Under the pieces are notes generated by a model. The model did not search any database, was not told the DNA's origin, and worked only from the letters and a program-made list of their open reading frames with translations. Of a DNA stretch of 64,000 nucleotides, positions 1 to 64,000 are shown in pieces. The stretch covers positions 3,985,501-4,049,500 of the forward strand of contig NZ_CP023344.1 in assembly GCF_002310495.1 (NCBI RefSeq). The letters run 5' to 3'. A program made the position numbers and the translations under genes. Each line of letters begins with the position of its first letter. The stretch's first letter is position 1. Origin of the DNA: Nibricoccus aquaticus. Its GTDB lineage: Bacteria > Verrucomicrobiota > Verrucomicrobiia > Opitutales > Opitutaceae.

Positions 1-3000
1 CTGGCGTCACCGCTGTGGTCGGGCCCAACGGTTGCGGTAAATCCAATATCGCGGACGCGATCCGCTGGGTGCTCGGTGAGCAGAGCGCGAAGGCGTTGCG
101 CGGCGGTAAGATGCAGGACGTTATTTTCGAGGGCGCGGACACGCGCAAGCCGTCTCAGATGTGCGAAGTTTCTCTGCTACTGACGGACTGCGAGAAGCAG
201 CTGGGCAGCGAGTTTCACGAGATTGAGATCATGCGCCGCGTGTATCGCGATGGGCAGAGCGAGTATTTCTTCAACGGACAGCCGTGCCGGTTGAAGGATA
301 TCCACAAGCTTTTCATGGACACCGGCATCGGCCGGACGAGTTATTCGATCATGGCGCAGGGGCAGATCGACCAGATCTTGTCGTCGAAGCCGGAAGAACG
401 CCGGGCGGTGTTCGAAGAAGCGGCGGGTATCACGAAGTACAAGTCGCAGCGTCGTGAGGCGCTGCAGAAGCTGGCGTTGACCGATACGAATCTAGCGCGT
501 GTGGCGGATGTGATTGGTGAAGTGGGCCGGCAGATCGGTTCGCTACGGAGGCAGGCGTCGAAGGCGCTTCGTTACAAGAAACTCAGCTACCGGCTGCGGC
601 ATCTGGCGCTGGCGTATAGCGGTTATCACTATTCGCAGATCAGCACGCAGCTCGCGACGCTGGAGGAGCAGGTGATCAAGCTGCGGGCGGCGGCGGAGAC
701 GCGGCGGATTCATTTTGGTCAGAGGCAGACGGAGCTCGAAGAGAAGAAGGCGCTGCGCTCGCGGCTGAATCAGCGCGTGCAGGATGCGCAGCAGGCGGTG
801 TTCGATCTGCGGTCGGAAAAGGAGCAGATGGAAAACGCGGCGAACCTCGCGCAGATCAAGCGCACGGGGTTGAGCGACCGGTTGGAGTCGTCGCGCGATA
901 ATCTCGGCGAGACGGAGATGCAGCTGCGCGAGTTGAGCGAGCAGGTGGACAGCGGCGCGCAGGACAAGCAGCAGCAGCTAAACTTGCTGGGCGGGTCGGA
1001 CGCGATTTTCCAGAATCGAAATCGCGAGCTGGCGGTGGTCGAAGGCGAACTGAGCAAGCTCGAACAGGATCTTCAGCAGGGGAAATTCCAGCTGCTGACG
1101 TTGGAGAGTTCGGTGGCGCGGCTGCGCACGGACAGCTCGGGCTACGAGGTCGATCAGAAGACCAGCGCGCACAGGCACGACTCGCTTTTGCAGGAAGTCG
1201 AAGGCGTGCGGCAGCAGCAGTCGTCGGTCGCGCAGCAGCTCTCGGAGTTCGAGGCGCGCGTGGAAGAGGCGATGATGGCGAAGGCGCGGGCGCACCAGGA
1301 ATCCACGGAGGCTCAGCAGGCGATTACTGATCTCACGCGTGAGTTTCGCGATGCGCAGAAGAAGCTTCAAGACATCGACCGCCAGCTCGCGCAGCGCACG
1401 GCGCGGTTGAAACTGCTCCAGCAGTTGCACGAGAAATGGGAAGGCTTTGGCGAGGGCGCGAAGGCGATTCTCCAAGGACGTTTCGACGCGACGCTCGGTG
1501 GCGAACGTCCGGCGCCGATCACCAAAGGACTCGAAGTGAAGCCGGAGTTTGGCAAGGCGCTCGAGGCGTTGCTGGGCTCGGCAGTCGAGGCGATCACGGT
1601 GGCGGATTTGCCGACGGCGCAGAAGATTCTTGGGCAGCTGGAAAGCGAGCAAGTTGGCAGCGTTTGCTTGCAGATCGCGGAGCTCGGCGCGGGTAACGCG
1701 AATGGTGGCGAGTTGCCGGCGGGATTGATGCCGGCGGGCGCGATCGTGAATGCGTTTGAGGCGGGCGCGCATCCGGCGGCGAGTTTGTTGTCGGCGTGTT
1801 ATATCGCGGACGACCTGAACGCGTTTCTGGAGTTCTGGAAGGCGAACCCGGCGTTTTCGTTCCTCGCTGTCGCCACGCGCAAAGGCGAGATCGTGGACCG
1901 GCGTGGGCTGGTGTTTGGCGGGTTCTCGAAGAAGCCGGCGAACAGCATCGTGCAGCGCGAAATCGATCTGCGGGAGACGGGTAAGGCGCTCGTCGACGAC
2001 CAGAAAGCGCACGACGATCAGAAGGCTTTTATCGACGGCATCAGTGCGCGGCTCGCTGAGGCGGAGGCGACGCTTGAGGCGAAGCGCGAGGAAGTGCTGA
2101 CGGCGACGCAGGAAGTCGCGTCGGTGCAGGCGGAGCAGCGAAACGCGCAGCGGTCGCTCGAAGAGGTTTCAAACCGGCTGAAGCGCATGGAGTCGGAAGT
2201 ATCGTCGGTCGAGAACGCCCGGCATGAAGCGCATTCCCGCTGGGAAAAAGCGCAGGGGCAGCTCGCTGAAGCGGAGGCGGCGGTCGCCCAGGGGCGTGAG
2301 CGCATCCAGCAGTTGGAGACGCGGATTGTGGAAGTGCGCACGGATCGCGATGTGAAGCGCGACACGCTCGGGCAGGCGCGGCTGGAGCTGGCGGAGTTTC
2401 GCCAGAAGGTCGAAGTGCTCGACCGCGGCATCGCGGACATGCAGCGGCGACGTTCGCAGTTGAGCGAACTGCTCGTGCAGCGGCAGCAGGAGATCGAAGT
2501 CTGGACCGAGCAGGTCGGCGAACTCGAGCGCGAGGCCGATGCGAAGCGGGCGCGGGCGGCGCAGTTGTCGGAGTCGCTCGTGGTGGCGCAGCAGCAAGTG
2601 GAACAGGTGCGCGTCGAGCTGACGGAGGTTGAGCGCGAGATCGGCGGCGTGGAGAACACGCAGGATTCGCTGCGTACGGAAGCAGAGTCGTCGCAGAGCG
2701 AGTTCTCGCGTTGCGAAATCAAACTGGCGGAGAGCCGGGCGCGTGCGGAGTTCTTGAAAGAGGATGTGTCGCGCGAGTTTCAGACGGATATTTCGACGCT
2801 CGATTGGAAGCTGCTGATGTGGCGCTCGGAGGATGATCCACCGGATTTGAAGTCGCTCGATCTGGACGACGATGAGGATGAGGCAGAGGCCGGAAACCAG
2901 AAGCCAGAGGCCAGAGAGCAGAAGCCGGTTGTTGAAGCGGCGCCAGTTGAGGCGACTTCGGTTGCTCAGGCGGCTGATGGCGGAGCGGAGGCTTCGGTCA

Positions 3001-3959
3001 GTGGTGACGCGCCTGTTCAGACCGAGGCGGCGACGGCGGATGCGGGCCCGGTGAAACGTCGTCGGAAGCCGAAGCAGAAGGGCGAGCCGAACGAAGATGA
3101 TTTGGCGGCGCTCGAGAAAACGAGCTGGGATCAGGTGAAGGCCGACGTGGAGGCGATTCGCCAGCGTATCGCGGGCATGGGTGCGGTGAATCTTGTGGCG
3201 ATCGAGGAGTACGCGGAGCTGAAGCAACGCTATGATTTCCTCAAATCGCAGAATGACGATCTGACGACTTCTAAGGCGGAGTTGTTGAAGGCGATCGATG
3301 AGATCAACGAGACGTCGCAGAAGCAGTTCGCGATCACGTTTGAGCAGATCAAAAAGAACTTCGAGTACACGTTCACGACGCTGTTTGGCGGCGGACGCGC
3401 CGGACTGGAATTGATCGCGACCGACGATCCGCTGGAGAGCGGCATTGAGATCACGGCGCAACCGCCAGGCACGAAGCTCAAGAGCATCACGCTGCTGTCG
3501 GGTGGTCAGAAAACGCTCACGGCAGTCGGGCTGTTGTTCGCGCTCTACATGGTGAAGCCGTCGCCGTTCTGCTTGCTGGACGAACTCGACGCGCCGCTCG
3601 ACGAATCCAACATCGGGCGGTTCACAGACCTGTTGAAGAAGTTCGTTCACGAGAGCCAGTTCATCATCATCACGCACAACAAGCGCACGGTGGCGGCGGC
3701 CAGCGCGATCTATGGCGTGACGATGGAAGAGCGCGGCGTGTCGAAGACGGTTTCGATGCGGTTCAACCAGGACAAGGGCGAGCCCGAGGCCCAGCAGATG
3801 AACATCGCGGAAGCGGTGCGCGGGGCGAAAGGGCGGTCGTCGAAAGCGGCGGCGGATGAGCGGGCGGCGGAGGCACCGAAGGGCGCTGTAGTTGCGACGG
3901 TTTCCTCCACTGCTGTGGCCACTGCCGACGAAGAGCCTGCACCGGAGTCCGCGTCTTAA
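1..3959 (+). CDS. smc: Chromosome segregation protein SMC, 5' end cut by window
   Basis: ATPase of the bacterial condensin complex that compacts and segregates chromosomes. The frame is open from base 3, so the true start lies upstream. Counting from the Val at base 15: Walker A GPNGCGKS at residues 3-10, N-terminal head to about 170, coiled coil to about 475, hinge about 478-635, second coil to about 945, a low-complexity linker about 948-1025, then the conserved GMGAVNLVAIEEY region (about 1052), signature LLSGGQK (about 1158), Walker B CLLDELDAPLD (about 1185) and the ITHNKRT switch (about 1215). The Ala-rich tail after 1265 and the acidic/Pro/Ala linker make it longer than a usual ~1180-aa SMC. 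The linker holds an in-frame heptamer repeat (bases 2883-2924). ScpA/ScpB are not in view. Confidence 0.96.
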   Translation, partial: GVTAVVGPNGCGKSNIADAIRWVLGEQSAKALRGGKMQDVIFEGADTRKPSQMCEVSLLLTDCEKQLGSEFHEIEIMRRVYRDGQSEYFFNGQPCRLKDIHKLFMDTGIGRTSYSIMAQGQIDQILSSKPEERRAVFEEAAGITKYKSQRREALQKLALTDTNLARVADVIGEVGRQIGSLRRQASKALRYKKLSYRLRHLALAYSGYHYSQISTQLATLEEQVIKLRAAAETRRIHFGQRQTELEEKKALRSRLNQRVQDAQQAVFDLRSEKEQMENAANLAQIKRTGLSDRLESSRDNLGETEMQLRELSEQVDSGAQDKQQQLNLLGGSDAIFQNRNRELAVVEGELSKLEQDLQQGKFQLLTLESSVARLRTDSSGYEVDQKTSAHRHDSLLQEVEGVRQQQSSVAQQLSEFEARVEEAMMAKARAHQESTEAQQAITDLTREFRDAQKKLQDIDRQLAQRTARLKLLQQLHEKWEGFGEGAKAILQGRFDATLGGERPAPITKGLEVKPEFGKALEALLGSAVEAITVADLPTAQKILGQLESEQVGSVCLQIAELGAGNANGGELPAGLMPAGAIVNAFEAGAHPAASLLSACYIADDLNAFLEFWKANPAFSFLAVATRKGEIVDRRGLVFGGFSKKPANSIVQREIDLRETGKALVDDQKAHDDQKAFIDGISARLAEAEATLEAKREEVLTATQEVASVQAEQRNAQRSLEEVSNRLKRMESEVSSVENARHEAHSRWEKAQGQLAEAEAAVAQGRERIQQLETRIVEVRTDRDVKRDTLGQARLELAEFRQKVEVLDRGIADMQRRRSQLSELLVQRQQEIEVWTEQVGELEREADAKRARAAQLSESLVVAQQQVEQVRVELTEVEREIGGVENTQDSLRTEAESSQSEFSRCEIKLAESRARAEFLKEDVSREFQTDISTLDWKLLMWRSEDDPPDLKSLDLDDDEDEAEAGNQKPEAREQKPVVEAAPVEATSVAQAADGGAEASVSGDAPVQTEAATADAGPVKRRRKPKQKGEPNEDDLAALEKTSWDQVKADVEAIRQRIAGMGAVNLVAIEEYAELKQRYDFLKSQNDDLTTSKAELLKAIDEINETSQKQFAITFEQIKKNFEYTFTTLFGGGRAGLELIATDDPLESGIEITAQPPGTKLKSITLLSGGQKTLTAVGLLFALYMVKPSPFCLLDELDAPLDESNIGRFTDLLKKFVHESQFIIITHNKRTVAAASAIYGVTMEERGVSKTVSMRFNQDKGEPEAQQMNIAEAVRGAKGRSSKAAADERAAEAPKGAVVATVSSTAVATADEEPAPESAS
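2883..2924. repeat. In-frame heptamer tandem repeat within smc
   Basis: Six heptamer-like units, GCAGAGG CCGGAAA CCAGAAG / CCAGAGG CCAGAGA GCAGAAG, span exactly 42 nt. They start on an smc codon boundary and encode 14 residues, AEAGNQKPEAREQK. The unit CCAGAAG is identical to the last unit of the intergenic CCAGTGR array ending at 37570. Seen directly; that this is an insertion into smc is inference. Confidence 0.75.
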
Positions 3960-3998
3960 GTGACGCGGCTACAACAACGACCGTTGAGCGACTAATAG

Positions 3999-4027
3999 CG
4001 CGGTGAGGGCACCGCGCCTCCATCGGA
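3999..4027. repeat. Dispersed hairpin element with CCTCCATCGGA tail
   Basis: Perfect 7-bp stem CGCGGTG / CACCGCG with loop AGGG (3999-4016), followed by CCTCCATCGGA. An element with the same arms lies in reverse orientation at 34859-34876. It lies between smc and the HNH gene and has no T-run, so it is not a typical intrinsic terminator. Confidence 0.65.
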
Positions 4028-4062
4028 AAAGTCACCGTCACGGATTCGTTTCGGCGCGCTCC

Positions 4063-4091
4063 TTGACACGTCTCTGGGGCGCTACTACGAA
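4063..4091 (+). promoter_or_regulatory. Candidate sigma-70-type promoter for the HNH gene
   Basis: TTGACA at 4063-4068 is followed after 17 bp by TACGAA (4086-4091). The start codon is at 4103, so the leader would be only a few nucleotides. The -35 is a perfect match to the general consensus and the -10 is weak. No transcript evidence is available. Confidence 0.4.
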
Positions 4092-4102
4092 CGCGTCCCG
4101 AT

Positions 4103-4720
4103 ATGGAGGCCGTACTCGATCAACCGGTGCTGGTCCTAAATCGCCTCTGGCAGGCGGTGAATGTGATCGGCGCCAAACGGGCCTTCGCGCTACTCGCGCG
4201 AGGACACGCCCACGTCGTTCATCACCACGAGGAAGATTTCCGAGTGTTCTCCATGATGGACTGGATCGATTTCTCGCGAAGCAATCCGCCGATCGCGGAG
4301 ATGGAAACGGTCCACACGCCCAATCGGGTTATCCGTCTGCCGCGGGTGATCCTCCTATCGTTTTTCGACAAACTGCCGTGCAAGGAGCTGAAGCTGACGC
4401 GCAACAACGTGTTCGAGCGGGACAAGAATCACTGCCAGTATTGCGCGAAGGTTTTTCCGCGTGAAGAGCTGAATCTGGATCACGTGATCCCTCGGCATTA
4501 TGGCGGGAAGACGACGTGGGAGAACATCGTGTGCTCGTGCATCAAATGTAATTCACGGAAGGCGAATCGGCTGCCGCATGAGGCGCACATGCGGCTGATT
4601 CGGAAACCAGTGAAGCCAAAGTGGAGGCCGGTGATCAGTCTCGTGTTGAACACGCAGCATCGGGAGATGTGGAAGGATTTCCTTGATGTGGCGTACTGGA
4701 ACGTGGAGCTCGAAGAGTGA
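4103..4720 (+). CDS. HNH endonuclease family protein
   Basis: 205-aa protein. The C-terminal half carries an HNH nuclease fold with a zinc-binding shell: CQYC (about residue 112), LNLDHVIPRHYGG with the HNH-type Asp-His, then NIVCSCIKCNSRKANR supplying the second Cys pair and the Asn. The N-terminal half (VLDQPVLVLNRLWQAVNVI) matches a widespread group of stand-alone chromosomal HNH proteins. Presumably a metal-dependent DNA nuclease; its biological substrate is not known. The ATG at 4103 directly follows the candidate promoter. No toxin, immunity or restriction partner is adjacent. Confidence 0.85.
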   Translation: MEAVLDQPVLVLNRLWQAVNVIGAKRAFALLARGHAHVVHHHEEDFRVFSMMDWIDFSRSNPPIAEMETVHTPNRVIRLPRVILLSFFDKLPCKELKLTRNNVFERDKNHCQYCAKVFPREELNLDHVIPRHYGGKTTWENIVCSCIKCNSRKANRLPHEAHMRLIRKPVKPKWRPVISLVLNTQHREMWKDFLDVAYWNVELEE

Positions 4721-4811
4721 GTTGGTGTGGCCAGTGAGCGATGCGGTGCCGCTGGTGATTTGCGGCCTTTTGTTGAAGCGCGAAGAAGCGGAAGGCGTTT
4801 CGTGTTTATGC

Positions 4812-4991
4812 TTAGTCGCGAGGGGCCTGGCGGAGGGCGACGAAGATGACGGCGGCGGCGAACAGCGTGGAGCAGACGCCGAGAGCTTTCAGGTGCGGCG
4901 GGCGTGGGGCGCGAAGGACGAGAAATGTGCCCGCGAGCATGACGACGAGTGCGATGCGGAGGGACCAGAGCTGGCGGGGTGTGGCGGGCAT
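4812..4991 (-). CDS. Small two-helix membrane protein, 59 aa
   Basis: ORF from ATG at 4991 to TAA at 4812. Two hydrophobic stretches are visible (ALVVMLAGTFLVL and CSTLFAAAVIFVAL) separated by a basic RAPRPPHLK turn, which predicts a helical hairpin in the inner membrane. It starts 29 nt after the stop of the upstream histidine kinase on the same strand, so co-transcription is likely. No family recognised. Confidence 0.55.
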   Translation of the reverse strand: MPATPRQLWSLRIALVVMLAGTFLVLRAPRPPHLKALGVCSTLFAAAVIFVALRQAPRD

Positions 4992-5020
4992 GACGAGAGC
5001 GCGTGGTGTTATGTTGGCGA

Positions 5021-6775
5021 TCAGGCCAAGGGAAGGGTGATGCGCATGGTGGTGCCTTGGGGGCTGCTGGCTTCGAGGGTGATGTCGCCGTGGTGGCTGA
5101 GGAGGATGCGTTTGGCGATGGCGAGGCCGAGGCCGGTGCCGTCGGGGCGGCCGGAGAGGAAGGAGTCGAAGATGCGGGTGCCGAGCTCTTCGGGGATGCC
5201 GGGGCCGGTGTCGGTGAGGTCGATGTGGACGTAGCGGGCAGGGCCGTTTTCCTCGGTCTGGCAGGTGATGGTGATGCCGCCGCCGTCGGGCATCGCCTGC
5301 GTGGAATTGATGAGGAGGTTGAGGAGGACTTGTTGTATCTGACCTTTATGGACGTCGACGACGAGGGCGCGGGCAGGGGGCTCGAAGCGGAGGTAGATTT
5401 TGCTTTGAGCGAGCTTGAGGCGGATGAGGACAATGGTGTCTTCGATGATGTCGGTGATGGGCCAGCGCGAGTGAAGGCTGGAGGGGGCTTTCGCGAAGTG
5501 GAGGACGCGGGTGACGATGGCTTCGAGCTGATCGAGCTTTTCGCCGATGACGCGGACATCGGTGCGGCGGGGATCGTCTTCGGGGAAGTCGAGGCCGAGG
5601 TAGCCGTAGAGGAGTTTGATCACCGTGAGCGGATTACGGATCTCGTGGGCGATCTCGGCGGCGAGGAGGCCGAGGGTGGTGAGCTGCTCGTTTTTGCGGA
5701 GGGACTCTTCGCTTTGGAAAACGCGGGAGTAGAGGCGGGAGTTTTGGAGGGCGACGGCGCCGAGAGATGCGAGGGCGGCGAGGAGGCGTTTTTCGTCGTT
5801 GTTGAAGCGGTGGACGTGGTCGGTGAAGACGGCGAGGACGCCGAGCACCTCGTTCTCATAGATCATCGGCGTGGCGAGAACGGAGCGGAGGGAGTCGTCG
5901 CGCGGGAGATCGACGAGATCGAAGAACTCAGGGCTCTGGATGTTGGCGAAATCGATCTGTTTGCGGGTGTGGATGGCGGCGGCGGCGAGACTGGTCTCGA
6001 TGGGCGATTCGCGAGTGGAGGGGGCGGCGGGGTTGTTGCTGCTCAGGGATGCGAGGAGAACGATCTGGTGAGTGTCGTCGTAGAGATAGAGGGCGCAGGC
6101 GCGGCATTGAGTGACCTGGCGGGCGTCGCGGGTGACGGTGTCGAAGAGTTCTTGTTGTTCGATCTTGGATACGAGGGAGTGGCCGATGGTGATGAGGGTC
6201 TCGAGCTGCCGGGCTTTGCCGCGGAGCTGGCGGAGCTGCCAGAGGCGCGTCATGACGGCGGTGGCTTCCTGGGTGCAGAGGGTGAGGAGCTGGAGGTCGG
6301 GGTCGGTGAAGCCGCCGGTGACGTCGCTATCGACGTTGATGACGCCGAGGATCTGGCCGTTTTCCTCCATGGGGACGGCCATCTCGGCGCGGATCTCGGG
6401 GCGCATGGAAATGTAGCGCGAGTCGACGCTGACGTCGGGGACGAGTTGAGCGCGGCCGTGGAAGGCGACCCAGCCGGTAATGCCCTGGCCGAGGCGGAGG
6501 GCGACTTCGTCGCTTTCGGCGGGGAGACCTTGGTGGACCTCGATCTCAAGTTTGCCGCTGTCGGGATTGAGGAGAGAGATGGAGCCGCTGGAAGCGTGGA
6601 GGGCGGCGATGATTTCGGAGAGGATGTTGCGCAGGGCGAGGCGCGGATCTTCGGTGCGGCCGATGAGCGAGCTGATGCGGTAGAGCGCGGGAAGGGTGCG
6701 CGGATCGAACGTGCCGGGGGCACGTGAGGGCGAACTGGGAGGAGATGAATCGGGAGCCGACGGACTGCTATGCAC
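5021..6775 (-). CDS. GAF-domain sensor histidine kinase
   Basis: 584-aa soluble histidine kinase with no obvious membrane segment, so a cytoplasmic sensor. Two GAF-like domains (about 55-185 and 205-345) precede the dimerisation/phosphoacceptor domain with H-box LAAEIAHEIRNPL (about 375). The ATPase domain follows, with N-box NLLINSTQAMPDGG (about 490), DTGPGIPEE and DGTGLGLAIAKRIL (about 547). The start is GTG at 6775. No response regulator is adjacent, so it is an orphan here. It lies 157 nt downstream of glnD and just upstream of the 59-aa membrane protein. Signal unknown. Confidence 0.9.
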   Translation of the reverse strand: MHSSPSAPDSSPPSSPSRAPGTFDPRTLPALYRISSLIGRTEDPRLALRNILSEIIAALHASSGSISLLNPDSGKLEIEVHQGLPAESDEVALRLGQGITGWVAFHGRAQLVPDVSVDSRYISMRPEIRAEMAVPMEENGQILGVINVDSDVTGGFTDPDLQLLTLCTQEATAVMTRLWQLRQLRGKARQLETLITIGHSLVSKIEQQELFDTVTRDARQVTQCRACALYLYDDTHQIVLLASLSSNNPAAPSTRESPIETSLAAAAIHTRKQIDFANIQSPEFFDLVDLPRDDSLRSVLATPMIYENEVLGVLAVFTDHVHRFNNDEKRLLAALASLGAVALQNSRLYSRVFQSEESLRKNEQLTTLGLLAAEIAHEIRNPLTVIKLLYGYLGLDFPEDDPRRTDVRVIGEKLDQLEAIVTRVLHFAKAPSSLHSRWPITDIIEDTIVLIRLKLAQSKIYLRFEPPARALVVDVHKGQIQQVLLNLLINSTQAMPDGGGITITCQTEENGPARYVHIDLTDTGPGIPEELGTRIFDSFLSGRPDGTGLGLAIAKRILLSHHGDITLEASSPQGTTMRITLPLA

Positions 6776-6932
6776 GGCGGACAGGTTTATTTAATCGAAA
6801 GGGGTTATCGAGAAATTCCCTGTGGGTTGGCGGAGAAATGTGGGCGCGGATGGGAGAGACGCGTTGTGGGCGGTGGTCGTGTTTGACGCGGGGCGGACGA
6901 GAAGGCGGCGACGCGCCGCTCGCTGCGCGCCG

Positions 6933-9761
6933 CTACTTGGCGAGGGCGACGGCGGGGGTGGAGTGGCCGTTGACCGGTGGAGGCGTCGGCGGGGTGATGA
7001 TTGCAGTGAGAGCGTCGCGTAGGGCGTGGAGGCGGCCGAGGTCTTCGGTGGCTTCGTGGTTGGCGCTCTCGATGTAGAAGGTGTCGATGGCGATATTACG
7101 CTCGGTGCCGATGCGGGCGAAGGTGATGTCGAAGCCGTGATCGTAGATGGTCTTGGCGAGGCGGTAGAGGAGTCCGATTTGGTCGTGCGCCTGGATTTCG
7201 ACGATGGTGCGCTGCATCGAGAGCTCGTGATAGACGTCAACGGTCGGCGGGAAGGAGCTCTGAAACGTCTCGGGATTGTTGGCGGTGCCGGCGTAGCGGT
7301 TACCGAGTTTTTTAGATTGGGCGACGATGTCGGGATAGAGGTCTTTGCTGCCGACGAGCGCGTCTTCGACGGTTTTGGCGAAGGTTTCTGTGGATACGTG
7401 ATTTTGGACGACGCCGCGGGCAGGCTCGACGACGTAGAACGTGTCGATGGCGATGTGGTCGGTGCGGGAAATGACTTTCGCGCCGAGGATGCTGAGGCCG
7501 GCGACGGAGAAGGCTCCGGCGAGTTTGTAGAAGAGGCCGGCGCGGTCCCAGGTGACGACATTGACGACGGTGAGGGAGCGGTTGAGGTCGTCTTTCCACT
7601 CGATGACGGGTTTGAGCGAGCCGACGGAATCGGCGGCGGTGATGGAGTGAAGAAGCTTGTTCACCATCTGGATGTGGAGGGCGATCTCGCTGGTATCCGT
7701 GTGGATGAAGTAGCGTTCCGGGAGGAGATTGAAGTGGGCGGTGATTTCATCCGCGCCGATGCCCGGGATCTTTTTGGAGATCAGCTCGTGGTGCTTCATT
7801 TGAGTGCGTTCAGAATTTCGGGATTCAACGGCTTCGCCGTGGATCAGGCGTTCGAGGGTGGCGCGATAGAGAGTGGTGTGGAGGGTGTCTTTGTATCCGT
7901 TCCAGAGCCCCCCGGCGGTGCCGCGGGCGTCGCAAAACGTGTGGACGTACAGATAGCGCAGCTTATCGGCATCGTCCACCAGCTCAGCGAATCCAGCGGA
8001 TGTTTTCGGATCATCGACATCTCTCCTCTGCCAAAAGCGTGCCATGATGAGATGATTTTTGATGATGAAGGTGACAATCTCGGTGCTGGCGGGCTCGATG
8101 CCGAGGCGTTGAAGGATGGGAATGGCGATGCGGACGCCGCTTTCGGCATGGCCTTGGATGCCCTCGGCTTTACCGATGTCGTGGAGCAGGAGAATCAAAT
8201 ACAGGAGCGCGGGGTCAGGGGTTTCGTGGAGAGCCTCACGATATTTCGCGGCCATGGGTTCGACCTGGCTGAAGACGCCATCGAGTTCGCGAATGGCGTG
8301 CAGCGTGTGGATGTCGGCGGTGTAGCGGTGATAGAACTCGTGTTGAACGAGGCAGGTGAGTTCGGCGAATTCGGGGATGAAGCGGCCGAGGACGCCGAGG
8401 TCGTGCATGAGCTCGAGCGCGGGGAAGACGGCGCCGGCTTCGCTGAGGATGGCGCGGAAGCTGATGTTGGCGTCGGGGGAATTCTGGACGCGGCGGGTGA
8501 TGAGCGGGAGCGATTCGCTGATGAGGGCCTGGAGGGCGAAGTCGGGTTTGATGTTGAGCTGCTGGCAGTGGCGGAAAAGGCGGATGAGGCGCGCGGGATC
8601 TTCCTGGAAGACGTCGGGCTTTTCGGCGGTGAGCTCGCTGCCGCGTTGAATGAAGCCGTCGATGCGGATGGTTTTCTGATGGCGGTATCCGCGCAAAACT
8701 TCGCGGAAGGAGACGCGCGAGACGGGTTCGAGGGAGAGGGCGAGGCGGTTTTCGAGAACGCGGGAGACGCGGAAGATGATCTGCGCGGCACGGTAGTAAT
8801 CGTGCATGAACTGCTCTACGCGGCCGAGGAGGTTGTGATTGGTGTAGCCGAGACCGAGGGCGACGCGGGGCTGGGCTTCGAGGTTGAGAAGGTCAGTGGC
8901 CTTCTTGCTCTGGAAATGGAGTTCGTTGCGGACGCGCAGGAGGAATTCGTAAGCGCGCTGAAAATCGCGGCATTCATTTCGGCGGAGATGTTTTTGCTCC
9001 ACGAGCTCGTCCATCTTTTTGATGCCGAGTTTCACACGGGCCATCCAGAGGGCGTTCTGGTAATCGCGGAGACCGCCGACGCCGTTTTTGATGTCGGGTT
9101 CCTGGAGGAAGACGGTGTTGCCGTACTTGGCGCGGCGGGAATTTTGGTCTTCGAGGCGGGCGGTGATGTAGCCGCGTGGGTCTTCTTTTTGGGAGAAGTT
9201 ATCGTAGGCGGGGGCAAAGGTTTCGTAGAGGGATTCGGAGCCGGCGATGAGGCGGGACTCGAGCAAGGCGGTCTTGGTTTGGATGTCTTTGCGGGCTTCG
9301 GCGAAGACGTCGTCCACGGTGCGGGTGGAGTGGCCGACTTTAATGCCGCAGTCCCAGAGGACGTAGAGAATCTCGTTCACGAGATGCTCTTGGAGAGGTT
9401 TAACCGCGCTCAGTTTCGCCTTCGAGGGGAAGAGAAACATGATGTCGATGTCGCTGAACGGATTCAGTTCGCCGCGACCGTAACCGCCGAGGGCGACGAG
9501 GGAGACCGCGCTGGGAGTGGAGCCGTGCTGGCGCGTCCAGCTGGTGATGGCGTAGTCGAAAAGGTGGGCGAGCATCACATCGACCATGCCTGCGCGGGCG
9601 CGGGCGACGACGAGGCCGGATTCGCGGGCGTCGTGGCGCATACGGATCATAGCGCTTTCGAGGCGCAGGAAGGTCTTGCAGGCGGAGAGTCGCTGGGCGG
9701 TGGAGACCTCGCCGACGAAATTCAGACGCTCAAGGGCATGCTTTTGGATGCGGCCGATCAT
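6933..9761 (-). CDS. glnD: Bifunctional uridylyltransferase/uridylyl-removing enzyme GlnD
   Basis: Sensor of glutamine that adds UMP to or removes it from PII proteins, controlling nitrogen assimilation. Length 942 aa. The nucleotidyltransferase motif GGYGRGELNPFSDIDIMFLF is near residue 95 with both catalytic Asp. An HD phosphohydrolase motif LLHDIGKAEGIQGH (about 524) gives the uridylyl-removing activity. Two ACT domains (from about 735, DRAGLFYKLAGAF; from about 853, DQIGLLYRLAKTI) sense glutamine. All expected domains are intact. ATG at 9761. No glnA or glnB is in the window. Confidence 0.95.
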   Translation of the reverse strand: MIGRIQKHALERLNFVGEVSTAQRLSACKTFLRLESAMIRMRHDARESGLVVARARAGMVDVMLAHLFDYAITSWTRQHGSTPSAVSLVALGGYGRGELNPFSDIDIMFLFPSKAKLSAVKPLQEHLVNEILYVLWDCGIKVGHSTRTVDDVFAEARKDIQTKTALLESRLIAGSESLYETFAPAYDNFSQKEDPRGYITARLEDQNSRRAKYGNTVFLQEPDIKNGVGGLRDYQNALWMARVKLGIKKMDELVEQKHLRRNECRDFQRAYEFLLRVRNELHFQSKKATDLLNLEAQPRVALGLGYTNHNLLGRVEQFMHDYYRAAQIIFRVSRVLENRLALSLEPVSRVSFREVLRGYRHQKTIRIDGFIQRGSELTAEKPDVFQEDPARLIRLFRHCQQLNIKPDFALQALISESLPLITRRVQNSPDANISFRAILSEAGAVFPALELMHDLGVLGRFIPEFAELTCLVQHEFYHRYTADIHTLHAIRELDGVFSQVEPMAAKYREALHETPDPALLYLILLLHDIGKAEGIQGHAESGVRIAIPILQRLGIEPASTEIVTFIIKNHLIMARFWQRRDVDDPKTSAGFAELVDDADKLRYLYVHTFCDARGTAGGLWNGYKDTLHTTLYRATLERLIHGEAVESRNSERTQMKHHELISKKIPGIGADEITAHFNLLPERYFIHTDTSEIALHIQMVNKLLHSITAADSVGSLKPVIEWKDDLNRSLTVVNVVTWDRAGLFYKLAGAFSVAGLSILGAKVISRTDHIAIDTFYVVEPARGVVQNHVSTETFAKTVEDALVGSKDLYPDIVAQSKKLGNRYAGTANNPETFQSSFPPTVDVYHELSMQRTIVEIQAHDQIGLLYRLAKTIYDHGFDITFARIGTERNIAIDTFYIESANHEATEDLGRLHALRDALTAIITPPTPPPVNGHSTPAVALAK

Positions 9762-9963
9762 TTATGAAAAGGGGACATGAATGGGAAAAGACGCGTGGCG
9801 CAAAGCGGGAATTGGGCCGAAACCTAGGCGCAGGGTTGAGCGGGTGGTTTGCTCGGGGCATGACGCGGGCTGGGGCGGGATCGGAGCGGGCGGAGATGGT
9901 TAAACCACTTGCCACTCCCGGGGCGGGGCGGTTGTTTTCGCGGTTCTTATTTTGCACACGACC

Positions 9964-12729
9964 ATGGCCGAAATCACCAAGAGCTACGAAGCCCGCGACG
10001 TTGAAAAGAAGTGGTATGCCGCCTGGCTGGAGGCGAAGGCCTTCGCCGGCAAAGCCGAGCCTGGCCAGGAGACGTACACGATCGTCATCCCGCCGCCGAA
10101 CGTCACTGGCATCCTGCACATGGGGCACGTGCTCAACAACGCGCTGCAAGATGCGATGATCCGACGCGCGCGGCTCGAAGGCAAAGCGGCGTGCTGGATT
10201 CCCGGCACCGATCACGCGGGTATCGCCACGCAGACGATGGTGGAGAAGCATCTCAAGAAATCCGAGGGCAAGACGCGCTACGATCTGGGGCGCGAGGAGT
10301 TTTTGAAACGGGTGTGGTCGTGGCGCGACGAGAAGGGCGACATCATCCTCAATCAGCTGAAGCAGCTCGGGTGCTCGTGCGATTGGGATCGCACGCATTT
10401 CACGATGGACGCGGGTTACAGCCGCGCGGTGCTCAACTCGTTCGTGAAGCTCTTTGATCAAGGACTGATCTATCGCGGCAAGCGCATGGTGAACTGGTGC
10501 CCGGCGTCGCTCACGGCGCTGTCGGATGAAGAAGTCGAGATGCGCCCGACGAAAGGATTCATTTACAAACTGCGGTATGAGTTGGTTGAGCCGACGACGA
10601 CGAAGGATGCGGACGGAAATGTCGTGCCGATGACGCATATCGTGCTGGAGACGACGCGGCCAGAGACGATCGCGGCGGACGTCGCGGTGGCGGTGCATCC
10701 GAATGACGAGCGCTACAAACATATCGTCGGGAAGAAAGTGTGGCGACCGCTGGGCGAGCGCGTGCAGATCCCGATTATTGCGGACGAGGCGGTCGATCCG
10801 GCGTTCGCGGCGGGTGCGCTCAAGGTCACGCCTGCGCACGACAAAGTGGATTTTGAAATCGGGCAGCGGCATGGGTTGCCGGTGATCGATGCGCTGAACG
10901 CGGACGGAACTTTGAATGAGTTCGCGGGACCTGAGATCGCGGGCATGGATCGTTTCGCGGGGCGCAAGAAGGCGGCGGAAGTGTTGAAGGAACGCGGTGC
11001 GTTGCTCGAAGAGAAGGCTTATGAAAATAATGTCGGCTATTCGCAGCGTGCGGGCGTGCCGATCGAACCGCGGCTCACCCAGCAATGGTGGCTGAAATAT
11101 CCGCGCGTCGAGGAAGCGAAGGCGGTTGTGCGCGACGGCCTTATCCAGATGCACCCAGAGCGCTGGACGAAGGTTTACCTGAACTGGCTGGAGAACATTC
11201 AGGACTGGTGCATCAGCCGCCAGCTCTGGTGGGGGCATCGCATCCCGGTTTGGTACAAGAAGGGACTCGATCGCGAGACGCTGACGACGGCCGATCTCAA
11301 CGATCCGGCGAAGATTCATGTGTCGCTGGATGGTCCGGCCGATCCGCAGAACTGGGAACAGGAGAACGACGTTCTGGATACGTGGGCGTCTTCCTGGCTC
11401 TGGCCGTTTGCGACGCTGGGCTGGCCGGAAGCGGCGGAGATGGAGAAGTCTGGTTTCAAGAGTTTTTACCCGACGACGACGCTCGCAACGGGTGCGGACA
11501 TCATCTTCTTCTGGGTCGCGCGCATGATCATGGCGGGCTTGGAATTCGCGAAGCCGGGCGCGCCGGTAGAGCAGCGCATTCCGTTCAAGCATGTTTATTT
11601 CAACGGCATCGTTCGCGACAAGCAGGGGCGCAAGATGTCGAAAACGCTCGGAAATTCGCCTGATCCACTCGACCTGATCGCGAAGTACGGTGCGGACGGA
11701 CTGCGCTTCGGTTTGCTCCAGATCGCGCCGCTCGGGCAGGACGTGAAGTTCGACGAGGACCGCATCGAGAGCGGGAAGAACTTCTGCAACAAGGTATGGA
11801 ATGCCTGCCGTTTCCGCCAGATGAGCGGCGAGATGAGCGACAACTGTTCGCTCGCGGCGATTCTTTCGCGCGTGGATGCGAAGCAGCTCGATGATGACGA
11901 TCATGCGCTGCTCGGCGCGTTGCTCGACACGATGAAGACGCTGGAACGCGGTTTTGCGGAATTCGAATTCGCGGGCGCGACGCAGCGGCTGTATTCGTTT
12001 TTTTGGAACGACTTTTGCGACTGGTATGTTGAGGTCGCGAAGGCGCGTTTGCAGGATGCGAACGCGAAGGCGCATGTGCTGGCGATCCAGGATCTCGTGA
12101 TCCGCGAGTTCCTCCTGATGTTCGAGCCGTTCGCGCCGTTCATCACGGAAGAGCTGTGGCATCTGCTGGGCTACGGCGCAGAGAAGTCGCTGTTGCAGGA
12201 CACGCGGATCGAGACGTCGGAGGGGTTTGTGAGCGCGCTGGCAAAGATTGGCGCGACGCTCGATCAGAGCGCGGCGGAGCGTGTGGCTGGATTGAAGACG
12301 TTCACCTCGCTGGCGCGTCAGTTGAAGGCCGAGCAATCGGTGGCGCAGAAGCGCGATGTGAAGTTCTTGGCGCTGGCTGATGCGGCGAACTGGGCGGTGC
12401 TGGAAAGCAATTCGTCGAAGATCGCGCGGTTGGTTGGCGCGGCTTCGGTGGAGCGCACGACTAGCGAACCGGCCTTGCCGGCGATCGTGACGCCGTACGG
12501 CACGCTGTATCTCGACACGGGCGTGAAGGTGGATGCGGCGGCGGAGAAGGCGCGTCTCACGAAGGAACTCGAAGCGATCACGAAGCATGTCTCCGGGACG
12601 GAAGCGCGTCTGGCGAATGTGGCGTTCACGAGCAAAGCTCCGGCGGCGGTGCTGGACGGCGCGCGTAAGCAGCTTGCAGAGCAGCAGGCGAAGCGGGCTG
12701 AGTTGGAGCGGTTGTTGAAGGCGCTGTGA
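9964..12729 (+). CDS. valS: Valyl-tRNA synthetase
   Basis: Class I aminoacyl-tRNA synthetase that charges tRNA-Val. 921 aa from ATG at 9964 (an in-frame TTG lies at 9952, but MAEITKSYEARDVEKKWY is a typical ValRS N-terminus). HIGH-type motif HMGH near residue 52 in PPPNVTGILHMGH, the GTDHAGIATQ block, the CP1 editing domain (about 215-390, containing TTRPETI), KMSKTLGNSPDP (about 557) and a C-terminal coiled-coil arm (from about 855). Divergent from glnD across about 200 nt. Length and motifs are canonical. Confidence 0.97.
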   Translation: MAEITKSYEARDVEKKWYAAWLEAKAFAGKAEPGQETYTIVIPPPNVTGILHMGHVLNNALQDAMIRRARLEGKAACWIPGTDHAGIATQTMVEKHLKKSEGKTRYDLGREEFLKRVWSWRDEKGDIILNQLKQLGCSCDWDRTHFTMDAGYSRAVLNSFVKLFDQGLIYRGKRMVNWCPASLTALSDEEVEMRPTKGFIYKLRYELVEPTTTKDADGNVVPMTHIVLETTRPETIAADVAVAVHPNDERYKHIVGKKVWRPLGERVQIPIIADEAVDPAFAAGALKVTPAHDKVDFEIGQRHGLPVIDALNADGTLNEFAGPEIAGMDRFAGRKKAAEVLKERGALLEEKAYENNVGYSQRAGVPIEPRLTQQWWLKYPRVEEAKAVVRDGLIQMHPERWTKVYLNWLENIQDWCISRQLWWGHRIPVWYKKGLDRETLTTADLNDPAKIHVSLDGPADPQNWEQENDVLDTWASSWLWPFATLGWPEAAEMEKSGFKSFYPTTTLATGADIIFFWVARMIMAGLEFAKPGAPVEQRIPFKHVYFNGIVRDKQGRKMSKTLGNSPDPLDLIAKYGADGLRFGLLQIAPLGQDVKFDEDRIESGKNFCNKVWNACRFRQMSGEMSDNCSLAAILSRVDAKQLDDDDHALLGALLDTMKTLERGFAEFEFAGATQRLYSFFWNDFCDWYVEVAKARLQDANAKAHVLAIQDLVIREFLLMFEPFAPFITEELWHLLGYGAEKSLLQDTRIETSEGFVSALAKIGATLDQSAAERVAGLKTFTSLARQLKAEQSVAQKRDVKFLALADAANWAVLESNSSKIARLVGAASVERTTSEPALPAIVTPYGTLYLDTGVKVDAAAEKARLTKELEAITKHVSGTEARLANVAFTSKAPAAVLDGARKQLAEQQAKRAELERLLKAL

Positions 12730-12808
12730 CCGTGCGAGCGGGAGGGACGGGTGTGGCTGCGTCCATGGAACGCGACCATACGCGCCCGGGCATTTTAGGT
12801 GAGACGGA

Positions 12809-12836
12809 ATGGACGACACTGAGGTCGTCCATCCAT
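12809..12836. repeat. Dispersed hairpin element
   Basis: Perfect 9-bp stem ATGGACGAC / GTCGTCCAT with loop ACTGAG (12809-12832), then CCAT. A near copy with GGACGAC arms and a CTCCATTACGG tail is at 42673-42692. It lies between valS and cysH, without a T-run. Confidence 0.6.
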
Positions 12837-12893
12837 AAAGCATTGGAGTTTAGTGACGTAGCAGAGGTGTGGTAAAAATAGGGTTCAATCTTT

Positions 12894-12930
12894 ACTTAAG
12901 ACATGTCCTAAGTAGTTTCATTGACCTAAG
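12894..12930. promoter_or_regulatory. Candidate operator upstream of cysH
   Basis: ACTTAAGACATGTCCTAAGT (12894-12913) is a 20-bp palindrome with one mismatched pair, centred on GACATGTC. The half-site CYTAAG recurs at 12895-12900, 12907-12912 and 12925-12930, i.e. 12 and 18 bp apart. It sits in AT-rich DNA ending 2 nt before the cysH ATG, where a repressor or activator could act. The identity of the regulator is unknown; an Rrf2/CymR-type cysteine regulator is only one possibility. Confidence 0.5.
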
Positions 12931-12932
12931 AA

Positions 12933-13646
12933 ATGAGTACGACCGAAACCGCAGCTGTGTCCCTCGACCTTGAAAAACTCAGTGCGGAGGACCGGGTGAA
13001 GTGGGCGGTGGAGCAGTTTGGCGACGGGCTCGTGATGACGACGAGCTTCGGGATTCAAGCGGCGGTGATGCTCCATTTGGTGACGCGTGTGGCGCCGAAG
13101 ATTCCCGTGATCTTCATCGATACCGGTTATTTGTTTCCGGAGACGTATAAATTCGCGCGGGATCTGACCGAGTCGCTTGGCCTTAACATCAAGAAGTACG
13201 TGCCAGCCATGACTGCGGCTGAGCAGGAGGCGCTTCATGGGAAGCAGTGGGAGCAGGGGATCGACGGGCTGAAGCGGTATAACTTTATCAACAAGGTTGA
13301 GCCGATGGATCGCGCAGTGCGCGAACTCGGTGCGACGGCCTGGCTGGCGGGTTTGCGCCGCACGCAGGGCAGCACGCGCGAGGCGCTGAAGGTCGTGCAG
13401 CAGCAGAACAAGATCACGAAGGTTCACCCGATCATCGATTGGGATAACCGCACGGTGCATCGCTATCTGACGCAGCACGGGCTCAATTATCATCCGCTGT
13501 GGGATCAGGGGTATGTGTCGGTCGGTGACTGGCACAGCACGACCAAGCTGCTCGACGGGATGAAGGAAGAGGACACGCGTTTCGGCGGTCTCAAACGCGA
13601 GTGCGGGCTGCACGAGACCAGCGGCAAAGGAGATTTTCAGATCTGA
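12933..13646 (+). CDS. cysH: Phosphoadenylyl-sulfate reductase
   Basis: Thioredoxin-dependent reduction of PAPS to sulfite in assimilatory sulfate reduction. 237 aa. The PAPS reductase fold shows [28 protein letters not shown], the LAGLRRTQ loop, [14 protein letters not shown] and the C-terminal ECGLH with the catalytic Cys. The Cys-Cys pairs that bind [4Fe-4S] in APS reductases are absent, so the PAPS-specific type is favoured. The start ATG is directly downstream of a strong palindrome, suggesting regulation by sulfur status. No other cys genes are adjacent. Confidence 0.93.
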
Positions 13647-13674
13647 GGCTTGGGGCAACTAGTGCCTGGCAAAG

Positions 13675-14046
13675 ATGTCGTTCCTCTCTCGATTGTTTCC
13701 ACGGAAGATCATGTCGGAGGCTGACGCATTATCGGCGCTGAAAGTTTCTGTCGTGCAGAGTGATACGCAGCGAATCAAAGAGCTCATCGCGCAGTATCCG
13801 AGTTTGCTGGAGAAGTCTGACGTGAAGGGGATGAGGCCACTTCATTGGGCGAGCGAAGCTCAGTCGCTTTCGAGCATCGCGTGCTTGGTGGATCTTGGTG
13901 CTGATGTTACCCAGAAAGAGGCAATGGGGTATACGCCGGAACAGATCGCATATTGGCATGGGGAGTTTCGGATGGGTGCCTACACCGACGTGTGCTTGAA
14001 AATCGTCGACCGCTTAAAGAAGAGTCCGACTGCGGAAAACACCTGA
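13675..14046 (+). CDS. Ankyrin-repeat protein
   Basis: 123-aa protein, 28 nt after cysH on the same strand. After a basic N-terminus (MSFLSRLFPRK) it has about two ankyrin-like repeats: a helix with TQRIKELIAQYPSLLEKSDVKGMRPLHWAS and then LSSIACLVDLGADVTQKEAMGYTPEQIAY. Such folds mediate protein contacts; no partner is apparent. Base composition is slightly lower in GC than its neighbours. Confidence 0.65.
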   Translation: MSFLSRLFPRKIMSEADALSALKVSVVQSDTQRIKELIAQYPSLLEKSDVKGMRPLHWASEAQSLSSIACLVDLGADVTQKEAMGYTPEQIAYWHGEFRMGAYTDVCLKIVDRLKKSPTAENT

Positions 14047-14060
14047 CAGGCAGCGGCCAT

Positions 14061-14303
14061 CTAAGGTCGTGGCTCAGCACTAAGCGTTCGGTTCTTTCGA
14101 TTTCGCTTAGCCCAACGCGGAACAACCCAAACCCCTACTGCGCTCCAGAAACAAACAAACGAGGCAGCGAGCGCTACGTTGCTGGCTGTTTTGAGATGGG
14201 ACTGGTCTGCGGGCCCTGTGCCCGAGGCCCAGCCCCAGAAAAGCGATAGGTAGAAAAGCCACGCCGAGACCAGCAGTAGAACTATGGAGAGCGCTACCTT
14301 CAT
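14061..14303 (-). CDS. Small two-helix membrane protein, 80 aa
   Basis: Starts 10 nt after the stop of the metallo-beta-lactamase gene on the same strand. Two hydrophobic helices are visible: an N-terminal VALSIVLLLVSAWLFYLSLF and a second ASNVALAASFVCFWSAVGVWV, with a basic C-terminal tail (PRWAKRNRKNR) expected to face the cytoplasm. No family recognised. It converges on the ankyrin gene with 14 nt between stops. Confidence 0.5.
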   Translation of the reverse strand: MKVALSIVLLLVSAWLFYLSLFWGWASGTGPADQSHLKTASNVALAASFVCFWSAVGVWVVPRWAKRNRKNRTLSAEPRP

Positions 14304-14313
14304 TGCTGACTGA

Positions 14314-15144
14314 TCAATACGCCAGAAACGGGTTGTGCTTCCGCTCTTGGGCGACGGTCGTGAGCGGGCCGTGGCCGCAGGCGAGGACGGTGTCGGCGTA
14401 GAGGGTGAGGATGTGGCGGCGGTTGTTGGTCAGCGCTTCCGAATATAGCGCGGGCGTGGGTGCGCCGCCCATCGATGCGGCGAAGATCGAGTCGCCGACG
14501 ACCGCGAGCGGGTACGAGAGGCCGGTGATGAAATAGGTGACGCCGCCGGGAGCGTGGCCGGAGGTCAGGAGCGTTTTGATGGCGAAGGGGCCGAGGTGGA
14601 AGAAGGCGCCGTCTTTGAAGGTTTTTGCGGCGGGGAAATCGACGGGCTCGCGTTCAGAGGCCCAGACTTCGGCTTTGGTCGCATCGACGACTTTCGCGAG
14701 GTCGGCGATGTGGTCGTCGTGGGTGTGGGTGAGGAAGATGGAGCGGAGGTTGAGTTTTTCGGAGCTGACGAGCTCGAGGAGATTATCGCCGCTGGCGCCG
14801 GGGTCGAAGATGGCGGCGTGGCGGGTGCGTTCGTCCCAGATGATGTAGCTGTTCACCGTCATGTCTTCGAACTTGCCGTTGAAGGCTGCGAAGCCGGTGC
14901 GGAAGACGGGTTGCGTCGGATACCAGGATTTTTTGCCGAGCTGGCAGAGGGCGTCGGCGTGGAGGCGGAGATGTTGGGCGACGCGGCGGGCGGCGACTTC
15001 GTGAAAGGTGCCGGATTTGAGCGCGGCGAGGTCGGCGGGCGTGATTTGGGCGCGGTGGGCGAGTTGTTCGTCGGTGATTCCGAGGCCACGCTGGGCTTTG
15101 TTGATCACGTCGTCGTAGTTGTCCTCAAGAGGGATGCGGGCCAT
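14314..15144 (-). CDS. Metallo-beta-lactamase-fold hydrolase with N-terminal helix-turn-helix-like region
   Basis: 276 aa from ATG at 15144. Upstream in-frame sequence to 15276 runs into the divergent promoter region and looks non-coding. The N-terminal ~60 residues ([24 protein letters not shown]) resemble an XRE-like HTH. The rest is an MBL hydrolase of the glyoxalase-II/Zn type: THTHDDH metal motif, [19 protein letters not shown] and ACGHGPL provide further ligands. It probably hydrolyses a thioester or related ester in the cytoplasm; the substrate is unknown. Divergent from the SDR gene, with 135 nt between starts. Confidence 0.8.
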
Positions 15145-15279
15145 GCGGGAGATAACGTGGGCGGGGGCGGCGTGGAGCAAGCGGAATGGCCGGGGCGGCG
15201 CGAGGTCGCGGCGGGCGCGGACACCTGCGTTTTGCTTTGCCTCGGGAGTGGGCGGGCGGCTTTCTGCGTTTTTCACTCT

Positions 15280-16065
15280 ATGAGCTCCCCTGACTATCTG
15301 AACTCTCTCTTTTCACTCGCTGGCAAGGTCGCTGTCGTCATCGGCGGCACGGGCGAACTTTGCGGCGCGATGGCTTCGGGCCTTGCGGGTGCTGGCGCGG
15401 AAGTCGTGCTGGTGGGGCGCAATGAAGAGAAGGCCAAGGCGCGTCTCGACAAGATCGCGGCGGCGGGCGGCAAGGCTTATTTCGTGTCGGCCGAGGCAAG
15501 CAGCAAGGCGGAGATCGAAGGACTGCTGGCCAAGGTGCTGGAGCGCTCGAAGAAGATCGATATCGTCGTGAATGGCGCGGGCGTGAACTCGGCGACGCCG
15601 TTTTTCGACATCAAGGAAGACGAGTTCGAGCGCATCGTGCAGATCAACTTGAAGGGCGTGTTTCTCGGTTCGCAGATTTTCGGCAAGTATCTCGTCGACC
15701 GCGGCGAGGGCGGCTCGATCATCAATCTCGGCTCGATGTCGGGTGTGGTGCCGTTGTCGCGGGTGTTCACCTACTCGGCGACGAAGGCAGCGGTGCATAA
15801 TCTCTCGAAGAACCTGGCGCGTGAGTGGGCGCCGAAGAAGGTGCGCGTGAACACGCTGGTCCCGGGCTTTTTCCCGGCGGAGCAGAACCGCAAGGTGCTC
15901 ACGCCGGATCGCGTGAACAGCATCATGGGGCACACGCCGATGAAACGCTTCGGCGAGGCGGGCGAACTGATCGGCGCGACGCTGCTGCTGGCGAGCGATG
16001 CGGGCAGCTTCATCACGGGCGCGGAGATCATCGTGGACGGCGGTTATCACGCGATGACGATTTGA
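15280..16065 (+). CDS. SDR-family NAD(P)-dependent oxidoreductase
   Basis: 261-aa short-chain dehydrogenase. The cofactor glycine motif is GGTGELCG near residue 22, slightly off the common TGxxxGxG, followed by NGAGVN, the catalytic Ser in NLGSMSG, YSATK with the Tyr/Lys pair, the PG motif [12 protein letters not shown] and the terminal [15 protein letters not shown]. The pattern is like SDRs acting on sugar acids (D-mannonate/fructuronate or KduD-like), but the substrate cannot be fixed from sequence. ATG at 15280. Followed by an intrinsic terminator at 16111. Confidence 0.88.
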
Positions 16066-16110
16066 GTGAACTGATGAGCACGAACGTGCTGCTCTGAATT
16101 TGAAGACGGA

Positions 16111-16146
16111 AGCCGTCGGCCCTGAGTTGGGTCGGCGGCTTTTTTG
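16111..16146 (+). terminator. Intrinsic terminator after the SDR gene
   Basis: Imperfect stem AGCCGTCGGCCC / GGGTCGGCGGCT around a short loop, followed by a run of T (16140-16145), 46 nt after the SDR stop. Confidence 0.75.
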
Positions 16147-16231
16147 CGGATGGATGAGAAGCCGTTCGGCCGTTGCGAAGATGTAACACTCTTGGGCGCG
16201 ACATTTGGGCGGTGGTGCGTGTTGTGGGCGC

Positions 16232-17314
16232 ATGGTTACATTTCGTCGGTCCCTGTTTTTTGTTTCTGTTAGCGCGTTGCTGGCTTCGGTGGCGTGCTCG
16301 TCGCCACAGTCATCGTCGGTGGCGCGAATCGCTCCTGTGCGCGTGACGGAGGCGGTGCAGTTCGATTCGGATGATCCGGCGATCTGGGTTAACCGGGCCG
16401 ATCCGGCGAAGAGCTTGATCATCGGGACGGACAAGGAGACGGGCGGCGGGCTTTATGTGTTCGATCTGGAGGGGAAGATCATCCGCGAGAAGACGGTGAG
16501 CGGGTTGCAGCGGCCGAACAACGTGGATCTCGAATACGGGCTGATGCTCGGCGGGAAGCCGGTGGACATCGCGGTGACGACGGAGCGGTTGACGAACAAG
16601 CTGCGGATCTTCGCGGTGCCGACGATGGCGGCGGTCGATGGCGGCGGGATCGAGGTGTTCGTCGGAGAGACGTTGCGCGATCCGATGGGGATTTCTCTCT
16701 ATAAGCGCGCGAGTGACGGGGCGGTTTTTGCTATCGTCGGGCGCAAGAGCGGGCCGTCGGGGAGTTATCTGTGGCAGTACCGTCTGGAGGACGACGGCGC
16801 GGGGGCGGTGAAGGCGACGTTGGTGAGGAAGTTTGGTGCGTACAGTGGAAAGAAGGAGATCGAGTCGATCGCGGTCGATGACGCGGCGGGGTACGTTTAC
16901 TACAGCGATGAGATGGCGGGTGTGCGCAAGTACGCGGCCGATCCGGATGCGGCGGAGGCGGGGCGTGAACTGGCGTTTTTCGGGCAGAAGGACTTCGCGC
17001 GGGATGTGGAGGGCGTTTCCATTTACGAGGTCGATGCGGCGACGGGGTACATACTCGTTTCGGACCAGCAGCGGGACACGTTTAATATCTACAGGCGCGA
17101 GGGAGATGCGGCGGGTGCGCATGTCCATACGCTCGTGAAGACGGTGTCACTTTCGACGTTGGAGAGCGACGGGAGCGAGGTGACGAGCGCGGCGTTGTCG
17201 TCGGCGTTTCCGGGCGGGCTGTTCGTGGCGATGTCCACGGACAAGACGTTTCACTTCTACTCGTGGGAGCAGATCGCGAACGCGCCGGGGGAGCAGTTGA
17301 AGAGCCGGAAGTAG
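16232..17314 (+). CDS. Phytase-like beta-propeller lipoprotein
   Basis: 360 aa from ATG at 16232. The N-terminus MVTFRRSLFFVSVSALLASVAC is a signal peptide ending in a lipobox-like Cys (weak match, SVAC). The mature protein shows the beta-propeller phytase pattern DSDDPAIWVN, GTDKETGGGLYVFDL, RPNNVDLEYG, IAVTTERL, DPMGISLYKR, ESIAVDDAAGYVYYSDE, DVEGVSIYEV and YILVSDQQRDTFNIYRR, with acidic residues suited to Ca2+ binding. Likely an exported enzyme releasing phosphate from phytate or other phosphoesters. A single-gene unit following the SDR terminator. Confidence 0.85.
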   Translation: MVTFRRSLFFVSVSALLASVACSSPQSSSVARIAPVRVTEAVQFDSDDPAIWVNRADPAKSLIIGTDKETGGGLYVFDLEGKIIREKTVSGLQRPNNVDLEYGLMLGGKPVDIAVTTERLTNKLRIFAVPTMAAVDGGGIEVFVGETLRDPMGISLYKRASDGAVFAIVGRKSGPSGSYLWQYRLEDDGAGAVKATLVRKFGAYSGKKEIESIAVDDAAGYVYYSDEMAGVRKYAADPDAAEAGRELAFFGQKDFARDVEGVSIYEVDAATGYILVSDQQRDTFNIYRREGDAAGAHVHTLVKTVSLSTLESDGSEVTSAALSSAFPGGLFVAMSTDKTFHFYSWEQIANAPGEQLKSRK

Positions 17315-17324
17315 GCGGCTGAGG

Positions 17325-17360
17325 AAAAAAAGAGGCCGGACTTTTTAAGAGTCCGGCCTC
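17325..17360 (-). terminator. Strong intrinsic terminator, minus strand
   Basis: Perfect 11-bp stem GAGGCCGGACT / AGTCCGGCCTC (17332-17360). A seven-A run at 17325-17331 becomes a U-tract only for minus-strand transcripts, so it best terminates the small gene at 17446-17655. Confidence 0.75.
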
Positions 17361-17445
17361 GGGAAATTAAGCTGACTGGCGCGAGTCGAAGGCGTTCTAC
17401 AGGCGCGGCTGGCGGGGCCAGCGAGCCGGAAGATCGCCTTCCGAC

Positions 17446-17655
17446 TTACTTGGTACTTGAGGGCTGTTCTTTGGCGCGGCCGGAGAATTGGGCGGTGAAG
17501 GGAATGTCGGACCAGATCTGGGCGGCTGAGGGAAGGCTGATGGCGGGCGCGCGGAAGATCGGGCGGTTCCATTGCACGTCGTACTGAGGGACAACGAGAA
17601 CGGTGGTGGGCTCGCTGGAAGGAGGCATGGTGTTTTCTGGAATGAAGAGAGGCAT
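17446..17655 (-). CDS. Small hypothetical protein, 69 aa or fewer
   Basis: ORF with starts at 17655 (MPLFIPENT) or 17628 (MPPSSEPTT). The sequence is Pro/Ser-rich with a VLVVPQYDVQWNRPIFRAP stretch and no signal or membrane segment. Support for expression comes from the perfect hairpin and U-tract about 85 nt downstream on this strand and from AT-rich DNA upstream (about 17700-17770). No family recognised. Confidence 0.4.
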   Translation of the reverse strand: MPLFIPENTMPPSSEPTTVLVVPQYDVQWNRPIFRAPAISLPSAAQIWSDIPFTAQFSGRAKEQPSSTK

Positions 17656-17856
17656 GGGCTACAAGGGGGTTAGGTGGTTGATAAAACGTCACGCCGGGGG
17701 CGCGGCTTTAACACTTTTAGTTGAAAAACAAATCCCGGAACTGTTCCGAAAATCACAGAAAAAAATGCCCGGTTCGCGAGATTGTCACAGACGACCAGTG
17801 TAGGGCCGGGACTGCGACAAACGCGCGAAACCGGGAAAGGGTTATCGAGCGAAAAC

Positions 17857-18243
17857 TCAGGCGACGCGGCGGTGGGCGAGCGAGCCGGTGGCTTTACGCG
17901 GGAGTGTGACGGTGAGCACGCCATCCGCGATCTCGGCGCTCATGGCGTCGTGGTCGAAGCCGTTGCCCACGCGGAGCGAGAGCTGGTAGTCGCGCTGAGC
18001 GCCTTCGAGGTGGAGGGCGGACCAGTTGACGCGCACGAAGTGAGATTTCCGGGCGGTGACGACGAGGTCGGGGCCGCGAAGGGTGATCTCGACGCCCGAG
18101 GCTTCGACGCCGGGGACGTAGACCACGACCTTCATGGCGTCAGCCTGCTGCGCGCAGTCGTAATGAGGGTTCCGGAAATCTCCGGAGACAACATTGAGGC
18201 GGCTGTGAGCAGTGGCTTTGAACGGATGGATGATCGTGTGCAT
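17857..18243 (-). CDS. Hsp20/alpha-crystallin family small heat shock protein
   Basis: 128 aa. ATP-independent holdase-type chaperone. The alpha-crystallin domain covers about 35-118: MKVVVYVPGVEASGVEITLRGPDLVVTARK, then RDYQLSLRVGNGFDHDAMSAEIADGVLTVTLPRK, where GVLTVTLPRK is the classic sheet motif. N- and C-terminal arms are short and the C-terminal IxI motif is not obvious. A GAGGAG sequence lies upstream of the ATG at 18243 at a long spacing. No CIRCE-type operator recognised. Confidence 0.88.
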   Translation of the reverse strand: MHTIIHPFKATAHSRLNVVSGDFRNPHYDCAQQADAMKVVVYVPGVEASGVEITLRGPDLVVTARKSHFVRVNWSALHLEGAQRDYQLSLRVGNGFDHDAMSAEIADGVLTVTLPRKATGSLAHRRVA

Positions 18244-18460
18244 ATACGTGGTTACTTGGCTCCTCTCTTCGAGAAGGCCGGGCTTTTTCAGGAGGTGAAC
18301 TGGGTCCGATTAGTCGGAGGTTCAGGCCTGGAAGCCCGCGCCGGTTTTTTGCTGTTGGGTCCAATTTTGACGAACCTGTCGCATCATGGCGCAGCAGTAC
18401 GCGGAGGCCTTCGTGAACGAAGCGCCTGCGTGGCAGCGATGATGTTTGGAGGACAGTGTC
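18244..18460. other. Divergent intergenic region between hsp20 and the MazG-like unit
   Basis: 217 nt containing only poor short ORFs on both strands. It should hold the hsp20 promoter (minus) and that of the downstream uORF/mazG pair (plus). No clear operator is visible. Confidence 0.4.
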
Positions 18461-18559
18461 ATGAGTGAACGATTACAGCTATCGACTTTAGCAGCCCTTG
18501 GGCCAAGCACTAATTCTTGTCGAAAAAAGTTTTCACGCGGCTGTAACGTGAGCGCATGA
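18461..18559 (+). CDS. 32-residue upstream ORF coupled to the MazG-like gene
   Basis: ATG at 18461 is preceded by a strong Shine-Dalgarno, GGAGGA (18448-18453), with a 7-nt spacer, unusually good for this window. The ORF encodes 32 residues, begins MSERLQLSTLAALG and contains two Cys. Its TGA (18557-18559) overlaps the ATG of the next gene in an ATGA junction. This looks like a leader peptide giving translational coupling, but it could be fortuitous. Confidence 0.4.
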   Translation: MSERLQLSTLAALGPSTNSCRKKFSRGCNVSA

Positions 18560-18930
18560 AAACGCTGACAGATGCGGAAACGACGCTGGCTGAATTGAAA
18601 ACGCGGGTGCTAGCCTTCGCGAAAGAGCGGGACTGGGAGCAGTTTCACGCGCCGAAAAATCTCAGCATGGCGCTGGCGGCAGAGGCGGGGGAGCTCATGG
18701 AGCATTTCCTCTGGGCGGAGACCAACGCGTCGCGGGAGATCGTGCGCGATCCAGCGAAGCGGGCGAAGATCGAGGAGGAGCTCGCGGACGTGGTCATCTA
18801 CGCGCTGGAGTTCGCGAACATCGCGGGGATCGACGTGGCGGCGGCGATCCAGCGGAAGATGGCGGCGAATGCGGAAAAGTATCCGGTGGAGAAGGCGCGC
18901 GGGCGTTCGGACAAGTATACGGATCTGTGA
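18556..18930 (+). CDS. MazG-like nucleotide pyrophosphohydrolase
   Basis: 124 aa, all-alpha NTP-PPase of the MazG/RS21-C6 (dCTPase) group, which clears non-canonical or excess (d)NTPs. Metal-binding acidic clusters are visible: LAAEAGELMEHFLW (ExxE) and KIEEELADVVIYALEFAN (ExxD). The C-terminal KYPVEKARGRSDKYTDL matches the usual end of this family. It lacks its own clear ribosome-binding site and overlaps the upstream 32-residue ORF by 4 nt, so translational coupling is plausible. Confidence 0.88.
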   Translation: MKTLTDAETTLAELKTRVLAFAKERDWEQFHAPKNLSMALAAEAGELMEHFLWAETNASREIVRDPAKRAKIEEELADVVIYALEFANIAGIDVAAAIQRKMAANAEKYPVEKARGRSDKYTDL

Positions 18931-18947
18931 GCGCGGAGCTGTGATTT

Positions 18948-19089
18948 GCAGCCAGCGAAGCAGCGGCTGGCTGCGTATTGCGATGCTGAATGCCGCAGGC
19001 GATGATTCGAGCGGAGGAGTTGGGGCAGAGCGGTTGGTGTGCGCGAGCCGCTCCGGCGCGTTAAGGCTAACGCGCCCTAACTTCGGAGG
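18948..19089. repeat. Two hairpin elements between the MazG-like gene and hldD
   Basis: First: 9-bp stem GCAGCCAGC / GCTGGCTGC (18948-18974). Second: 9-bp stem GGCGCGTTA / TAACGCGCC with loop AGGC (19055-19076), then CTAACTTCGGAGG, the tail typical of the dispersed family. They lie between convergent genes and could also limit read-through. Confidence 0.6.
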
Positions 19090-19098
19090 CTGCGTGAA

Positions 19099-20097
19099 TC
19101 AGTCGCCGAGTTTTTTACCGGTCGCGAGGTAGCCTTGGACGTAGTCGCGGACGGATTCGGCGAGGGGAGTCATCGCGCGGGTGTAGCCGGTGGCGCGGAG
19201 TTTGGAGATGTCGGCGAGGGTGAAGTACTGATACTTGCCGCGGAGAACCTCGGGCATGTCAATGAACTCGATGCTGGGTTCGCGGCCGAGGGCGGCGAAG
19301 ATGGCGCGGGCGAGGGTGAGCCAGGTGTTGGCTTCGCCAGAGCCGAGGTTGTAGAGGCCGCCGCTGGTGGTGGCTTTTTCGGCGAAGTGGAGAGTCATCT
19401 CGACGGCGTCTTTCACGTAGAGGAAGTCGCGCATCTGTTCGCCGTCCTTGTACTCGGGTTTATGGCTCTTGAAGAGCTGCACGCGGCCGGTGACGAGGAT
19501 CTGCTGGTAAGCCTTGTTCACGAGGCTGCGCATGTCGGCTTTGTGATCTTCGTTCGGGCCGAAGACGTTGAAGTATTTCACGCCGACGATCTGGTCGAGG
19601 AAGCCGTGGCGCTGCGCGTAGAGATCGAAGAGGTGCTTCGAGTAGCCGTACATGTTGAGCGGACGGAGCGCGTGGAGATCGGCGGTTTTGTCGTCCATGC
19701 CTTGCGCGCCGTCGCCGTAGGTGGCGGCTGAGGACGCGTAGATGAAGCGGCCTTGCTGGGCGAGGGTCCAGGCGGCGAGTTCCTTGGTGAACTCGTAGTT
19801 GTTGTCGCCGAGGTAGGTCGCGTTTTTCTCGGTCGTGGCGGAGCAGGCGCCGAGGTGGAAGACGGCGGAGAATTTGCCGAAGGCGCTGGCTTGCGTGTGG
19901 AGGCGCTGACGGAAGTTTCCGGCGTCGATGTAGTCGGCGAATTTGAGGGGAACGAGATTCTTCCATTTCTCGTCCTGGCCGAGCAGGTCGGTGACGACGA
20001 TGTCGGTGATGCCGCGTTTGTTCAGCGCGTGGATGAGTGCGCTGCCGATGAAGCCGGCGCCGCCAGTGACGAGAATACGACCGTTCAGAGAACTCAT
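19099..20097 (-). CDS. hldD: ADP-L-glycero-D-manno-heptose 6-epimerase
   Basis: 332-aa extended SDR that makes ADP-L-glycero-D-manno-heptose for the LPS inner core. NADP-binding TGGAGFIGSAL lies near residue 12, HLGACSATTEKNATYLGDNN follows, catalytic YGYSK is present, plus FNVFGPNEDHKADMRS and KDGEQMRDFLYVKD, all typical of RfaD/HldD. Supports a Gram-negative envelope with heptose-containing LPS. It follows the formamidase gene by 44 nt on the same strand; no other LPS genes are adjacent. Confidence 0.94.
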   Translation of the reverse strand: MSSLNGRILVTGGAGFIGSALIHALNKRGITDIVVTDLLGQDEKWKNLVPLKFADYIDAGNFRQRLHTQASAFGKFSAVFHLGACSATTEKNATYLGDNNYEFTKELAAWTLAQQGRFIYASSAATYGDGAQGMDDKTADLHALRPLNMYGYSKHLFDLYAQRHGFLDQIVGVKYFNVFGPNEDHKADMRSLVNKAYQQILVTGRVQLFKSHKPEYKDGEQMRDFLYVKDAVEMTLHFAEKATTSGGLYNLGSGEANTWLTLARAIFAALGREPSIEFIDMPEVLRGKYQYFTLADISKLRATGYTRAMTPLAESVRDYVQGYLATGKKLGD

Positions 20098-20141
20098 GAG
20101 GGCGACACGCTAGAGGCGCGGCGGCGCGGATGACACGGACT

Positions 20142-21074
20142 TTATTTATCGAAGATCGCCTCGGGGAGATAGCCGGTGACGGTGGTGGTGGGGACGTTCA
20201 CGAGCTGGCTGATGCGGAGGTCGAGGACGACGCTGCAGAGTGTGTAGGCGAGCTCGGGCGTGAGGCCGAGGCGGGCGACGAGATACTCGATGGCGCGGCG
20301 GACAACGCGTTTGCAGGCCTCGCGGGGATTTTCGTCGGACTCGATGAAGAGGTGCCAGGGCTTGGTCTGGTAGCGTGGCGGGACGAGTGGGTTGGGACAG
20401 ATCGCGTACGGCGCCGCGAGCGGGGCGTTTTTGAGGAGATTGATCTGAAAGGTGACGCTCATGGGCGCTTCCATGCCGTTGATACAGACCTCGCCGTCGC
20501 CCTGGGCGGCATGACAATCGCCGGCGAGCAGGTTCGCGCCGGGAGTGAAGACGGGAAGATAGAGCGTGGTGCCGGCGGTGAGGTGGCGGACGTCCATGTT
20601 GCCGCCGAAGGGGCCTGGGGCGCGGGTGCGGAACTCGCCGGGTTCGGCGCGTTGGACGCCGATGATTCCGGCGAACGGATGAAGATCGAGGGTGACGCCG
20701 GGTATGGAGCGCGTCTGGTGGCGTTCGAGTTCCCAGATGAAGAGGTGATGCTCGGGGAAGTCGTCGGATAATAAACCGAGTCCAGGGATGAGGCTGGTCC
20801 AAGCCCAGCCACGGTGTTCGTAGGACTCGATGATAATTTCTAGGCGGTCACCGGGCTCTGCTCCGGCGATGGCAACGGGGCCGGTGAGTGCGTGGACTTT
20901 GAGCGGATCGAAGTGGGCTTTGAAGTCGGTGGCGTTCCAGGTGGGCTTCACTTGATAGCCGCTGGAGTCGGCCATGTGCAGGGTGATGCGCTCGCCGGAG
21001 TTGATTGTGATGCGCGGGGGCGTGGAGTTGTCCCAGCGGTGAATCAAGACGGAGTCGTCCAGCGTGTGGTGCAT
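20142..21074 (-). CDS. Acetamidase/formamidase family protein
   Basis: 310 aa, FmdA/AmdA family, hydrolysing short amides to ammonia and the acid. Recognisable blocks are GPVAIAGAEPGDRLEIIIES, GNMDVRHLTAGTTLYLPVFTPGANLLAGDCHAAQGDGEVC (the conserved GD-H-QGDGE segment), and YLVARLGLTPELAYTLCSVVLDLRISQLVN near the end. No signal peptide. First gene of a possible two-gene unit with hldD, though the functions are unrelated. Confidence 0.9.
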   Translation of the reverse strand: MHHTLDDSVLIHRWDNSTPPRITINSGERITLHMADSSGYQVKPTWNATDFKAHFDPLKVHALTGPVAIAGAEPGDRLEIIIESYEHRGWAWTSLIPGLGLLSDDFPEHHLFIWELERHQTRSIPGVTLDLHPFAGIIGVQRAEPGEFRTRAPGPFGGNMDVRHLTAGTTLYLPVFTPGANLLAGDCHAAQGDGEVCINGMEAPMSVTFQINLLKNAPLAAPYAICPNPLVPPRYQTKPWHLFIESDENPREACKRVVRRAIEYLVARLGLTPELAYTLCSVVLDLRISQLVNVPTTTVTGYLPEAIFDK

Positions 21075-21268
21075 GTGGAGTGTGGTGAAACCAATTAGAA
21101 TGTGATCGTCAGCGTGAAGCGTGCCGCTGGGGCGGTTGAAGGACTCTAAGAAGTGATCGGCAAAGGGATTCCTTCAGGCTAATCCCGGAGGCTCTTCGTC
21201 TTTTCGGTGTAGGCGGGATTTGCAGCTGACTTAGGTTTACATGAGCAGCTACAGTCGAAGCGACCCGG

Positions 21269-22456
21269 TCAGTAGCGGCGGAGAGTTGGGTCGATCTGGA
21301 GCGACCAGGCATCGATGCCGCCGGCGACGTTGGTGACGGCGGTGAGGCCGCGGCTGCGGAGGAATTCGGTGACGCGCATGCTGCGACCGCCGTGGTGGCA
21401 GTGGATGAGCAGGTGTTTGTCCGCAGGGAGATCGCCGAGGTGTTCGGGAATCTGGCGCATCGGGATGTGTTGCGCACTGGGGATACGGCAGATTTCGACT
21501 TCGTGGGCTTCGCGGACGTCGATGAGGACGGTGCCGTTGGGATTGGTTTCGAGGAGGCGTTTGGTTTCCTCGACGGAGATTTCGAGCGGGTGGGTTTCGT
21601 TGCTCATGGATGAAGGGGATGACGTGGAGGCCGCGGGTGTTTCGCAGGTGGTCTGGTAGTTTTCGGAGTGAAGCGCAGTGATCTTCGGGGAGCGTCCGCA
21701 GAGGGGGCAATCGGGATCGCGGGGGAGGGTGATGGTGTTGAACTGCTGGCGGAGCGCGTCGTAGGTCAACATGCGGCCGATAAGTGGCTCGCCGAAACCG
21801 GCGATAAGCTTGATTGTCTCCAAAGCCTGGAGACTGCCGATGACGCCGCAGAGCGCGCCGACGACGCCGGCTTCGCCGCAGTTGGGAACCGACCCGGCGG
21901 GCGGAGGCTCCGGGAAGAGGCAGCGGTAGCAGGGGCCGCCGCGCGCGGGATCGAAGACGGCGACCTGGCCCTCGAACTTGAAAATGCTGCCGTACACGAG
22001 CGGCTTTTTGGCGAGGAAGGCGGCGTCATTGTTGAGGTAGCGGGTGGCGAAGTTGTCACTGCCGTCCACGATGACGTCGTAGCCGGAAAACAACGGCATG
22101 GCATTTTTCACGGTGACGCCGTCGAGGAGGGGAACGACGCGGACGAAGGGATTGATGTCGGCGAGGCGGTCGGCGGCGGAGTCGGTTTTTAGTTTTCCGA
22201 TGGAGCTGGTGCCGTGGAGGAGCTGGCGCTGAAGGTTGTGCTCCTGGACGCGGTCGAAGTCAGCAATGCCGATCGTCCCCACGCCTGCGGCGGCGAGATA
22301 GAGCGCGGCGGGGCTGCCGAGGCCACCGGCGCCGACGATGAGGACCTTGGCGGCGGCGAGCTTTCGCTGACCTTCGACGCCGATTTCATCGAGGAGGATG
22401 TGGCGGCTGTAGCGGGCGAGTTCAGCAGGCGAGAGCGTAGGCAGCGGCGCGGACAT
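21269..22456 (-). CDS. moeB: MoeB/ThiF-type adenylyltransferase fused to rhodanese
   Basis: 395-aa two-domain protein. The N-terminal E1-like domain has the nucleotide loop VGAGGLGSPAALYLAAAGVG (about 42), ARYSRHILLDEIGVEGQ and zinc-binding CYRC...CPLC. A Ser/Thr/Pro-rich linker (about 270-285) leads to a C-terminal rhodanese domain with active-site loop HCHHGGRS (about 350). Such fusions adenylate a ubiquitin-like sulfur carrier (MoaD/ThiS) and transfer sulfur to it for molybdopterin or thiamine synthesis. No moa or thi gene is in the window, so the cognate carrier is unknown. Confidence 0.92.
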   Translation of the reverse strand: MSAPLPTLSPAELARYSRHILLDEIGVEGQRKLAAAKVLIVGAGGLGSPAALYLAAAGVGTIGIADFDRVQEHNLQRQLLHGTSSIGKLKTDSAADRLADINPFVRVVPLLDGVTVKNAMPLFSGYDVIVDGSDNFATRYLNNDAAFLAKKPLVYGSIFKFEGQVAVFDPARGGPCYRCLFPEPPPAGSVPNCGEAGVVGALCGVIGSLQALETIKLIAGFGEPLIGRMLTYDALRQQFNTITLPRDPDCPLCGRSPKITALHSENYQTTCETPAASTSSPSSMSNETHPLEISVEETKRLLETNPNGTVLIDVREAHEVEICRIPSAQHIPMRQIPEHLGDLPADKHLLIHCHHGGRSMRVTEFLRSRGLTAVTNVAGGIDAWSLQIDPTLRRY

Positions 22457-22545
22457 GGAAGCGCGTAACAGAGTGGTTTCGGGCGGTGTCGCAAATGAAT
22501 TTGCGCCATGCGCGAGGCCCGCTCATAGGTCGCGGCTTTCATACT

Positions 22546-23634
22546 ATGCCGCAACAATTCGTCGTCATCATCGCCGGGGGAAAAGGGGAACGTTTCTGGC
22601 CTGCAAGCCGGGCGCAGCGTCCCAAACATTTGCTGCCGATCGTGGGCACCAAACCGATGCTCGCGCAGACGCTCGACCGGGTGCGCCCGCTTGTTTCCGC
22701 GAAGAATACTTACGTGATCACCAGCGCCGTGCAGGAAGATGCCGTGCGCGAGGTGTGCTCGAAATTGCCGAAGGCGAACATCATCGCGGAGCCGGTCGGT
22801 CGTGACACGGCGGCGGCGGTGGCGCTGGCGGCGGCGGTGATCGCGGCGCGCGATCCGAAGGGCGTGTTCGCGGTGTTGCCCGCGGATCACATCATCCACG
22901 ACGCGAAGTCTTATCAGCGTGATTTGAAGGCGGCGTTTGCGGCGGCGACTGAAGCCGAAGTGATGGTGACGATCGGTATCCCGCCGACCGAACCGGCGAC
23001 GGGTTTTGGCTACATCCAGCAGGGCGAGAAGTGGAAGAGTTTTGAGCGCCGTCCGGTTTTTAAGGTGAAGCGTTTCGTGGAAAAGCCGTCGCTCGATGTG
23101 GCGAAGGGTTATCTGGCTTCCGGCGATTACGTGTGGAACGCGGGGATGTTTGTGTGGCAGGCGTCGGTCGTTTTTGCGGCGCTGGCTGCGCACACGCCGG
23201 AGCTGAATGCGGGTGTGGCGCCGATCCGTGCGGCGCTGGCGAAGGGCAAGCCGCTCGGGCCGGTGCTCAAGAAGATTTATCCGACGCTCGTGAAGATCTC
23301 GGTGGATTACGCGCTGCTGGAAAAGTCGGCGAACGTGGTGGTGCTGCCGTCGTCTTTTGACTGGGGTGATGTGGGCTCGTGGCCAGCGGTGCCGGATCAC
23401 TATCCGAAGGACGCGGCGGGCAATGTCTCGAAGGGCCTGGCGATTATCGAGCAGGGCAAGGGTAACATCGTGTTTTCGTCGGATGGGCATCTCACCGCCG
23501 TGCTGGGCGCGGATGATTTGATCGTGGTGAACACGCCTGACGCGACACTGGTCGCGCCGAAGTCGAAGGCGCAGGAGATCAAGCTGCTGCTGAAGCGCAT
23601 CGAGGCGCTGAAGAACGGGCAGAAGTGGCTTTAA
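22546..23634 (+). CDS. manC: Mannose-1-phosphate guanylyltransferase
   Basis: 362 aa from ATG at 22546 (the open frame extends further upstream but MPQQFVVIIAGGKGERFWPASR is the usual N-terminus). Makes GDP-mannose from mannose-1-P and GTP for envelope polysaccharide. Pyrophosphorylase motif GGKGERFWPASR, FVEKPS, DYVWNAGMFVWQAS and SFDWGDVGSW are present. The C-terminal cupin isomerase domain of bifunctional ManC is missing, so this is the short monofunctional form. First gene of a compact plus-strand run through folC. Confidence 0.93.
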   Translation: MPQQFVVIIAGGKGERFWPASRAQRPKHLLPIVGTKPMLAQTLDRVRPLVSAKNTYVITSAVQEDAVREVCSKLPKANIIAEPVGRDTAAAVALAAAVIAARDPKGVFAVLPADHIIHDAKSYQRDLKAAFAAATEAEVMVTIGIPPTEPATGFGYIQQGEKWKSFERRPVFKVKRFVEKPSLDVAKGYLASGDYVWNAGMFVWQASVVFAALAAHTPELNAGVAPIRAALAKGKPLGPVLKKIYPTLVKISVDYALLEKSANVVVLPSSFDWGDVGSWPAVPDHYPKDAAGNVSKGLAIIEQGKGNIVFSSDGHLTAVLGADDLIVVNTPDATLVAPKSKAQEIKLLLKRIEALKNGQKWL

Positions 23635-23654
23635 TTTGAGCCGTTGACCGCACG

Positions 23655-24092
23655 ATGAAGTGTCTGGGCATTGATTGGGGTGAGCGCCGGATCGGGCTCA
23701 GTTTTGGAGACGAGATCGGCGTCGCCACTCCGTTGCCCGCGCTCATCGATGCCGATGCGGACAAGCGCTGGGCGGAGCTGGGGAAAATCATCCGTCAGCG
23801 GAGGATCACGGATTTGGTCGTGGGGTATCCGCTAAACATGGACGAGACGGAAGGGTTCAAGGCGAAGGAGGTGGAGAAGTTCGCGCGGCGGCTGGACGCG
23901 GAGTTCAAGCTGCCGGTGCATCTCGTGGACGAGCGGCTGACGTCGTATGAAGCGGAGTCGTCGATTCCGAAGTCGAAGCGGCGTGAGGTGCGGGCGAGCG
24001 GGCTGATCGATTCGCGCGCGGCGACGATTATTTTGCAGGATTTTCTGGAGGAGAATCTGTCGCTGCCACCGCCGCCGGAGGATCTGCCGTGA
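23655..24092 (+). CDS. ruvX: RuvX/YqgF-type putative Holliday junction resolvase / pre-16S rRNA nuclease
   Basis: 145 aa with RNase H-like fold. Catalytic acidic residues appear in GIDWGERRIGLSFGD (Asp7), HLVDERLTS (Glu) and the C-terminal LIDSRAATIILQDFL. The family is annotated as a resolvase but is essential in several bacteria for 16S rRNA 5'-end maturation. Its stop overlaps the GTG start of truA (GTGA), indicating translational coupling. Confidence 0.93.
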   Translation: MKCLGIDWGERRIGLSFGDEIGVATPLPALIDADADKRWAELGKIIRQRRITDLVVGYPLNMDETEGFKAKEVEKFARRLDAEFKLPVHLVDERLTSYEAESSIPKSKRREVRASGLIDSRAATIILQDFLEENLSLPPPPEDLP

Positions 24093-24922
24093 GTGGCGGC
24101 GTGAAGACGCCGGACGCGAGTGGCGATAGTGAAGACGATCCGCGCGGGCCGAGGAAGCCGCATGTGCCGGAGGCGCTGCCTGCGGGTGTGACGCGGTGGA
24201 AATGTGTGTGCGCGTACGATGGGACGAGCTTTGCGGGCTGGCAGAGTCAGCCGGGCGGGACGGCGATCCAGGATGTGATCGAGGCGCGGATCGCGCAGAT
24301 TTTTGGCGGACTGATCCGCATCAACGCGAGCGGGCGGACGGATGCGGGCGTGCATGCGCACGGGCAGGTTTTTCATTTCGATGCGGCGTGGAGGCACGGG
24401 CCGGAGAAACTGCGGGCGGCGTTGCGCGTGGGGCTGCCGCCGGGGATTCAGATCAAATCGGTGCGCGCGGTGACGGCGGACTTTCATTCGCGATTTTCGG
24501 CGGTGGGGAAGACGTATGTTTATCATATCCATCTCGGAGATGCGGATCCATTCACGCGGCCGTTCTCGTGGGTGATCGAGCGGCCGATCGATCTCGAGGC
24601 GATGGCGAAGGGCGCGGCGGTGTTGGAGGGGAAGCATGATTTCCGCGCGTTCTCGGCGCTGAACGGGCCGCCGAAGGAAGACACGGTGCGCGATCTGCGA
24701 CGGTTCGATCTGGTGAAGCGCGGAAAGCATGTGCGCATCACGGCGACGGCGGATGGGTTCATGTACAAGATGGTGCGCAGTCTGGGGGGCGCGCTGGTGT
24801 CGGTCGGTTATGGCAATCTTTCGGTGGAGCAGCTGGGGGAATTGTTGAAGACAGGGAAACGGGTGGCGCGGGTGGAGACTGCGCCGCCGCAAGGCTTGTT
24901 TTTGATGAAGGTGTTTTATTGA
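24089..24922 (+). CDS. truA: tRNA pseudouridine(38-40) synthase TruA
   Basis: Forms pseudouridine at positions 38-40 of the tRNA anticodon arm. The start GTG at 24089 overlaps the ruvX stop and gives 277 aa with about 30 extra N-terminal residues (SGGVKTPDASGDSEDD...). Core: CAYDGTSFAGWQSQPGG, catalytic Asp in ASGRTDAGVHA, FSAVGKTYVYHI, HDFRAFSA and YKMVRSLGGALVSVG. Ends in a TTGA overlap or near-overlap with comF. Confidence 0.94.
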   Translation: MSGGVKTPDASGDSEDDPRGPRKPHVPEALPAGVTRWKCVCAYDGTSFAGWQSQPGGTAIQDVIEARIAQIFGGLIRINASGRTDAGVHAHGQVFHFDAAWRHGPEKLRAALRVGLPPGIQIKSVRAVTADFHSRFSAVGKTYVYHIHLGDADPFTRPFSWVIERPIDLEAMAKGAAVLEGKHDFRAFSALNGPPKEDTVRDLRRFDLVKRGKHVRITATADGFMYKMVRSLGGALVSVGYGNLSVEQLGELLKTGKRVARVETAPPQGLFLMKVFY

Positions 24923-24930
24923 GTCGCGGC

Positions 24931-25710
24931 ATGGCGATTCAGGGATGCGAGGGGAGCGCGCGGAACTGGCGCGCGAAAATTCGTGAGTGTGCGGGCGGGT
25001 TGCTTCCGTTCGTGGATCTGGCGTTTCCGCCGGGCTGCGTGAGTTGCGGGGAGCTGGTGGAGGGATCGGGTTACCGGCATCTGTGCGTGGCGTGCGCGGG
25101 TAAGATCGATTTTGTGGAGGAGCCGGCGTGCGTGACGTGCGGGCATCCGTTTTATGGAGACGTGGAGGGCGAGCGGATGTGTCCGCATTGCGAGGGGATG
25201 CATCCGGCGTATCGCGAGGGGCGGACGGCGGTGTTGTTCAAAGGTGCGGCGCGGGCGCTGGTGCATGAGTTGAAATATCACCGCGGGCTGCACGTGCTGG
25301 AGGACATCGCGGAGGTTTTCCGGCGGTCGGAGCGGGTGATGACGTTGGTCGCGGATGCGACGCTGATCCCGGTACCGTTGCATCCGCGGAAGAAGCGGGA
25401 GCGCGGGTACAACCAGAGCGAGTTACTCGCGGAGGCGTTGGTGAAGGCGTCGGGCGGGCGCGCACGGATCGAGGCCTTGTTAAGGCGTGTAGTGGACACG
25501 GCTTCGCAGACGGGATTTGACCGGAAGACGCGCCGGACGAACCTGAAAAATGCCTTTGCACTGACTCCGGGCGGCCTCATAACGCCGGGACACCATTACA
25601 TTCTTGTCGACGATGTTTTCACCACAGGTTCAACGCTCAACAGCTGCGCAGGCGTTCTTCGCCGCGCGGGTTGCCTGAACCTCGATGTCGTCACGTTTGG
25701 ACACGGTTAA
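24931..25710 (+). CDS. comF: ComF family phosphoribosyltransferase-fold protein
   Basis: ComF/GntX family, associated with DNA uptake and recycling. ATG at 24931 is chosen; an in-frame TTG at 24919 overlaps the truA stop (TTGA) and is a plausible alternative. The N-terminal double zinc finger has [22 protein letters not shown] and MCPHC. The C-terminal PRTase domain has [21 protein letters not shown] and the PRPP-loop [17 protein letters not shown]. 259 aa, normal length. Embedded in the truA-accD run. Confidence 0.9.
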
Positions 25711-25723
25711 ACTCCCTCCCTCC

Positions 25724-26605
25724 ATGTCGATGTTTAGTAAGCCGAAGTATTCGACCGCCGTCGTCAAAAAGAAGGACATCCCCAAGGGTCTTTATACCAA
25801 AGACCCGATCTCCGGGGAAATCGTCTTTAACAAGGAGCTCGAGGACAACCTGATGGTAGTCCCGAAATCCGGATACCATTTCCCGATCGGTGCGCGGCCC
25901 CGCATCGCAGCGCTGTTCGACGAAGGCACGTTCAAGGAAGCCGACGAGAGTCTTCGCTCGGCGGATCCGCTGAAGTTCGTGGATTCGGCGCGTTATCCGG
26001 ATCGCATCAAAAAGTACGAAAAGGAAAGCGGGCTCAAAGAGGCCGTGATCTGCGGGACGGGGGATATTTATGGAATCCCGGTGTCGGTCGCGGTGATGGA
26101 TTTTCGTTTTTGCGGGGGCGCGATGGGGTCGGCGGTCGGTGAGAAAATCACGCGCGCGATCGAGGTCGCGTTGAAGAAAAAAATCCCGTGCCTGATTTTT
26201 TCGGCGTCAGGCGGCGCGCGCATGCAGGAAGGTATTTTCTCGCTCATGCAGATGGCGAAGACGAGCGCGGCGCTCGGGCGTCTCGCGGAAGCGAAGCTGC
26301 CGTTCATCTCGATCCTCACGCATCCGACGATGGGTGGGGTGACGGCGAGTTTCGCGACGCTGGGCGATGTGATCCTCGCGGAGCCGGGGGCGCTGGTGGG
26401 ATTTGCCGGCGCGCGTGTCATCAAAGACACGGTGAAGCAGACGCTGCCCGCGGGTTTCCAGACGGCGGAGTTTTTGCAGAAGCACGGGCTGGTGGACCAG
26501 ATCGTGCCGCGTCACGAGATGCGCGAACGCATCGCGGATTTGCTCGGCGCGCTGTTCTTGCGGAAGCCGGTTGTCTCGAAGGCTGAGCCGGCGAAGGCGG
26601 GCTGA
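25724..26605 (+). CDS. accD: Acetyl-CoA carboxylase carboxyltransferase subunit beta, zinc-ligand-less
   Basis: Beta subunit of the acetyl-CoA carboxyltransferase making malonyl-CoA for fatty acids. 293 aa from ATG at 25724. The catalytic core is canonical: [73 protein letters not shown]. Oddity: the N-terminal zinc ribbon keeps its framework ([18 protein letters not shown].., [10 protein letters not shown]), but the four usual Cys are Asp, Ser, Val and Ser. Zinc binding should be lost. accA is not in the window. Followed 33 nt later by folC, an accD-folC order common in bacteria. Confidence 0.95.
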
Positions 26606-26638
26606 GCTGGCGAAGCAGCGGCTTCAGGTCGCATCGAT

Positions 26639-27946
26639 ATGCCGGCCATCGTGCTCAACGATTATCCTGCGGTGCAGGACTATCTCTTCGCCCTGAAAGC
26701 GAAGGGCGTGAAGTTTGGCATCGACCGGATGCAGTCATGGGTCGGTGCGCTCGGGCATCCGGAGCGGAAGACGCCGGTTATCCATATTGCGGGTACAAAC
26801 GGGAAGGGGTCGGTGGCGGCGATGCTGGAGGCAATTTTTAGCGAGGCGGGTTGGAAGACCGGGCTCTACACGTCGCCGCATCTGGTACGGCTGGGCGAGC
26901 GCGTGCAGGTGGGGCGGAGGATTTTGAGCGAGCGTGAAATCACGACGTACACGAACGAGCTGAGGGTGATCGCGGAAGACGTGTCGCGGGAAAATCCGGA
27001 CGATCACCCGAGTTTTTTCGAGTTCATGACGGCGATGGCGTTTCTCCAGTTCGCGCGGGAGAAGTGCGATATCGCGATCGTTGAAGTCGGCATGGGCGGG
27101 CGCCTGGATGCGACGAACGTGGTAGTCCCGGAAGTCGCGGTGATCACGAGTATCGGGCTCGATCACACGGAGTTTCTCGGGGACACGATTGAAAAGATCG
27201 CGGCGGAGAAAGCGGGCATCATCAAGCACGGGCGGCCGGTGGTGATCGGGGTGCTGCCGGAGGCGGCGGACCGCGTGATCCGGGCGATCTCGAAAGAGAA
27301 GCACGCGCCGCTGTACAGTGTGCGCGAGGCGTTGGGGGATTTTTCGGAGGCTTACCCGCGGACAAATCTGGAGGGGGATTATCAGCGCGTGAATGCCGCG
27401 ACGGCGGCGCTGGTCGCGCGGTTGCTGCAAGCGACGTGGCGGTTCACCGAGGAATCGGTGGCGCGTGGGTTGATGAAGGTGCGCTGGCCGGGGCGTTGGC
27501 AGCGGATGACGCTGGGCGGGCGTAGCCTGATCCTGGATGCGTCGCACAATCCGGAAGGCGCGGGGACGCTCGAAAAGAATCTAGCGCGGCTGGTGAAGGA
27601 GACGGGGCGCGCGCCGGTGGTGGTTACTGGCGTGCTGGGTGCGGCGCGGGCGAAGGCGTTAATCGAGACGATCAGCCGCTATGCGAAGGAGATTCACTTT
27701 GTGATCCCGCAGCAGGCGAGGGCGTGCTCGTTTGAGGAACTGGAGGCGCTGGTGCCGAGGACGTTCTCGGGTGCGGTGAAGCGGACGACGGTGGCGGAAG
27801 TTTTTCCCGGATCGGGCGTGGCGTGTCGCGTGGGTGGACCGGAAGATACGGTGGTCGTGACGGGATCGATTTATCTGCTCGGGGAAATTTTTGCGCGGAT
27901 TGAGCCGGAGCGCGGGGCGGGCGAGGGGCGGTTGCAGGATTTTTGA
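26639..27946 (+). CDS. folC: Folylpolyglutamate synthase / dihydrofolate synthase
   Basis: 435 aa, adds glutamate to dihydropteroate/folates. Mur-ligase-type P-loop IAGTNGKGSVAAMLEAIF (near residue 54), LYTSPHLVRLGERVQV, FFEFMTAMAFLQFA, VEVGMGGRLDATNVV, ITSIGLDHTEFLGDTIEKIA (metal His) and the C-terminal LDASHNPEGAGTL. Last gene of the manC-folC run and convergent with the sigma-factor gene, leaving only 17 nt between stops. Confidence 0.94.
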   Translation: MPAIVLNDYPAVQDYLFALKAKGVKFGIDRMQSWVGALGHPERKTPVIHIAGTNGKGSVAAMLEAIFSEAGWKTGLYTSPHLVRLGERVQVGRRILSEREITTYTNELRVIAEDVSRENPDDHPSFFEFMTAMAFLQFAREKCDIAIVEVGMGGRLDATNVVVPEVAVITSIGLDHTEFLGDTIEKIAAEKAGIIKHGRPVVIGVLPEAADRVIRAISKEKHAPLYSVREALGDFSEAYPRTNLEGDYQRVNAATAALVARLLQATWRFTEESVARGLMKVRWPGRWQRMTLGGRSLILDASHNPEGAGTLEKNLARLVKETGRAPVVVTGVLGAARAKALIETISRYAKEIHFVIPQQARACSFEELEALVPRTFSGAVKRTTVAEVFPGSGVACRVGGPEDTVVVTGSIYLLGEIFARIEPERGAGEGRLQDF

Positions 27947-27963
27947 AGATTGGTCGTGTTTGA

Positions 27964-30165
27964 TCAGTCACCGCCGCGCTTGCGGGACTCTGCGATGGCT
28001 TGGGCGACTTGAGCGTTAAAGCGAGAGTTAGAGCCGCCGTTGGCGACCGTGCGGAAGAGCCCGGCCTGTTGCGAAGTCAGCCGGTTGGCGGCGGCCTGAT
28101 CGATGAGTTTCCAGTCGAGGCTATTGAGCTCTACGGAGCCGCCATTCGCGAAGTTGGTGCTTTGGGTGACGATGGATTGGGTGAGCTGGTCGATTTGCGA
28201 AACGGTCAGCGGCATTTGTTCGGTGGCGGCGAGACCGGCGAACGCCTTCACCAGCAAGCGCGCGGGCTGAGTGCGCTCGTACTGACGTAGATTTTTTAGA
28301 AGAGCGGGGCCGAGGAGCGTATTGAGCGTGGCAGTTTCTTGCTGGTAGGACTGATTCAAAAATCCAGCGGGCTGCTGTGGGCGATCCGGAGAATTGCGGA
28401 TGGCGATGACGTCGAGTGCATCTTCGTTGAATTGCGCTTTGGTCGCGAAGAAGGCTTCGGTCTGAGTGGGCGAGAGGGCTGCGTGGCGGAGGAAATCCTG
28501 GTACTCGACCTCGGTTGTAGCGCGATTGGCGGCGAGCTGCAGATTTTGCAGACGTGGGGCGCTGGAAACGGTGGCCATCACGGTCTTGCCGGCGGGCAGC
28601 GGACTGCTCTTGGGCATGGCTTCGTTCAATGCGAGATTGTACTCCGACTGAGCCTTGAGCTGGGCGATAACAGAGAGCGCGGATGCGGATAACTGGCCGG
28701 TCAGCGCGGTCTGAACTTTCCCCCAATCTTGCTGGAGAAACGTCCGTTTGAAATCGGTGTGAGCGAGGATCGTGCGCTGAAGCGTGTCGATCTGGACGGC
28801 GCTTAGCGGCTGGTCGGTTGTGGTGAGCGCGGCGGCGATGGCGATGGTGCTTTCGCGGACGGAGAGTTCGCGGCGATGTTTTTGGAAGGCTTGGAAGCCG
28901 GCCGGGCCCAGCAATTCGCGCAGTGCGGCCTGAATCGTTCGCATCTCAAGCCCGGAGCCCGCGGGGAGGCGGAGGTGCGGTTCTGAACTGCGATGTGGGA
29001 GAGAGAAATGCAAGTTCTCACGCAGAAGGCTCCGGAATCTTTCAATTTGGGCGGGGCTCAGCTGCAGTTCGCGGTAGAGGGGCAGGTATTTGAAGTCGGT
29101 CTGGGCGTTGGCCCAGGCGATGAGGTCGGTGACGACTTCGGGGTGGCGGAGGAGGAACTCGCGACCAGCGAAGACCGCTGGGTCTTCGGTGTGCGGGGCG
29201 GCGGCTGGAGCGCGTGTTTGCGATGCAGACGTGAGCAGGGAACTGGCGGTGGAGGTTGGCTGCGCGGGACCGGTGGTGCTGGAGGAAGTCGTGATCGTCG
29301 TGGAAGCGATGAGGGTTGGAGCTGCGCTTGGAGTTCGTGGTGTGGCCGGATGGGAGGTCGGCGCGATGGTTGATGCAGCGGCGGCGGAGTACGTGCGCGT
29401 GACGGGGATGACGAGTGCGGCGCAGAGGCTAGCAAGAACGACGGTGGTGGCGACGATGGGGTGAGCGGTCATGAGGTTGAGCAGGGGGAGGGCGAGGGGA
29501 ACGGGCGGGAGGGCGAGAACGCTGCCGACAATGGTGGTGGCGACGGCGGCGGGGGCGGTGGCGAGAGCGTTGTTGGCGAGGAGGAGGGTGAGGGCGGCGC
29601 TGGTGGAGGTGAGGCCGCGGCGGGCGAGGAGGGTGCGAAGCTTGTCGAGGGCGCGGTCCACTCTCATGCGGGCGGCGTCTTCGGAGAGGCGGAGTTGGGC
29701 GCCGATTTCGGCGAAGGGTTTTTGCGCGATGAAGCGGAGGAGGATGGCGGCGCGGTCGGTTTCGGAGAGTTGGTCGATGGTGTCGTCGAGAATTGGAGAC
29801 AGGCGGCTCCAGTCGGTGGTCGTATTGAGGGCGCTGGATGCGGATGCATTGATTTCATTCATGGCGGAGGCGGCGGCTTCGCGGGTTTTGCGGCGGCGTT
29901 CGCGGCGGACGGTGCTGGCGGCTTCGTTGCGTGTCGTGGTGTAGAGCCAGGCGGTGAGGAACGGGTGATTGGCGAGGGCGCGGGACTGGCGGGCGAGGGC
30001 GATGAAGACGGCCTGGGCGACGTCTTGCGCGAGGTGGGTGTCGAAGCCGACGCGGCGAAGGGCGGACGAGTAGACGCCGTCGAGGTGACGGCGGACGAGC
30101 TCGGCGAAGGCGGATTCGGAGCGGTCGGCGGCGTAACGGCGGAGGAGTTCGGCGTCGGTGAGCAT
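27964..30165 (-). CDS. ECF sigma-70 factor with C-terminal transmembrane and extracytoplasmic extension
   Basis: 733 aa. Residues ~1-190 are a complete ECF sigma factor: region 2 FAELVRRHLDGVYSSALRR...DVAQAVFIALARQ and region 4 IDQLSETDRAAILLRFIAQKPFAEIGAQLRLSEDAARMRVDRALDKLR. This is followed by hydrophobic segments (about 195-265, including MTAHPIVATTVVLASLCAALVIPV), a Ser/Thr/Pro/Ala linker and ~400 residues of helical, Gln/Leu-rich repeats (for example LSAVQIDTLQRTI, LTVSQIDQLTQSI) expected outside the cytoplasm. The layout suggests the sigma factor carries its own membrane sensor or anti-sigma-like region. No separate anti-sigma gene is adjacent. Confidence 0.88.
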   Translation of the reverse strand: MLTDAELLRRYAADRSESAFAELVRRHLDGVYSSALRRVGFDTHLAQDVAQAVFIALARQSRALANHPFLTAWLYTTTRNEAASTVRRERRRKTREAAASAMNEINASASSALNTTTDWSRLSPILDDTIDQLSETDRAAILLRFIAQKPFAEIGAQLRLSEDAARMRVDRALDKLRTLLARRGLTSTSAALTLLLANNALATAPAAVATTIVGSVLALPPVPLALPLLNLMTAHPIVATTVVLASLCAALVIPVTRTYSAAAASTIAPTSHPATPRTPSAAPTLIASTTITTSSSTTGPAQPTSTASSLLTSASQTRAPAAAPHTEDPAVFAGREFLLRHPEVVTDLIAWANAQTDFKYLPLYRELQLSPAQIERFRSLLRENLHFSLPHRSSEPHLRLPAGSGLEMRTIQAALRELLGPAGFQAFQKHRRELSVRESTIAIAAALTTTDQPLSAVQIDTLQRTILAHTDFKRTFLQQDWGKVQTALTGQLSASALSVIAQLKAQSEYNLALNEAMPKSSPLPAGKTVMATVSSAPRLQNLQLAANRATTEVEYQDFLRHAALSPTQTEAFFATKAQFNEDALDVIAIRNSPDRPQQPAGFLNQSYQQETATLNTLLGPALLKNLRQYERTQPARLLVKAFAGLAATEQMPLTVSQIDQLTQSIVTQSTNFANGGSVELNSLDWKLIDQAAANRLTSQQAGLFRTVANGGSNSRFNAQVAQAIAESRKRGGD

Positions 30166-30398
30166 TTATGGTCTGCTCAGTGGTAGCCGTTGAGGGGAAA
30201 ACCGAACAAAGAATTTTTTCATACGAGGCGTGGCGGCGGATCGCTTTGGGCGCGAAATGCGGGGGAAGTAGTGGCGGAAGTTGTTGGTCGAAGCGGGTGG
30301 GCGGTTTTGGGCAGCGCGAGGGCTGGCATGGCGGAAGCTAAATTGAAGGAGCATCACCAGCACCGTTTTTCCCGCAGCCACGCGGGCTTTCCTGCCGC

Positions 30399-30773
30399 AT
30401 GAATTACAACCGACGACAGCTTGATGAGATCGCCCGGCAACTGATCCGGGATGGGTATTTTTTCTACCGCCATGACTTCGTGTGGGGGTTCACGCCGTCG
30501 TTTAGGAACGTGAAGGGCACGCATTTCTACTTTATCGCGGATGGAGAGATTTTAACGCCGCGGCAGATGTACACGCATCTGGTAAAGACGTGGATTCCGG
30601 CGAATGCGGAAGAGCAGATGTTTTTCCAGAACCGGCTGACGGCGCATTTCGCGGCGCTGCCTGGGAGCGTGCCGGGCTGGCATGGGATGAATCCAGCGGA
30701 GATGATGGCGTCGGAGATGTTTCAGCAGGCGGGCGCGATGGATGGGGAGCACGCGGGGGCGTACGCGGTGTGA
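30399..30773 (+). CDS. Hypothetical protein, 124 aa
   Basis: Soluble protein beginning MNYNRRQLDEIARQLIRDGYFFYRHDFVWGF, rich in aromatic residues and Met, with no signal or membrane segment. The C-terminal ~40 residues (WHGMNPAEMMASEMFQQAGAMDGEHAGAYAV) look flexible. Transcribed divergently from the sigma-factor gene across 233 nt, and followed by a clear hairpin terminator at 30829. Function not recognised. Confidence 0.65.
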   Translation: MNYNRRQLDEIARQLIRDGYFFYRHDFVWGFTPSFRNVKGTHFYFIADGEILTPRQMYTHLVKTWIPANAEEQMFFQNRLTAHFAALPGSVPGWHGMNPAEMMASEMFQQAGAMDGEHAGAYAV

Positions 30774-30828
30774 GTTGGCGGGGGCGGCCGATTGAGGGAA
30801 TCGGACTACGAGTGAGGCCCGCTAATGG

Positions 30829-30851
30829 AAAAACGCCAACGGGGCGTTTTT
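30829..30851. terminator. Bidirectional intrinsic terminator
   Basis: Perfect 9-bp stem AAAAACGCC / GGCGTTTTT with 5-nt loop. The flanking A and T runs give a U-tract in both directions, serving the plus gene ending at 30773 and the minus patatin gene ending at 31054. Confidence 0.8.
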
Positions 30852-30992
30852 AGGAGGTGCGGCTGCGGCCAATGGCCTTCGCGAGCGGGCGGAGACGGCC
30901 AATGGCCGCAGTGGGGGATGCGCGTTGGCGGGATGTTCGGATGGGTACGTGCAGCTAGTTTAGAAGTCCCAAGAGGAGATTTGCCGCGCAAC

Positions 30993-31024
30993 GGCCTCAC
31001 GCGAGGTGAGGCCCTACCACGGAG
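30993..31024. repeat. Dispersed hairpin element
   Basis: Perfect 8-bp stem GGCCTCAC / GTGAGGCC with loop GCGAG (30993-31013), then CTACCACGGAG. Member of the hairpin-plus-CGGAG-tail family. The preceding ~110 nt also contain two near-palindromic GGCCAATGGCC motifs. Confidence 0.6.
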
Positions 31025-31053
31025 CTGAGACCTACGCGGAACGCACTCGGTGC

Positions 31054-34000
31054 TCAGGCGTGTTTTGATGCAGTCGCGAGTTTTTGGTGACGGGCGCGGC
31101 GGGCGGCGTGTTCGGTGCGGGCGCGTTCGAGGTCGAAGCAGAGGATGGTGCTTTCTTCGCCTGAGAGGTAGGTGAAGCCGCGGCTCTTGTAGAAGCCGAT
31201 AGTCTGTACGCGCTCGAGGCGGGAGGCGCGGTTGGGGCGGGCGGTGCGCTGGCGGACGGAGGATTCGTCTTCGTAGTCGATGTCCACGCGCAGGCCGGTG
31301 AGGTGCGGGGCGTGGTCGCGGAAGTAATCGATCGTGCTTTCGAGAAAACGTGCGGAGATGCCGGCGCCGTTGAGCGCGTGGGGGACGAACATTTCGCGGC
31401 AATCCCAGGCGGCGCAGCGCGCGCCTTCGTGGCCGGCGACTTCCTGGTAGAGGAGGAAGCCGACGTCGATGGGCGCGCCGGCGTCAATGGTGCCGGAGGC
31501 TTCGAGCGTGAGGGCGAAGGCGAGGGCTTTTTTGCCAGCGAGCACGGGTGTGCCGAAGCGGAGTTTCCACTGATGCCAGGCGTGAGTCGTGGGGAGTTGC
31601 GAGAGTTCGCCGAGGGCCTTGAGGTCGAGGCGGGCGGCGGGTTTGTCGTAGTCGCCGCGCGGGAGGCGCAGGTCGAAGCGCTCTTTGACGAAGTGACGGA
31701 AGCCCGCGCTATAAACGGAGCGGAGTACGGGCCACCAGTGACGGAAGGAGGGCGTCGAGGCCCAGCGTTGAAAGTAGCTCATCCAGCCGGCGTTCAGCGG
31801 GTGCGACCAGTACTCGTTGAGTTCGGCACCGACGTAGGCGTCTTCCATGATCTGGAGAACGCGCATGAGGTAGAAGAGGGTCTGGATGTTTTCGTCGCGA
31901 GGAGAGGAGTCGTCGGAAGACTCGGTTGCGGCAGGCGATTTGGATGCGGTGGCTGAGGCGGCTTCGGGGAAGAGTTCGGCGAGGAGTTGGTTTGAAGCGC
32001 TGGCGCGGATTTCGTTTTCGAGGTCGCCGCAGCGGGCGGTGAGTTCGAGGAAGATGGCCTGGTGCTGGGCTTTGTTCGGGTGCCACTGGTTGCAGACCTC
32101 GAGGAACATGTTGTCCACGAAGCTGGCGGGCTTGGTGTTTTCGACTTCGAAACGGAGCACGGAAATCGCGGCGTGTTCGCCGAGGCGACGGTAGGATTCC
32201 CACTGGGCTTCGTCGTAGAACTGGTCGCCGGTGCCCTCGTGTGGGAAGGCGATGTTACGTGTCTGGTATTGGAGCACGTCGGCGGGTTCGTCGCCGGTGA
32301 GCGTGGGCTTGAAGTAGATGACGGTGCCTTTGTCGGTGCCGGCCATCCCATCATAGTGGATACAGCCGATGACGGCGTGCTGGGCGGAGCGGCCGTTTTC
32401 GCCGGGGCGGAGGGGCTCGACGTCGAGTTCGATCTCGACACCGAAGTCTTCGCGGATGCGGCGGAGCGTGTTGGCGAGATCGTCGAAGGCGACTTCGGGG
32501 TCGGCGCTGGAATCGGTGACGATGATGTAGCGGCAGTGGCGGCGGACGAGTTCGTAGAGGCCGAGGTTTTCGAAGTGGGAGCCGTCGGAGAGGTGGAGGT
32601 AGCTGATCTTTTTCTTCACGGAGTCCTCGGCGGCGTGGAAGGTGTCGCTCACGGCGGAGGCGGCGCGGTTGAGCGCACCCGGAGCGGGACGGACGACGTT
32701 GTTCGCGAGATTATTGGCGAAAGGCGGCGGCGTGTTGACCTCGGGTTTATCGAGCGACGGGCATTTGGAGCGGCCGAACATCTCGAAGAAGAAGGGCAGG
32801 CCGACCAGCCACTTGAGGCGGCTGTGGGGATTTCCTGGATGCGGAACCCAGAGGCCGAGGCGGAGGTTGAACGCGCTCATCACGAAGGCGACTGCGAAGC
32901 CGAGGTCCATGGAGACGCGGCCCATCTGGGAGTTGAAGGCGGCAGCTGAAGCGGTGACGGCGGACGAGAGGCGCAGGTGGGGAATGGCGGCGTATTCGTT
33001 GCCCAGTGACAGACCGATCGGGGAAATCGCCACGCTGCGGGCTCCGCGGTAGAGACTGGAGAGCGGATCGCCGGCGAGGTTATTGGCGGCGCAGCAGACG
33101 AGGTGGATCGGGCCGGGGGCGACGGTTTCGCCGCGGAGTTCGCCGAAGCGGATGTCGTCGTCGGTTTGTTCGGCGGTGGCGCGGCTGGGCATGGTTCCGG
33201 CGGCGGGGGCGGCGCCGAGATAGCAGCGCGCGAGGCGGGAGCGGTAAAAGTCGTGCATGCCGATTCGTGCGGGATCGAAGCACAGCAGCGTGAGGACGAT
33301 GAAAAACGCGGAGACCGAAATACCGATCCAGAGATGCGGGCCGCTACCGTAACTCTGGATCAGCAACACGCAGGTGAGGACCATGCAGAACATCGCACCG
33401 AGGGCGGCGAACTGGGGCATGAGGGGTTTGATTTTCTCGGCGTATTTTTCCCAGAGATTGGTCGCGCGGGTTTCTTCGCTGGGTTTGCTGAGCCAGTCGC
33501 GCAGCCAGAAGAAGACGGCGCCGAAGAGGGCTCCACCGGCGGCGGTGCTGCCTGCGGCGGCTGCGCCGGAGGTTTCGCGGTTTTGGAAAAAGTCGGTGTG
33601 CCCGATGGCGGCGAGCAGCTCGTGGCATCCGGTCCAGAGGACGGCGAGTGCGCCGGCGATGACGGCGCAGCTGAAGCAGCGGGCGGCTGAGCGATCAACT
33701 CCGCCGGACCACGTGACGGCTTTTTCGTCGGGTGCGGAGCGGGCGACGAAGCCGCGCAGACCGAGCATGGCGATGCCGCCGACAAACCAGGCGGCGGAGG
33801 GAAGGAGCAGGCTGAGATGGAATTTTGAATCCCGGAAAAAGTTCTTCTCACTGACGATTTCCCAGTAGCTGGCGGGCCAGGTCCAGTGGCCGATGTCGAG
33901 GTCGGGGAATTTGTATTTGCGGATGAAGAACCAGGCGGCGGAGGCGATCACGGCGGTCATCGCGGTGAGAGGGACGTTTCTCCAGAAACTTTTCTCGCTG

Positions 34001-34731
34001 TTGCCGTTTTTGCCGGTGCGGCGCCACGCCCATTCGGCGGAGAGGTGGAAGGTGAGTGTGAGGACGCCGAAGAGAATCGTGCTGCACCAGTGCTCCCATT
34101 TGAGGGCGAGCGCGCTGAGCAGGAACCAGCTGTAGAGACCGGCGGCGATGGTCGCGAGGGCGGCGACCATCGCGGGGATCATGCCGCCGAGGATGGCGAC
34201 GATCGCGCCCCACGTTTCGAAATGCCAGAAGCCGACGCGCGGCATGAGGAAGCGGCTGAACTCGCGGAGATGGCGGACCTCAGGGCTCTCGCGTTCGTCT
34301 TTGGAATGGAAATCGTTTTCGGACGCGGAAGGGAAAAACGAGCGGCGGTTGGTGCGACGACGGCGCAGCCAGGCGGTCCAGAAACTGCCGACGTAACCGC
34401 CGCCGGAAACGGTGGAGAGATAGTTGACGTGGCGAAGCACGCCGAGGCGTTCGAGCGCCTGGAGGATGCCGAGATTAAACGTGGCGCTGCGGATTCCACC
34501 GCCGGAGAAGGCGAGGCCGAAGAGATCGCGTTTGGTGAAGCGCACCCACGGCTCTTGCGTGAGGCTGGATGACGCGACGTCGAACTCCTCGGGATCGATC
34601 CAGGGCGGCGATGTGCCGGGAGGCGGTTGGGGCTGGCCGGGGTTTTCGCGGAGCTTGAGCTGTGCGTACTCTTCTTTTATCAGGTCCGAAAAAGAACCGG
34701 AGGTCTTCGCTGGGGTGGGGTTCGCGGCCAT
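31054..34731 (-). CDS. Large membrane-associated patatin-like phospholipase
   Basis: 1225 aa from ATG at 34731 (a GTG at 34743 is in frame). The patatin lipase core is split. The oxyanion loop SGGGIRSATFNLG (about 76-88) and nucleophile Ser in LSTVSGGGYVGS (about 109) lie near the N-terminus. The catalytic-Asp block LSDGSHFENLGLYEL lies near residue 713. Between them is a hydrophobic section (about 150-480) with several predicted helices. The C-terminal ~150 residues end in TIGFYKSRGFTYLSGEES, reminiscent of a GNAT acetyltransferase strand/helix. Presumably a membrane-embedded acyl hydrolase; target lipids unknown. Confidence 0.85.
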   Translation of the reverse strand: MAANPTPAKTSGSFSDLIKEEYAQLKLRENPGQPQPPPGTSPPWIDPEEFDVASSSLTQEPWVRFTKRDLFGLAFSGGGIRSATFNLGILQALERLGVLRHVNYLSTVSGGGYVGSFWTAWLRRRRTNRRSFFPSASENDFHSKDERESPEVRHLREFSRFLMPRVGFWHFETWGAIVAILGGMIPAMVAALATIAAGLYSWFLLSALALKWEHWCSTILFGVLTLTFHLSAEWAWRRTGKNGNSEKSFWRNVPLTAMTAVIASAAWFFIRKYKFPDLDIGHWTWPASYWEIVSEKNFFRDSKFHLSLLLPSAAWFVGGIAMLGLRGFVARSAPDEKAVTWSGGVDRSAARCFSCAVIAGALAVLWTGCHELLAAIGHTDFFQNRETSGAAAAGSTAAGGALFGAVFFWLRDWLSKPSEETRATNLWEKYAEKIKPLMPQFAALGAMFCMVLTCVLLIQSYGSGPHLWIGISVSAFFIVLTLLCFDPARIGMHDFYRSRLARCYLGAAPAAGTMPSRATAEQTDDDIRFGELRGETVAPGPIHLVCCAANNLAGDPLSSLYRGARSVAISPIGLSLGNEYAAIPHLRLSSAVTASAAAFNSQMGRVSMDLGFAVAFVMSAFNLRLGLWVPHPGNPHSRLKWLVGLPFFFEMFGRSKCPSLDKPEVNTPPPFANNLANNVVRPAPGALNRAASAVSDTFHAAEDSVKKKISYLHLSDGSHFENLGLYELVRRHCRYIIVTDSSADPEVAFDDLANTLRRIREDFGVEIELDVEPLRPGENGRSAQHAVIGCIHYDGMAGTDKGTVIYFKPTLTGDEPADVLQYQTRNIAFPHEGTGDQFYDEAQWESYRRLGEHAAISVLRFEVENTKPASFVDNMFLEVCNQWHPNKAQHQAIFLELTARCGDLENEIRASASNQLLAELFPEAASATASKSPAATESSDDSSPRDENIQTLFYLMRVLQIMEDAYVGAELNEYWSHPLNAGWMSYFQRWASTPSFRHWWPVLRSVYSAGFRHFVKERFDLRLPRGDYDKPAARLDLKALGELSQLPTTHAWHQWKLRFGTPVLAGKKALAFALTLEASGTIDAGAPIDVGFLLYQEVAGHEGARCAAWDCREMFVPHALNGAGISARFLESTIDYFRDHAPHLTGLRVDIDYEDESSVRQRTARPNRASRLERVQTIGFYKSRGFTYLSGEESTILCFDLERARTEHAARRARHQKLATASKHA

Positions 34732-34858
34732 AGGTATTTCCACAGTGGAAGAATACTTAGGGAACGCGGCGAGGATGTTTCAGGGCGAAGCGTTTGCGAA
34801 AGAGGTGGTATGAAGAGAATGCGTGAACGAGTGTAGAGCCGACGCAATTGGATGTAGG

Positions 34859-35030
34859 CGCGGTGCCCTCACCGCGGGCGGTCGTGGCAAAACGGCAACG
34901 GTAGCATGCGGAGTGGGAGCACCCGCCTACATCGGAATGGACGGCGAGATATTGCGTGGAGGGCTGCGCTTCGTCGCAGCCATGATTGACGTTCACCGGC
35001 GCTGACGAAGCAGCGCCCTCCAATCGGAAG
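34859..35030. repeat. Cluster of four dispersed hairpin elements in both orientations
   Basis: CGCGGTG/CACCGCG (34859-34876, reverse orientation relative to 3999). GCGGAGTG/CACCCGC with one bulge (34908-34926) plus CTACATCGGA. GGCTGCG/CGCAGCC (34962-34981, reverse). GGCGCTG/CAGCGCC (34998-35017) plus CTCCAATCGGAAG. The last two share loop ACGAAG when read in element orientation. Confidence 0.65.
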
Positions 35031-35110
35031 AGACCGCCGAAGAGCTATTGGGTCGCCCACGAGGCGACAATCCTCGCCGCTTGATCAATGGGGTACGCAT
35101 TCGCCGCGGT

Positions 35111-35284
35111 TCAGTTGATCGAGTCCTTCACGAACTCCGGCGATGAGTTCTTGGCGGATGTCAGCGTGTAAGTGAGTGGGGCCTGCCTTGATATCCGCGA
35201 GTCCGGCATCGATGTTTTGCCGACATGAGCGCGGTAGATGATGAGATCGTCACGCGAAGACTCGTGAACCGTCGGTCGCTTCAT
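35111..35284 (-). CDS. Doubtful small ORF, 57 aa
   Basis: Starts ATG at 35284, 10 nt downstream of the DUF2059-like gene on the same strand, sequence MKRPTVHESSRDDLIIYR onward. No signal, membrane helix or recognised family. It could be a small gene, a decayed fragment or chance. Confidence 0.25.
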   Translation of the reverse strand: MKRPTVHESSRDDLIIYRAHVGKTSMPDSRISRQAPLTYTLTSAKNSSPEFVKDSIN

Positions 35285-35294
35285 GCATTTCAAA

Positions 35295-35816
35295 TTATTC
35301 AGACTTAGGAGCTACAATTTTTTGGAGGTCGGAGATGTATTCCTTCATGGCTTTTTCGACCGCGACTTGTCCGTGAGACAGAAACCATTTTTGCAAAACA
35401 GCCCCGGCTTTCTTATTAGCCGCGATCTGCTTTTGTCCAAGAGGAGTTTTAAGTGATGACAGAATCGAGCGTAGCTCGTCCTCAGTAAAATTTGTCACGT
35501 ACTCAGCCTTCCAGATTTTGACCGCGTCCTCAGTGCTCCAGCTGTTTTCGACACTTTTAACCATTTTGAGCGCGGCTGCCTGAACGGCGTCCCATGACTC
35601 TTTAGGCAATCCAGGAAATCCCGTTCGTACCTGATCGACCATTTGATTCACAGCCTCTTTCGTCTGCTCCATCGAAGCGGCCTTGGCAGTTTGGACTATC
35701 TCTTCGACCCCGGTAATCACGACTATTTCTTGTACCAACTGATCTCTGGTTTCTGTGTGGGCGTAAACGCGGGAAAGCAGGAACAGGAGAACGAAAAAGA
35801 GAACTGGGGTTTTCAT
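35295..35816 (-). CDS. Secreted DUF2059-like protein
   Basis: 173 aa with a cleavable signal peptide (MKTPVLFFVLLFLLSRVYA, cut before HTE). The C-terminal half, WKAEYVTNFTEDELRSILSSL and KTPLGQKQIAANKKAGAVLQ, fits the DUF2059 pattern (FTEEEL, SPLGQK). Predicted periplasmic helical protein of unknown role. Its codons are noticeably more AT-rich than its neighbours, which may mean more recent acquisition. It follows purA by 25 nt on the same strand. Confidence 0.65.
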   Translation of the reverse strand: MKTPVLFFVLLFLLSRVYAHTETRDQLVQEIVVITGVEEIVQTAKAASMEQTKEAVNQMVDQVRTGFPGLPKESWDAVQAAALKMVKSVENSWSTEDAVKIWKAEYVTNFTEDELRSILSSLKTPLGQKQIAANKKAGAVLQKWFLSHGQVAVEKAMKEYISDLQKIVAPKSE

Positions 35817-35841
35817 CGAAGGCAGGGAAATTGGAGTGGAG

Positions 35842-37377
<1,536 letters not shown>

Positions 37378-37465
37378 GGTTGGGTTTTTTTGAAACGCGC
37401 AACCGGAGCCAATCTGAACCCCTGTTGCGGGAGAGCAAAAAGAGGAGCGGGGCGGGCGGGGCAAG

Positions 37466-37502
37466 GGCGAATTTGGCGCGCCTACGGCGCGCCAAATTCG
37501 CC
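37466..37502. repeat. Perfect 17-bp inverted repeat with 3-nt loop
   Basis: GGCGAATTTGGCGCGCC (37466-37482), TAC, then its exact reverse complement to 37502. It sits between the metalloprotease stop and purA start and abuts the heptamer array. It is far more stable than the other hairpins and has no flanking U-tract. Confidence 0.85.
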
Positions 37503-37570
37503 AGTGGCCAGTGACCAGTGGCCAGTGACCAGTGGCCAGTGACCAGTGACCAGTGGCCAGTGGCCAGAAG
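37501..37570. repeat. Tandem heptamer array CCAGTG(G/A), ten units
   Basis: Ten head-to-tail 7-bp units: seven-base periods of CCAGTGG and CCAGTGA, the last being CCAGAAG. No spacers, so not a CRISPR. Related units occur at 48069-48103, 48160-48195 and inside smc. Confidence 0.9.
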
Positions 37571-37589
37571 CCGAGATCGTCGGGATGAG

Positions 37590-37624
37590 AACGCTCAACG
37601 CTGAACGTTTAACTTTTAACGCTC
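37590..37624. repeat. Tandem heptamer array AACGCTC family, five units
   Basis: AACGCTC AACGCTG / AACGTTT AACTTTT / AACGCTC, 35 nt. Its reverse complement matches the GTTGAGC-type units embedded in the methyltransferase gene at 59443-59505. Confidence 0.8.
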
Positions 37625-37660
37625 AATCGATAGCCGGGAAAACGCGGGAGGAGTTGAACC

Positions 37661-37691
37661 GGCGCGTTAGGGACAATGCGCCCTACTTTGG
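37661..37691. repeat. Dispersed hairpin element overlapping a stop codon
   Basis: Stem GGCGCGTT / AATGCGCC (one mismatch) at 37661-37682 followed by CTACTTTGG. The minus-strand TAA of the metalloprotease (37667-37669) lies inside its left arm, so the last residues (AHCP) are encoded by the repeat. Confidence 0.6.
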
Positions 37692-40333
37692 AGGCGGAGG
37701 AGGGTGAGCAGGGCGAGGGCGGTGAGGAAGTAGGCGCTGGGGGAGCCGCCGCCTCCGCCGCCGCTGGATGCGGGGGCGGGTGTGGAGGGAGTGGCGGGGT
37801 TGGGCGTGGACGGGGTGCTGCCGTCGTTGAGCGCGAGAGTGGTCACCACGCGGGCGGGGGTGATTTTGCGGATGGCGGCGTTGCCGGTGTCGGCGACGTA
37901 GAGATTGCCCGAGGTGTCGAAGGCGAGGGCTTGGGGCTGGTTGAACCAAGCGTCGTTGCCGGCGGTGCCGTCGCTGTTTTTGTGGCCGGAGATGGAGGGG
38001 AGTCCGGCGAAGGTGCTGACGGTGCCGGTGGGCGTGATGCGGCGGATGGTGGCGTTGGCGGTGTCGGCGACGTAGAGGTTTCCCGAGGAGTCGAGGGCGA
38101 GGCCGGTGGGATTATTGAAGAGGGCGGCGGAGCCGGTGCCGTCGGCGGTGCCGCTGGATTGTTCGACGCCGGCGAAGGTGGTGACGAGGCCGGCGGGGGT
38201 GATTTTGCGGATGGTGTGATTGAAGGTGTCGGCGACGTAGAGGTTGCCGGTGCTGTCGATGGCGACGGCGGAAGGGTTGTTGAAACGTGCGGAGGCAGGG
38301 GTGGCGCTGTTGGTGGTGCCGGAGACTCCGGCGGCACCGGCGAAGGTGGAGGTGGCGCCGGCGGGGGTGATGCGGCGGAGCGTGTGGTTCATCCTGTCGG
38401 CGACGACGAGATTGCCGGAGGCGTCGAAGGCGAGGCCGATGGGCGAAGAGAACGTGGCGGAGGAGCCGGTGGCGTCGGTGTTGCCGCGCGAGCCGGGAGA
38501 GCCGGCGAAGGTGGTGACGGTGGCGTCGGCCGCGATCTGGCGGAGGGTGGCGTTGCCTGTATCCGAGAGATGGATGACGCCGGTGGAGGAGCGGGCGAGG
38601 CCGGAGGGCTGGTTGAAACGGGCGGCGGCTCCGGTGCCGTTGGTGGAGCCGGCCTGGCCGGAGGTGCCGGTGAAGGCGGAGACGACGCCGGTGGGGGAGA
38701 TTTTTTGGAGCGTGTTGAGGGAAGCGTCGGCGACGATGAGGTTGCCGGAGGTGTCGAAGACGAGGCCGGTGGGATTGGGGACGAAGGCGGTGGTGACGGT
38801 GAGCGTGAAGCTCGCGCCGGGGGTGATGACGCCGCTGGCGTTGGAGACGGGGCGGAAGAGCGCGCCGCTAAGCGAGGTGGGCGCGGCGGTGAGGGTGAGC
38901 GTGGGGGACTGAGTGCCGGAGTAGGTGCTGTTGTTGGCGAGATCGGTCCAGCTCGCGCCGTTGTTGGTGGAGATCTGCCACTGGAAGGAGCCGCCGGCGC
39001 CGGCGAAAAAGGCGATGGAGCGGCCGGAGGTGACGGCTTGATCGGCGACGGGGATGAAGACGGCGATGGCGGCGGTGTTGCTGGTGACGGAGCCGGCGGG
39101 GTTGGTGACGGTGACCTGGAAGTCGCCGGCCTGGATAGGCTGGATGTTGGTGAGCGTGTAGGTCGCGGAGGTCGCGCCGGAGATGGGAGTGGCGTTGCGG
39201 GACCATTGATACGTCAGCGACGGGCCGGTGGCGGTGACGGAGAGGGTGACGTTCGCGCCAGGGGTGACGGACTGACCGGCGGGCTGGGCGGTGATGACAG
39301 GGGAGGTGGCGGTGAAGGCGAGGTTGAGACTGATCGCGCCGGAGTCGGCGTTGAAGCCGTCCACGGCGAATGAATACGTGGTGGCGGCGGTGGCGGTGAA
39401 GGTGACGGTGCTGTACTGGACGACGCCGTTCTGGAGGTCGTCGTTGGAGGCGATTGAGGCGAGGGCGTTGACGCTCGCGCCGGTGTACACGCCGAGGGTG
39501 GTGTCGAAGACGCTGCCCTGGGTGTTGAGCGTGACGGTGCCGGTGGAGGGGGCGGTCCAGCGCCACCAGACGGAGCGGCCGCCGGTGGCGCCCGCGTGGA
39601 GGGGCTCGCCGGATTGTTTGGTGGCATTGGTGTTGAAGCCGGTGACGCTGGCGGAGTTTCCCGTGAGGGTGATGGCGTTTACGAAGGCGTCGTTGGCGGG
39701 GATGCCGGGCGGGCCGTAGAGGCGCTGGGCGCCGGCGATGTCGTCGGCGGTGAGCGTATCGATGCCGCTGATGCGGCTGTTCATGATGGCGGAGACGGAC
39801 TGGGCGGGGGTGGCTTCGTCGGGGTGATCGAGGCCGAGGGCGTGGCCGAGTTCGTGGATGGCGACGCGCTGGAGGTCGACGCTGGAGCCGCGGGTGGGGC
39901 CGCGGTAGGAATCCCAGGTGCGGGCGGTGTTGAAAATGATGTCGGCCTCGGTGCGTTCATTGCCGAGGGCCCAGGTGGTGGCGACAGCGAGGACGTTGGG
40001 GTCGAAGGCGGTGCCGAAGACAGTGGAGGAGAAGACGAGCTCGTTGAGGTCGTTGTTGTTGCCTGCGGGGCGGGGGGCGACGGACTGGCTTTGCAGCTGG
40101 ACGGCGCCGAGCTGGGTGTTCCAGAGCTGCATGGCGAACTGGGCGCTGGAGTTATGGGTGTTGCCGTCGCTGAGCGTGGAGGAAGTGCCGAGAGCGATGA
40201 CGAACGGAACGTTTCCGGCGGGCCATTTGATGGGAAGGCCGGTGTTGTCGTTTCTGATGAAGTCGAAACTCCAACCGGTGGTGACGGCGAAGAGAGTCAG
40301 CAGGAGCGAGGAGAGGAGTTGCCGGAAGTTCAT
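37667..40333 (-). CDS. Secreted matrixin-family metalloprotease with Ig-like and NHL repeats
   Basis: 888 aa. Signal peptide at 1-23 (MNFRQLLSSLLLTLFAVTTGWS). M10-type peptidase domain with zinc site HELGHALGLDH (about 161) and Met-turn SAIMNSR (about 183). Then a beta-sandwich (about 215-340), an Ig-like domain (VITAQPAGQSVTPGANVTLSV, about 345-430), a further sandwich, and five or so NHL-type propeller repeats (GLAFDASGNLVVADRMNHTLRRITPAG pattern, about 520-845). The C-terminus is Ser-Ser-Gly6-Ser-Pro, then a hydrophobic helix AYFLTALALLTLL and Arg, a GlyGly-CTERM-like anchoring/sorting signal. Overlaps the upstream gene by 4 nt (ATGA), implying a joint job. Confidence 0.88.
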   Translation of the reverse strand: MNFRQLLSSLLLTLFAVTTGWSFDFIRNDNTGLPIKWPAGNVPFVIALGTSSTLSDGNTHNSSAQFAMQLWNTQLGAVQLQSQSVAPRPAGNNNDLNELVFSSTVFGTAFDPNVLAVATTWALGNERTEADIIFNTARTWDSYRGPTRGSSVDLQRVAIHELGHALGLDHPDEATPAQSVSAIMNSRISGIDTLTADDIAGAQRLYGPPGIPANDAFVNAITLTGNSASVTGFNTNATKQSGEPLHAGATGGRSVWWRWTAPSTGTVTLNTQGSVFDTTLGVYTGASVNALASIASNDDLQNGVVQYSTVTFTATAATTYSFAVDGFNADSGAISLNLAFTATSPVITAQPAGQSVTPGANVTLSVTATGPSLTYQWSRNATPISGATSATYTLTNIQPIQAGDFQVTVTNPAGSVTSNTAAIAVFIPVADQAVTSGRSIAFFAGAGGSFQWQISTNNGASWTDLANNSTYSGTQSPTLTLTAAPTSLSGALFRPVSNASGVITPGASFTLTVTTAFVPNPTGLVFDTSGNLIVADASLNTLQKISPTGVVSAFTGTSGQAGSTNGTGAAARFNQPSGLARSSTGVIHLSDTGNATLRQIAADATVTTFAGSPGSRGNTDATGSSATFSSPIGLAFDASGNLVVADRMNHTLRRITPAGATSTFAGAAGVSGTTNSATPASARFNNPSAVAIDSTGNLYVADTFNHTIRKITPAGLVTTFAGVEQSSGTADGTGSAALFNNPTGLALDSSGNLYVADTANATIRRITPTGTVSTFAGLPSISGHKNSDGTAGNDAWFNQPQALAFDTSGNLYVADTGNAAIRKITPARVVTTLALNDGSTPSTPNPATPSTPAPASSGGGGGGSPSAYFLTALALLTLLRLQSRAHCP

Positions 40334-41013
40334 GGACGGGCGGCGGTGGACTTCTGGCGGGAGGCGCGGATGCGGGAGGCGAATTCGGCGGCGGTGAGGG
40401 CGGGCGTATCGGTGGAGGGCGCTGACTGGCTCCCGGCGGATGGCGGAGTGCCGGTGGCGCCGGAGCTGGAGGAATGGCCGTGTGATTCGATGGGAAGGGA
40501 GACTTCATTTTCGTCGCGGAGCGGGGAGCCGTCGCTGCGGGCGACAACGGAGCGGCCGGCGGCGTCTTTTTTAATCGGATACTGGCCGTGCATGAGGGCG
40601 ACGAGCGGGGTGAACTGGAGGCCGTTGCCGCGGATGAAGAGGATGTGTTCGTCGCCGACGGTGAAGGTAGGCGCGCCTTGGACGATCATCTGGCGGTCAC
40701 CGACTTTGCCGCCGAGCATCTGGAGGATGAGGGGCGAAGGCGGGGTGCCGGCGATGGTTTCGGCGACGTCGATCTGGACGAAGGTGACGATGTTACGGTG
40801 GCCGTTTTGGTCGCGCCATTCGGAGGAGACGGATTTGACCGTGCCGCGCACGACGAAGTCGGCTTGTTGGACGAGGGAATCGAATTCGGGCGGGATGACG
40901 GTGGTGGCGAAGGCGCTGAAGCGGGAGAGAAGGACGAAGGTGATGAGCCAGCCGATACGCGAGCGGGGGCTAAGACGGCGAAAGGCGGGGAAAGAAAGCG
41001 CGGGTTGGGCCAT
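40330..41013 (-). CDS. Secreted hypothetical protein upstream of and coupled to the metalloprotease
   Basis: 227 aa from ATG at 41013 (an upstream in-frame start exists at 41034). N-terminal signal segment (RIGWLITFVLLSRFSAFA, mature start TTVIPPEFDSL). The body, FDSLVQQADFVVRGTVKSVSSEW and TFVQIDVAETIAGTP...ILQMLGGKVGDRQMIVQGAPTFTVGDEHILFI, looks like a small beta-barrel. The C-terminal third is Ser/Pro/Thr-rich. The stop overlaps the protease ATG. It could be a chaperone, inhibitor or substrate-binding partner of the protease; none of these is shown by sequence. Confidence 0.7.
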   Translation of the reverse strand: MAQPALSFPAFRRLSPRSRIGWLITFVLLSRFSAFATTVIPPEFDSLVQQADFVVRGTVKSVSSEWRDQNGHRNIVTFVQIDVAETIAGTPPSPLILQMLGGKVGDRQMIVQGAPTFTVGDEHILFIRGNGLQFTPLVALMHGQYPIKKDAAGRSVVARSDGSPLRDENEVSLPIESHGHSSSSGATGTPPSAGSQSAPSTDTPALTAAEFASRIRASRQKSTAARP

Positions 41014-41340
41014 GGGGAATTGTGCGGGCAGCACGTGGGGTGACTTAATTAAAACGATTCAGGCAACGGTTTGGACGCATGAGCGGCAAGGTAGTGCCGG
41101 ATGCAGTGAAGGCCGATTGATGGTGGCTGCAAATAGCATCAGACCGGTGGTTGGAGGACACAGCACAAATGGTGGAATAATTTTTTAAGCGCTTAGGGGG
41201 CATCGGTTAGCGCTGGATGATGCGGAGTGGTGGCACGGGCGCGGCTAAGTGAATGGCATAACTGAGCGCCCTTATTTTGTCCGGCCAGTCTCAAAAAATC
41301 AGCCGGGCGGCGTGCGGTTAAAACTGAAAAATCCATTACC
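41014..41340. other. Intergenic region upstream of the BON gene
   Basis: 327 nt divergent region. AT-rich patches (TTAATTAAAA near 41046, AATAATTTTTTAAGCGCTTA near 41180) are promoter-like, but no clear -35/-10 pair, operator or ORF is convincing. Confidence 0.4.
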
Positions 41341-42207
41341 ATGAAAACACCCGCCAAGACCCTTCGCTTCAGCACACTCGCTCTCGCCACCGCGCTTCTG
41401 GCGCCGGTGGGACTTTTCGCCAACGATGCGGATGACCACATCGAGAAAAGCTTCAAAGACTCTTACACTAGCCGCGTCCAATTGAAGGATGCTGATGTTT
41501 CCGCTGACGCTGAAAACGGTGTCGTTACCCTCAAGGGCAAGGTTGAGACATCCGACCAGAAGGCGCTCGCTGAAGACACGGTGCGCAGCCTGCCCGGCGT
41601 CACTTCGGTGAAGAACGAACTCAAAGTGAAATCCGAGCCGAAGGAATCTTCGGATGAGTGGATCGCTCTCAAGGTGCGCAGCTCGCTGCTTTATCATCGC
41701 AACGTGAGCCTGCTCGATTCCGACGTGAAGGTCGTGAATGGCACTGTGACGCTCACGGGCACTGCTGAAACTTCTGCCGAGAAGTCTCTGGCCGGTGAAT
41801 ATGCTGCCGACATCAAGGGCGTGAAGAACGTCGATAACCGCATCGCGGTCGTATCGAAGTCTGACAAGGATCACGCAGCCATGAAGGCGGACAAAGAGCG
41901 CATGCAGGCCAAGGCCGAGAAGAAATACGACGCCGCCAAGCATGATATGAAGGACGGCGCACGTGATCTCGGCGACAAGATCGACGATGCCTCGATCACC
42001 GCTCAGGTGAAGGGCTCGCTTGCGATCAGCCGCTCGGCCAGTGCGATCCGTACCGAAGTCACCACGCGTGATGGTGTCGTGACGCTGCGCGGCGAAGCCA
42101 AGAACGCTGCTGAGAAGGAACTCGCCGGTCGCATCGCCAAAGACATCCGCGGTGTGCGCGACGTGAATAACGAGATCGTCGTCGTGAACAAAGTCGCGGG
42201 CGAATAA
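41341..42207 (+). CDS. OsmY-like periplasmic protein with three BON domains
   Basis: 288 aa. Signal peptide MKTPAKTLRFSTLALATALLAPVGLFA, then three BON domains (about 30-97, 107-175, 222-285), each with the pattern V(A/T)V..G.V.L.G.V.......A......PGV..V.N, e.g. NGVVTLKGKV, NGTVTLTGTAE, DGVVTLRGEA. A Lys/Ala-rich helix (about 180-215) links domains 2 and 3. BON proteins bind membranes or envelope components and are often osmotic or stress induced. Codon choice is less GC-extreme than nearby genes, typical of a highly expressed gene. Followed by the DUF1328 gene. Confidence 0.85.
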   Translation: MKTPAKTLRFSTLALATALLAPVGLFANDADDHIEKSFKDSYTSRVQLKDADVSADAENGVVTLKGKVETSDQKALAEDTVRSLPGVTSVKNELKVKSEPKESSDEWIALKVRSSLLYHRNVSLLDSDVKVVNGTVTLTGTAETSAEKSLAGEYAADIKGVKNVDNRIAVVSKSDKDHAAMKADKERMQAKAEKKYDAAKHDMKDGARDLGDKIDDASITAQVKGSLAISRSASAIRTEVTTRDGVVTLRGEAKNAAEKELAGRIAKDIRGVRDVNNEIVVVNKVAGE

Positions 42208-42372
42208 TCTCCATGCGCTCCGCTTGCGTGCTGGTGATCCCGATCATCGCTGCGCTGAGCGGGGCGAAACTCGCCCGAACGCATTTCAATTTCTGCCGGC
42301 TTTGCGCGTGACCCGATCCCGGGCGCAGGGCCTCACTTCAACACTCGGATCGATTATCCAATAAGGAACGCC

Positions 42373-42537
42373 ATGTTAAGCTGGTCCATTACCTTCCTCG
42401 TAGTCGCGCTGATCGCGGCTGTGCTCGGGTTCGGTGGCATCGCAGGAACCGCGGCAGGCATCGCCAAGGTGCTCTTCCTCGTGTTTCTCGTGCTGTTTGT
42501 ACTCTCGTTTATCGTCGGTCGCCGTCCGCGCGTCTGA
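42373..42537 (+). CDS. DUF1328/YtjA-type small membrane protein, 54 aa
   Basis: ATG at 42373 with Shine-Dalgarno AAGGAA about 6 nt upstream. Sequence [20 protein letters not shown] then [22 protein letters not shown] and GRRPRV: two membrane helices around a conserved [12 protein letters not shown] turn, the hallmark of DUF1328. Role unknown, frequently next to stress or BON genes, as here. A terminator follows at 42567. Confidence 0.88.
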
Positions 42538-42566
42538 TCATAATACGTTTCGTTTAGACAAACTAA

Positions 42567-42600
42567 AATCCCCGGCTTCTTCCCGAGCCGGGGATTTTTT
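42567..42600 (+). terminator. Intrinsic terminator after the DUF1328 gene
   Basis: Perfect 11-bp stem AATCCCCGGCT / AGCCGGGGATT with 8-nt loop, followed by six T. Confidence 0.88.
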
Positions 42601-42615
42601 GTGGACGGAGCAGAG

Positions 42616-42812
42616 CGGCACTTGATAAGTGCCGGTCCGGTTTCGGGGGGGCGGGGCGATATAGCGCAGGGCGGACGACACGGAGGTCGTCCCTCCATTA
42701 CGGAGCAGGCTGGGAGCCTGCGAGATTGCGGAGCGGCGTCGCGCGAGCGCGAGCCCTACGGTGAGGGCGAAGTTTCGAGCCGGACAATGCGGAGCATTGT
42801 CCCTACCTCGGA
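42616..42812. repeat. Cluster of five different hairpin elements
   Basis: CGGCACTT/AAGTGCCG (42616-42634); GGACGAC/GTCGTCC (42673-42692) plus CTCCATTACGGAG; GCAGGCT/AGCCTGC (42705-42721); TCGCG/CGCGA (42739-42752) plus GCCCTACGG; GGACAATGC/GCATTGTCC (42782-42802) plus CTACCTCGGAAAG. All fit between the DUF1328 terminator and the guaB stop. Stems differ, tails recur. Confidence 0.7.
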
Positions 42813-42827
42813 AAGCGGGTCCGGATG

Positions 42828-44414
42828 TTAGTTTTTGCGGGTGGAGACTTCGATGACGTCGTGCGGGGACGCCTCTTTTTGTCCGGCGGGGCTGACGCGC
42901 ATGAAGCGGGCTTTTTCGCGGAGCTCGGGGAGGTTTTTTGCGCCGAGGTAGCCCATGCCGCTTTGGACGCCGCCGATGAGGTTGCCCAAGACATCGTCGG
43001 CGAAACCGGAGACTTCTTTGAGGGCTTCGATGCCTTCGGCCGTGAGTTTGCGGGCGTTGTCGGTTTTGTCCTGACCGTAGCGGGCGGCTGAGCCGGCTTT
43101 CATAGCGGAGAGGCTGCCCATGCCGCGGTACTGCTTAAAGAGTTTGCCGTTGATTTCCATGATCTCACCGGGGGCTTCGCGGCAGCCGGCGAGGAGGCCG
43201 CCGAGGATGACGGCGTCGGCCATGGTGAGGGCTTTGACGATGTCGCCGGATTTGGTGATGCCGCCGTCAGCGATGATTTTGACGCCTTTGGCGGCGGCAC
43301 CTTTGGCGGCGACGTGCAGGGCGGTCATCTGCGGAATGCCGACGCCGGCGACGATGCGGGTGGTGCAGATGGAGCCGGGGCCCTGGCCGACTTTGATGGT
43401 GTCGGCACCGCAATCGGCGAGGAACTCGACGCCGGAGGCGCTGGTGACGTTGCCGGCGATGATGGTGAGCGAGGGAAAGGCGTCGCGGACCATGCGGACC
43501 ATGTCGCCGACGCCGGCGGTGTGTCCGTGAGCCGTCGATACAGCGATGGCGTCGATGGATTCGTCCATCAAGTTGCCGACGTGGGTGATGATCTTGTCGC
43601 GGTCGAGTTCGCCGGAGGGTTTGCGGACGGGGGCGAGGGCTGCGCCGACGACGAGGCGGAAGTTGGAGTCGCGAGCGGGTTTGCGGCGGGATTTGGCCTC
43701 GGCGGTAATGCGTTCGACGTCGGAGCTGGTGACGAGGCCGCGGAGGTGACCGGCGTCGTCGACGACGAGCATTTTGTTGAGGCCGACGTGTTGATTGAAG
43801 AAGGCGTCGGCGGCTTTGATGGGGTCTTTGGCGACGTTGCGTTCCTGCTCGGTGATGAGCGAGGCGCGGGCGGTCATGACGTCGGCGACTTTTTTGGACT
43901 TGTAGCGGTCTTTGACGAGGTTGCCGGAGAGGAGCCCGACGAGGACGCCACTGGCGTCGTTTACGGGGAAGGTGGAGAAGGTGTATTTCTTCTGCTCGAT
44001 CATCGCGAGGACGTCGCCGATGAGGTCGGTGGGGGAGACGGCGATGGGGTCCTGGATGAGGCCGTGGATGTGGCGTTTCACGCGGGCCACTTCTTTGACC
44101 TGATCCTTGGCGGGCATGTTGTAATGGATCAGACCGATGCCGCCGTTGAGGGCCATGACGATGGCCATGCGGGACTCGGTGACGGTGTCCATGTCGGAGG
44201 ACACGATCGGGATCTGGAGGCGGAGCGTCTCGGAAAGTGACGTGGAGGTATCGGCGTCTTTCGGGAGAATGTCCGAGTAGAGCGTGGCCAGGGACACGTC
44301 GTCGAACGTGAGGGCCGTGGGCAGATTGGCGCGGAAGAACGCGTCGGCTGGCAGATAGAACTCGCTGTCGATCGCGTTAACAGAAGACGTGGCAACCTTG
44401 GTCATGATTGCCAT
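42828..44414 (-). CDS. guaB: IMP dehydrogenase
   Basis: 528 aa. NAD-dependent oxidation of IMP to XMP, the committed GTP step. The (beta/alpha)8 barrel starts [18 protein letters not shown] and [10 protein letters not shown], is interrupted by two CBS domains (about 120-235), and resumes with AAIDG-equivalent VVGAALAP. It then has the catalytic loop [15 protein letters not shown] (Cys), [49 protein letters not shown]. The start may be ATG 44414 or 44405 (MTKVAT). Slightly longer than the usual ~490 aa. Confidence 0.94.
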
Positions 44415-44509
44415 GAGCGGAGTAATGGTGGGAGGGGAAAGCTCAAGGGGAAATTCCGCTGAGGTTCCCTGCCCAAAGCTGCAGCGGCCTGACAGGATGG
44501 GAGACAGCG

Positions 44510-45220
44510 TCAGCGCATCGTTACGTTGAGCGATGGTGGCGAACTTCCTGTCGTATAGTCGGCTTCGAATTCCCGTGTTTCGACGGCGTACTTGCTGGCG
44601 CGGTATTCTGCGCGGCTGGCCTGTTTCGCGTTCATGCCGGTGGTGTTCACGGGTGTGCTGGACGGCTGATACTGGCGGATTACTGCGCTGCCGGTGACGA
44701 CCCAGCGATCCGGCCAGCCATTTGACTGCCGCATGTCGCGAATCGTCACATCCACGGTGCGTTCTGCTCCAGGACTCGATGAAAACTTATCGAGAAAATA
44801 GCTCTCCAGAGCGGACTGAGCACGCCGCTTTTCGAGCGCGAGCCTAGCTGCTTGAGCGGCTGCGTCTTCCTTTGCCGCTGTGACCGAGGATGCGGTGTCG
44901 GCTTCACGTTGAGCGCGGATTTTTGCGGATTTTTCGACTTCTGCCTGCCGGACTTTGATGGCTGCTTCGCGTGCAACGGCCGCCTTTTTTTCGCTGTCGA
45001 TGGCGGCGGCTTCATTGATTGGATGCTGGCGCTGGAGATCGGCGGGCAGTTGTTGTTTGGACACGGAGGTGAGGCCTCCGGTGTGCTTGATAACCACCGT
45101 TAGAGGCGTTTCCGAAACGATGCTGGCATTGCTGAAAGAACGTCCGTCGGTGAGCGAGATTTCGGCTGCGAAGGTAGATGAAAACATCATCGCCGCCACG
45201 AAGATGAGCTGGTGTTTCAT
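44510..45220 (-). CDS. Exported hypothetical protein
   Basis: 236 aa from ATG at 45220 ([20 protein letters not shown], a clear signal peptide; earlier in-frame ATGs are unlikely). The mature N-terminus [43 protein letters not shown] resembles the small SH3-like 'tr-type' segment found before many Verrucomicrobial secreted proteins. A charged Ala/Lys/Glu-rich helix (about 80-145) and a C-terminal beta domain ([25 protein letters not shown]) follow. Function unknown. Confidence 0.65.
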
Positions 45221-45317
45221 AAAATGCATGACGTTGCAAAGGTGTCGGGGATGCAAGCGGGCGACTGGAAAGGAAACGTAACAATACCGGTGTTCTTGCC
45301 AACCAACGTTCCGGGCA

Positions 45318-46364
45318 TTGTCTCGCCCAGTGACTTTTCGTTTTGCAGCACGTCGTTATGCTTTGCCGTTCCGTCATCCGGTGCGGACGGCGCATGGGTT
45401 ATGGACGACGCGCGAGGGCATCATTGTGCGGATAAGCGATGAAAGCGGTGCGGCGGGCTATGGTGAGGCAGCTCCGATTGCGTGGTTTGGGACCGAGACC
45501 GTGGATGAGATTGAGGCGGTCTGCCGCGAAGTGCGGGCGGAGGTGGATGCTGAGCGATTGGATGCGATTCCGGGGACGGTGGGGTTGCTGCGTGGAGCGG
45601 TTGCGGCGGCGCGAGGAATGTTGAGGTTACGCGCGCGGAGTGGGGCGAGTGAAGAGGGAACGCGGGCGAAGGACTATTTGCCGGTTGCGGCTTTGCTGCC
45701 GGCGGGGCGTGCGGTGCTGGATGCGGTGGGGCTGAAGGCGGAGACGGGGTTCAGGACGTTTAAGTGGAAGGTCGGTGTCAGTGATATCGGCGATGAGTTG
45801 TCGTTGCTCGATGACTTGATCGCGAAGCTGCCGAATGGATCGAAGCTGCGACTCGATGCGAATGGGGCCTGGGATCGGCGCAAGGCGGAGCGGTGGCTAG
45901 AGCGGTGTGCGGACCGGCCGGTGGAATTTGTGGAGCAACCCATCGATGCGGCGGCGCGCGGGGCGGATGATTTATTGCTGGGACTGGCGGGAGATTTTCC
46001 GACGCCGGTGGCGCTGGATGAATCGGTGACGGGTATGCGTGAAGTGGAACGGTGGATCGGTGCGGGGTGGCCGGGTTTTTTTGTGATCAAACCGTCGTTG
46101 CTTGGAGATGCGGAGAGTGCGTTGGAGAAATTGAAAGCGGCGAAGGCGAAGGTGATTTTTTCGTCGGCGTTGGAGACAGGGATCGGAGCGCGGGAGGCGT
46201 TGCGGGTGGCGTTTGAATTTGGCGGGGAGACGCGGGCGCTGGGGTTTGGTGTGTGGCCGCTGTTTGAGGACGCGCGATTCGATGGGCCGCATCTGGCACC
46301 GTTCATCCGTGCGGAGGATGTGGAGCGGATGAATCCGGAGGCCATATGGAACGCGCTGAGTTAA
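45318..46364 (+). CDS. menC: o-Succinylbenzoate synthase (enolase superfamily)
   Basis: 348 aa. Dehydrates SHCHC to o-succinylbenzoate in menaquinone synthesis. Enolase-superfamily residues are all visible: FKWKVG (KxK base), LRLDANGAW (Asp), VEFVEQPID (Glu), VALDESVTG (Asp), FFVIKPSLLG (Lys), FSSALETGIG. The start is uncertain: TTG at 45318 or GTG at 45330 (VTFRFAARRYALPF); no ATG fits. Overlaps menE by 19 nt, so the two are co-expressed. Confidence 0.88.
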   Translation: MSRPVTFRFAARRYALPFRHPVRTAHGLWTTREGIIVRISDESGAAGYGEAAPIAWFGTETVDEIEAVCREVRAEVDAERLDAIPGTVGLLRGAVAAARGMLRLRARSGASEEGTRAKDYLPVAALLPAGRAVLDAVGLKAETGFRTFKWKVGVSDIGDELSLLDDLIAKLPNGSKLRLDANGAWDRRKAERWLERCADRPVEFVEQPIDAAARGADDLLLGLAGDFPTPVALDESVTGMREVERWIGAGWPGFFVIKPSLLGDAESALEKLKAAKAKVIFSSALETGIGAREALRVAFEFGGETRALGFGVWPLFEDARFDGPHLAPFIRAEDVERMNPEAIWNALS

Positions 46365-47542
46365 GGAAGCTGGTCGAGGCAACGGGCTGCGCGGTGGAGC
46401 GCGGCGGGTTTGTTTTTTTGTGCGATCCGAAGTGGGGTGCGGAGGAGCGCGCGCAGCTGGCGGAGATTTTGGTGGAAGCTGAGCGCGGAGGCGGTGGAGA
46501 GAGCGGGCGTGGCTGGTTGTGCGTGCCGAGCGGCGGGACGAGCGGGCGGTTGAAGTTTGCGCGTCATGATGAGCAGACGCTGGGAGCAGCGGTATCGGGA
46601 TTTTGCGGACACTTCGGGCTGACGCGGGTGAATGCGGTGGACGTGCTGCCGCCGCATCATGTGAGCGGGCTTATGGCGCGGGTGCGTTGCGCGGTGACCG
46701 GCGGGCGGCATGTGAGCTGGAGCTGGAAGGAGCTGGAGGCGGGCGTGCGGCCGGAGCTGGCGGCGGTGGCGGATGGGTGGGTGCTGTCGGTTGTGCCGAC
46801 ACAGTTGCAGCGGTTGATGGGATCGGTGGCGGCGGTGGAGTGGCTGCGGGGCTTTCGGGTGATTTTTGTGGGCGGTGGGCCGGCGTGGGCGGAGTTGACG
46901 GAAGAGGCGGCGAAGGCGGGGCTGCCGGTGTCGCTTTGTTATGGGATGACGGAGACGGCGGCGATGATGGCGGCGTTGAGGCCGGAGGAATTTGCGGCGG
47001 GCGGACGGAGTTGTGGGGCGGTGATGCCGCACGCGCGGGTGGAAATCGTCGATGATGCGACGGGCGAAGAAGTGGCTGCGGGCGAGACGGGGTTGGTGCG
47101 GATTGGCGGCGGGAGTTTGTTGCGCGGGTATTTTCCGGAGCAGCCGGGCGGAGTGAGCGGGGAGGATGGGGCGCGGGTTTTTGTGACGGAGGATTTGGGG
47201 CGGATGGATGAGCGCGGGCAGTTGCACGTGATCGGGCGGCGGGATGCGGTGATCATCACGGGAGGGAAGAAAGTTTTCCCGGCGGAGGTGGAGGCGGTGT
47301 TGCGTGCGAGCGGTGAGTTCGCGGATGTCGCGGTGATCGGCGCGGCGGATACGGAGTGGGGGCAGCGGGTGGTGGCGTTTTATCCGGCGGGCCGGAAGGC
47401 GCTGGATATGCAGCGCGTGGAGGCGGCGCTGGAATCGATCGCGGGGTATAAGCGGCCGAAGGCGTTTGTGGCGGTGGCCGCGTGGCCGCGGAATGAGCAG
47501 GGGAAGGTGAACCGTGAGGCGCTGAGGCGCATCGCGGAATGA
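46346..47542 (+). CDS. menE: o-Succinylbenzoate-CoA ligase-like AMP-binding enzyme
   Basis: 398 aa, ANL-superfamily adenylate-forming ligase, short like other MenE proteins. Motifs: P-loop SGGTSGRLKFARH, CYGMTETAAM, TEDLGRMDERGQLHVIGRRDAVIITGGKKVFPAEVE and the C-terminal lysine region GKVNREALRRI. The ATG at 46346 lies inside menC. The context with menC and the facing menI thioesterase supports activation of o-succinylbenzoate with CoA. Confidence 0.88.
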   Translation: MERAELRKLVEATGCAVERGGFVFLCDPKWGAEERAQLAEILVEAERGGGGESGRGWLCVPSGGTSGRLKFARHDEQTLGAAVSGFCGHFGLTRVNAVDVLPPHHVSGLMARVRCAVTGGRHVSWSWKELEAGVRPELAAVADGWVLSVVPTQLQRLMGSVAAVEWLRGFRVIFVGGGPAWAELTEEAAKAGLPVSLCYGMTETAAMMAALRPEEFAAGGRSCGAVMPHARVEIVDDATGEEVAAGETGLVRIGGGSLLRGYFPEQPGGVSGEDGARVFVTEDLGRMDERGQLHVIGRRDAVIITGGKKVFPAEVEAVLRASGEFADVAVIGAADTEWGQRVVAFYPAGRKALDMQRVEAALESIAGYKRPKAFVAVAAWPRNEQGKVNREALRRIAE

Positions 47543-47594
47543 GCAGTGCGCGGCGCACAGGCGGGATGATGTGGGCCAGTGGGCGATGGCTAAC

Positions 47595-47627
47595 AGCGCG
47601 CTCGGCGTGCGCGCTCCAGCTCGGAGG
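47595..47627. repeat. Dispersed hairpin element between menE and menI
   Basis: 7-bp stem AGCGCGC / GCGCGCT (47595-47615), loop TCGGCGT, then CCAGCTCGGAGG, matching the CGGAG tail of the family. Confidence 0.55.
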
Positions 47628-47650
47628 TCCGCTCGCTACGAGGGGAGTGT

Positions 47651-48064
47651 TTAGGATGCGTTATCGACCCAGGCGGCGAGGGCTTCGGGGAGCGGGGTGC
47701 GCTGGCGGTTGTCGGAGCGGATGCAGACGTGACTGGTACGGACGTGGGCGACTGGCTTGGAGGGTTTTGGGTCCAGGCGGGTCATCTCGAATTCGATGGC
47801 GTAGGTGTCGGGCGTGAGGCGGACGGGCTTCACGGTGACGGCGATTTTATCGCCGCAGAAAAGGGGGCGGAGGTACTCGGCGGAGCTTTTGGAAACAGGG
47901 ACGATGAGCGTGTTTTCCATGAAGAAGGTGCGGACGCTGATGCCGGCGGCGGCGAGGGATTCTTCGTAGGCTTCGTGGCAGATCGCGAGGTAGTTGGGGA
48001 AGAAGACGACGCCGGCGGCGTCGGTATCGGGGAAGTGGATCGTGCGTTGGTAAACGAAGGGCAT
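47651..48064 (-). CDS. menI: Hotdog-fold acyl-CoA thioesterase, probable DHNA-CoA hydrolase
   Basis: 137 aa of the 4-hydroxybenzoyl-CoA thioesterase group. Starts MPFVYQRTIHFPDTDAAGVVFFPNYLAICHEAYEE, with the active-site pattern DxDAAGVVFF and the long hotdog helix. It faces menC-menE convergently, so hydrolysis of 1,4-dihydroxy-2-naphthoyl-CoA in menaquinone synthesis is the most likely role; a general thioesterase cannot be excluded. Confidence 0.8.
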   Translation of the reverse strand: MPFVYQRTIHFPDTDAAGVVFFPNYLAICHEAYEESLAAAGISVRTFFMENTLIVPVSKSSAEYLRPLFCGDKIAVTVKPVRLTPDTYAIEFEMTRLDPKPSKPVAHVRTSHVCIRSDNRQRTPLPEALAAWVDNAS

Positions 48065-48068
48065 GAGG

Positions 48069-48103
48069 GGAATGACCAGTGACCAATGACCAGTGACCCA
48101 TGG
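48069..48103. repeat. Heptamer array, CCAGTGA type
   Basis: GGAATGA CCAGTGA / CCAATGA CCAGTGA / CCCATGG, five 7-bp units directly upstream of menI. An inverted counterpart is at 48160-48195. Confidence 0.75.
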
Positions 48104-48159
48104 GTAGGAAAGGGAAAATCTACGGGGTCACTTACGCCGCTTCGTTTCTATCGGCGTTA

Positions 48160-48195
48160 CCAATGGTCATTGGGAAATGGGTCATTGGTCATTCC
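48160..48195. repeat. Inverted heptamer array overlapping the hybrid kinase stop
   Basis: On the minus strand it reads GGAATGA CCAATGA / CCCATTT CCCAATG / ACCATTGG. It is an inverted copy of the 48069-48103 array about 56 nt away. The kinase stop TGA and its last residues (RNDQ) are encoded within it. Confidence 0.7.
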
Positions 48196-50176
48196 GTGCC
48201 GCAGGTGCGGCATCGGTCATGGCTTCGAGGGTGGATTTGAGGGCAGGGAGGTAAACGGGTTTGGTGAGGTACTCGTCCATGCCGGCGGCGAGGCATTTTT
48301 CGCGGGTGCCTTTGGTGGTGGTGGCGGTGACGGCGACGATGGGGATGCGGCGGCCGGTGGGTTCACTGGCGCGGATTTTTTGAGTGGTGGTGAATCCATC
48401 CATGCCGGGCATTTCCAGGTCCATAAAAATAATGGAGTAGGTGGTGGCGGCGGTGAGAGCGATGGCTTCGGCACCGTTGGTGGCGAGGTCGGCGAGGTAG
48501 CCCTGGCGGCGGAGCATGATTTTGAGGAGCTCGCGGTTGACGGAGTGGTCGTCCACGACGAGGGCGCGGCCGCGCATGGGCGGAGTGGAGGTGCTGACGG
48601 GCGGGCGGCTGGAGCCGGGGAGATCGATGGGGCGGGCGAGCTGGGCGGGGGAGGTGGGAAGCGTGACGGTGAAGGTGGAGCCGTGGCCGAAGATGCTGTC
48701 GACGGCGATGGTGCCGCCCATGAGATCGAGGAGGCGTTTGCTGAGGGTGAGGCCGAGGCCGGAGCCGTTGGCGCGACGGGGGCGGCCGGGTTGCGGGGTG
48801 AATTGTTTGAAGAGGCCGGGGAGTTTATCGGAGGGGATGCCGATGCCGGAGTCCTGGACTTCGAAGATGAGTTTGCCGCGCGGGGCGCCGAGGTCGGGTG
48901 GTATCCAGCGGCCGCGGACGGTGATCTCGCCGTGGTCGGTGAATTTGACGGCGTTGTTGACGAGGTTGACGAGGATCTGGCGGACGCGGGCGGGGTCGCC
49001 TTCGACGGCGAGGGCGTCGGAGAACTGCTGGTCGCAGCGGAGGCGGAGGCCTTTCTCCATGGCGGAGGGCGTGAGGAGATCGACGACTTCGTTGAGGAGG
49101 AGGGCGGGGGACCAGGCGATGGAGTCGAGGGTGAGTTTGCCTTCCTCCATTTTGCTGAGGTCGAGGACGTCGTTGAGCATGGCGACGAGGCGGTCGCCGG
49201 CGCTGATGATGGTGTCGACGTAGCGGCGCTGGGTGGGGTCGAGGCGGGTTTCGGAGAGGACGCTGGCGAAGCCGAGCACGGCGGTGAGGGGCGTGCGGAT
49301 TTCGTGGCTCATGACGGCGAGGAATTCGCCGCGGGCGTGGTTGGCGTGTTCGGCGGCGGTGACGGCGGAGTGGAGTTCGTGCTCGGTGTTTTTGCGCTGG
49401 TGGGCCTCGGCGCGGATGAGGGTGAAGAGGATTTCGCGGAAGAGGAATGCGGCGACGAGGGCGAGCATGGCGCCGAGGGTGAGGGCGCGGGAGATGGCGA
49501 TGGTGGTGACCCAGTCGGCGGCGGGGAAGTCGATGCCGACGCCGGCTTCAACGCGGCCGTTTTCGTCGTAGATGGGGGTGAGGGAGGAGACCCAGAGGCC
49601 CCAGCGATCGGCCTTGAAAGTGGTGTCAAAGGTGGACTGGCCGTCGAAGACGGCGAGGAAGTCGGGGGTGGTTTCTTCGTAGATCTCGCCGATGAGGGTG
49701 CGTTGTTCGCGGGTGCCGTCGAACATGCCGTCGCGGTTGTAGTCGGTTTCTGAATCCACGATGAAGGCGACGCGGGCGGGGTCGTGGCGGCGGAAGGTGT
49801 AGATGTCGGCGATGAAGGGGTTGACGCGGAGCCAGTTTTTCTGGGCTTCGATGAGGGCGAGGTAGGCGGGATCGTTGGGTGGAGTGCTGGTGGTGACGCG
49901 GGCGTGGCCGAGTTTTTGGAGTTCGAGGGCGTAGGTGGGGCCGAGGCTGCTGTAGATTTTTTCGAGGGAGCGGTGGCGGGCGTTACCGGCCCATTCGGCG
50001 AGGGCGGCACCGAGGAGGATGGCGGCGGCGAGGAACCACCAAGTGGCGGGTGCGAGCTGGCAGCCGGGGCGGCGGTGGTGGATGGCGCTGCGGCACAGGA
50101 GCAGGGCGAAGAGCGACAGGCCTGCGAAGAGGAGGGTGTCGAACCGGTAGGTGAGGATGGGAATGAGCACGCTCAT
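48182..50176 (-). CDS. Hybrid sensor histidine kinase with receiver domain
   Basis: 664 aa from ATG at 50176. Membrane helices near 10-30, 45-65 and about 245-265 enclose a periplasmic sensor region (about 70-240, with VAFIVDSETDYNRDGMFDG and RVEAGVGIDFPAADW, like a PAS/Cache fold). H-box FLAVMSHEIRTPL (about 288), ATPase NLVNNAVKFTDHG, DSGIGIP and GSGLGLTLSKRLL, then a C-terminal receiver with the phospho-acceptor in FMDLEMPGMDG (about 583) and the VTATT and TKPV motifs. Output is likely a phosphorelay to an unseen Hpt or regulator. The C-terminus RNDQ-stop derives from a heptamer repeat. Confidence 0.9.
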   Translation of the reverse strand: MSVLIPILTYRFDTLLFAGLSLFALLLCRSAIHHRRPGCQLAPATWWFLAAAILLGAALAEWAGNARHRSLEKIYSSLGPTYALELQKLGHARVTTSTPPNDPAYLALIEAQKNWLRVNPFIADIYTFRRHDPARVAFIVDSETDYNRDGMFDGTREQRTLIGEIYEETTPDFLAVFDGQSTFDTTFKADRWGLWVSSLTPIYDENGRVEAGVGIDFPAADWVTTIAISRALTLGAMLALVAAFLFREILFTLIRAEAHQRKNTEHELHSAVTAAEHANHARGEFLAVMSHEIRTPLTAVLGFASVLSETRLDPTQRRYVDTIISAGDRLVAMLNDVLDLSKMEEGKLTLDSIAWSPALLLNEVVDLLTPSAMEKGLRLRCDQQFSDALAVEGDPARVRQILVNLVNNAVKFTDHGEITVRGRWIPPDLGAPRGKLIFEVQDSGIGIPSDKLPGLFKQFTPQPGRPRRANGSGLGLTLSKRLLDLMGGTIAVDSIFGHGSTFTVTLPTSPAQLARPIDLPGSSRPPVSTSTPPMRGRALVVDDHSVNRELLKIMLRRQGYLADLATNGAEAIALTAATTYSIIFMDLEMPGMDGFTTTQKIRASEPTGRRIPIVAVTATTTKGTREKCLAAGMDEYLTKPVYLPALKSTLEAMTDAAPAARNDQ

Positions 50177-50270
50177 GGGCCTGTCAGCCGCGCAGGTGAG
50201 GCTCGGTGGCGAGCGGCACACTGAACGGGTGTCGGTAGTCTAGCGGTTTATCGGCGCAAACGCCGCCGTC

Positions 50271-50834
50271 TTAAAGCGATAAGGCGGAGAGGCGCGTGGC
50301 GAAGGCGGCGTCGGAGAGGACGGGAGCGGAGGGATGCGCGTCGAAGGGAATGGGGAGATCGATCCAGGATTTGCAGCCGGCCATATCGGGGGTGAGCGGG
50401 AGAGAGAGGGGCGTCGCTAGTTTATGGATGCGGACGACCAGGACGTGGAGGCCGGCGGGGCGGGACCAGTCGAAGCGTTCGCGGACGGTGGACTCGGTCC
50501 AGAGGTGATGAGGGTCGAGGCGGGCGACGGCGGGCCAGTCGGTGAGAAAGGCGGTGTGGGCGAGGTCGGCGAAGTAGCGGAGCTCGATGTGAGCGGGCGC
50601 GGAACTGGCGAGGGCGGCGGGAGTGTTGGCTGGCGGGGCGAAGCGGGCGGCGGCGGGTTTGGTTTTTTCGAACTGCTGGTGGAAGCGGGTCGGGAAGAGC
50701 CAGAAGCGGGTGGCCCCGATCTGGAAACCGGCGGGGCCTTCGGAGATGCCGCCTTTGCGGAGGATGAGGAGCTGTTCGCCGGTGCCGAGGGCGCTGACGA
50801 TGACGGACCATTCTTTGAAGGCGGGGAAGTTCAT
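50271..50834 (-). CDS. DUF1802 family protein
   Basis: 187 aa. N-terminal FKEWSVIVSALGTGEQLLILRKGGISEGPAGFQIGATRFWLFPTRFHQQ matches the DUF1802 signature (KEW..I..AL..GEQ...LRKGGI.E....F......F.LFPT..HQ), followed by FDWSRPAGLHVLVVRIHKL. Function unknown, soluble. Its start overlaps the stop of the upstream lipoprotein gene by 4 nt. Confidence 0.85.
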   Translation of the reverse strand: MNFPAFKEWSVIVSALGTGEQLLILRKGGISEGPAGFQIGATRFWLFPTRFHQQFEKTKPAAARFAPPANTPAALASSAPAHIELRYFADLAHTAFLTDWPAVARLDPHHLWTESTVRERFDWSRPAGLHVLVVRIHKLATPLSLPLTPDMAGCKSWIDLPIPFDAHPSAPVLSDAAFATRLSALSL

Positions 50835-51346
50835 GGGGGCGGCGTGGCGGCTGCGGTCAGCTCGGCAATGCGGCGGTCGTTAGTGGCGATGGTTTCGTTC
50901 CAGCGGGCGATTTGTTCGCGGGTGAAGTCGAGCATGCGCTGGGCGTAATCGCGGGTGGAGGCGTCTTCGGATTCGGAGACGGCGGTGACGAGGGGAGGGA
51001 GTTTACCGGTTTCGAGGATGAGGCGGGCGCGGGTGTTGTGGCTGCTTTCTTCGTAGCCGAGGACCATGAGCTGACGGACGGTGAGGCCGTTGATGCGTTT
51101 GCAGAGAGGGTCGGTGTGATCGTCGGCCCGCATGGAGCGGGTGCGGGGAGTGGAGTCTTGGAGGTAGCGGGCGAGTTTATAGACTTCGGCGCGCTGTGCG
51201 TCGGGGAATTTTTCCTGGGTGCGATCCCACCAGCGGGCGAATTCCTCGGGGGTGGTGGCTTTGACTTTGCGGTCGAGCGGGTCTTTCGGCGCGCAGCCGC
51301 AGAGGAGGACGAGCAGGGAAAGCCAGAGCAGGGGGAGTCGCGCCAT
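50831..51346 (-). CDS. Small lipoprotein of unknown function
   Basis: 171 aa. Type II signal peptide MARLPLLWLSLLVLLCGC with a good lipobox LCGC at residues 15-18. The mature part is helical: PEEFARWWDRTQEKFPDAQRAEVYKLARYLQDS, then INGLTVRQLMVLGYEESSHNTRARLILETGKL and RDYAQRMLDFTREQIARWN. Translationally coupled to the DUF1802 gene (4-nt overlap). It begins after the rimO terminator, so it has its own promoter. Confidence 0.7.
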   Translation of the reverse strand: MARLPLLWLSLLVLLCGCAPKDPLDRKVKATTPEEFARWWDRTQEKFPDAQRAEVYKLARYLQDSTPRTRSMRADDHTDPLCKRINGLTVRQLMVLGYEESSHNTRARLILETGKLPPLVTAVSESEDASTRDYAQRMLDFTREQIARWNETIATNDRRIAELTAAATPPP

Positions 51347-51400
51347 GAGGCGGACGTTGAGTGGCGGGGTGCGCGGAGAAAAGTCCGATTCTGGAAAAAT

Positions 51401-51430
51401 AAAACGCCGTCCTGGTGAGGACGGCGTTTT
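51401..51430. terminator. Bidirectional-looking terminator, ends rimO
   Basis: Perfect 12-bp stem AAAACGCCGTCC / GGACGGCGTTTT with loop TGGTGA, flanked by A/T runs. It lies 6 nt past the rimO stop. Confidence 0.88.
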
Positions 51431-51436
51431 GTTTTT

Positions 51437-52849
51437 TCACTGCGCCTGTTTGGCGACTTTGAATTCGACGGGTTTTTCGCCGGGAGGGAGGGCGAGGAGA
51501 TCGTAATCCTGATAGCCGGTGATCTCGACATCGATGAAGGCGCCGACGGGGAGTTCGCGAGGGACGTACACGCGGCCGTCGATGTCGGGGGCGTCGGCTT
51601 CGCCGCGGGCGACGCCGGGTTCTTCGACGAGGACGCGGATGGTGCGGCCGACGTAGCGTTTGCTGACGTTACCGGCGATTTCCTTCTGAAGGGACATGGT
51701 GCGGTGCCAGCGGGCTTCTTTGACTTTGGCGGAGAGCTGATCGGTGCGCTTGGAGGCTTTGGTGCCTTCTTCCTGCGAGTAGCGGAAGACGCCGAGGCGC
51801 TCGAACTGGACGGTGCGCATGAATTCGCAGAGTTCGTCGATGTCGGCGTCGGTTTCGCCGGGGAAGCCGACGATGAAGGTGGTGCGCAGGGCGATGCCGG
51901 GGATGCCGGCGCGGATGCGTTTCACGAGATCGCGGATGTAGGCGGAGGAGGTTTCACGCTGCATCTCGGTGAGCATGTGGTCGCTGATGTGTTGCAGCGG
52001 CATGTCCACGTAGCGGGCGACCTTGGGGCACTCAGCGATGGTCTTGATGAGTTCGTCGGACCAGTGGGCCGGGTGCGTGTAGAGGAGGCGTATCCAGAAA
52101 TCGCCTTCGATGGCGTTGAGCTGGCGGAGGAGCGTGGTGAGCGCGGTGCCGCGGGAAGAATCGACGGGCGTGCGGGGATTGGGGCGCTGTTCCCAGGTGT
52201 CCATGCCGAAGTAGGTCGTATCTTGGGAGATCAGGTTGATTTCCTTCACGCCCTCTTTGACGAGCTGGCGGGCCTCGGCCACGACGCTCTCGACGGTGCG
52301 GGAGCGGTGGCGGCCGCGGATCTGCGGGATGATGCAGAAGGCGCACGGGTGGTTGCAGCCTTCGGCGATCTTGATGTACGCGAAATGTTTTGGGGTGAGG
52401 CGGAAGCGCGGCGTGTCGTAGTCCGGAATGTACGTGGAGCGACCGGTGACGAAATTTTCGGGGAGGTCTTTTTTGCCGCGTTCTTTTTCGAAGAGACCCT
52501 CGATGATCGGGGCGACTTTGGTGACCTGATCGAGGCCGATGAAGGCGTCGACTTCCGGCATGGCGCCGGGAAGTTCTTTGGAGAAACGCTGCGACATGCA
52601 GCCAGCGACGATGAGCTTTTGTTCTTTGCGGCGCTTCCTCATGCCGCGGTTTTCGTGCTGCTCGAGGATGGTGTTGATGGACTCTTCCTTGGAGGCGTTG
52701 AGGAAGGAGCAGGTGTTGACGATGACGACATCGGCTTTGTCCGCTTCTGGGATAACCGTCATGCCGGCTTGGTGGAGGTGACCGACCATGATCTCGCTAT
52801 CGACGAGGTTTTTGGCGCAACCGAGGGAGATGAGACTGACTTTGATCAT
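51437..52849 (-). CDS. rimO: Ribosomal protein S12 methylthiotransferase RimO
   Basis: 470-aa radical-SAM enzyme that methylthiolates Asp of ribosomal protein S12. N-terminal MTTase domain with Cys in SLGCAKNLVDSE, VNTCSF and VAGCMSQR (auxiliary cluster). Radical-SAM CNHPCAFC near residue 168. C-terminal TRAM domain with a GVARGEADAPDIDGRVYVP segment. RimO-type features (SLGCAKNLVDSE and the APDIDG motif) distinguish it from MiaB. Monocistronic, ended by the 51401 terminator. Confidence 0.95.
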   Translation of the reverse strand: MIKVSLISLGCAKNLVDSEIMVGHLHQAGMTVIPEADKADVVIVNTCSFLNASKEESINTILEQHENRGMRKRRKEQKLIVAGCMSQRFSKELPGAMPEVDAFIGLDQVTKVAPIIEGLFEKERGKKDLPENFVTGRSTYIPDYDTPRFRLTPKHFAYIKIAEGCNHPCAFCIIPQIRGRHRSRTVESVVAEARQLVKEGVKEINLISQDTTYFGMDTWEQRPNPRTPVDSSRGTALTTLLRQLNAIEGDFWIRLLYTHPAHWSDELIKTIAECPKVARYVDMPLQHISDHMLTEMQRETSSAYIRDLVKRIRAGIPGIALRTTFIVGFPGETDADIDELCEFMRTVQFERLGVFRYSQEEGTKASKRTDQLSAKVKEARWHRTMSLQKEIAGNVSKRYVGRTIRVLVEEPGVARGEADAPDIDGRVYVPRELPVGAFIDVEITGYQDYDLLALPPGEKPVEFKVAKQAQ

Positions 52850-52920
52850 AGCGGGCGGGCTTTGGCGTGAAGCGGGCGGAGGCTGAAAGAATGGAACGGT
52901 CGCGAGGGCGATGGGCTGAA

Positions 52921-52950
52921 ACGAAAAACCGCGGCTCAGGGGCCGCGGTT
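52921..52950 (-). terminator. Terminator of the 35-aa basic protein gene
   Basis: 9-bp stem AACCGCGGC / GCCGCGGTT (52927-52950). On the minus strand it is followed by a U-run from the A-rich 52924-52928. Confidence 0.75.
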
Positions 52951-52976
52951 AAAAGTGTCGAAAGTGTGCTGCGGGC

Positions 52977-53084
52977 TTACTTCTTGGCCGACTTCTTCTT
53001 GGTAGCGTTGGCGGCGGCCTTCTTGCGTTTGTTGTAAGCGATGCGGCGCTTCTTCTTGATGGTCTTGTTGTATTGTTTGCCCAT
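52977..53084 (-). CDS. Very small, highly basic protein, 35 aa
   Basis: ATG at 53084, TAA at 52977-52979. Sequence begins MGKQYNKTIKKKRRIAYNKR and ends in Lys/Ala repeats; about half its residues are Lys or Arg. It has its own terminator 27 nt downstream. The composition resembles small ribosome-associated or nucleic-acid-binding proteins, but no family is claimed. Confidence 0.65.
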   Translation of the reverse strand: MGKQYNKTIKKKRRIAYNKRKKAAANATKKKSAKK

Positions 53085-53254
53085 GGATGAGGTGTTGAGA
53101 GGCGAGAGAGTGCGGGAAGGGCGCGGCGAGAGTCAAGAGTGCCCTCAAACGGCTTTTTAGATAATGCGGCGGAGGCGGAAAAGGGGAGGCGTGGAATAAA
53201 AAGCCCCCATCCGCGATGAGGCGAATGAGGGCGGTGGCGATTGGCAGAGGCTGG

Positions 53255-53401
53255 TTATTTTTTTCCGCCGAAGAGCGGGATGAGCAGGAGAATGCCTGCG
53301 ACGAGGGCCAGGATTCCCATGACGATAGGCGGAATCGACAGGTTGGCGAGGGTGGTGAGACCGACGAGGATGAGGTAGATAGCCAGAACGATGTGAGCCA
53401 T
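53255..53401 (-). CDS. Small two-helix membrane protein, 48 aa
   Basis: ATG at 53401. Sequence MAHIVLAIYLILVGLTTLAN, then LSIPPIVMGILALVAGILLLIPLFGGKK: two hydrophobic helices with a Pro-Pro turn and a basic end. Likely inner-membrane; function unknown. Upstream in-frame extension to 53461 is basic and Pro-rich and unlikely to be translated. Confidence 0.6.
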   Translation of the reverse strand: MAHIVLAIYLILVGLTTLANLSIPPIVMGILALVAGILLLIPLFGGKK

Positions 53402-53636
53402 GTGATGTACAGGGGTTGGGGGTTGCGAGACGGGGCGAGACTTTCGGAGCTGGGAGACCAACGCCAGACTTTGCTTGGGAGCGAGGGCAGTGGTGCAGCT
53501 TGCGCGGGGTGGGGGCGATCACGGAGCTGGCGGGACGTCGGCACTCGCTGGAAAGGAAGGTGTGAAATGCGGGTGGGGGCATGATGGATGCCTCTGCTCT
53601 GGATTTTAGCGGGAGGTGTCGCATAGAGTGCGCGTC

Positions 53637-54719
53637 ATGACTCTTGCCGACTACGGCTGGACCGAGGCGCTTGCGCTCTCATTTGCTCCGCATGCCGCGG
53701 CGGGGCTGGAGCCGGCGCGGGTGGTGTGCGAGCTGCGGCGGAATTTTTATGCGGTGCAGCTGGAGTCGGGCGAAGTGCTCGCCGAGTGCGGCGGGGGATT
53801 TTTCCATGTGGCGAAGAAGGCCGATCAGTTTCCGGCGGTGGGCGACTGGGTGGGCGTGAAGCAGCGGGCGGGCGAGCTGCGGGCGGATTTGCATGTGGTG
53901 CTGCCGAGGAAGACGAAGTTTTCGCGGCGGGCATCGGGTTCGGAGGAGATCGAGCAGATCGTGGCGGCGAATATCGACACGGTGTTTCTCGTGAGCGGGC
54001 TGGACCAAAATTTTAACCCGAAGCGCATTCAGCGTTTCTTGGTGGCGGCGAAGGAAAGCGGGGCGGAGGCGGTGATTTTATTGAACAAGTCGGATGTATG
54101 CGACGACGCGGACGAGGTGCGCGAAGAGATCGCGGAGCTTGTGCCCGGAGTGCCGATACACGTGACGAGCACGGTGACGCGGAAGGGATTGAAGGCGCTC
54201 GGGACGACTTATGTGCAGCCGGGGCGCACGCTGGCGTTTATCGGATCATCGGGCGTGGGGAAGTCGTCGCTCATCAATGCGCTCGTGAAGGATGAAGCGC
54301 TACCGACAGGCGAGGTGCGCGAGAAGGACAGCAAGGGGCGGCACACGACGACGCGGCGGGAGCTCGTGATCACACCGTCGGGAGCGCTGGTGATCGACAC
54401 GCCGGGAATGCGCGAGCTGCAGTTGTGGAAAGTGGATGACGGCGTCGAGGATGCGTTTGCGGATATCAAGGCGCTGGCGTTGCGGTGTCGGTTCACGGAT
54501 TGCGGGCACACGAACGAGCCGGGCTGCGCGGTGCTGGCGGCGTTGAAGAGCGGGGAGTTGATGGCGCAGCGCTTCGAGAGTTATCGGAAGTTAAAGGCGG
54601 AAAAAGTGGCGAGTAAACCGGCGCTGAAGAAACCGAGCGCGCTGGCGAGCAAGCCGGGGTGGAATAAGAAGAACGAAGGCGCGAAGCCGTTCAGGCATCG
54701 GTTTCATTCGGAGGATTGA
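53637..54719 (+). CDS. rsgA: Ribosome small subunit-dependent GTPase RsgA
   Basis: 360 aa from ATG at 53637. Late 30S assembly GTPase with circularly permuted G domain: the G4-like NKSD precedes the P-loop GSSGVGKSSLINAL (about 202). An N-terminal OB-fold (GDWVGVK) comes first; KGRHTTTRREL and IDTPGMRELQLW follow; a C-terminal zinc region has CRFTDCGHTNEPGC (CxxxxCxHxxxxxC). The tail is Lys-rich. Organisation is fully canonical. Confidence 0.94.
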   Translation: MTLADYGWTEALALSFAPHAAAGLEPARVVCELRRNFYAVQLESGEVLAECGGGFFHVAKKADQFPAVGDWVGVKQRAGELRADLHVVLPRKTKFSRRASGSEEIEQIVAANIDTVFLVSGLDQNFNPKRIQRFLVAAKESGAEAVILLNKSDVCDDADEVREEIAELVPGVPIHVTSTVTRKGLKALGTTYVQPGRTLAFIGSSGVGKSSLINALVKDEALPTGEVREKDSKGRHTTTRRELVITPSGALVIDTPGMRELQLWKVDDGVEDAFADIKALALRCRFTDCGHTNEPGCAVLAALKSGELMAQRFESYRKLKAEKVASKPALKKPSALASKPGWNKKNEGAKPFRHRFHSED

Positions 54720-54852
54720 ATCTGGAACTCAGGAAGGCTGGAAAAGGCAGCGGCGGAGTTGAATCGCGAAGGCGCAAAGACGCAGCGAAGGTTTCGGTTT
54801 TTGTGCGACCGTGTCAGGAGGTTCGTTCCCGTGTTCCTGAGTTCTTGATTCG
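54719..54852. repeat. MITE-like inverted element, copy 1
   Basis: Left end AATCTGGAACTCAGGAAGG (from 54719). Interior octamer-like TCGCGAAG GCGCAAAG / ACGCAGCGAAGG and a GTTTCGGTTTTTGTGCGACC segment. Right end GTTCCTGAGTTCTTGATTCG, an imperfect inverted copy of the left end. It lies between rsgA and the PRMT-like gene. Confidence 0.6.
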
Positions 54853-54986
54853 TCTGCCAAAATTGCCCGGAGGCGCGATGAGCCCATGGAAAAGCCGGGG
54901 TGTGTTTGTGTGAAGGGAGGCATTGCGCTTGAGGGAAGCGGGGCGCACGGTCTGGGGGCTTGGGTCTTTTTTAGGCCCGGCAAACG

Positions 54987-56063
54987 ATGCTCCTTTCATG
55001 TCTCCAATTTCTCACCTCCCGCTGTCTTTCTCTTATCCGTCGCGGGCTGGCGTGGGGGCGCGAGTGGGCGGATGGGGCGCCGGAGCGCGCGGCGTGGATT
55101 TATCCGAAGGATGAGCTTTCGCCGGAGGCGCGGTATCGGGATTTCAATCATCGGTACTTCGCGAGTTTGCACGAGCAGGAGCGGATGCTGGCGGACCGGC
55201 AGCGAATGAATTTCTACCACGCGGCGATCTCGCGGCATATCAAGCCGGGGGCGCGGGTGATCGATCTGGGGACGGGCACGGGAATCCTGGCGGCGTTCGC
55301 ATCGCGGGCGGGCGCGGCGAAGGTTTATGCGATCGATCACTCGAAGATTCTCGATCACGCGAAGGAGATCGCGGCGCACAACCGGCTGGAGAACGTCGAG
55401 TTCGTCGCGAAGCACAGCAAAGAGTTTTCCCTGACGGAGAAGGTGGACGTGATCCTGCACGAGCAGATGGGCGACTGTCTTTTCGACGAGGCGATGGTGG
55501 CAAACATCAGCGATCTGCGGGAGCGGTTGTTGAAACCGGGCGGGCTGATCGTGCCGAGCCGGTTCGAGCTTTTTTGCGAGCCGATCAAAGTGCGCGATGA
55601 ACGGCTGGTGCCGTTTATTTGGGAGATGACGGTGAAGGGTTATGACTACGGTTGCATGGAGCGGAGTCGGCCGCAGGAGCCTGCTTACTACCGGCTCGTG
55701 AGCACCGATCTCGGGATCATCGATCACTATCTGGGGAAACCGGAGCCGGTGTTGTCGTTCGATCTGCACACAGTGAATGAAGCGGAGCTGCCGCAGGAGA
55801 TTCGTTTTTCACGCACGGTCGTGAACGCCGGGCGGCTCGATGGCTATGTGGTGTTTTTCCGCGCGATGGTGGACGAGGATTTGAGCCTGAGTTCGTCGCC
55901 GCTCGATCCGCAGCGCGCGCCGCATTGGGGGTTTCGTATCCTCAGGACGGATCGCGATGACTTCGTGGTGGGTGACGTGATCGAGGTCACTCTGAAGGTC
56001 GAGAAGTGGCCGGTGCTGGAGACGTGGAGATGGAGTCACACGAAGCGTGCGAAAGCTGTTTAA
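54987..56063 (+). CDS. Protein arginine methyltransferase-like SAM enzyme
   Basis: 358 aa. Class I methyltransferase most like PRMTs. Residues ~50-75 (YFASLHEQERMLADRQRMNFYHAAI) match the PRMT HEEML-D--R---Y helix. SAM motif I VIDLGTGTGILAAFASRAGA is at about 90, AIDHSKIL binds the ribose, the double-E loop is HEQMGDCLFDE (about 157-168, both Glu present) and a PHW triad at about 312 resembles the THW loop. Then a beta-barrel C-terminal domain. No other bacterial operon partner is evident; target unknown. The start at 54987 is chosen as the first ATG of a long open frame. Its stop overlaps the next gene tail-to-tail. Confidence 0.8.
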   Translation: MLLSCLQFLTSRCLSLIRRGLAWGREWADGAPERAAWIYPKDELSPEARYRDFNHRYFASLHEQERMLADRQRMNFYHAAISRHIKPGARVIDLGTGTGILAAFASRAGAAKVYAIDHSKILDHAKEIAAHNRLENVEFVAKHSKEFSLTEKVDVILHEQMGDCLFDEAMVANISDLRERLLKPGGLIVPSRFELFCEPIKVRDERLVPFIWEMTVKGYDYGCMERSRPQEPAYYRLVSTDLGIIDHYLGKPEPVLSFDLHTVNEAELPQEIRFSRTVVNAGRLDGYVVFFRAMVDEDLSLSSSPLDPQRAPHWGFRILRTDRDDFVVGDVIEVTLKVEKWPVLETWRWSHTKRAKAV

Positions 56064-57058
56064 GGAAACAGCGGCTGGGCGGCGGTGATTTTTTCTTCTT
56101 CGCGCGCGAAGCGGTAGAGGGGAGTCGGCGGGTTGCGGTCGAGCTGTTTGTGCAGCGCGGGGTCAGTGCGCTTGAAGAGTTTCAGGTCGTGAAGGCCGGT
56201 GGCGTCGCAGGCGAGGAGGTCGGTGTGGGCTTTGTGGACGCGAAGGCGACCGAGGACGCGGCTGGCGTCGGGCGGGAGCGGAGCGGACGCGGGGCGGAGG
56301 TTCTTTCGTTCGAGGACGAGGACGCTGTAGGGAAGCGAGCGGAGATCGACGCCTGCGCGCTGGCCGAATTTCACCCAGTTGGAATCGGCGTAGATGCCGG
56401 AGGGCGCTGGGGCGAAGTAGTGGCACCAGTGGCGTTCGTTGGCGGCGGTGAAGAGCGGGCAATCGAGCGCGTGCGTGCAGGGGGCGACGAGGTCGAAGTC
56501 GGCGCGGAGTCGATCGCGGACGGAGGCGAGGTCACGGCTGACGGCGTGCGTGCCGGGCTCGATCCAGATGACGGCGTCGGCGCGGTCGATCAGGGCGAAG
56601 AGTTCGGAGCGGGCGGGGGCGGGGAGTTCGTTGAGGACGTGGCTAAGAAGAAGAGTGAAGGGGGAAGAGTGAGGGGTGAAAGGGGAGAATTCGGAGACGG
56701 AGAGCGTGGGGAAGTTTTCTTTGGCGGCGGCGGTGGCGAACTGGCGGGCGAGGGGGGAGTGGTCCCAGACTTGGAGCGTATCGAAGTTCTCGGCACCGAA
56801 GGCGGAGAGGGCACGGCGGCCGGCGATGCCGCTGCCGCAGCCCCAGTCGAGAAGTGTGCGGGAGGGCGGTGTCCAGTTACGGCGACGAAGTTCGGCAAGG
56901 ACGGCGTCCCATTTCCAGCCGACGCGTTCGGCGTAGGTGAAGTCGTAGCTGGCGAGGTCGGAGAGCGAGCGCCAGTAGGGGCCGTTGGCGGCGGAGCCGG
57001 AGAGGAAGCCGTCGCGGAGGCGGTCGAGGGCGGGCCAGTCGAGGTCGGACCAAGTCAT
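56060..57058 (-). CDS. Rsm22-like small-subunit rRNA methyltransferase family protein
   Basis: 332 aa. SAM-binding LLDWGCGSGIAGRRAL near residue 70, SHVLNELPAPAR (about 138), and the Cys/His cluster CTHALDCPLFTAANERHWCHYF (about 194), which matches the C-x(5)-C...WCH pattern of Rsm22/METTL17 proteins associated with ribosomal small subunit assembly. A strip SPFTPHSSPFTL before SHVLNEL is encoded by a heptamer repeat. The C-terminal ~90 residues (LRVHKAHTDLLACDATGLHDLKLFKRT) form a small beta domain. Converges on the PRMT-like gene with a 4-nt overlap of stops. Confidence 0.75.
   Translation of the reverse strand: MTWSDLDWPALDRLRDGFLSGSAANGPYWRSLSDLASYDFTYAERVGWKWDAVLAELRRRNWTPPSRTLLDWGCGSGIAGRRALSAFGAENFDTLQVWDHSPLARQFATAAAKENFPTLSVSEFSPFTPHSSPFTLLLSHVLNELPAPARSELFALIDRADAVIWIEPGTHAVSRDLASVRDRLRADFDLVAPCTHALDCPLFTAANERHWCHYFAPAPSGIYADSNWVKFGQRAGVDLRSLPYSVLVLERKNLRPASAPLPPDASRVLGRLRVHKAHTDLLACDATGLHDLKLFKRTDPALHKQLDRNPPTPLYRFAREEEKITAAQPLFP
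56652..56693. repeat. In-frame heptamer repeat within the Rsm22-like gene
   Basis: AAGAGTG AAGGGGG / AAGAGTG AGGGGTG / AAAGGGG AGAATTC, six 7-bp units, 42 nt. It encodes the Ser/Pro/Phe/Thr strip between SAM motif I and SHVLNEL on the minus strand. Confidence 0.65.
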
Positions 57059-57100
57059 GAAAAGGCGGGGAAGAAGGACGAAGCGGATGGAGAGGATGAG

Positions 57101-57306
57101 TTAATCGGGAACTCAGGAAGGCTGGAAAAAGGCGGGGATGGATTGAAACGCAAAGACGCAAAGACGCTAAGTCGCGAAGGCGGAGCAAAGTGAAGACGAA
57201 TGAGGCGGACTTAATCTGGAACCCAGGAACACTGGAAAAAAGGGGGGGGACGGTTTCGGTCTGGTTGATGCCAAGTTGCTGAGGTTCGTTCCTGAGTTCC
57301 AGATTC
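57101..57306. repeat. MITE-like inverted elements, copies 2 and 3
   Basis: A left end AATCGGGAACTCAGGAAGGCTGG (from about 57101), octamers ACGCAAAG ACGCAAAG / ACGCTAAG TCGCGAAG, then a second unit whose left end AATCTGGAACCCAGGAAC (57213) and right end GTTCCTGAGTTCCAGATT (to 57306) are inverted repeats matching at 17 of 18 positions. Confidence 0.65.
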
Positions 57307-57312
57307 GGAGTT

Positions 57313-58530
57313 TTAGAGGGAGAGGCCGAGGCGCTTGGCGAGGTGTTGGTGGCGGATGCCGTGGTGGCGGGCGAAGGCGCGGACGGCGTCGGTCGTGACT
57401 TCCTGGGGACGGATGCGGGGTTTGAGGGCCGCGATCAGGAGATTGGCGGCGCTGGTGGCGGAGGTGGGGCGTTCGAGGGTTTTAATTTTGTAGCCGGCGC
57501 AGGCGAGGATGAGGGCGCGGAAGGCGTCGGTGATGGGGCCGGTCTGATGCGCGAGAAGGGTTTCCTGATGGATGGCTTCGGGCCAGTGGGTGGGGGCGGG
57601 GAGCTGGGCGCGAAGTTCGCGGTGGGCGCAGGGCTCGACGATGATCAGAGGAGCGCCGGCGGCGATGCCCTGGGCGAGAGCGTCGTCGGCATCGGTGTCG
57701 CGGGCGTTGAGCGCGATGAGCACGTCAAACTCGGGAGCGGAGGCGCCGGGGGCGGGAGGTTTGGTGAAGGCGAGGTTGATCAGGCCTTCGGCGCCGGCGA
57801 CGCGGTTGCAGAGATCGAGGAGGGCGGGGTTGGCGTCGATGCCGTGGATGCGTGCGCGGGTGCCGAGCGTGGTGGCGAGGGCGAAGGCGAGCTGGCCTCG
57901 ACCGGAGCCGAGCTGGACGATGGTGATGGGGTGTTCGCGGGCGGAGGCGGTCTTCTTTTTAGACGGGCGGACGGCGTATTCGAGGAGCGGAGTCAGCCAG
58001 CTGAGAAATTCGTTGATGAATGCGGGGGAGAAACTGGTGGCGTCGAGGACGCCGGCTTTTTTGGCGGCGGCATCGAGGGCGCGGTTCCACGGGGTGGCCG
58101 TGGAGGCGGCGGGCTCAGATGTGGGCGTGGGTGAAGTTTCGTCCTGAGCGGGAGTGTCGTCGGGGCGGGACGGCATTTCGCTGTTGGGGGTTATCTTGAG
58201 GCTGCCGACGCCGCGGAGGGTGAAGGTGAGCTGGTAGGTCTCGGAGGCGCAGACGAGGTGGGCGTCGAGGAAGGTTTTGCCGATGAGGTTCTGGAGTTCG
58301 GCGAGCGCTTCGTGGATCGAGAATGTTTTTTCGGTTTGGTGGCCTTCGTGGATGTGGATGAAGGTGATGATTTGTTTGCCGGGGAGCAGGGAGGTCTGGC
58401 GGACGGAGATGGCTCTCATGCGGCGGTCGAGGCCCTGGTATTTTTCGAGGACCATCTCGGCGAAGGTGCCTTCGTAGAGCGCGGTTTTCAGCTGGGTGAA
58501 AAACCGGTCGCGGGCGGTGGGCATGGGCAT
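57313..58530 (-). CDS. Methyltransf_32-like protein with degenerate motifs (paralogue A)
   Basis: 405 aa from ATG at 58530, a start supported by alignment with the paralogue (MPMPTARDRFF versus MPQPTARERFF); the longer frame runs into repeats. N-terminal ~120-residue domain (TFAEMVLEKYQGLDRRMRAISVRQTSLLPGKQIITFIHIH). The SAM domain has VQLGSGRGQLAFALA (about 206), but the family HACD block is ALNARDTDADDAL and the PCC block is EPCAHRELR. C-terminal FARHHGIRHQHLAKRLGLSL matches paralogue B. Possibly altered or lost catalysis. Confidence 0.7.
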   Translation of the reverse strand: MPMPTARDRFFTQLKTALYEGTFAEMVLEKYQGLDRRMRAISVRQTSLLPGKQIITFIHIHEGHQTEKTFSIHEALAELQNLIGKTFLDAHLVCASETYQLTFTLRGVGSLKITPNSEMPSRPDDTPAQDETSPTPTSEPAASTATPWNRALDAAAKKAGVLDATSFSPAFINEFLSWLTPLLEYAVRPSKKKTASAREHPITIVQLGSGRGQLAFALATTLGTRARIHGIDANPALLDLCNRVAGAEGLINLAFTKPPAPGASAPEFDVLIALNARDTDADDALAQGIAAGAPLIIVEPCAHRELRAQLPAPTHWPEAIHQETLLAHQTGPITDAFRALILACAGYKIKTLERPTSATSAANLLIAALKPRIRPQEVTTDAVRAFARHHGIRHQHLAKRLGLSL

Positions 58531-58563
58531 GGCGAAGAAAGGGGTGTGGCGAAGCGGAGAAGA

Positions 58564-58805
58564 GTTAATCTGGAACTCTGGAAGGCTGGAAAAGGCAGGG
58601 GAGGAATTGAATCGCGAAGAGGCGAAGGCGCGAAGGCAGAGCAAAGAGGAAGAGACGGATGAGGCGGAGTTGAGGTGAAATTTAGGCGGGCTGGTATGCG
58701 ACGGGTGAGTTGAAGCGCGAAGACGCGACGACGCGAAGGTTTCGATTTCGGCGGTTGTCTGCGGATGGCTCGTTTCGGTTTTCCTGAGTTTCGGAGTATG
58801 GATTA
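58564..58805. repeat. MITE-like element, copy 4
   Basis: Left end AATCTGGAACTCTGGAAGGC (58566 onward), octamers TCGCGAAG AGGCGAAG / GCGCGAAGG. A second GCGCGAAGACGCGACGACG stretch lies near 58712, and a decayed right end TTTTCCTGAGTTTCGGAG is near 58779. It separates the two Methyltransf_32-like genes. Confidence 0.5.
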
Positions 58806-60212
58806 TCAGAGAGCGAGGCCGAGGTGGGTGGCGAGTTGGTGGTGGCGGATGCCGTAGAAGCGGGCGAAGGCGCGGATTTTTTCGGCGGTGGGGTCGTTAG
58901 CCGTGCCGCGGTCGCGGGCCTTGATCGCGGAGATCATGAGGTTTTTCGCGGTGTGCTCGGTGGAGATGAATTCGAAGACTTTGGTTTTGTAGCCGGCCCA
59001 TTCGAGGAGTTGGGCGCGAAGGGCGTCGGTGACGAATTCGGCGTGGCGTTCCTGGAAGATGCCGTGGCGCAGGGCATCGGCGAGGACGGCGGGGGCGGTG
59101 AGTTGCGGGCGGAGCTCTTTCTGGCAGCAGGGGGAGACGACGAGGAGTCTGGCGCCGGCGTTGATGCCGCGGAGGAGAGCGTCGTCGGTCGCGATGTCGC
59201 AGGCGTGGAGCGCGATGAGGATGTCGAGCGACTCGAGCTTGGCATCGGCGATGGTGCCGGCGGCGAAGCGGAGCGTGGGGAGATTATTTTCGCGGGCGAG
59301 GCGGTTGCAGAGTTCGACGAGTTCGGGGCGGGTTTCGATGCCGAGGACGTCGGCGCGCGGGCCGAAGAAGGCGGCGGTGGCGAAGGTGAGGTAGCCTTTG
59401 CCGGAGCCCATGTCGGCGATGCGGAGCGGGGCGGGGGAGGAGGCGGAAGGTTGAGCGTTGAGAGCTGAGGGTTGAGAGACGAAGGACGAAGGCTGAGTCG
59501 CGAAGGCGGCGTCGAGGGGTTTGGCGGCGGGGATGAGGTTGGCTTCAGCGGCGAGGTGGCTGAGGAGTTCGACGAATTTATTTATCTGCCGGAATTTTCC
59601 GGCCATGGCCTCGACGGGCTGGCCACGCGCGTTGGTGATGCCGAGAGGGCGGAGCCAGGGTGTGGTGATCGGAACGAGATGGCCGCGGGGGCGATCGTGG
59701 GAAATCGCCGCGACGGGCGCGGGCGGGAAGGAGCGTTGAGCGCCGAGAGTTGAGGGTTGAACGCCGGACGACGGAGCGGAGGGAGTTGGCGGAGGTTGAG
59801 CGGCGGATTGGGTGCCGGGAGTGTCAGCTGATTCGGGGAGGGGCGTCAGGGCTGACGGGGCGGGAGAGTTTTTTTTTAGCGAGAAGCGGGCGGTGCCGTC
59901 GGCGGCGGTGGTGAGCTGGACGGTTTCGGCGTCGGTGAAGAGGTGGGCGTCGAGGAAGTCGGTGCCGGTGAGTTGCTCGATGAGGGCGATGGCTTCGCCG
60001 TAGGGGTGGTTCTTCGTGATGTCGCGGGTGGCGTGGCGGTAGACGAAGGTGAGCTGGGGGCCGGTCTTCAGGACGACGGGGCGGATGAAGAGGTTGTTGA
60101 GCGTGGCGTCGCGGCCGCGGTGTTTGCCGAGGGTGAGCTTCACGAAGGTGCTTTCCGCGAGGGCGGTGCGGAGGAGCGGGAAGAAGCGTTCGCGGGCGGT
60201 GGGTTGCGGCAT
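58806..60212 (-). CDS. Methyltransf_32-like SAM-dependent methyltransferase (paralogue B)
   Basis: 468 aa from ATG at 60212 (MPQPTARERFF). An N-terminal domain shared with paralogue A, a Pro/Ser/Ala linker (about 125-165), then a conserved GITNARGQPVEAMAGKFRQINKFVELL helix. SAM motif ADMGSGKGYLTFA (about 265), ALHACDIATDDAL (about 334) and SPCCQKELR (about 361) are all intact, as in the METTL25/GSTCD-type family; the C-terminus is FARFYGIRHHQLATHLGLAL. Two interdomain stretches (QPSSGVQPSTLGAQRS and TQPSSFVSQPSALNAQPS) are encoded by heptamer repeats. Substrate, probably RNA, unknown. Confidence 0.8.
   Translation of the reverse strand: MPQPTARERFFPLLRTALAESTFVKLTLGKHRGRDATLNNLFIRPVVLKTGPQLTFVYRHATRDITKNHPYGEAIALIEQLTGTDFLDAHLFTDAETVQLTTAADGTARFSLKKNSPAPSALTPLPESADTPGTQSAAQPPPTPSAPSSGVQPSTLGAQRSFPPAPVAAISHDRPRGHLVPITTPWLRPLGITNARGQPVEAMAGKFRQINKFVELLSHLAAEANLIPAAKPLDAAFATQPSSFVSQPSALNAQPSASSPAPLRIADMGSGKGYLTFATAAFFGPRADVLGIETRPELVELCNRLARENNLPTLRFAAGTIADAKLESLDILIALHACDIATDDALLRGINAGARLLVVSPCCQKELRPQLTAPAVLADALRHGIFQERHAEFVTDALRAQLLEWAGYKTKVFEFISTEHTAKNLMISAIKARDRGTANDPTAEKIRAFARFYGIRHHQLATHLGLAL
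59443..59505. repeat. In-frame heptamer repeat within paralogue B (first)
   Basis: GCGGAAG GTTGAGC / GTTGAGA GCTGAGG / GTTGAGA GACGAAG / GACGAAG GCTGAGT / CGCGAAG: nine units, 63 nt, a multiple of three. It encodes the Ser/Gln/Pro linker just before the SAM motif and is related to the AACGCTC array at 37590. Confidence 0.8.
59733..59788. repeat. In-frame heptamer repeat within paralogue B (second)
   Basis: GCGTTGA GCGCCGA / GAGTTGA GGGTTGA / ACGCCGG ACGACGG / AGCGGAG GGAGTTG: eight degenerate units; a ninth (GGAAGGA) may precede, giving 63 nt. It encodes the linker after the N-terminal domain. Confidence 0.65.
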
Positions 60213-60659
60213 GGGGTGATGGCCGCGCAAGACAGGGCGGAGCGCAATGGGTTTTTGCGCATGCGATCCAAAGCATGCGCACGGTGCATGTTCAGATCGG
60301 AGGCGTTGAGTGAGAAACTGCGATCAGTCTGAGCCGCATTCCGTGGCCGTGTGCAAAGTTTGCCCCTTTTCCAGACGTGCCGGGAAAAGGAAGACCGGTA
60401 TTCGCGCAGGCATTTCGGGGCTGTGAACTGCGGGAAATGCGAGTGAGGTACGAAAGCGGGCTGGGCGATTGTTGAAGCGCAAAGAGGCGAAGACGCTAAG
60501 GACGGAGCGAAGGGCGAGGAGGTTGTCTCGCGAAGGGGCGAAGGTGGCGAAGCGAGAAGCGCGGTGAGGTCGCTGTGGTTCCTGGGCGTCAAACAGCGCG
60601 TCCCAAATCTGGCACCGCAAACATTCAGATCTGACCCTTTTTCTGTGAATTCAGTAAAC
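60213..60659. other. Repeat-bearing intergenic region
   Basis: 447 nt upstream of paralogue B and downstream of the hydrolase gene. It should hold the promoter of paralogue B near 60215-60330. The distal half is direct-repeat copy A. No convincing ORF. Confidence 0.45.
60436..60641. repeat. ~205-bp direct repeat, copy A
   Basis: Runs from AATGCGAGTGAG to CATTCAGATCTGACC plus a T-run. It shares with copy B the blocks GACGGAGCGAAGGGCGAGGAGG, TCTCGCGAAGGGGCGAAGGTGG (each split here for length: GACGGAGCGAAGGGC, GAGGAGG; TCTCGCGAAGGGGC, GAAGGTGG), GTGAGGTCGCTGTG and GGCACCGCAAACATTCAG. Contains the octamer motif CGAAGACGCTAAGG. Confidence 0.8.
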
Positions 60660-61538
60660 TTACTGAGCGGGCTGCGCTGGCTCAGGTTTGGCGTGAGTTT
60701 CTTTGTCGCGCGCAGCTTCCACAACCCAGCGTACTGCGTTGGCGACGAGTTCTGGCTCAGTTGAATTCAGGTTATGCCCGCTCTTGCTGGTCACGATGTG
60801 CATGCCGCGCGACGATGTCGCGAAAAGTTCGCCGTGAAGCTGGCGCAGGATTTTCAGCTGTGATTCCGGCCGGTCGGGTTTGAGTCCGGTGATGACGACG
60901 AGGGGAACATCCGGCAATTTCCCCGGCAGTCCTAGATTGCCGGAGGCCCAGACTGGCGACAAGTCTTCTAACTCACGGACGGAAACGGGGTCGGGACGTG
61001 CGCGGAGAATGTCGATTGTGTTTTTAATGGCTGTACCTGGCTCGACGCCCATCAGTCGATCGCCTTCGAACCACAGTCGTTCGTGAGCACTTTCCGCGAG
61101 GACGAGGCCTGCCACTTCATCCGGGTAGAGCGTGGCGAACGCGCGAACGTAGACGCCGCCGAGCGATGCTCCGACCAGAACGTAAGGCGGACGGCAGCCG
61201 GCTTTTTCGAGCAAGGTGTGCAGCTCGGCCGCGATAGTGGGAAGCGTGCGCGGGCTGGTTGCCGGGCTTGAGGGCGCTCGTCCGGCACGTGCATACGCGA
61301 CGAAGGAAGTGAGTGAGCCGAGTTGCTTCCGAAGTCTGTCGCCGCTCTCGATTCCCGAGAATTTGCCGGATCCGTTTTCAAAGACGACAGTGGGCCCGCC
61401 CTTCCCGCTGCGGATGAGTGCGAGCGTGGTGCCGTTGCCAACGTCGAATTTTTCTACGGGTGGTTTTCGCGAGCAGCCTACAGTGAAGCATACGCCAAAG
61501 ACGATCAGGACACGGACGAGATGTTGCAGCATGAACAT
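60660..61538 (-). CDS. Alpha/beta-hydrolase lipoprotein
   Basis: 292 aa. Lipoprotein signal MFMLQHLVRVLIVFGVCF, then TVGC with the lipidated Cys (about residue 22). Alpha/beta-hydrolase core: VVFENGSGKFSG (oxyanion region, about 50), nucleophile GASLGGVYVRAFA with Ser near 124, ITGLKPDRPE and C-terminal KSGHNLNSTEPELVANAV with the catalytic His. Esterase or thioesterase of the periplasmic or outer-membrane face; substrate unknown. Bracketed by two copies of a ~205-bp direct repeat. Confidence 0.85.
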   Translation of the reverse strand: MFMLQHLVRVLIVFGVCFTVGCSRKPPVEKFDVGNGTTLALIRSGKGGPTVVFENGSGKFSGIESGDRLRKQLGSLTSFVAYARAGRAPSSPATSPRTLPTIAAELHTLLEKAGCRPPYVLVGASLGGVYVRAFATLYPDEVAGLVLAESAHERLWFEGDRLMGVEPGTAIKNTIDILRARPDPVSVRELEDLSPVWASGNLGLPGKLPDVPLVVITGLKPDRPESQLKILRQLHGELFATSSRGMHIVTSKSGHNLNSTEPELVANAVRWVVEAARDKETHAKPEPAQPAQ

Positions 61539-61899
61539 GACGGGAGATCGGTGGTGAGGCTGGTTTCGACCGCAGGATGAGTGCGAGGGACGACCGGTTT
61601 GTGGTTCATAAATGCGAGTGAGAACGAAAGCGGGCGATGCGATTGTTTAAGCGCAAAGACGCGAAGACGCTGAGGACGGAGCGAAGGGCGAGGAGGTTTG
61701 TCTCGCGAAGGGGCGAAGGTGGCGAAGAGAGAAGCGCGTGAGGTCGCTGTGCTTCTGAGTGCCAAGCCAGCGCGTTCCGCTTTTGGCACCGCAAACATTC
61801 AGGTCTGATCTTTTCCGTCCCCGTTTCTTGGAGCGTGAAGGCGAGTGTGGGAGAAAGCGGGCAGTCGTTCGAAACGCGCTCGGAGTGAGCGTTCCACCT
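61539..61899. other. Repeat-bearing intergenic region
   Basis: 361 nt between the hydrolase start and the HEPN-like gene stop. It contains direct-repeat copy B and a weak hairpin near 61866-61885 (AACGC...GCGTT). No gene seen. Confidence 0.45.
61611..61814. repeat. ~205-bp direct repeat, copy B
   Basis: Same orientation and order of blocks as copy A (AATGCGAGTGAG start, octamers ACGCGAAG ACGCTGAG, GGCACCGCAAACATTCAG end). The pair flanks the hydrolase gene at about 1.17 kb spacing. Confidence 0.8.
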
Positions 61900-62784
61900 C
61901 TAGGTCTGAGCATCTTTGTTTTCTGAATTCGGATTTCTTCGACTATAGGCAGAGCAAATATCTGCGAACGGACATCGTGGATTGTCGGGCAAATCAAACC
62001 AAGAATGAGCATCGCAACGGCCAGAGTTAAAGTCCTTGGCCTCGCTTGGCCGAACGAAACGATGGTAAAGTCTCCCAGAGAAAATCCCGCACATTTGCCA
62101 TACCTCCTCGTCTTTTAACGTAGCAAGCAATGCTCCGAAGACTTGGCCTAGGAAACGGTTTACTGAGTCAAAGTACTTTGTGAGTTCGGCGAAAATATCC
62201 GATATGTATCTGAGTTTTGCTTCATCCCTAATCGCGTCATGAAAGTACATGACTAAGCCAGTCTCACGATTCAGGTGGCAATTTCCGGGGCCGATATGGG
62301 CAAGTGCATCTCTTAATTCGCGAAGTCCGTGATACCACTTCGCGTCACAGAACGCGGCGCGGATTGGTTCGGGAGTTCGCGGATCTAGCTTTCCTGCGGC
62401 TGCTGTGTTGAACGTTTTGCGGGTTGATTCAGGAAATCCTTGGAAGCCTTGAGAACCAAATATGTGGGTAACGATCTTCCTGCCTGCGTCTATTGATGCA
62501 TATAGCGAAGTGATTGTAGCCTCAATCACAGCGGTGACCTCGCTGGACCGCGAAGATTGCGAGAATCCTTTTTGATCTAACTCCTCAAGATCAGCCTTCA
62601 TCGAAGGCACCATAGATTCTGCGATTCGTCTCAGCGTATCAGCACGCCGAAAATGAGCTGTTGTGCCTGCGACGCATCCCTGAATTCTCGGTGGAAACGT
62701 ATAAGTTTTCCCGCAGAAGTGTGCGAACCGTTCAACGGCTCCCCAGTTCTCAGGAGAGAAATGGATAACCGTTGGAAGATTCAT
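61900..62784 (-). CDS. HEPN-like helical protein, AT-richer than surroundings
   Basis: 294 aa, no signal peptide. Mostly helical centre: VTAVIEATITSLYASIDAGRKIVTHIF, then WYHGLRELRDALAHIGPGN, where RDALAH fits the R-x4-H motif of HEPN nucleases, then FAELTKYFDSVNRFLGQVFGALLATL. The C-terminal ~60 residues are basic and Cys/His-containing (CDAHSWF..CPFADIC). Base composition and codons are clearly less GC-rich than neighbours, suggesting horizontal acquisition. No MNT or other antitoxin partner is next to it. HEPN assignment is tentative. Confidence 0.55.
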   Translation of the reverse strand: MNLPTVIHFSPENWGAVERFAHFCGKTYTFPPRIQGCVAGTTAHFRRADTLRRIAESMVPSMKADLEELDQKGFSQSSRSSEVTAVIEATITSLYASIDAGRKIVTHIFGSQGFQGFPESTRKTFNTAAAGKLDPRTPEPIRAAFCDAKWYHGLRELRDALAHIGPGNCHLNRETGLVMYFHDAIRDEAKLRYISDIFAELTKYFDSVNRFLGQVFGALLATLKDEEVWQMCGIFSGRLYHRFVRPSEAKDFNSGRCDAHSWFDLPDNPRCPFADICSAYSRRNPNSENKDAQT

Positions 62785-62798
62785 GGCGGCTACACTAC

Positions 62799-64000
62799 TT
62801 ACCTTGGCGGGAATTCGAAGTCGGCTTTCTTTTTGTCTTTGGAGAGGACGAGGTAGGCGCTGAAGGTTGAACCGCGTTTCGAGACGAAGCCGTCGATGAG
62901 GTTGGTTTTGCCGTCTTCGCCGAGGAGTTGCTGGACTTCGCTCGCGGGGATTTCTTTTCCTAGGAGCGTTTTCTTTAATTCGAAAACCGCGCGCGGGGCG
63001 TTGTCGGCGCCGCTGGGTTTGGCGACGACGTAGGATTCGTCGGTTTCGTAGAGGTCGGCGTCGTGGGCTTTGCTGGTGCCGAGTTTCTTCGCTTTGGAAA
63101 TGTCGAGCGGGGCCTTGGCTTTGCGGGCGATGGGCTTGCCGTCTTTGCCGACTTTCGGGGCGCGGGGCGGGAATTCCCAGTTGATCTTCGCGCCGTTGCG
63201 CAGGAGGTAGGCGTCGAAGGGGCGGCCTTTTTTGGAGGTGAAGCCTTTGATGAGGTCAGACTTTCCTTCGCTCACCATCTTGATGGCGTCTTCGCGGGTG
63301 ATGGCTTTCTGGCACATCAGGCGGCCGACGCTGAAGGCCTGCGTCCAGGCGCCGTCTTGTTTCTCGCGGAGGACGTAGCTGGTGGGCGCTTCACAGAGTT
63401 CGGCGCCGGTCTTCGGGTCGGTCCAGAAGGGCGTGAGTTCGTTGATCTCGAACTTGTTTCCGAAATCGAGTTCGACCTTCCGCTTGCCCTCATTTTTGAC
63501 GTCGTCGACGAGGCGGAGTTTGGCGGGGAAACGGTTGCCGGTGCGCGGCGACACGAAGCCATCGAGCGGGCCGATCTCGCCGACGGTGACGAGTTCGCGG
63601 ATCTCGGTTTCTTCGAGTTTGCGGCCGGTGACGACTTTGTAGACGGCGAGGACGCCGTCCTGGGATTTGTAGGCGCGCAGGGTTTCGAGCATGGGTTTGC
63701 CGTCGGTCGGCGAGACGATGTCGGTGACGCGGGAGTTGGATTCGTCTTCCTCGAAGTTTTTGGTGCGGTCGACGATGCCTTTGGTGACCTCGACGATCTC
63801 GTCCATGAACTTCGGACGGGCGTATTTGTTATGCTCCATCAGGCGGAGCTTGTGTTCCCACTGGCCGGTCATGTCGGGCTTGGTGAGGGCCTCGGCTTTG
63901 ACGGCGACGAGGAACTCGAGGAGCGACTCGGCCTTCGGTGTGGGGGCGAGGTCGCGCTGCACGCGCTCCATGTATTTCTGATTGATGAGGCCGTCGATCG
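62799..64000 (-). CDS. topB: DNA topoisomerase III-type enzyme, C-terminal part
   Basis: Frame open to the window edge; translation there reads IDGLINQKYMERVQRDLAPTPKAESLLEFL, the late core of a type IA topoisomerase, so the N-terminal Toprim and active site lie outside. After QWEHKLRLME..FMDEIVEVTKGIVDRTKNFEED come several C-terminal repeats of the Toprim_Crpt kind with pattern GKSDLIKGFTSKKGRPFDAYLLL...(WEFPPR): at about 130-170, 225-275 and 350-390 from Met 63971. These repeats favour TopB over TopA. Ends only 14 nt upstream of the HEPN-like gene start on the same strand. Confidence 0.85.
   Translation of the reverse strand, partial: IDGLINQKYMERVQRDLAPTPKAESLLEFLVAVKAEALTKPDMTGQWEHKLRLMEHNKYARPKFMDEIVEVTKGIVDRTKNFEEDESNSRVTDIVSPTDGKPMLETLRAYKSQDGVLAVYKVVTGRKLEETEIRELVTVGEIGPLDGFVSPRTGNRFPAKLRLVDDVKNEGKRKVELDFGNKFEINELTPFWTDPKTGAELCEAPTSYVLREKQDGAWTQAFSVGRLMCQKAITREDAIKMVSEGKSDLIKGFTSKKGRPFDAYLLRNGAKINWEFPPRAPKVGKDGKPIARKAKAPLDISKAKKLGTSKAHDADLYETDESYVVAKPSGADNAPRAVFELKKTLLGKEIPASEVQQLLGEDGKTNLIDGFVSKRGSTFSAYLVLSKDKKKADFEFPPR

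Follow-up and report, generated by a model that had tools for sequence, protein, structure and literature searches.

We analyzed the window, a stretch of 64,000 nucleotides from the chromosome of Nibricoccus aquaticus (4,730,447 bases in one contig). Coordinates are those of the window unless given as genome positions. Toward the end of the window is a row of genes that includes an Rsm22-like gene, two adjoining paralogous methyltransferase genes (57313-58644 and 58806-60230, here MT2 and MT1, both matching Methyltransf_32), an alpha/beta-hydrolase gene, and ORF294 (61900-62784), which encodes an orphan protein and has a GC content of 0.49. The hydrolase gene is the only gene-like open reading frame between two copies of a repeat:

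60660-61538, minus strand: alpha/beta-hydrolase gene, 292 amino acids, matching Pfam Abhydrolase_6; a lipoprotein signal was recognized by eye only
60435-60646, plus strand: repeat unit copy 1, from local alignment, with the purine-rich strand as plus; 13 nt past the hydrolase stop codon
61610-61818, plus strand: repeat unit copy 2, from local alignment; 71 nt upstream of the hydrolase start codon

A sequence-only reading had reported two same-orientation repeats enclosing one gene. We found that this pair is real, with ends within a few bases of those reported. The two copies are in direct orientation and are 87% identical over ~205 bp, with small gaps (local alignment). BLASTN within the window gave 87.5% identity over 208 columns (E 4e-57), and a search of the chromosome with copy 1 found copy 2 at 87% (E 1.1e-63). 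The exact blocks of at least 15 nt common to both units are 30, 26, and 19 nt long. The divergence of 13% suggests that the pair is old.

Deletion or duplication of a gene through flanking direct repeats is textbook recombination, and two same-way copies around one gene resemble that arrangement. Deletion or amplification of the hydrolase gene by this route, raised in the same reading, is possible in principle (the longest exact block is 30 nt), but the pair differs from recombining repeats in its divergence and its short identity, and there was no sign of use. The bracketing copies are also unlike those of a composite transposon or an IS-flanked gene. There is no transposase in or beside them, and no transposase family was found among the seven proteins searched from 54987-63971.

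Mosaic blocks and a dispersed intergenic family

Three blocks, X, Y, and Z, make up each unit as a mosaic, and the next two intergenic gaps along this row of genes hold additional X cores:

60477-60496, plus strand: block X core of copy 1, GCGCAAAGAGGCGAAGACGC, a member of a dispersed family of ~100 copies
61651-61670, plus strand: block X core of copy 2, GCGCAAAGACGCGAAGACGC, with zero mismatches to the search pattern
60523-60552, plus strand: block Y of copy 1, 30 nt identical in both units
61698-61727, plus strand: block Y of copy 2, 30 nt identical in both units
60610-60646, plus strand: block Z of copy 1, ending in GGCACCGCAAACATTCAG.TCTGA.C
61784-61818, plus strand: block Z of copy 2, counterpart of block Z in copy 1
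57148-57175 (about), plus strand: additional X core in the gap between the Rsm22-like and MT2 genes
58715-58734 (about), plus strand: additional X core in the gap between the MT2 and MT1 genes

The cores in these two gaps, and ~100 elsewhere, had been missed in the sequence-only reading. The X core GCGCAAAGACGCGAAGACGC has 110 matches with at most three mismatches in the 4.73-Mb chromosome, and the pattern read backward has 12. The flanks of the core are conserved; in the other orientation, CTTCGCTCCGACCTTA is before the core and TTCAAC or TTAACC is after it. Block Y has six matches with at most three mismatches, both units counted, compared to none for the control, and there are weaker matches too. 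Outside the two units, block Z was seen once more, as a partial copy near genome position 3777205. A search of the chromosome with copy 1 gave 42 matches, with 40 of the 127 initial candidates scored, mostly to the core only, and no third full-length unit was among the matches listed. Each block is dispersed on its own and, among the matches seen, all three are joined in one order only in these two units. For this reason, local duplication of a single intergenic mosaic unit most likely gave rise to the pair.

Positions were obtained for 102 of the 110 core matches, and 99 of these are outside called genes (calls are from a home-made gene caller that was partly checked with Pfam and whose second form misses the hydrolase gene). 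The cores are sparse, with about one per 43-46 kb. The unit has an inner rhythm of 8-9 nt, as judged by eye. There was no match in an Rfam covariance search of 56900-62800 at E values up to 1. When the two window units alone were folded as DNA, neither strand of either unit folded better than shuffled sequences (z 1.43, -0.02, 1.45, and 0.14).

Orientation of the cores relative to replication

The GC skew of the chromosome has two switches, at about 2.097 and 4.475 Mb. dnaN (genome positions 2,097,747-2,098,871) is at the first switch. mnmE and mnmG, along with a parS-like site, are at 2.153-2.156 Mb, 55-60 kb beyond it; the parS-like palindrome, at 2,155,199, has zero mismatches to the parS motif. 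A dif-like site at 4,478,295, with at most five mismatches in the fixed part, is at the second switch. Both marker sites were identified by motif. Based on the skew switches, dnaN, and the parS-like and dif-like sites, we infer that the origin is at ~2.097 Mb and the terminus at ~4.478 Mb. Placing the origin at 2.097 Mb gives arms of 2.38 and 2.35 Mb and the usual G-rich leading strand (skew +0.21 in 20 control and switch-region stretches). An origin at dnaA was rejected: control stretches at 4.50-4.73 Mb have the skew of the other arm, and the switches are elsewhere. dnaA itself (genome positions 31-1380) is ~0.25 Mb from the dif-like site and far from the putative origin.

We found that the purine-rich strand is the leading strand in 89 of the 102 located X cores (the canonical orientation). 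Composition alone predicts a ratio of 1.09:1. Of the 13 cores in the opposite orientation, 10 have a canonical copy within 400 bp and form an inverted pair with it. Of the remaining three, one is inside a gene and may be chance. With at most two mismatches the polarity is 53:5, and four of the five exceptions are inverted partners. When copy 1 was used as an independent query, the canonical polarity was found in 38 of the 40 other matches, and both exceptions were inverted partners. All 23 occurrences of the TTTAACC-type motif were canonical as well (the backward-read control had none), as were all 20 weak matches to Y or Z. The 89:13 split of the cores is the same under either boundary because no located core is in the re-assigned control stretches. 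The exceptions among the TTTAACC-type motifs and the weak Y and Z matches vanish with the corrected arms, providing independent support for the new boundaries.

The polarity was then compared among gaps that differ in the direction of the flanking genes, using unpaired copies. The ratio of canonical to opposite copies was 38:1 where both flanking genes run against the fork and 15:1 where both run with the fork. In the latter set, copies with Pfam matches for both neighbors gave 13:1 (one short neighbor was not submitted and one was without a match). Convergent gaps gave 17:0 (the 183-base gene call behind one of these copies, which is in the window, is doubtful), and divergent gaps gave 7:0. 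Because the polarity holds in with-fork, against-fork, convergent, and divergent gaps, gene direction is not its cause.

Other motifs were counted in stretches mostly chosen around core copies. The CATTGGTCA-type motif was on the lagging strand 13 times and on the leading strand once. The corresponding counts (lagging vs leading) were 10 vs 0 for GTTCCAGATTAA, 27 vs 5 for CTCTGTGGTTAAAA, and 2 vs 6 for AACGCTCAACGCTTAACG. In the stretches examined there are also arrays of CATTGGTCATTGGTCA (e.g., at genome positions 716868 and 3949789), which are on the lagging strand in 13 of 14 cases.

The polarity could be due to selection. That is, the copies could be polar signals kept in one direction, like KOPS or leading-strand octamers that serve in translocation, repair, or segregation. 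We consider this fairly unlikely. It is consistent with the leading position of the purine-rich strand regardless of gene direction, and with the finding that several motifs have a common polarity. Outside the copies, GAAGACGC is on the leading strand 46 times and on the lagging strand 19 times; outside genes, the leading:lagging counts are 9:2 for GAAGACGC and 8:1 for AAAGACGC. In contrast, the overall count of AAAGACGC outside the copies is 10 leading vs 14 lagging. AIMS/KOPS (PMC5993296) are leading-strand-biased octamers that switch polarity at the origin and terminus and rise in abundance toward the terminus. The window family has a similar leading-strand bias but is made of dispersed repeats of 40-200 nt rather than 8-mers, and its copies are sparse. 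Its cores do not rise in abundance toward the terminus: the quarters from origin to terminus have 21, 23, 24, and 19 of the 87 canonical copies (KS p 0.19). In addition, a polarity common to several unrelated motifs suits a process better than it suits one reader protein. The fact that the purine-rich strand is the leading strand gives selection more weight, and gives less to the replication-coupled spread that we favor below.

We claim the polarity for the N. aquaticus genome only. In nine complete relatives, the numbers of core matches and backward-control matches were 11/13, 33/32, 15/9, 3/1, 6/11, 5/35, 19/2 (G076), 26/7 (G083), and 26/4 (G087). G083 may have a two-arm split: its first half has 10 minus and 1 plus and its second half has 10 plus and 5 minus (20 of 26 with the split at mid-contig). 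No clean two-arm split was apparent by eye in G076, G087, or G012. G012 has two regions, at C1 5329000-5348900 and 5356000-5375000, that are densely packed with mosaic repeats of a similar kind (GCGCAGAGACGCAGAGGCGCGGAG type, including inverted partners). The repeats are mostly one way in the first of these regions and mostly the opposite way in the second.

Close pairs of copies and the bracketed hydrolase gene

We found that canonical copies are clustered. Among 87 distinct copies, 14 were within 2 kb of the next, compared to a mean of 3.1 expected, and none of 5000 simulations reached 14. Eleven of the 14 close pairs enclose exactly one called gene, and one encloses two. Of the other two, one encloses a gene plus a doubtful overlapping call, and one is the window pair with the hydrolase gene. 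The sequence-only reading had held that many identical copies scattered at random, with no tendency to flank genes in pairs, would speak against its proposal. There are many scattered copies, but they do pair about one gene apart and in the same orientation. The window pair has the top score among 3741 copy pairs, and the adjacent pairs at genome positions 226315/227200 and 2042296/2043219 also rank among the most similar 1%. The remaining 12 of the 15 close pairs fall outside this top 1%, indicating that the clustering is mostly not the result of recent local copying.

One pair (genome positions 2042198-2042327 and 2043121-2043250; 76.5% identity over 132 columns) encloses queC, which was identified above the NCBIfam cut-off. 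Beside queC is a queE-like gene, for which the best model is QueE (E 1e-32, below its cut-off). Judging from this pathway neighbor, queC looks native. Since queC is bracketed by the same layout, bracketing is no proof of arrival.

The hydrolase gene and ORF294 were probably acquired. The GC3 of the hydrolase gene is 0.65 (rank 5 among the 183 called genes that run the same way as it does with respect to the fork), and that of ORF294 is 0.46, below all 183 called genes compared. Rsm22, MT2, MT1, and topA have ranks 67-98 of 183. Relatives of the hydrolase were found in 15 of 100 family genomes, itself counted, and the best other one is 40% identical; for ORF294, only the protein itself was found (1 of 100). 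There was no match to ORF294 in Pfam, NCBIfam, or PADLOC, and none to the hydrolase in PADLOC. ORF294 contains a stretch, RDALAH, that is reminiscent of the HEPN R-x4-H motif.

MT1 adjoined topA in none of 14 topA stretches from relatives (12 had at least 8 kb on the relevant side and two had less than 0.8 kb). This adjacency was also absent from the 19 MT1 loci examined, of 80 (14 had 8 kb upstream and five had less). The sequence-only reading had proposed a search of relatives for a single-copy empty site; there was no such site in the 14 topA stretches or the 19 MT1 loci, all from relatives outside the genus. In 14 of 19 related loci, MT1 is within 1 kb of an Rsm22-like gene and there is no second such methyltransferase.

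It is conceivable that the repeats are an arrival scar, in which a DNA circle carrying a unit and the hydrolase gene integrated at a resident unit through a single crossover and could leave in the same way. The tight bracket, the foreign composition and patchy distribution of the hydrolase gene, and the absence of the MT1-topA neighborhood from the relatives examined would all fit such an event. We nevertheless consider it improbable. Close pairs are common, the bracket recurs around queC beside a queE-like gene, and the two copies have diverged. ORF294, which is even more foreign, is outside the bracket, and 60400-61850 had no match in 72,556 plasmid and 50,697 phage records. The suggestion that the repeats may mark how the gene arrived is weakened, as the units are made of resident dispersed blocks and the layout is found at queC. 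The composition of the hydrolase gene fits a late arrival by any route.

Possible origin of the repeats and of their polarity

We think it probable that the window repeats arose long ago by local duplication of one intergenic mosaic, that the family, which is replication-oriented, was spread by a replication-coupled process, and that the hydrolase gene is bracketed because close copies are common. Short dispersed blocks, including the X core that is present ~100 times in the chromosome, would have been assembled into an intergenic mosaic unit, and one such unit would have been duplicated locally to give the window pair. The family would have spread by a process coupled to replication, with the purine-rich strand going into the lagging-strand template, the parental strand that shares its sequence with the new leading strand. 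Candidate routes are insertion of a single-stranded copy and template switching. Hairpin-guided insertion is not favored, because the units fold no better than shuffled sequences. No enzyme or insertion event behind the spread was seen in this analysis. The hydrolase gene would have come between two units since nearby copies are frequent, and the repeats would not have been its vehicle. More tentatively, a replication-coupled process in this lineage may have copied several unrelated short repeats in one fork orientation, independently of genes, and built mosaics from them, with single-gene brackets as a by-product. We regard this broader proposal as a reasonable possibility, though not as a likely one.

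Literature searches by sequence and topic turned up no account of these repeats or their spread. REP/REPIN-RAYT systems and bacterial interspersed mosaic elements (PMC6006769) are short intergenic multicopy mosaics of blocks, some of them in inverted pairs. The window family is likewise intergenic, high in copy number, and mosaic, and has 10 inverted pairs. The genome has three Y1_Tnp matches; core pairs lie near two of these Y1 genes, at distances of 0.8 and 4.5 kb, and there is none within the 11.5 kb read at the third. Still, it is very unlikely that the cores belong to a resident RAYT (Y1 transposase) as its REP or REPIN elements. One Y1 gene is flanked on both sides by other palindromes (GGACGATGCGGAGCATCGTCC type), and the two other Y1 genes have different palindromes downstream (by eye, on the downstream side read). 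No core of the window family is in the immediate Y1 flanks read. Unlike REP/REPIN, the two window units have no hairpin better than shuffled sequences, and the copies keep one replication orientation.

Single-strand insertion elements of the IS200/IS605 type (IS608, ISDra2) use the lagging-strand template (PMC6006769). Insertion of this type would yield a replication-bound orientation, but no transposase or defined ends were seen for the window family. The orientation of bacterial transposable elements is reportedly set by replication and the sliding clamp (Gomez et al. 2014, by its title). That system concerns transposable elements, whereas the repeats here are non-coding and dispersed and have no known transposase.

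Finally, orientation could mirror gene direction if the element is part of gene transcripts and most sampled genes run one way (192,456 coding bases against the fork vs 123,441 with it, from the home-made caller in stretches mostly around repeats, and 38 unpaired canonical copies between two against-fork genes), but the counts in with-fork, convergent, and divergent gaps largely refute this reading, which we find hardly plausible.

The bracket around the hydrolase gene is one case of a common layout, and direct repeats on both sides of a gene do not in themselves make it a mobile cassette. The surprise is the replication polarity of the dispersed family. Whether polarity arose through the replication-coupled spread that we favor is a question that can be tested by comparing strains and by inverting copies. 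A near-total bias relative to replication that holds whichever way the genes run points to one of two explanations: insertion at the fork, or selection that favors one direction.
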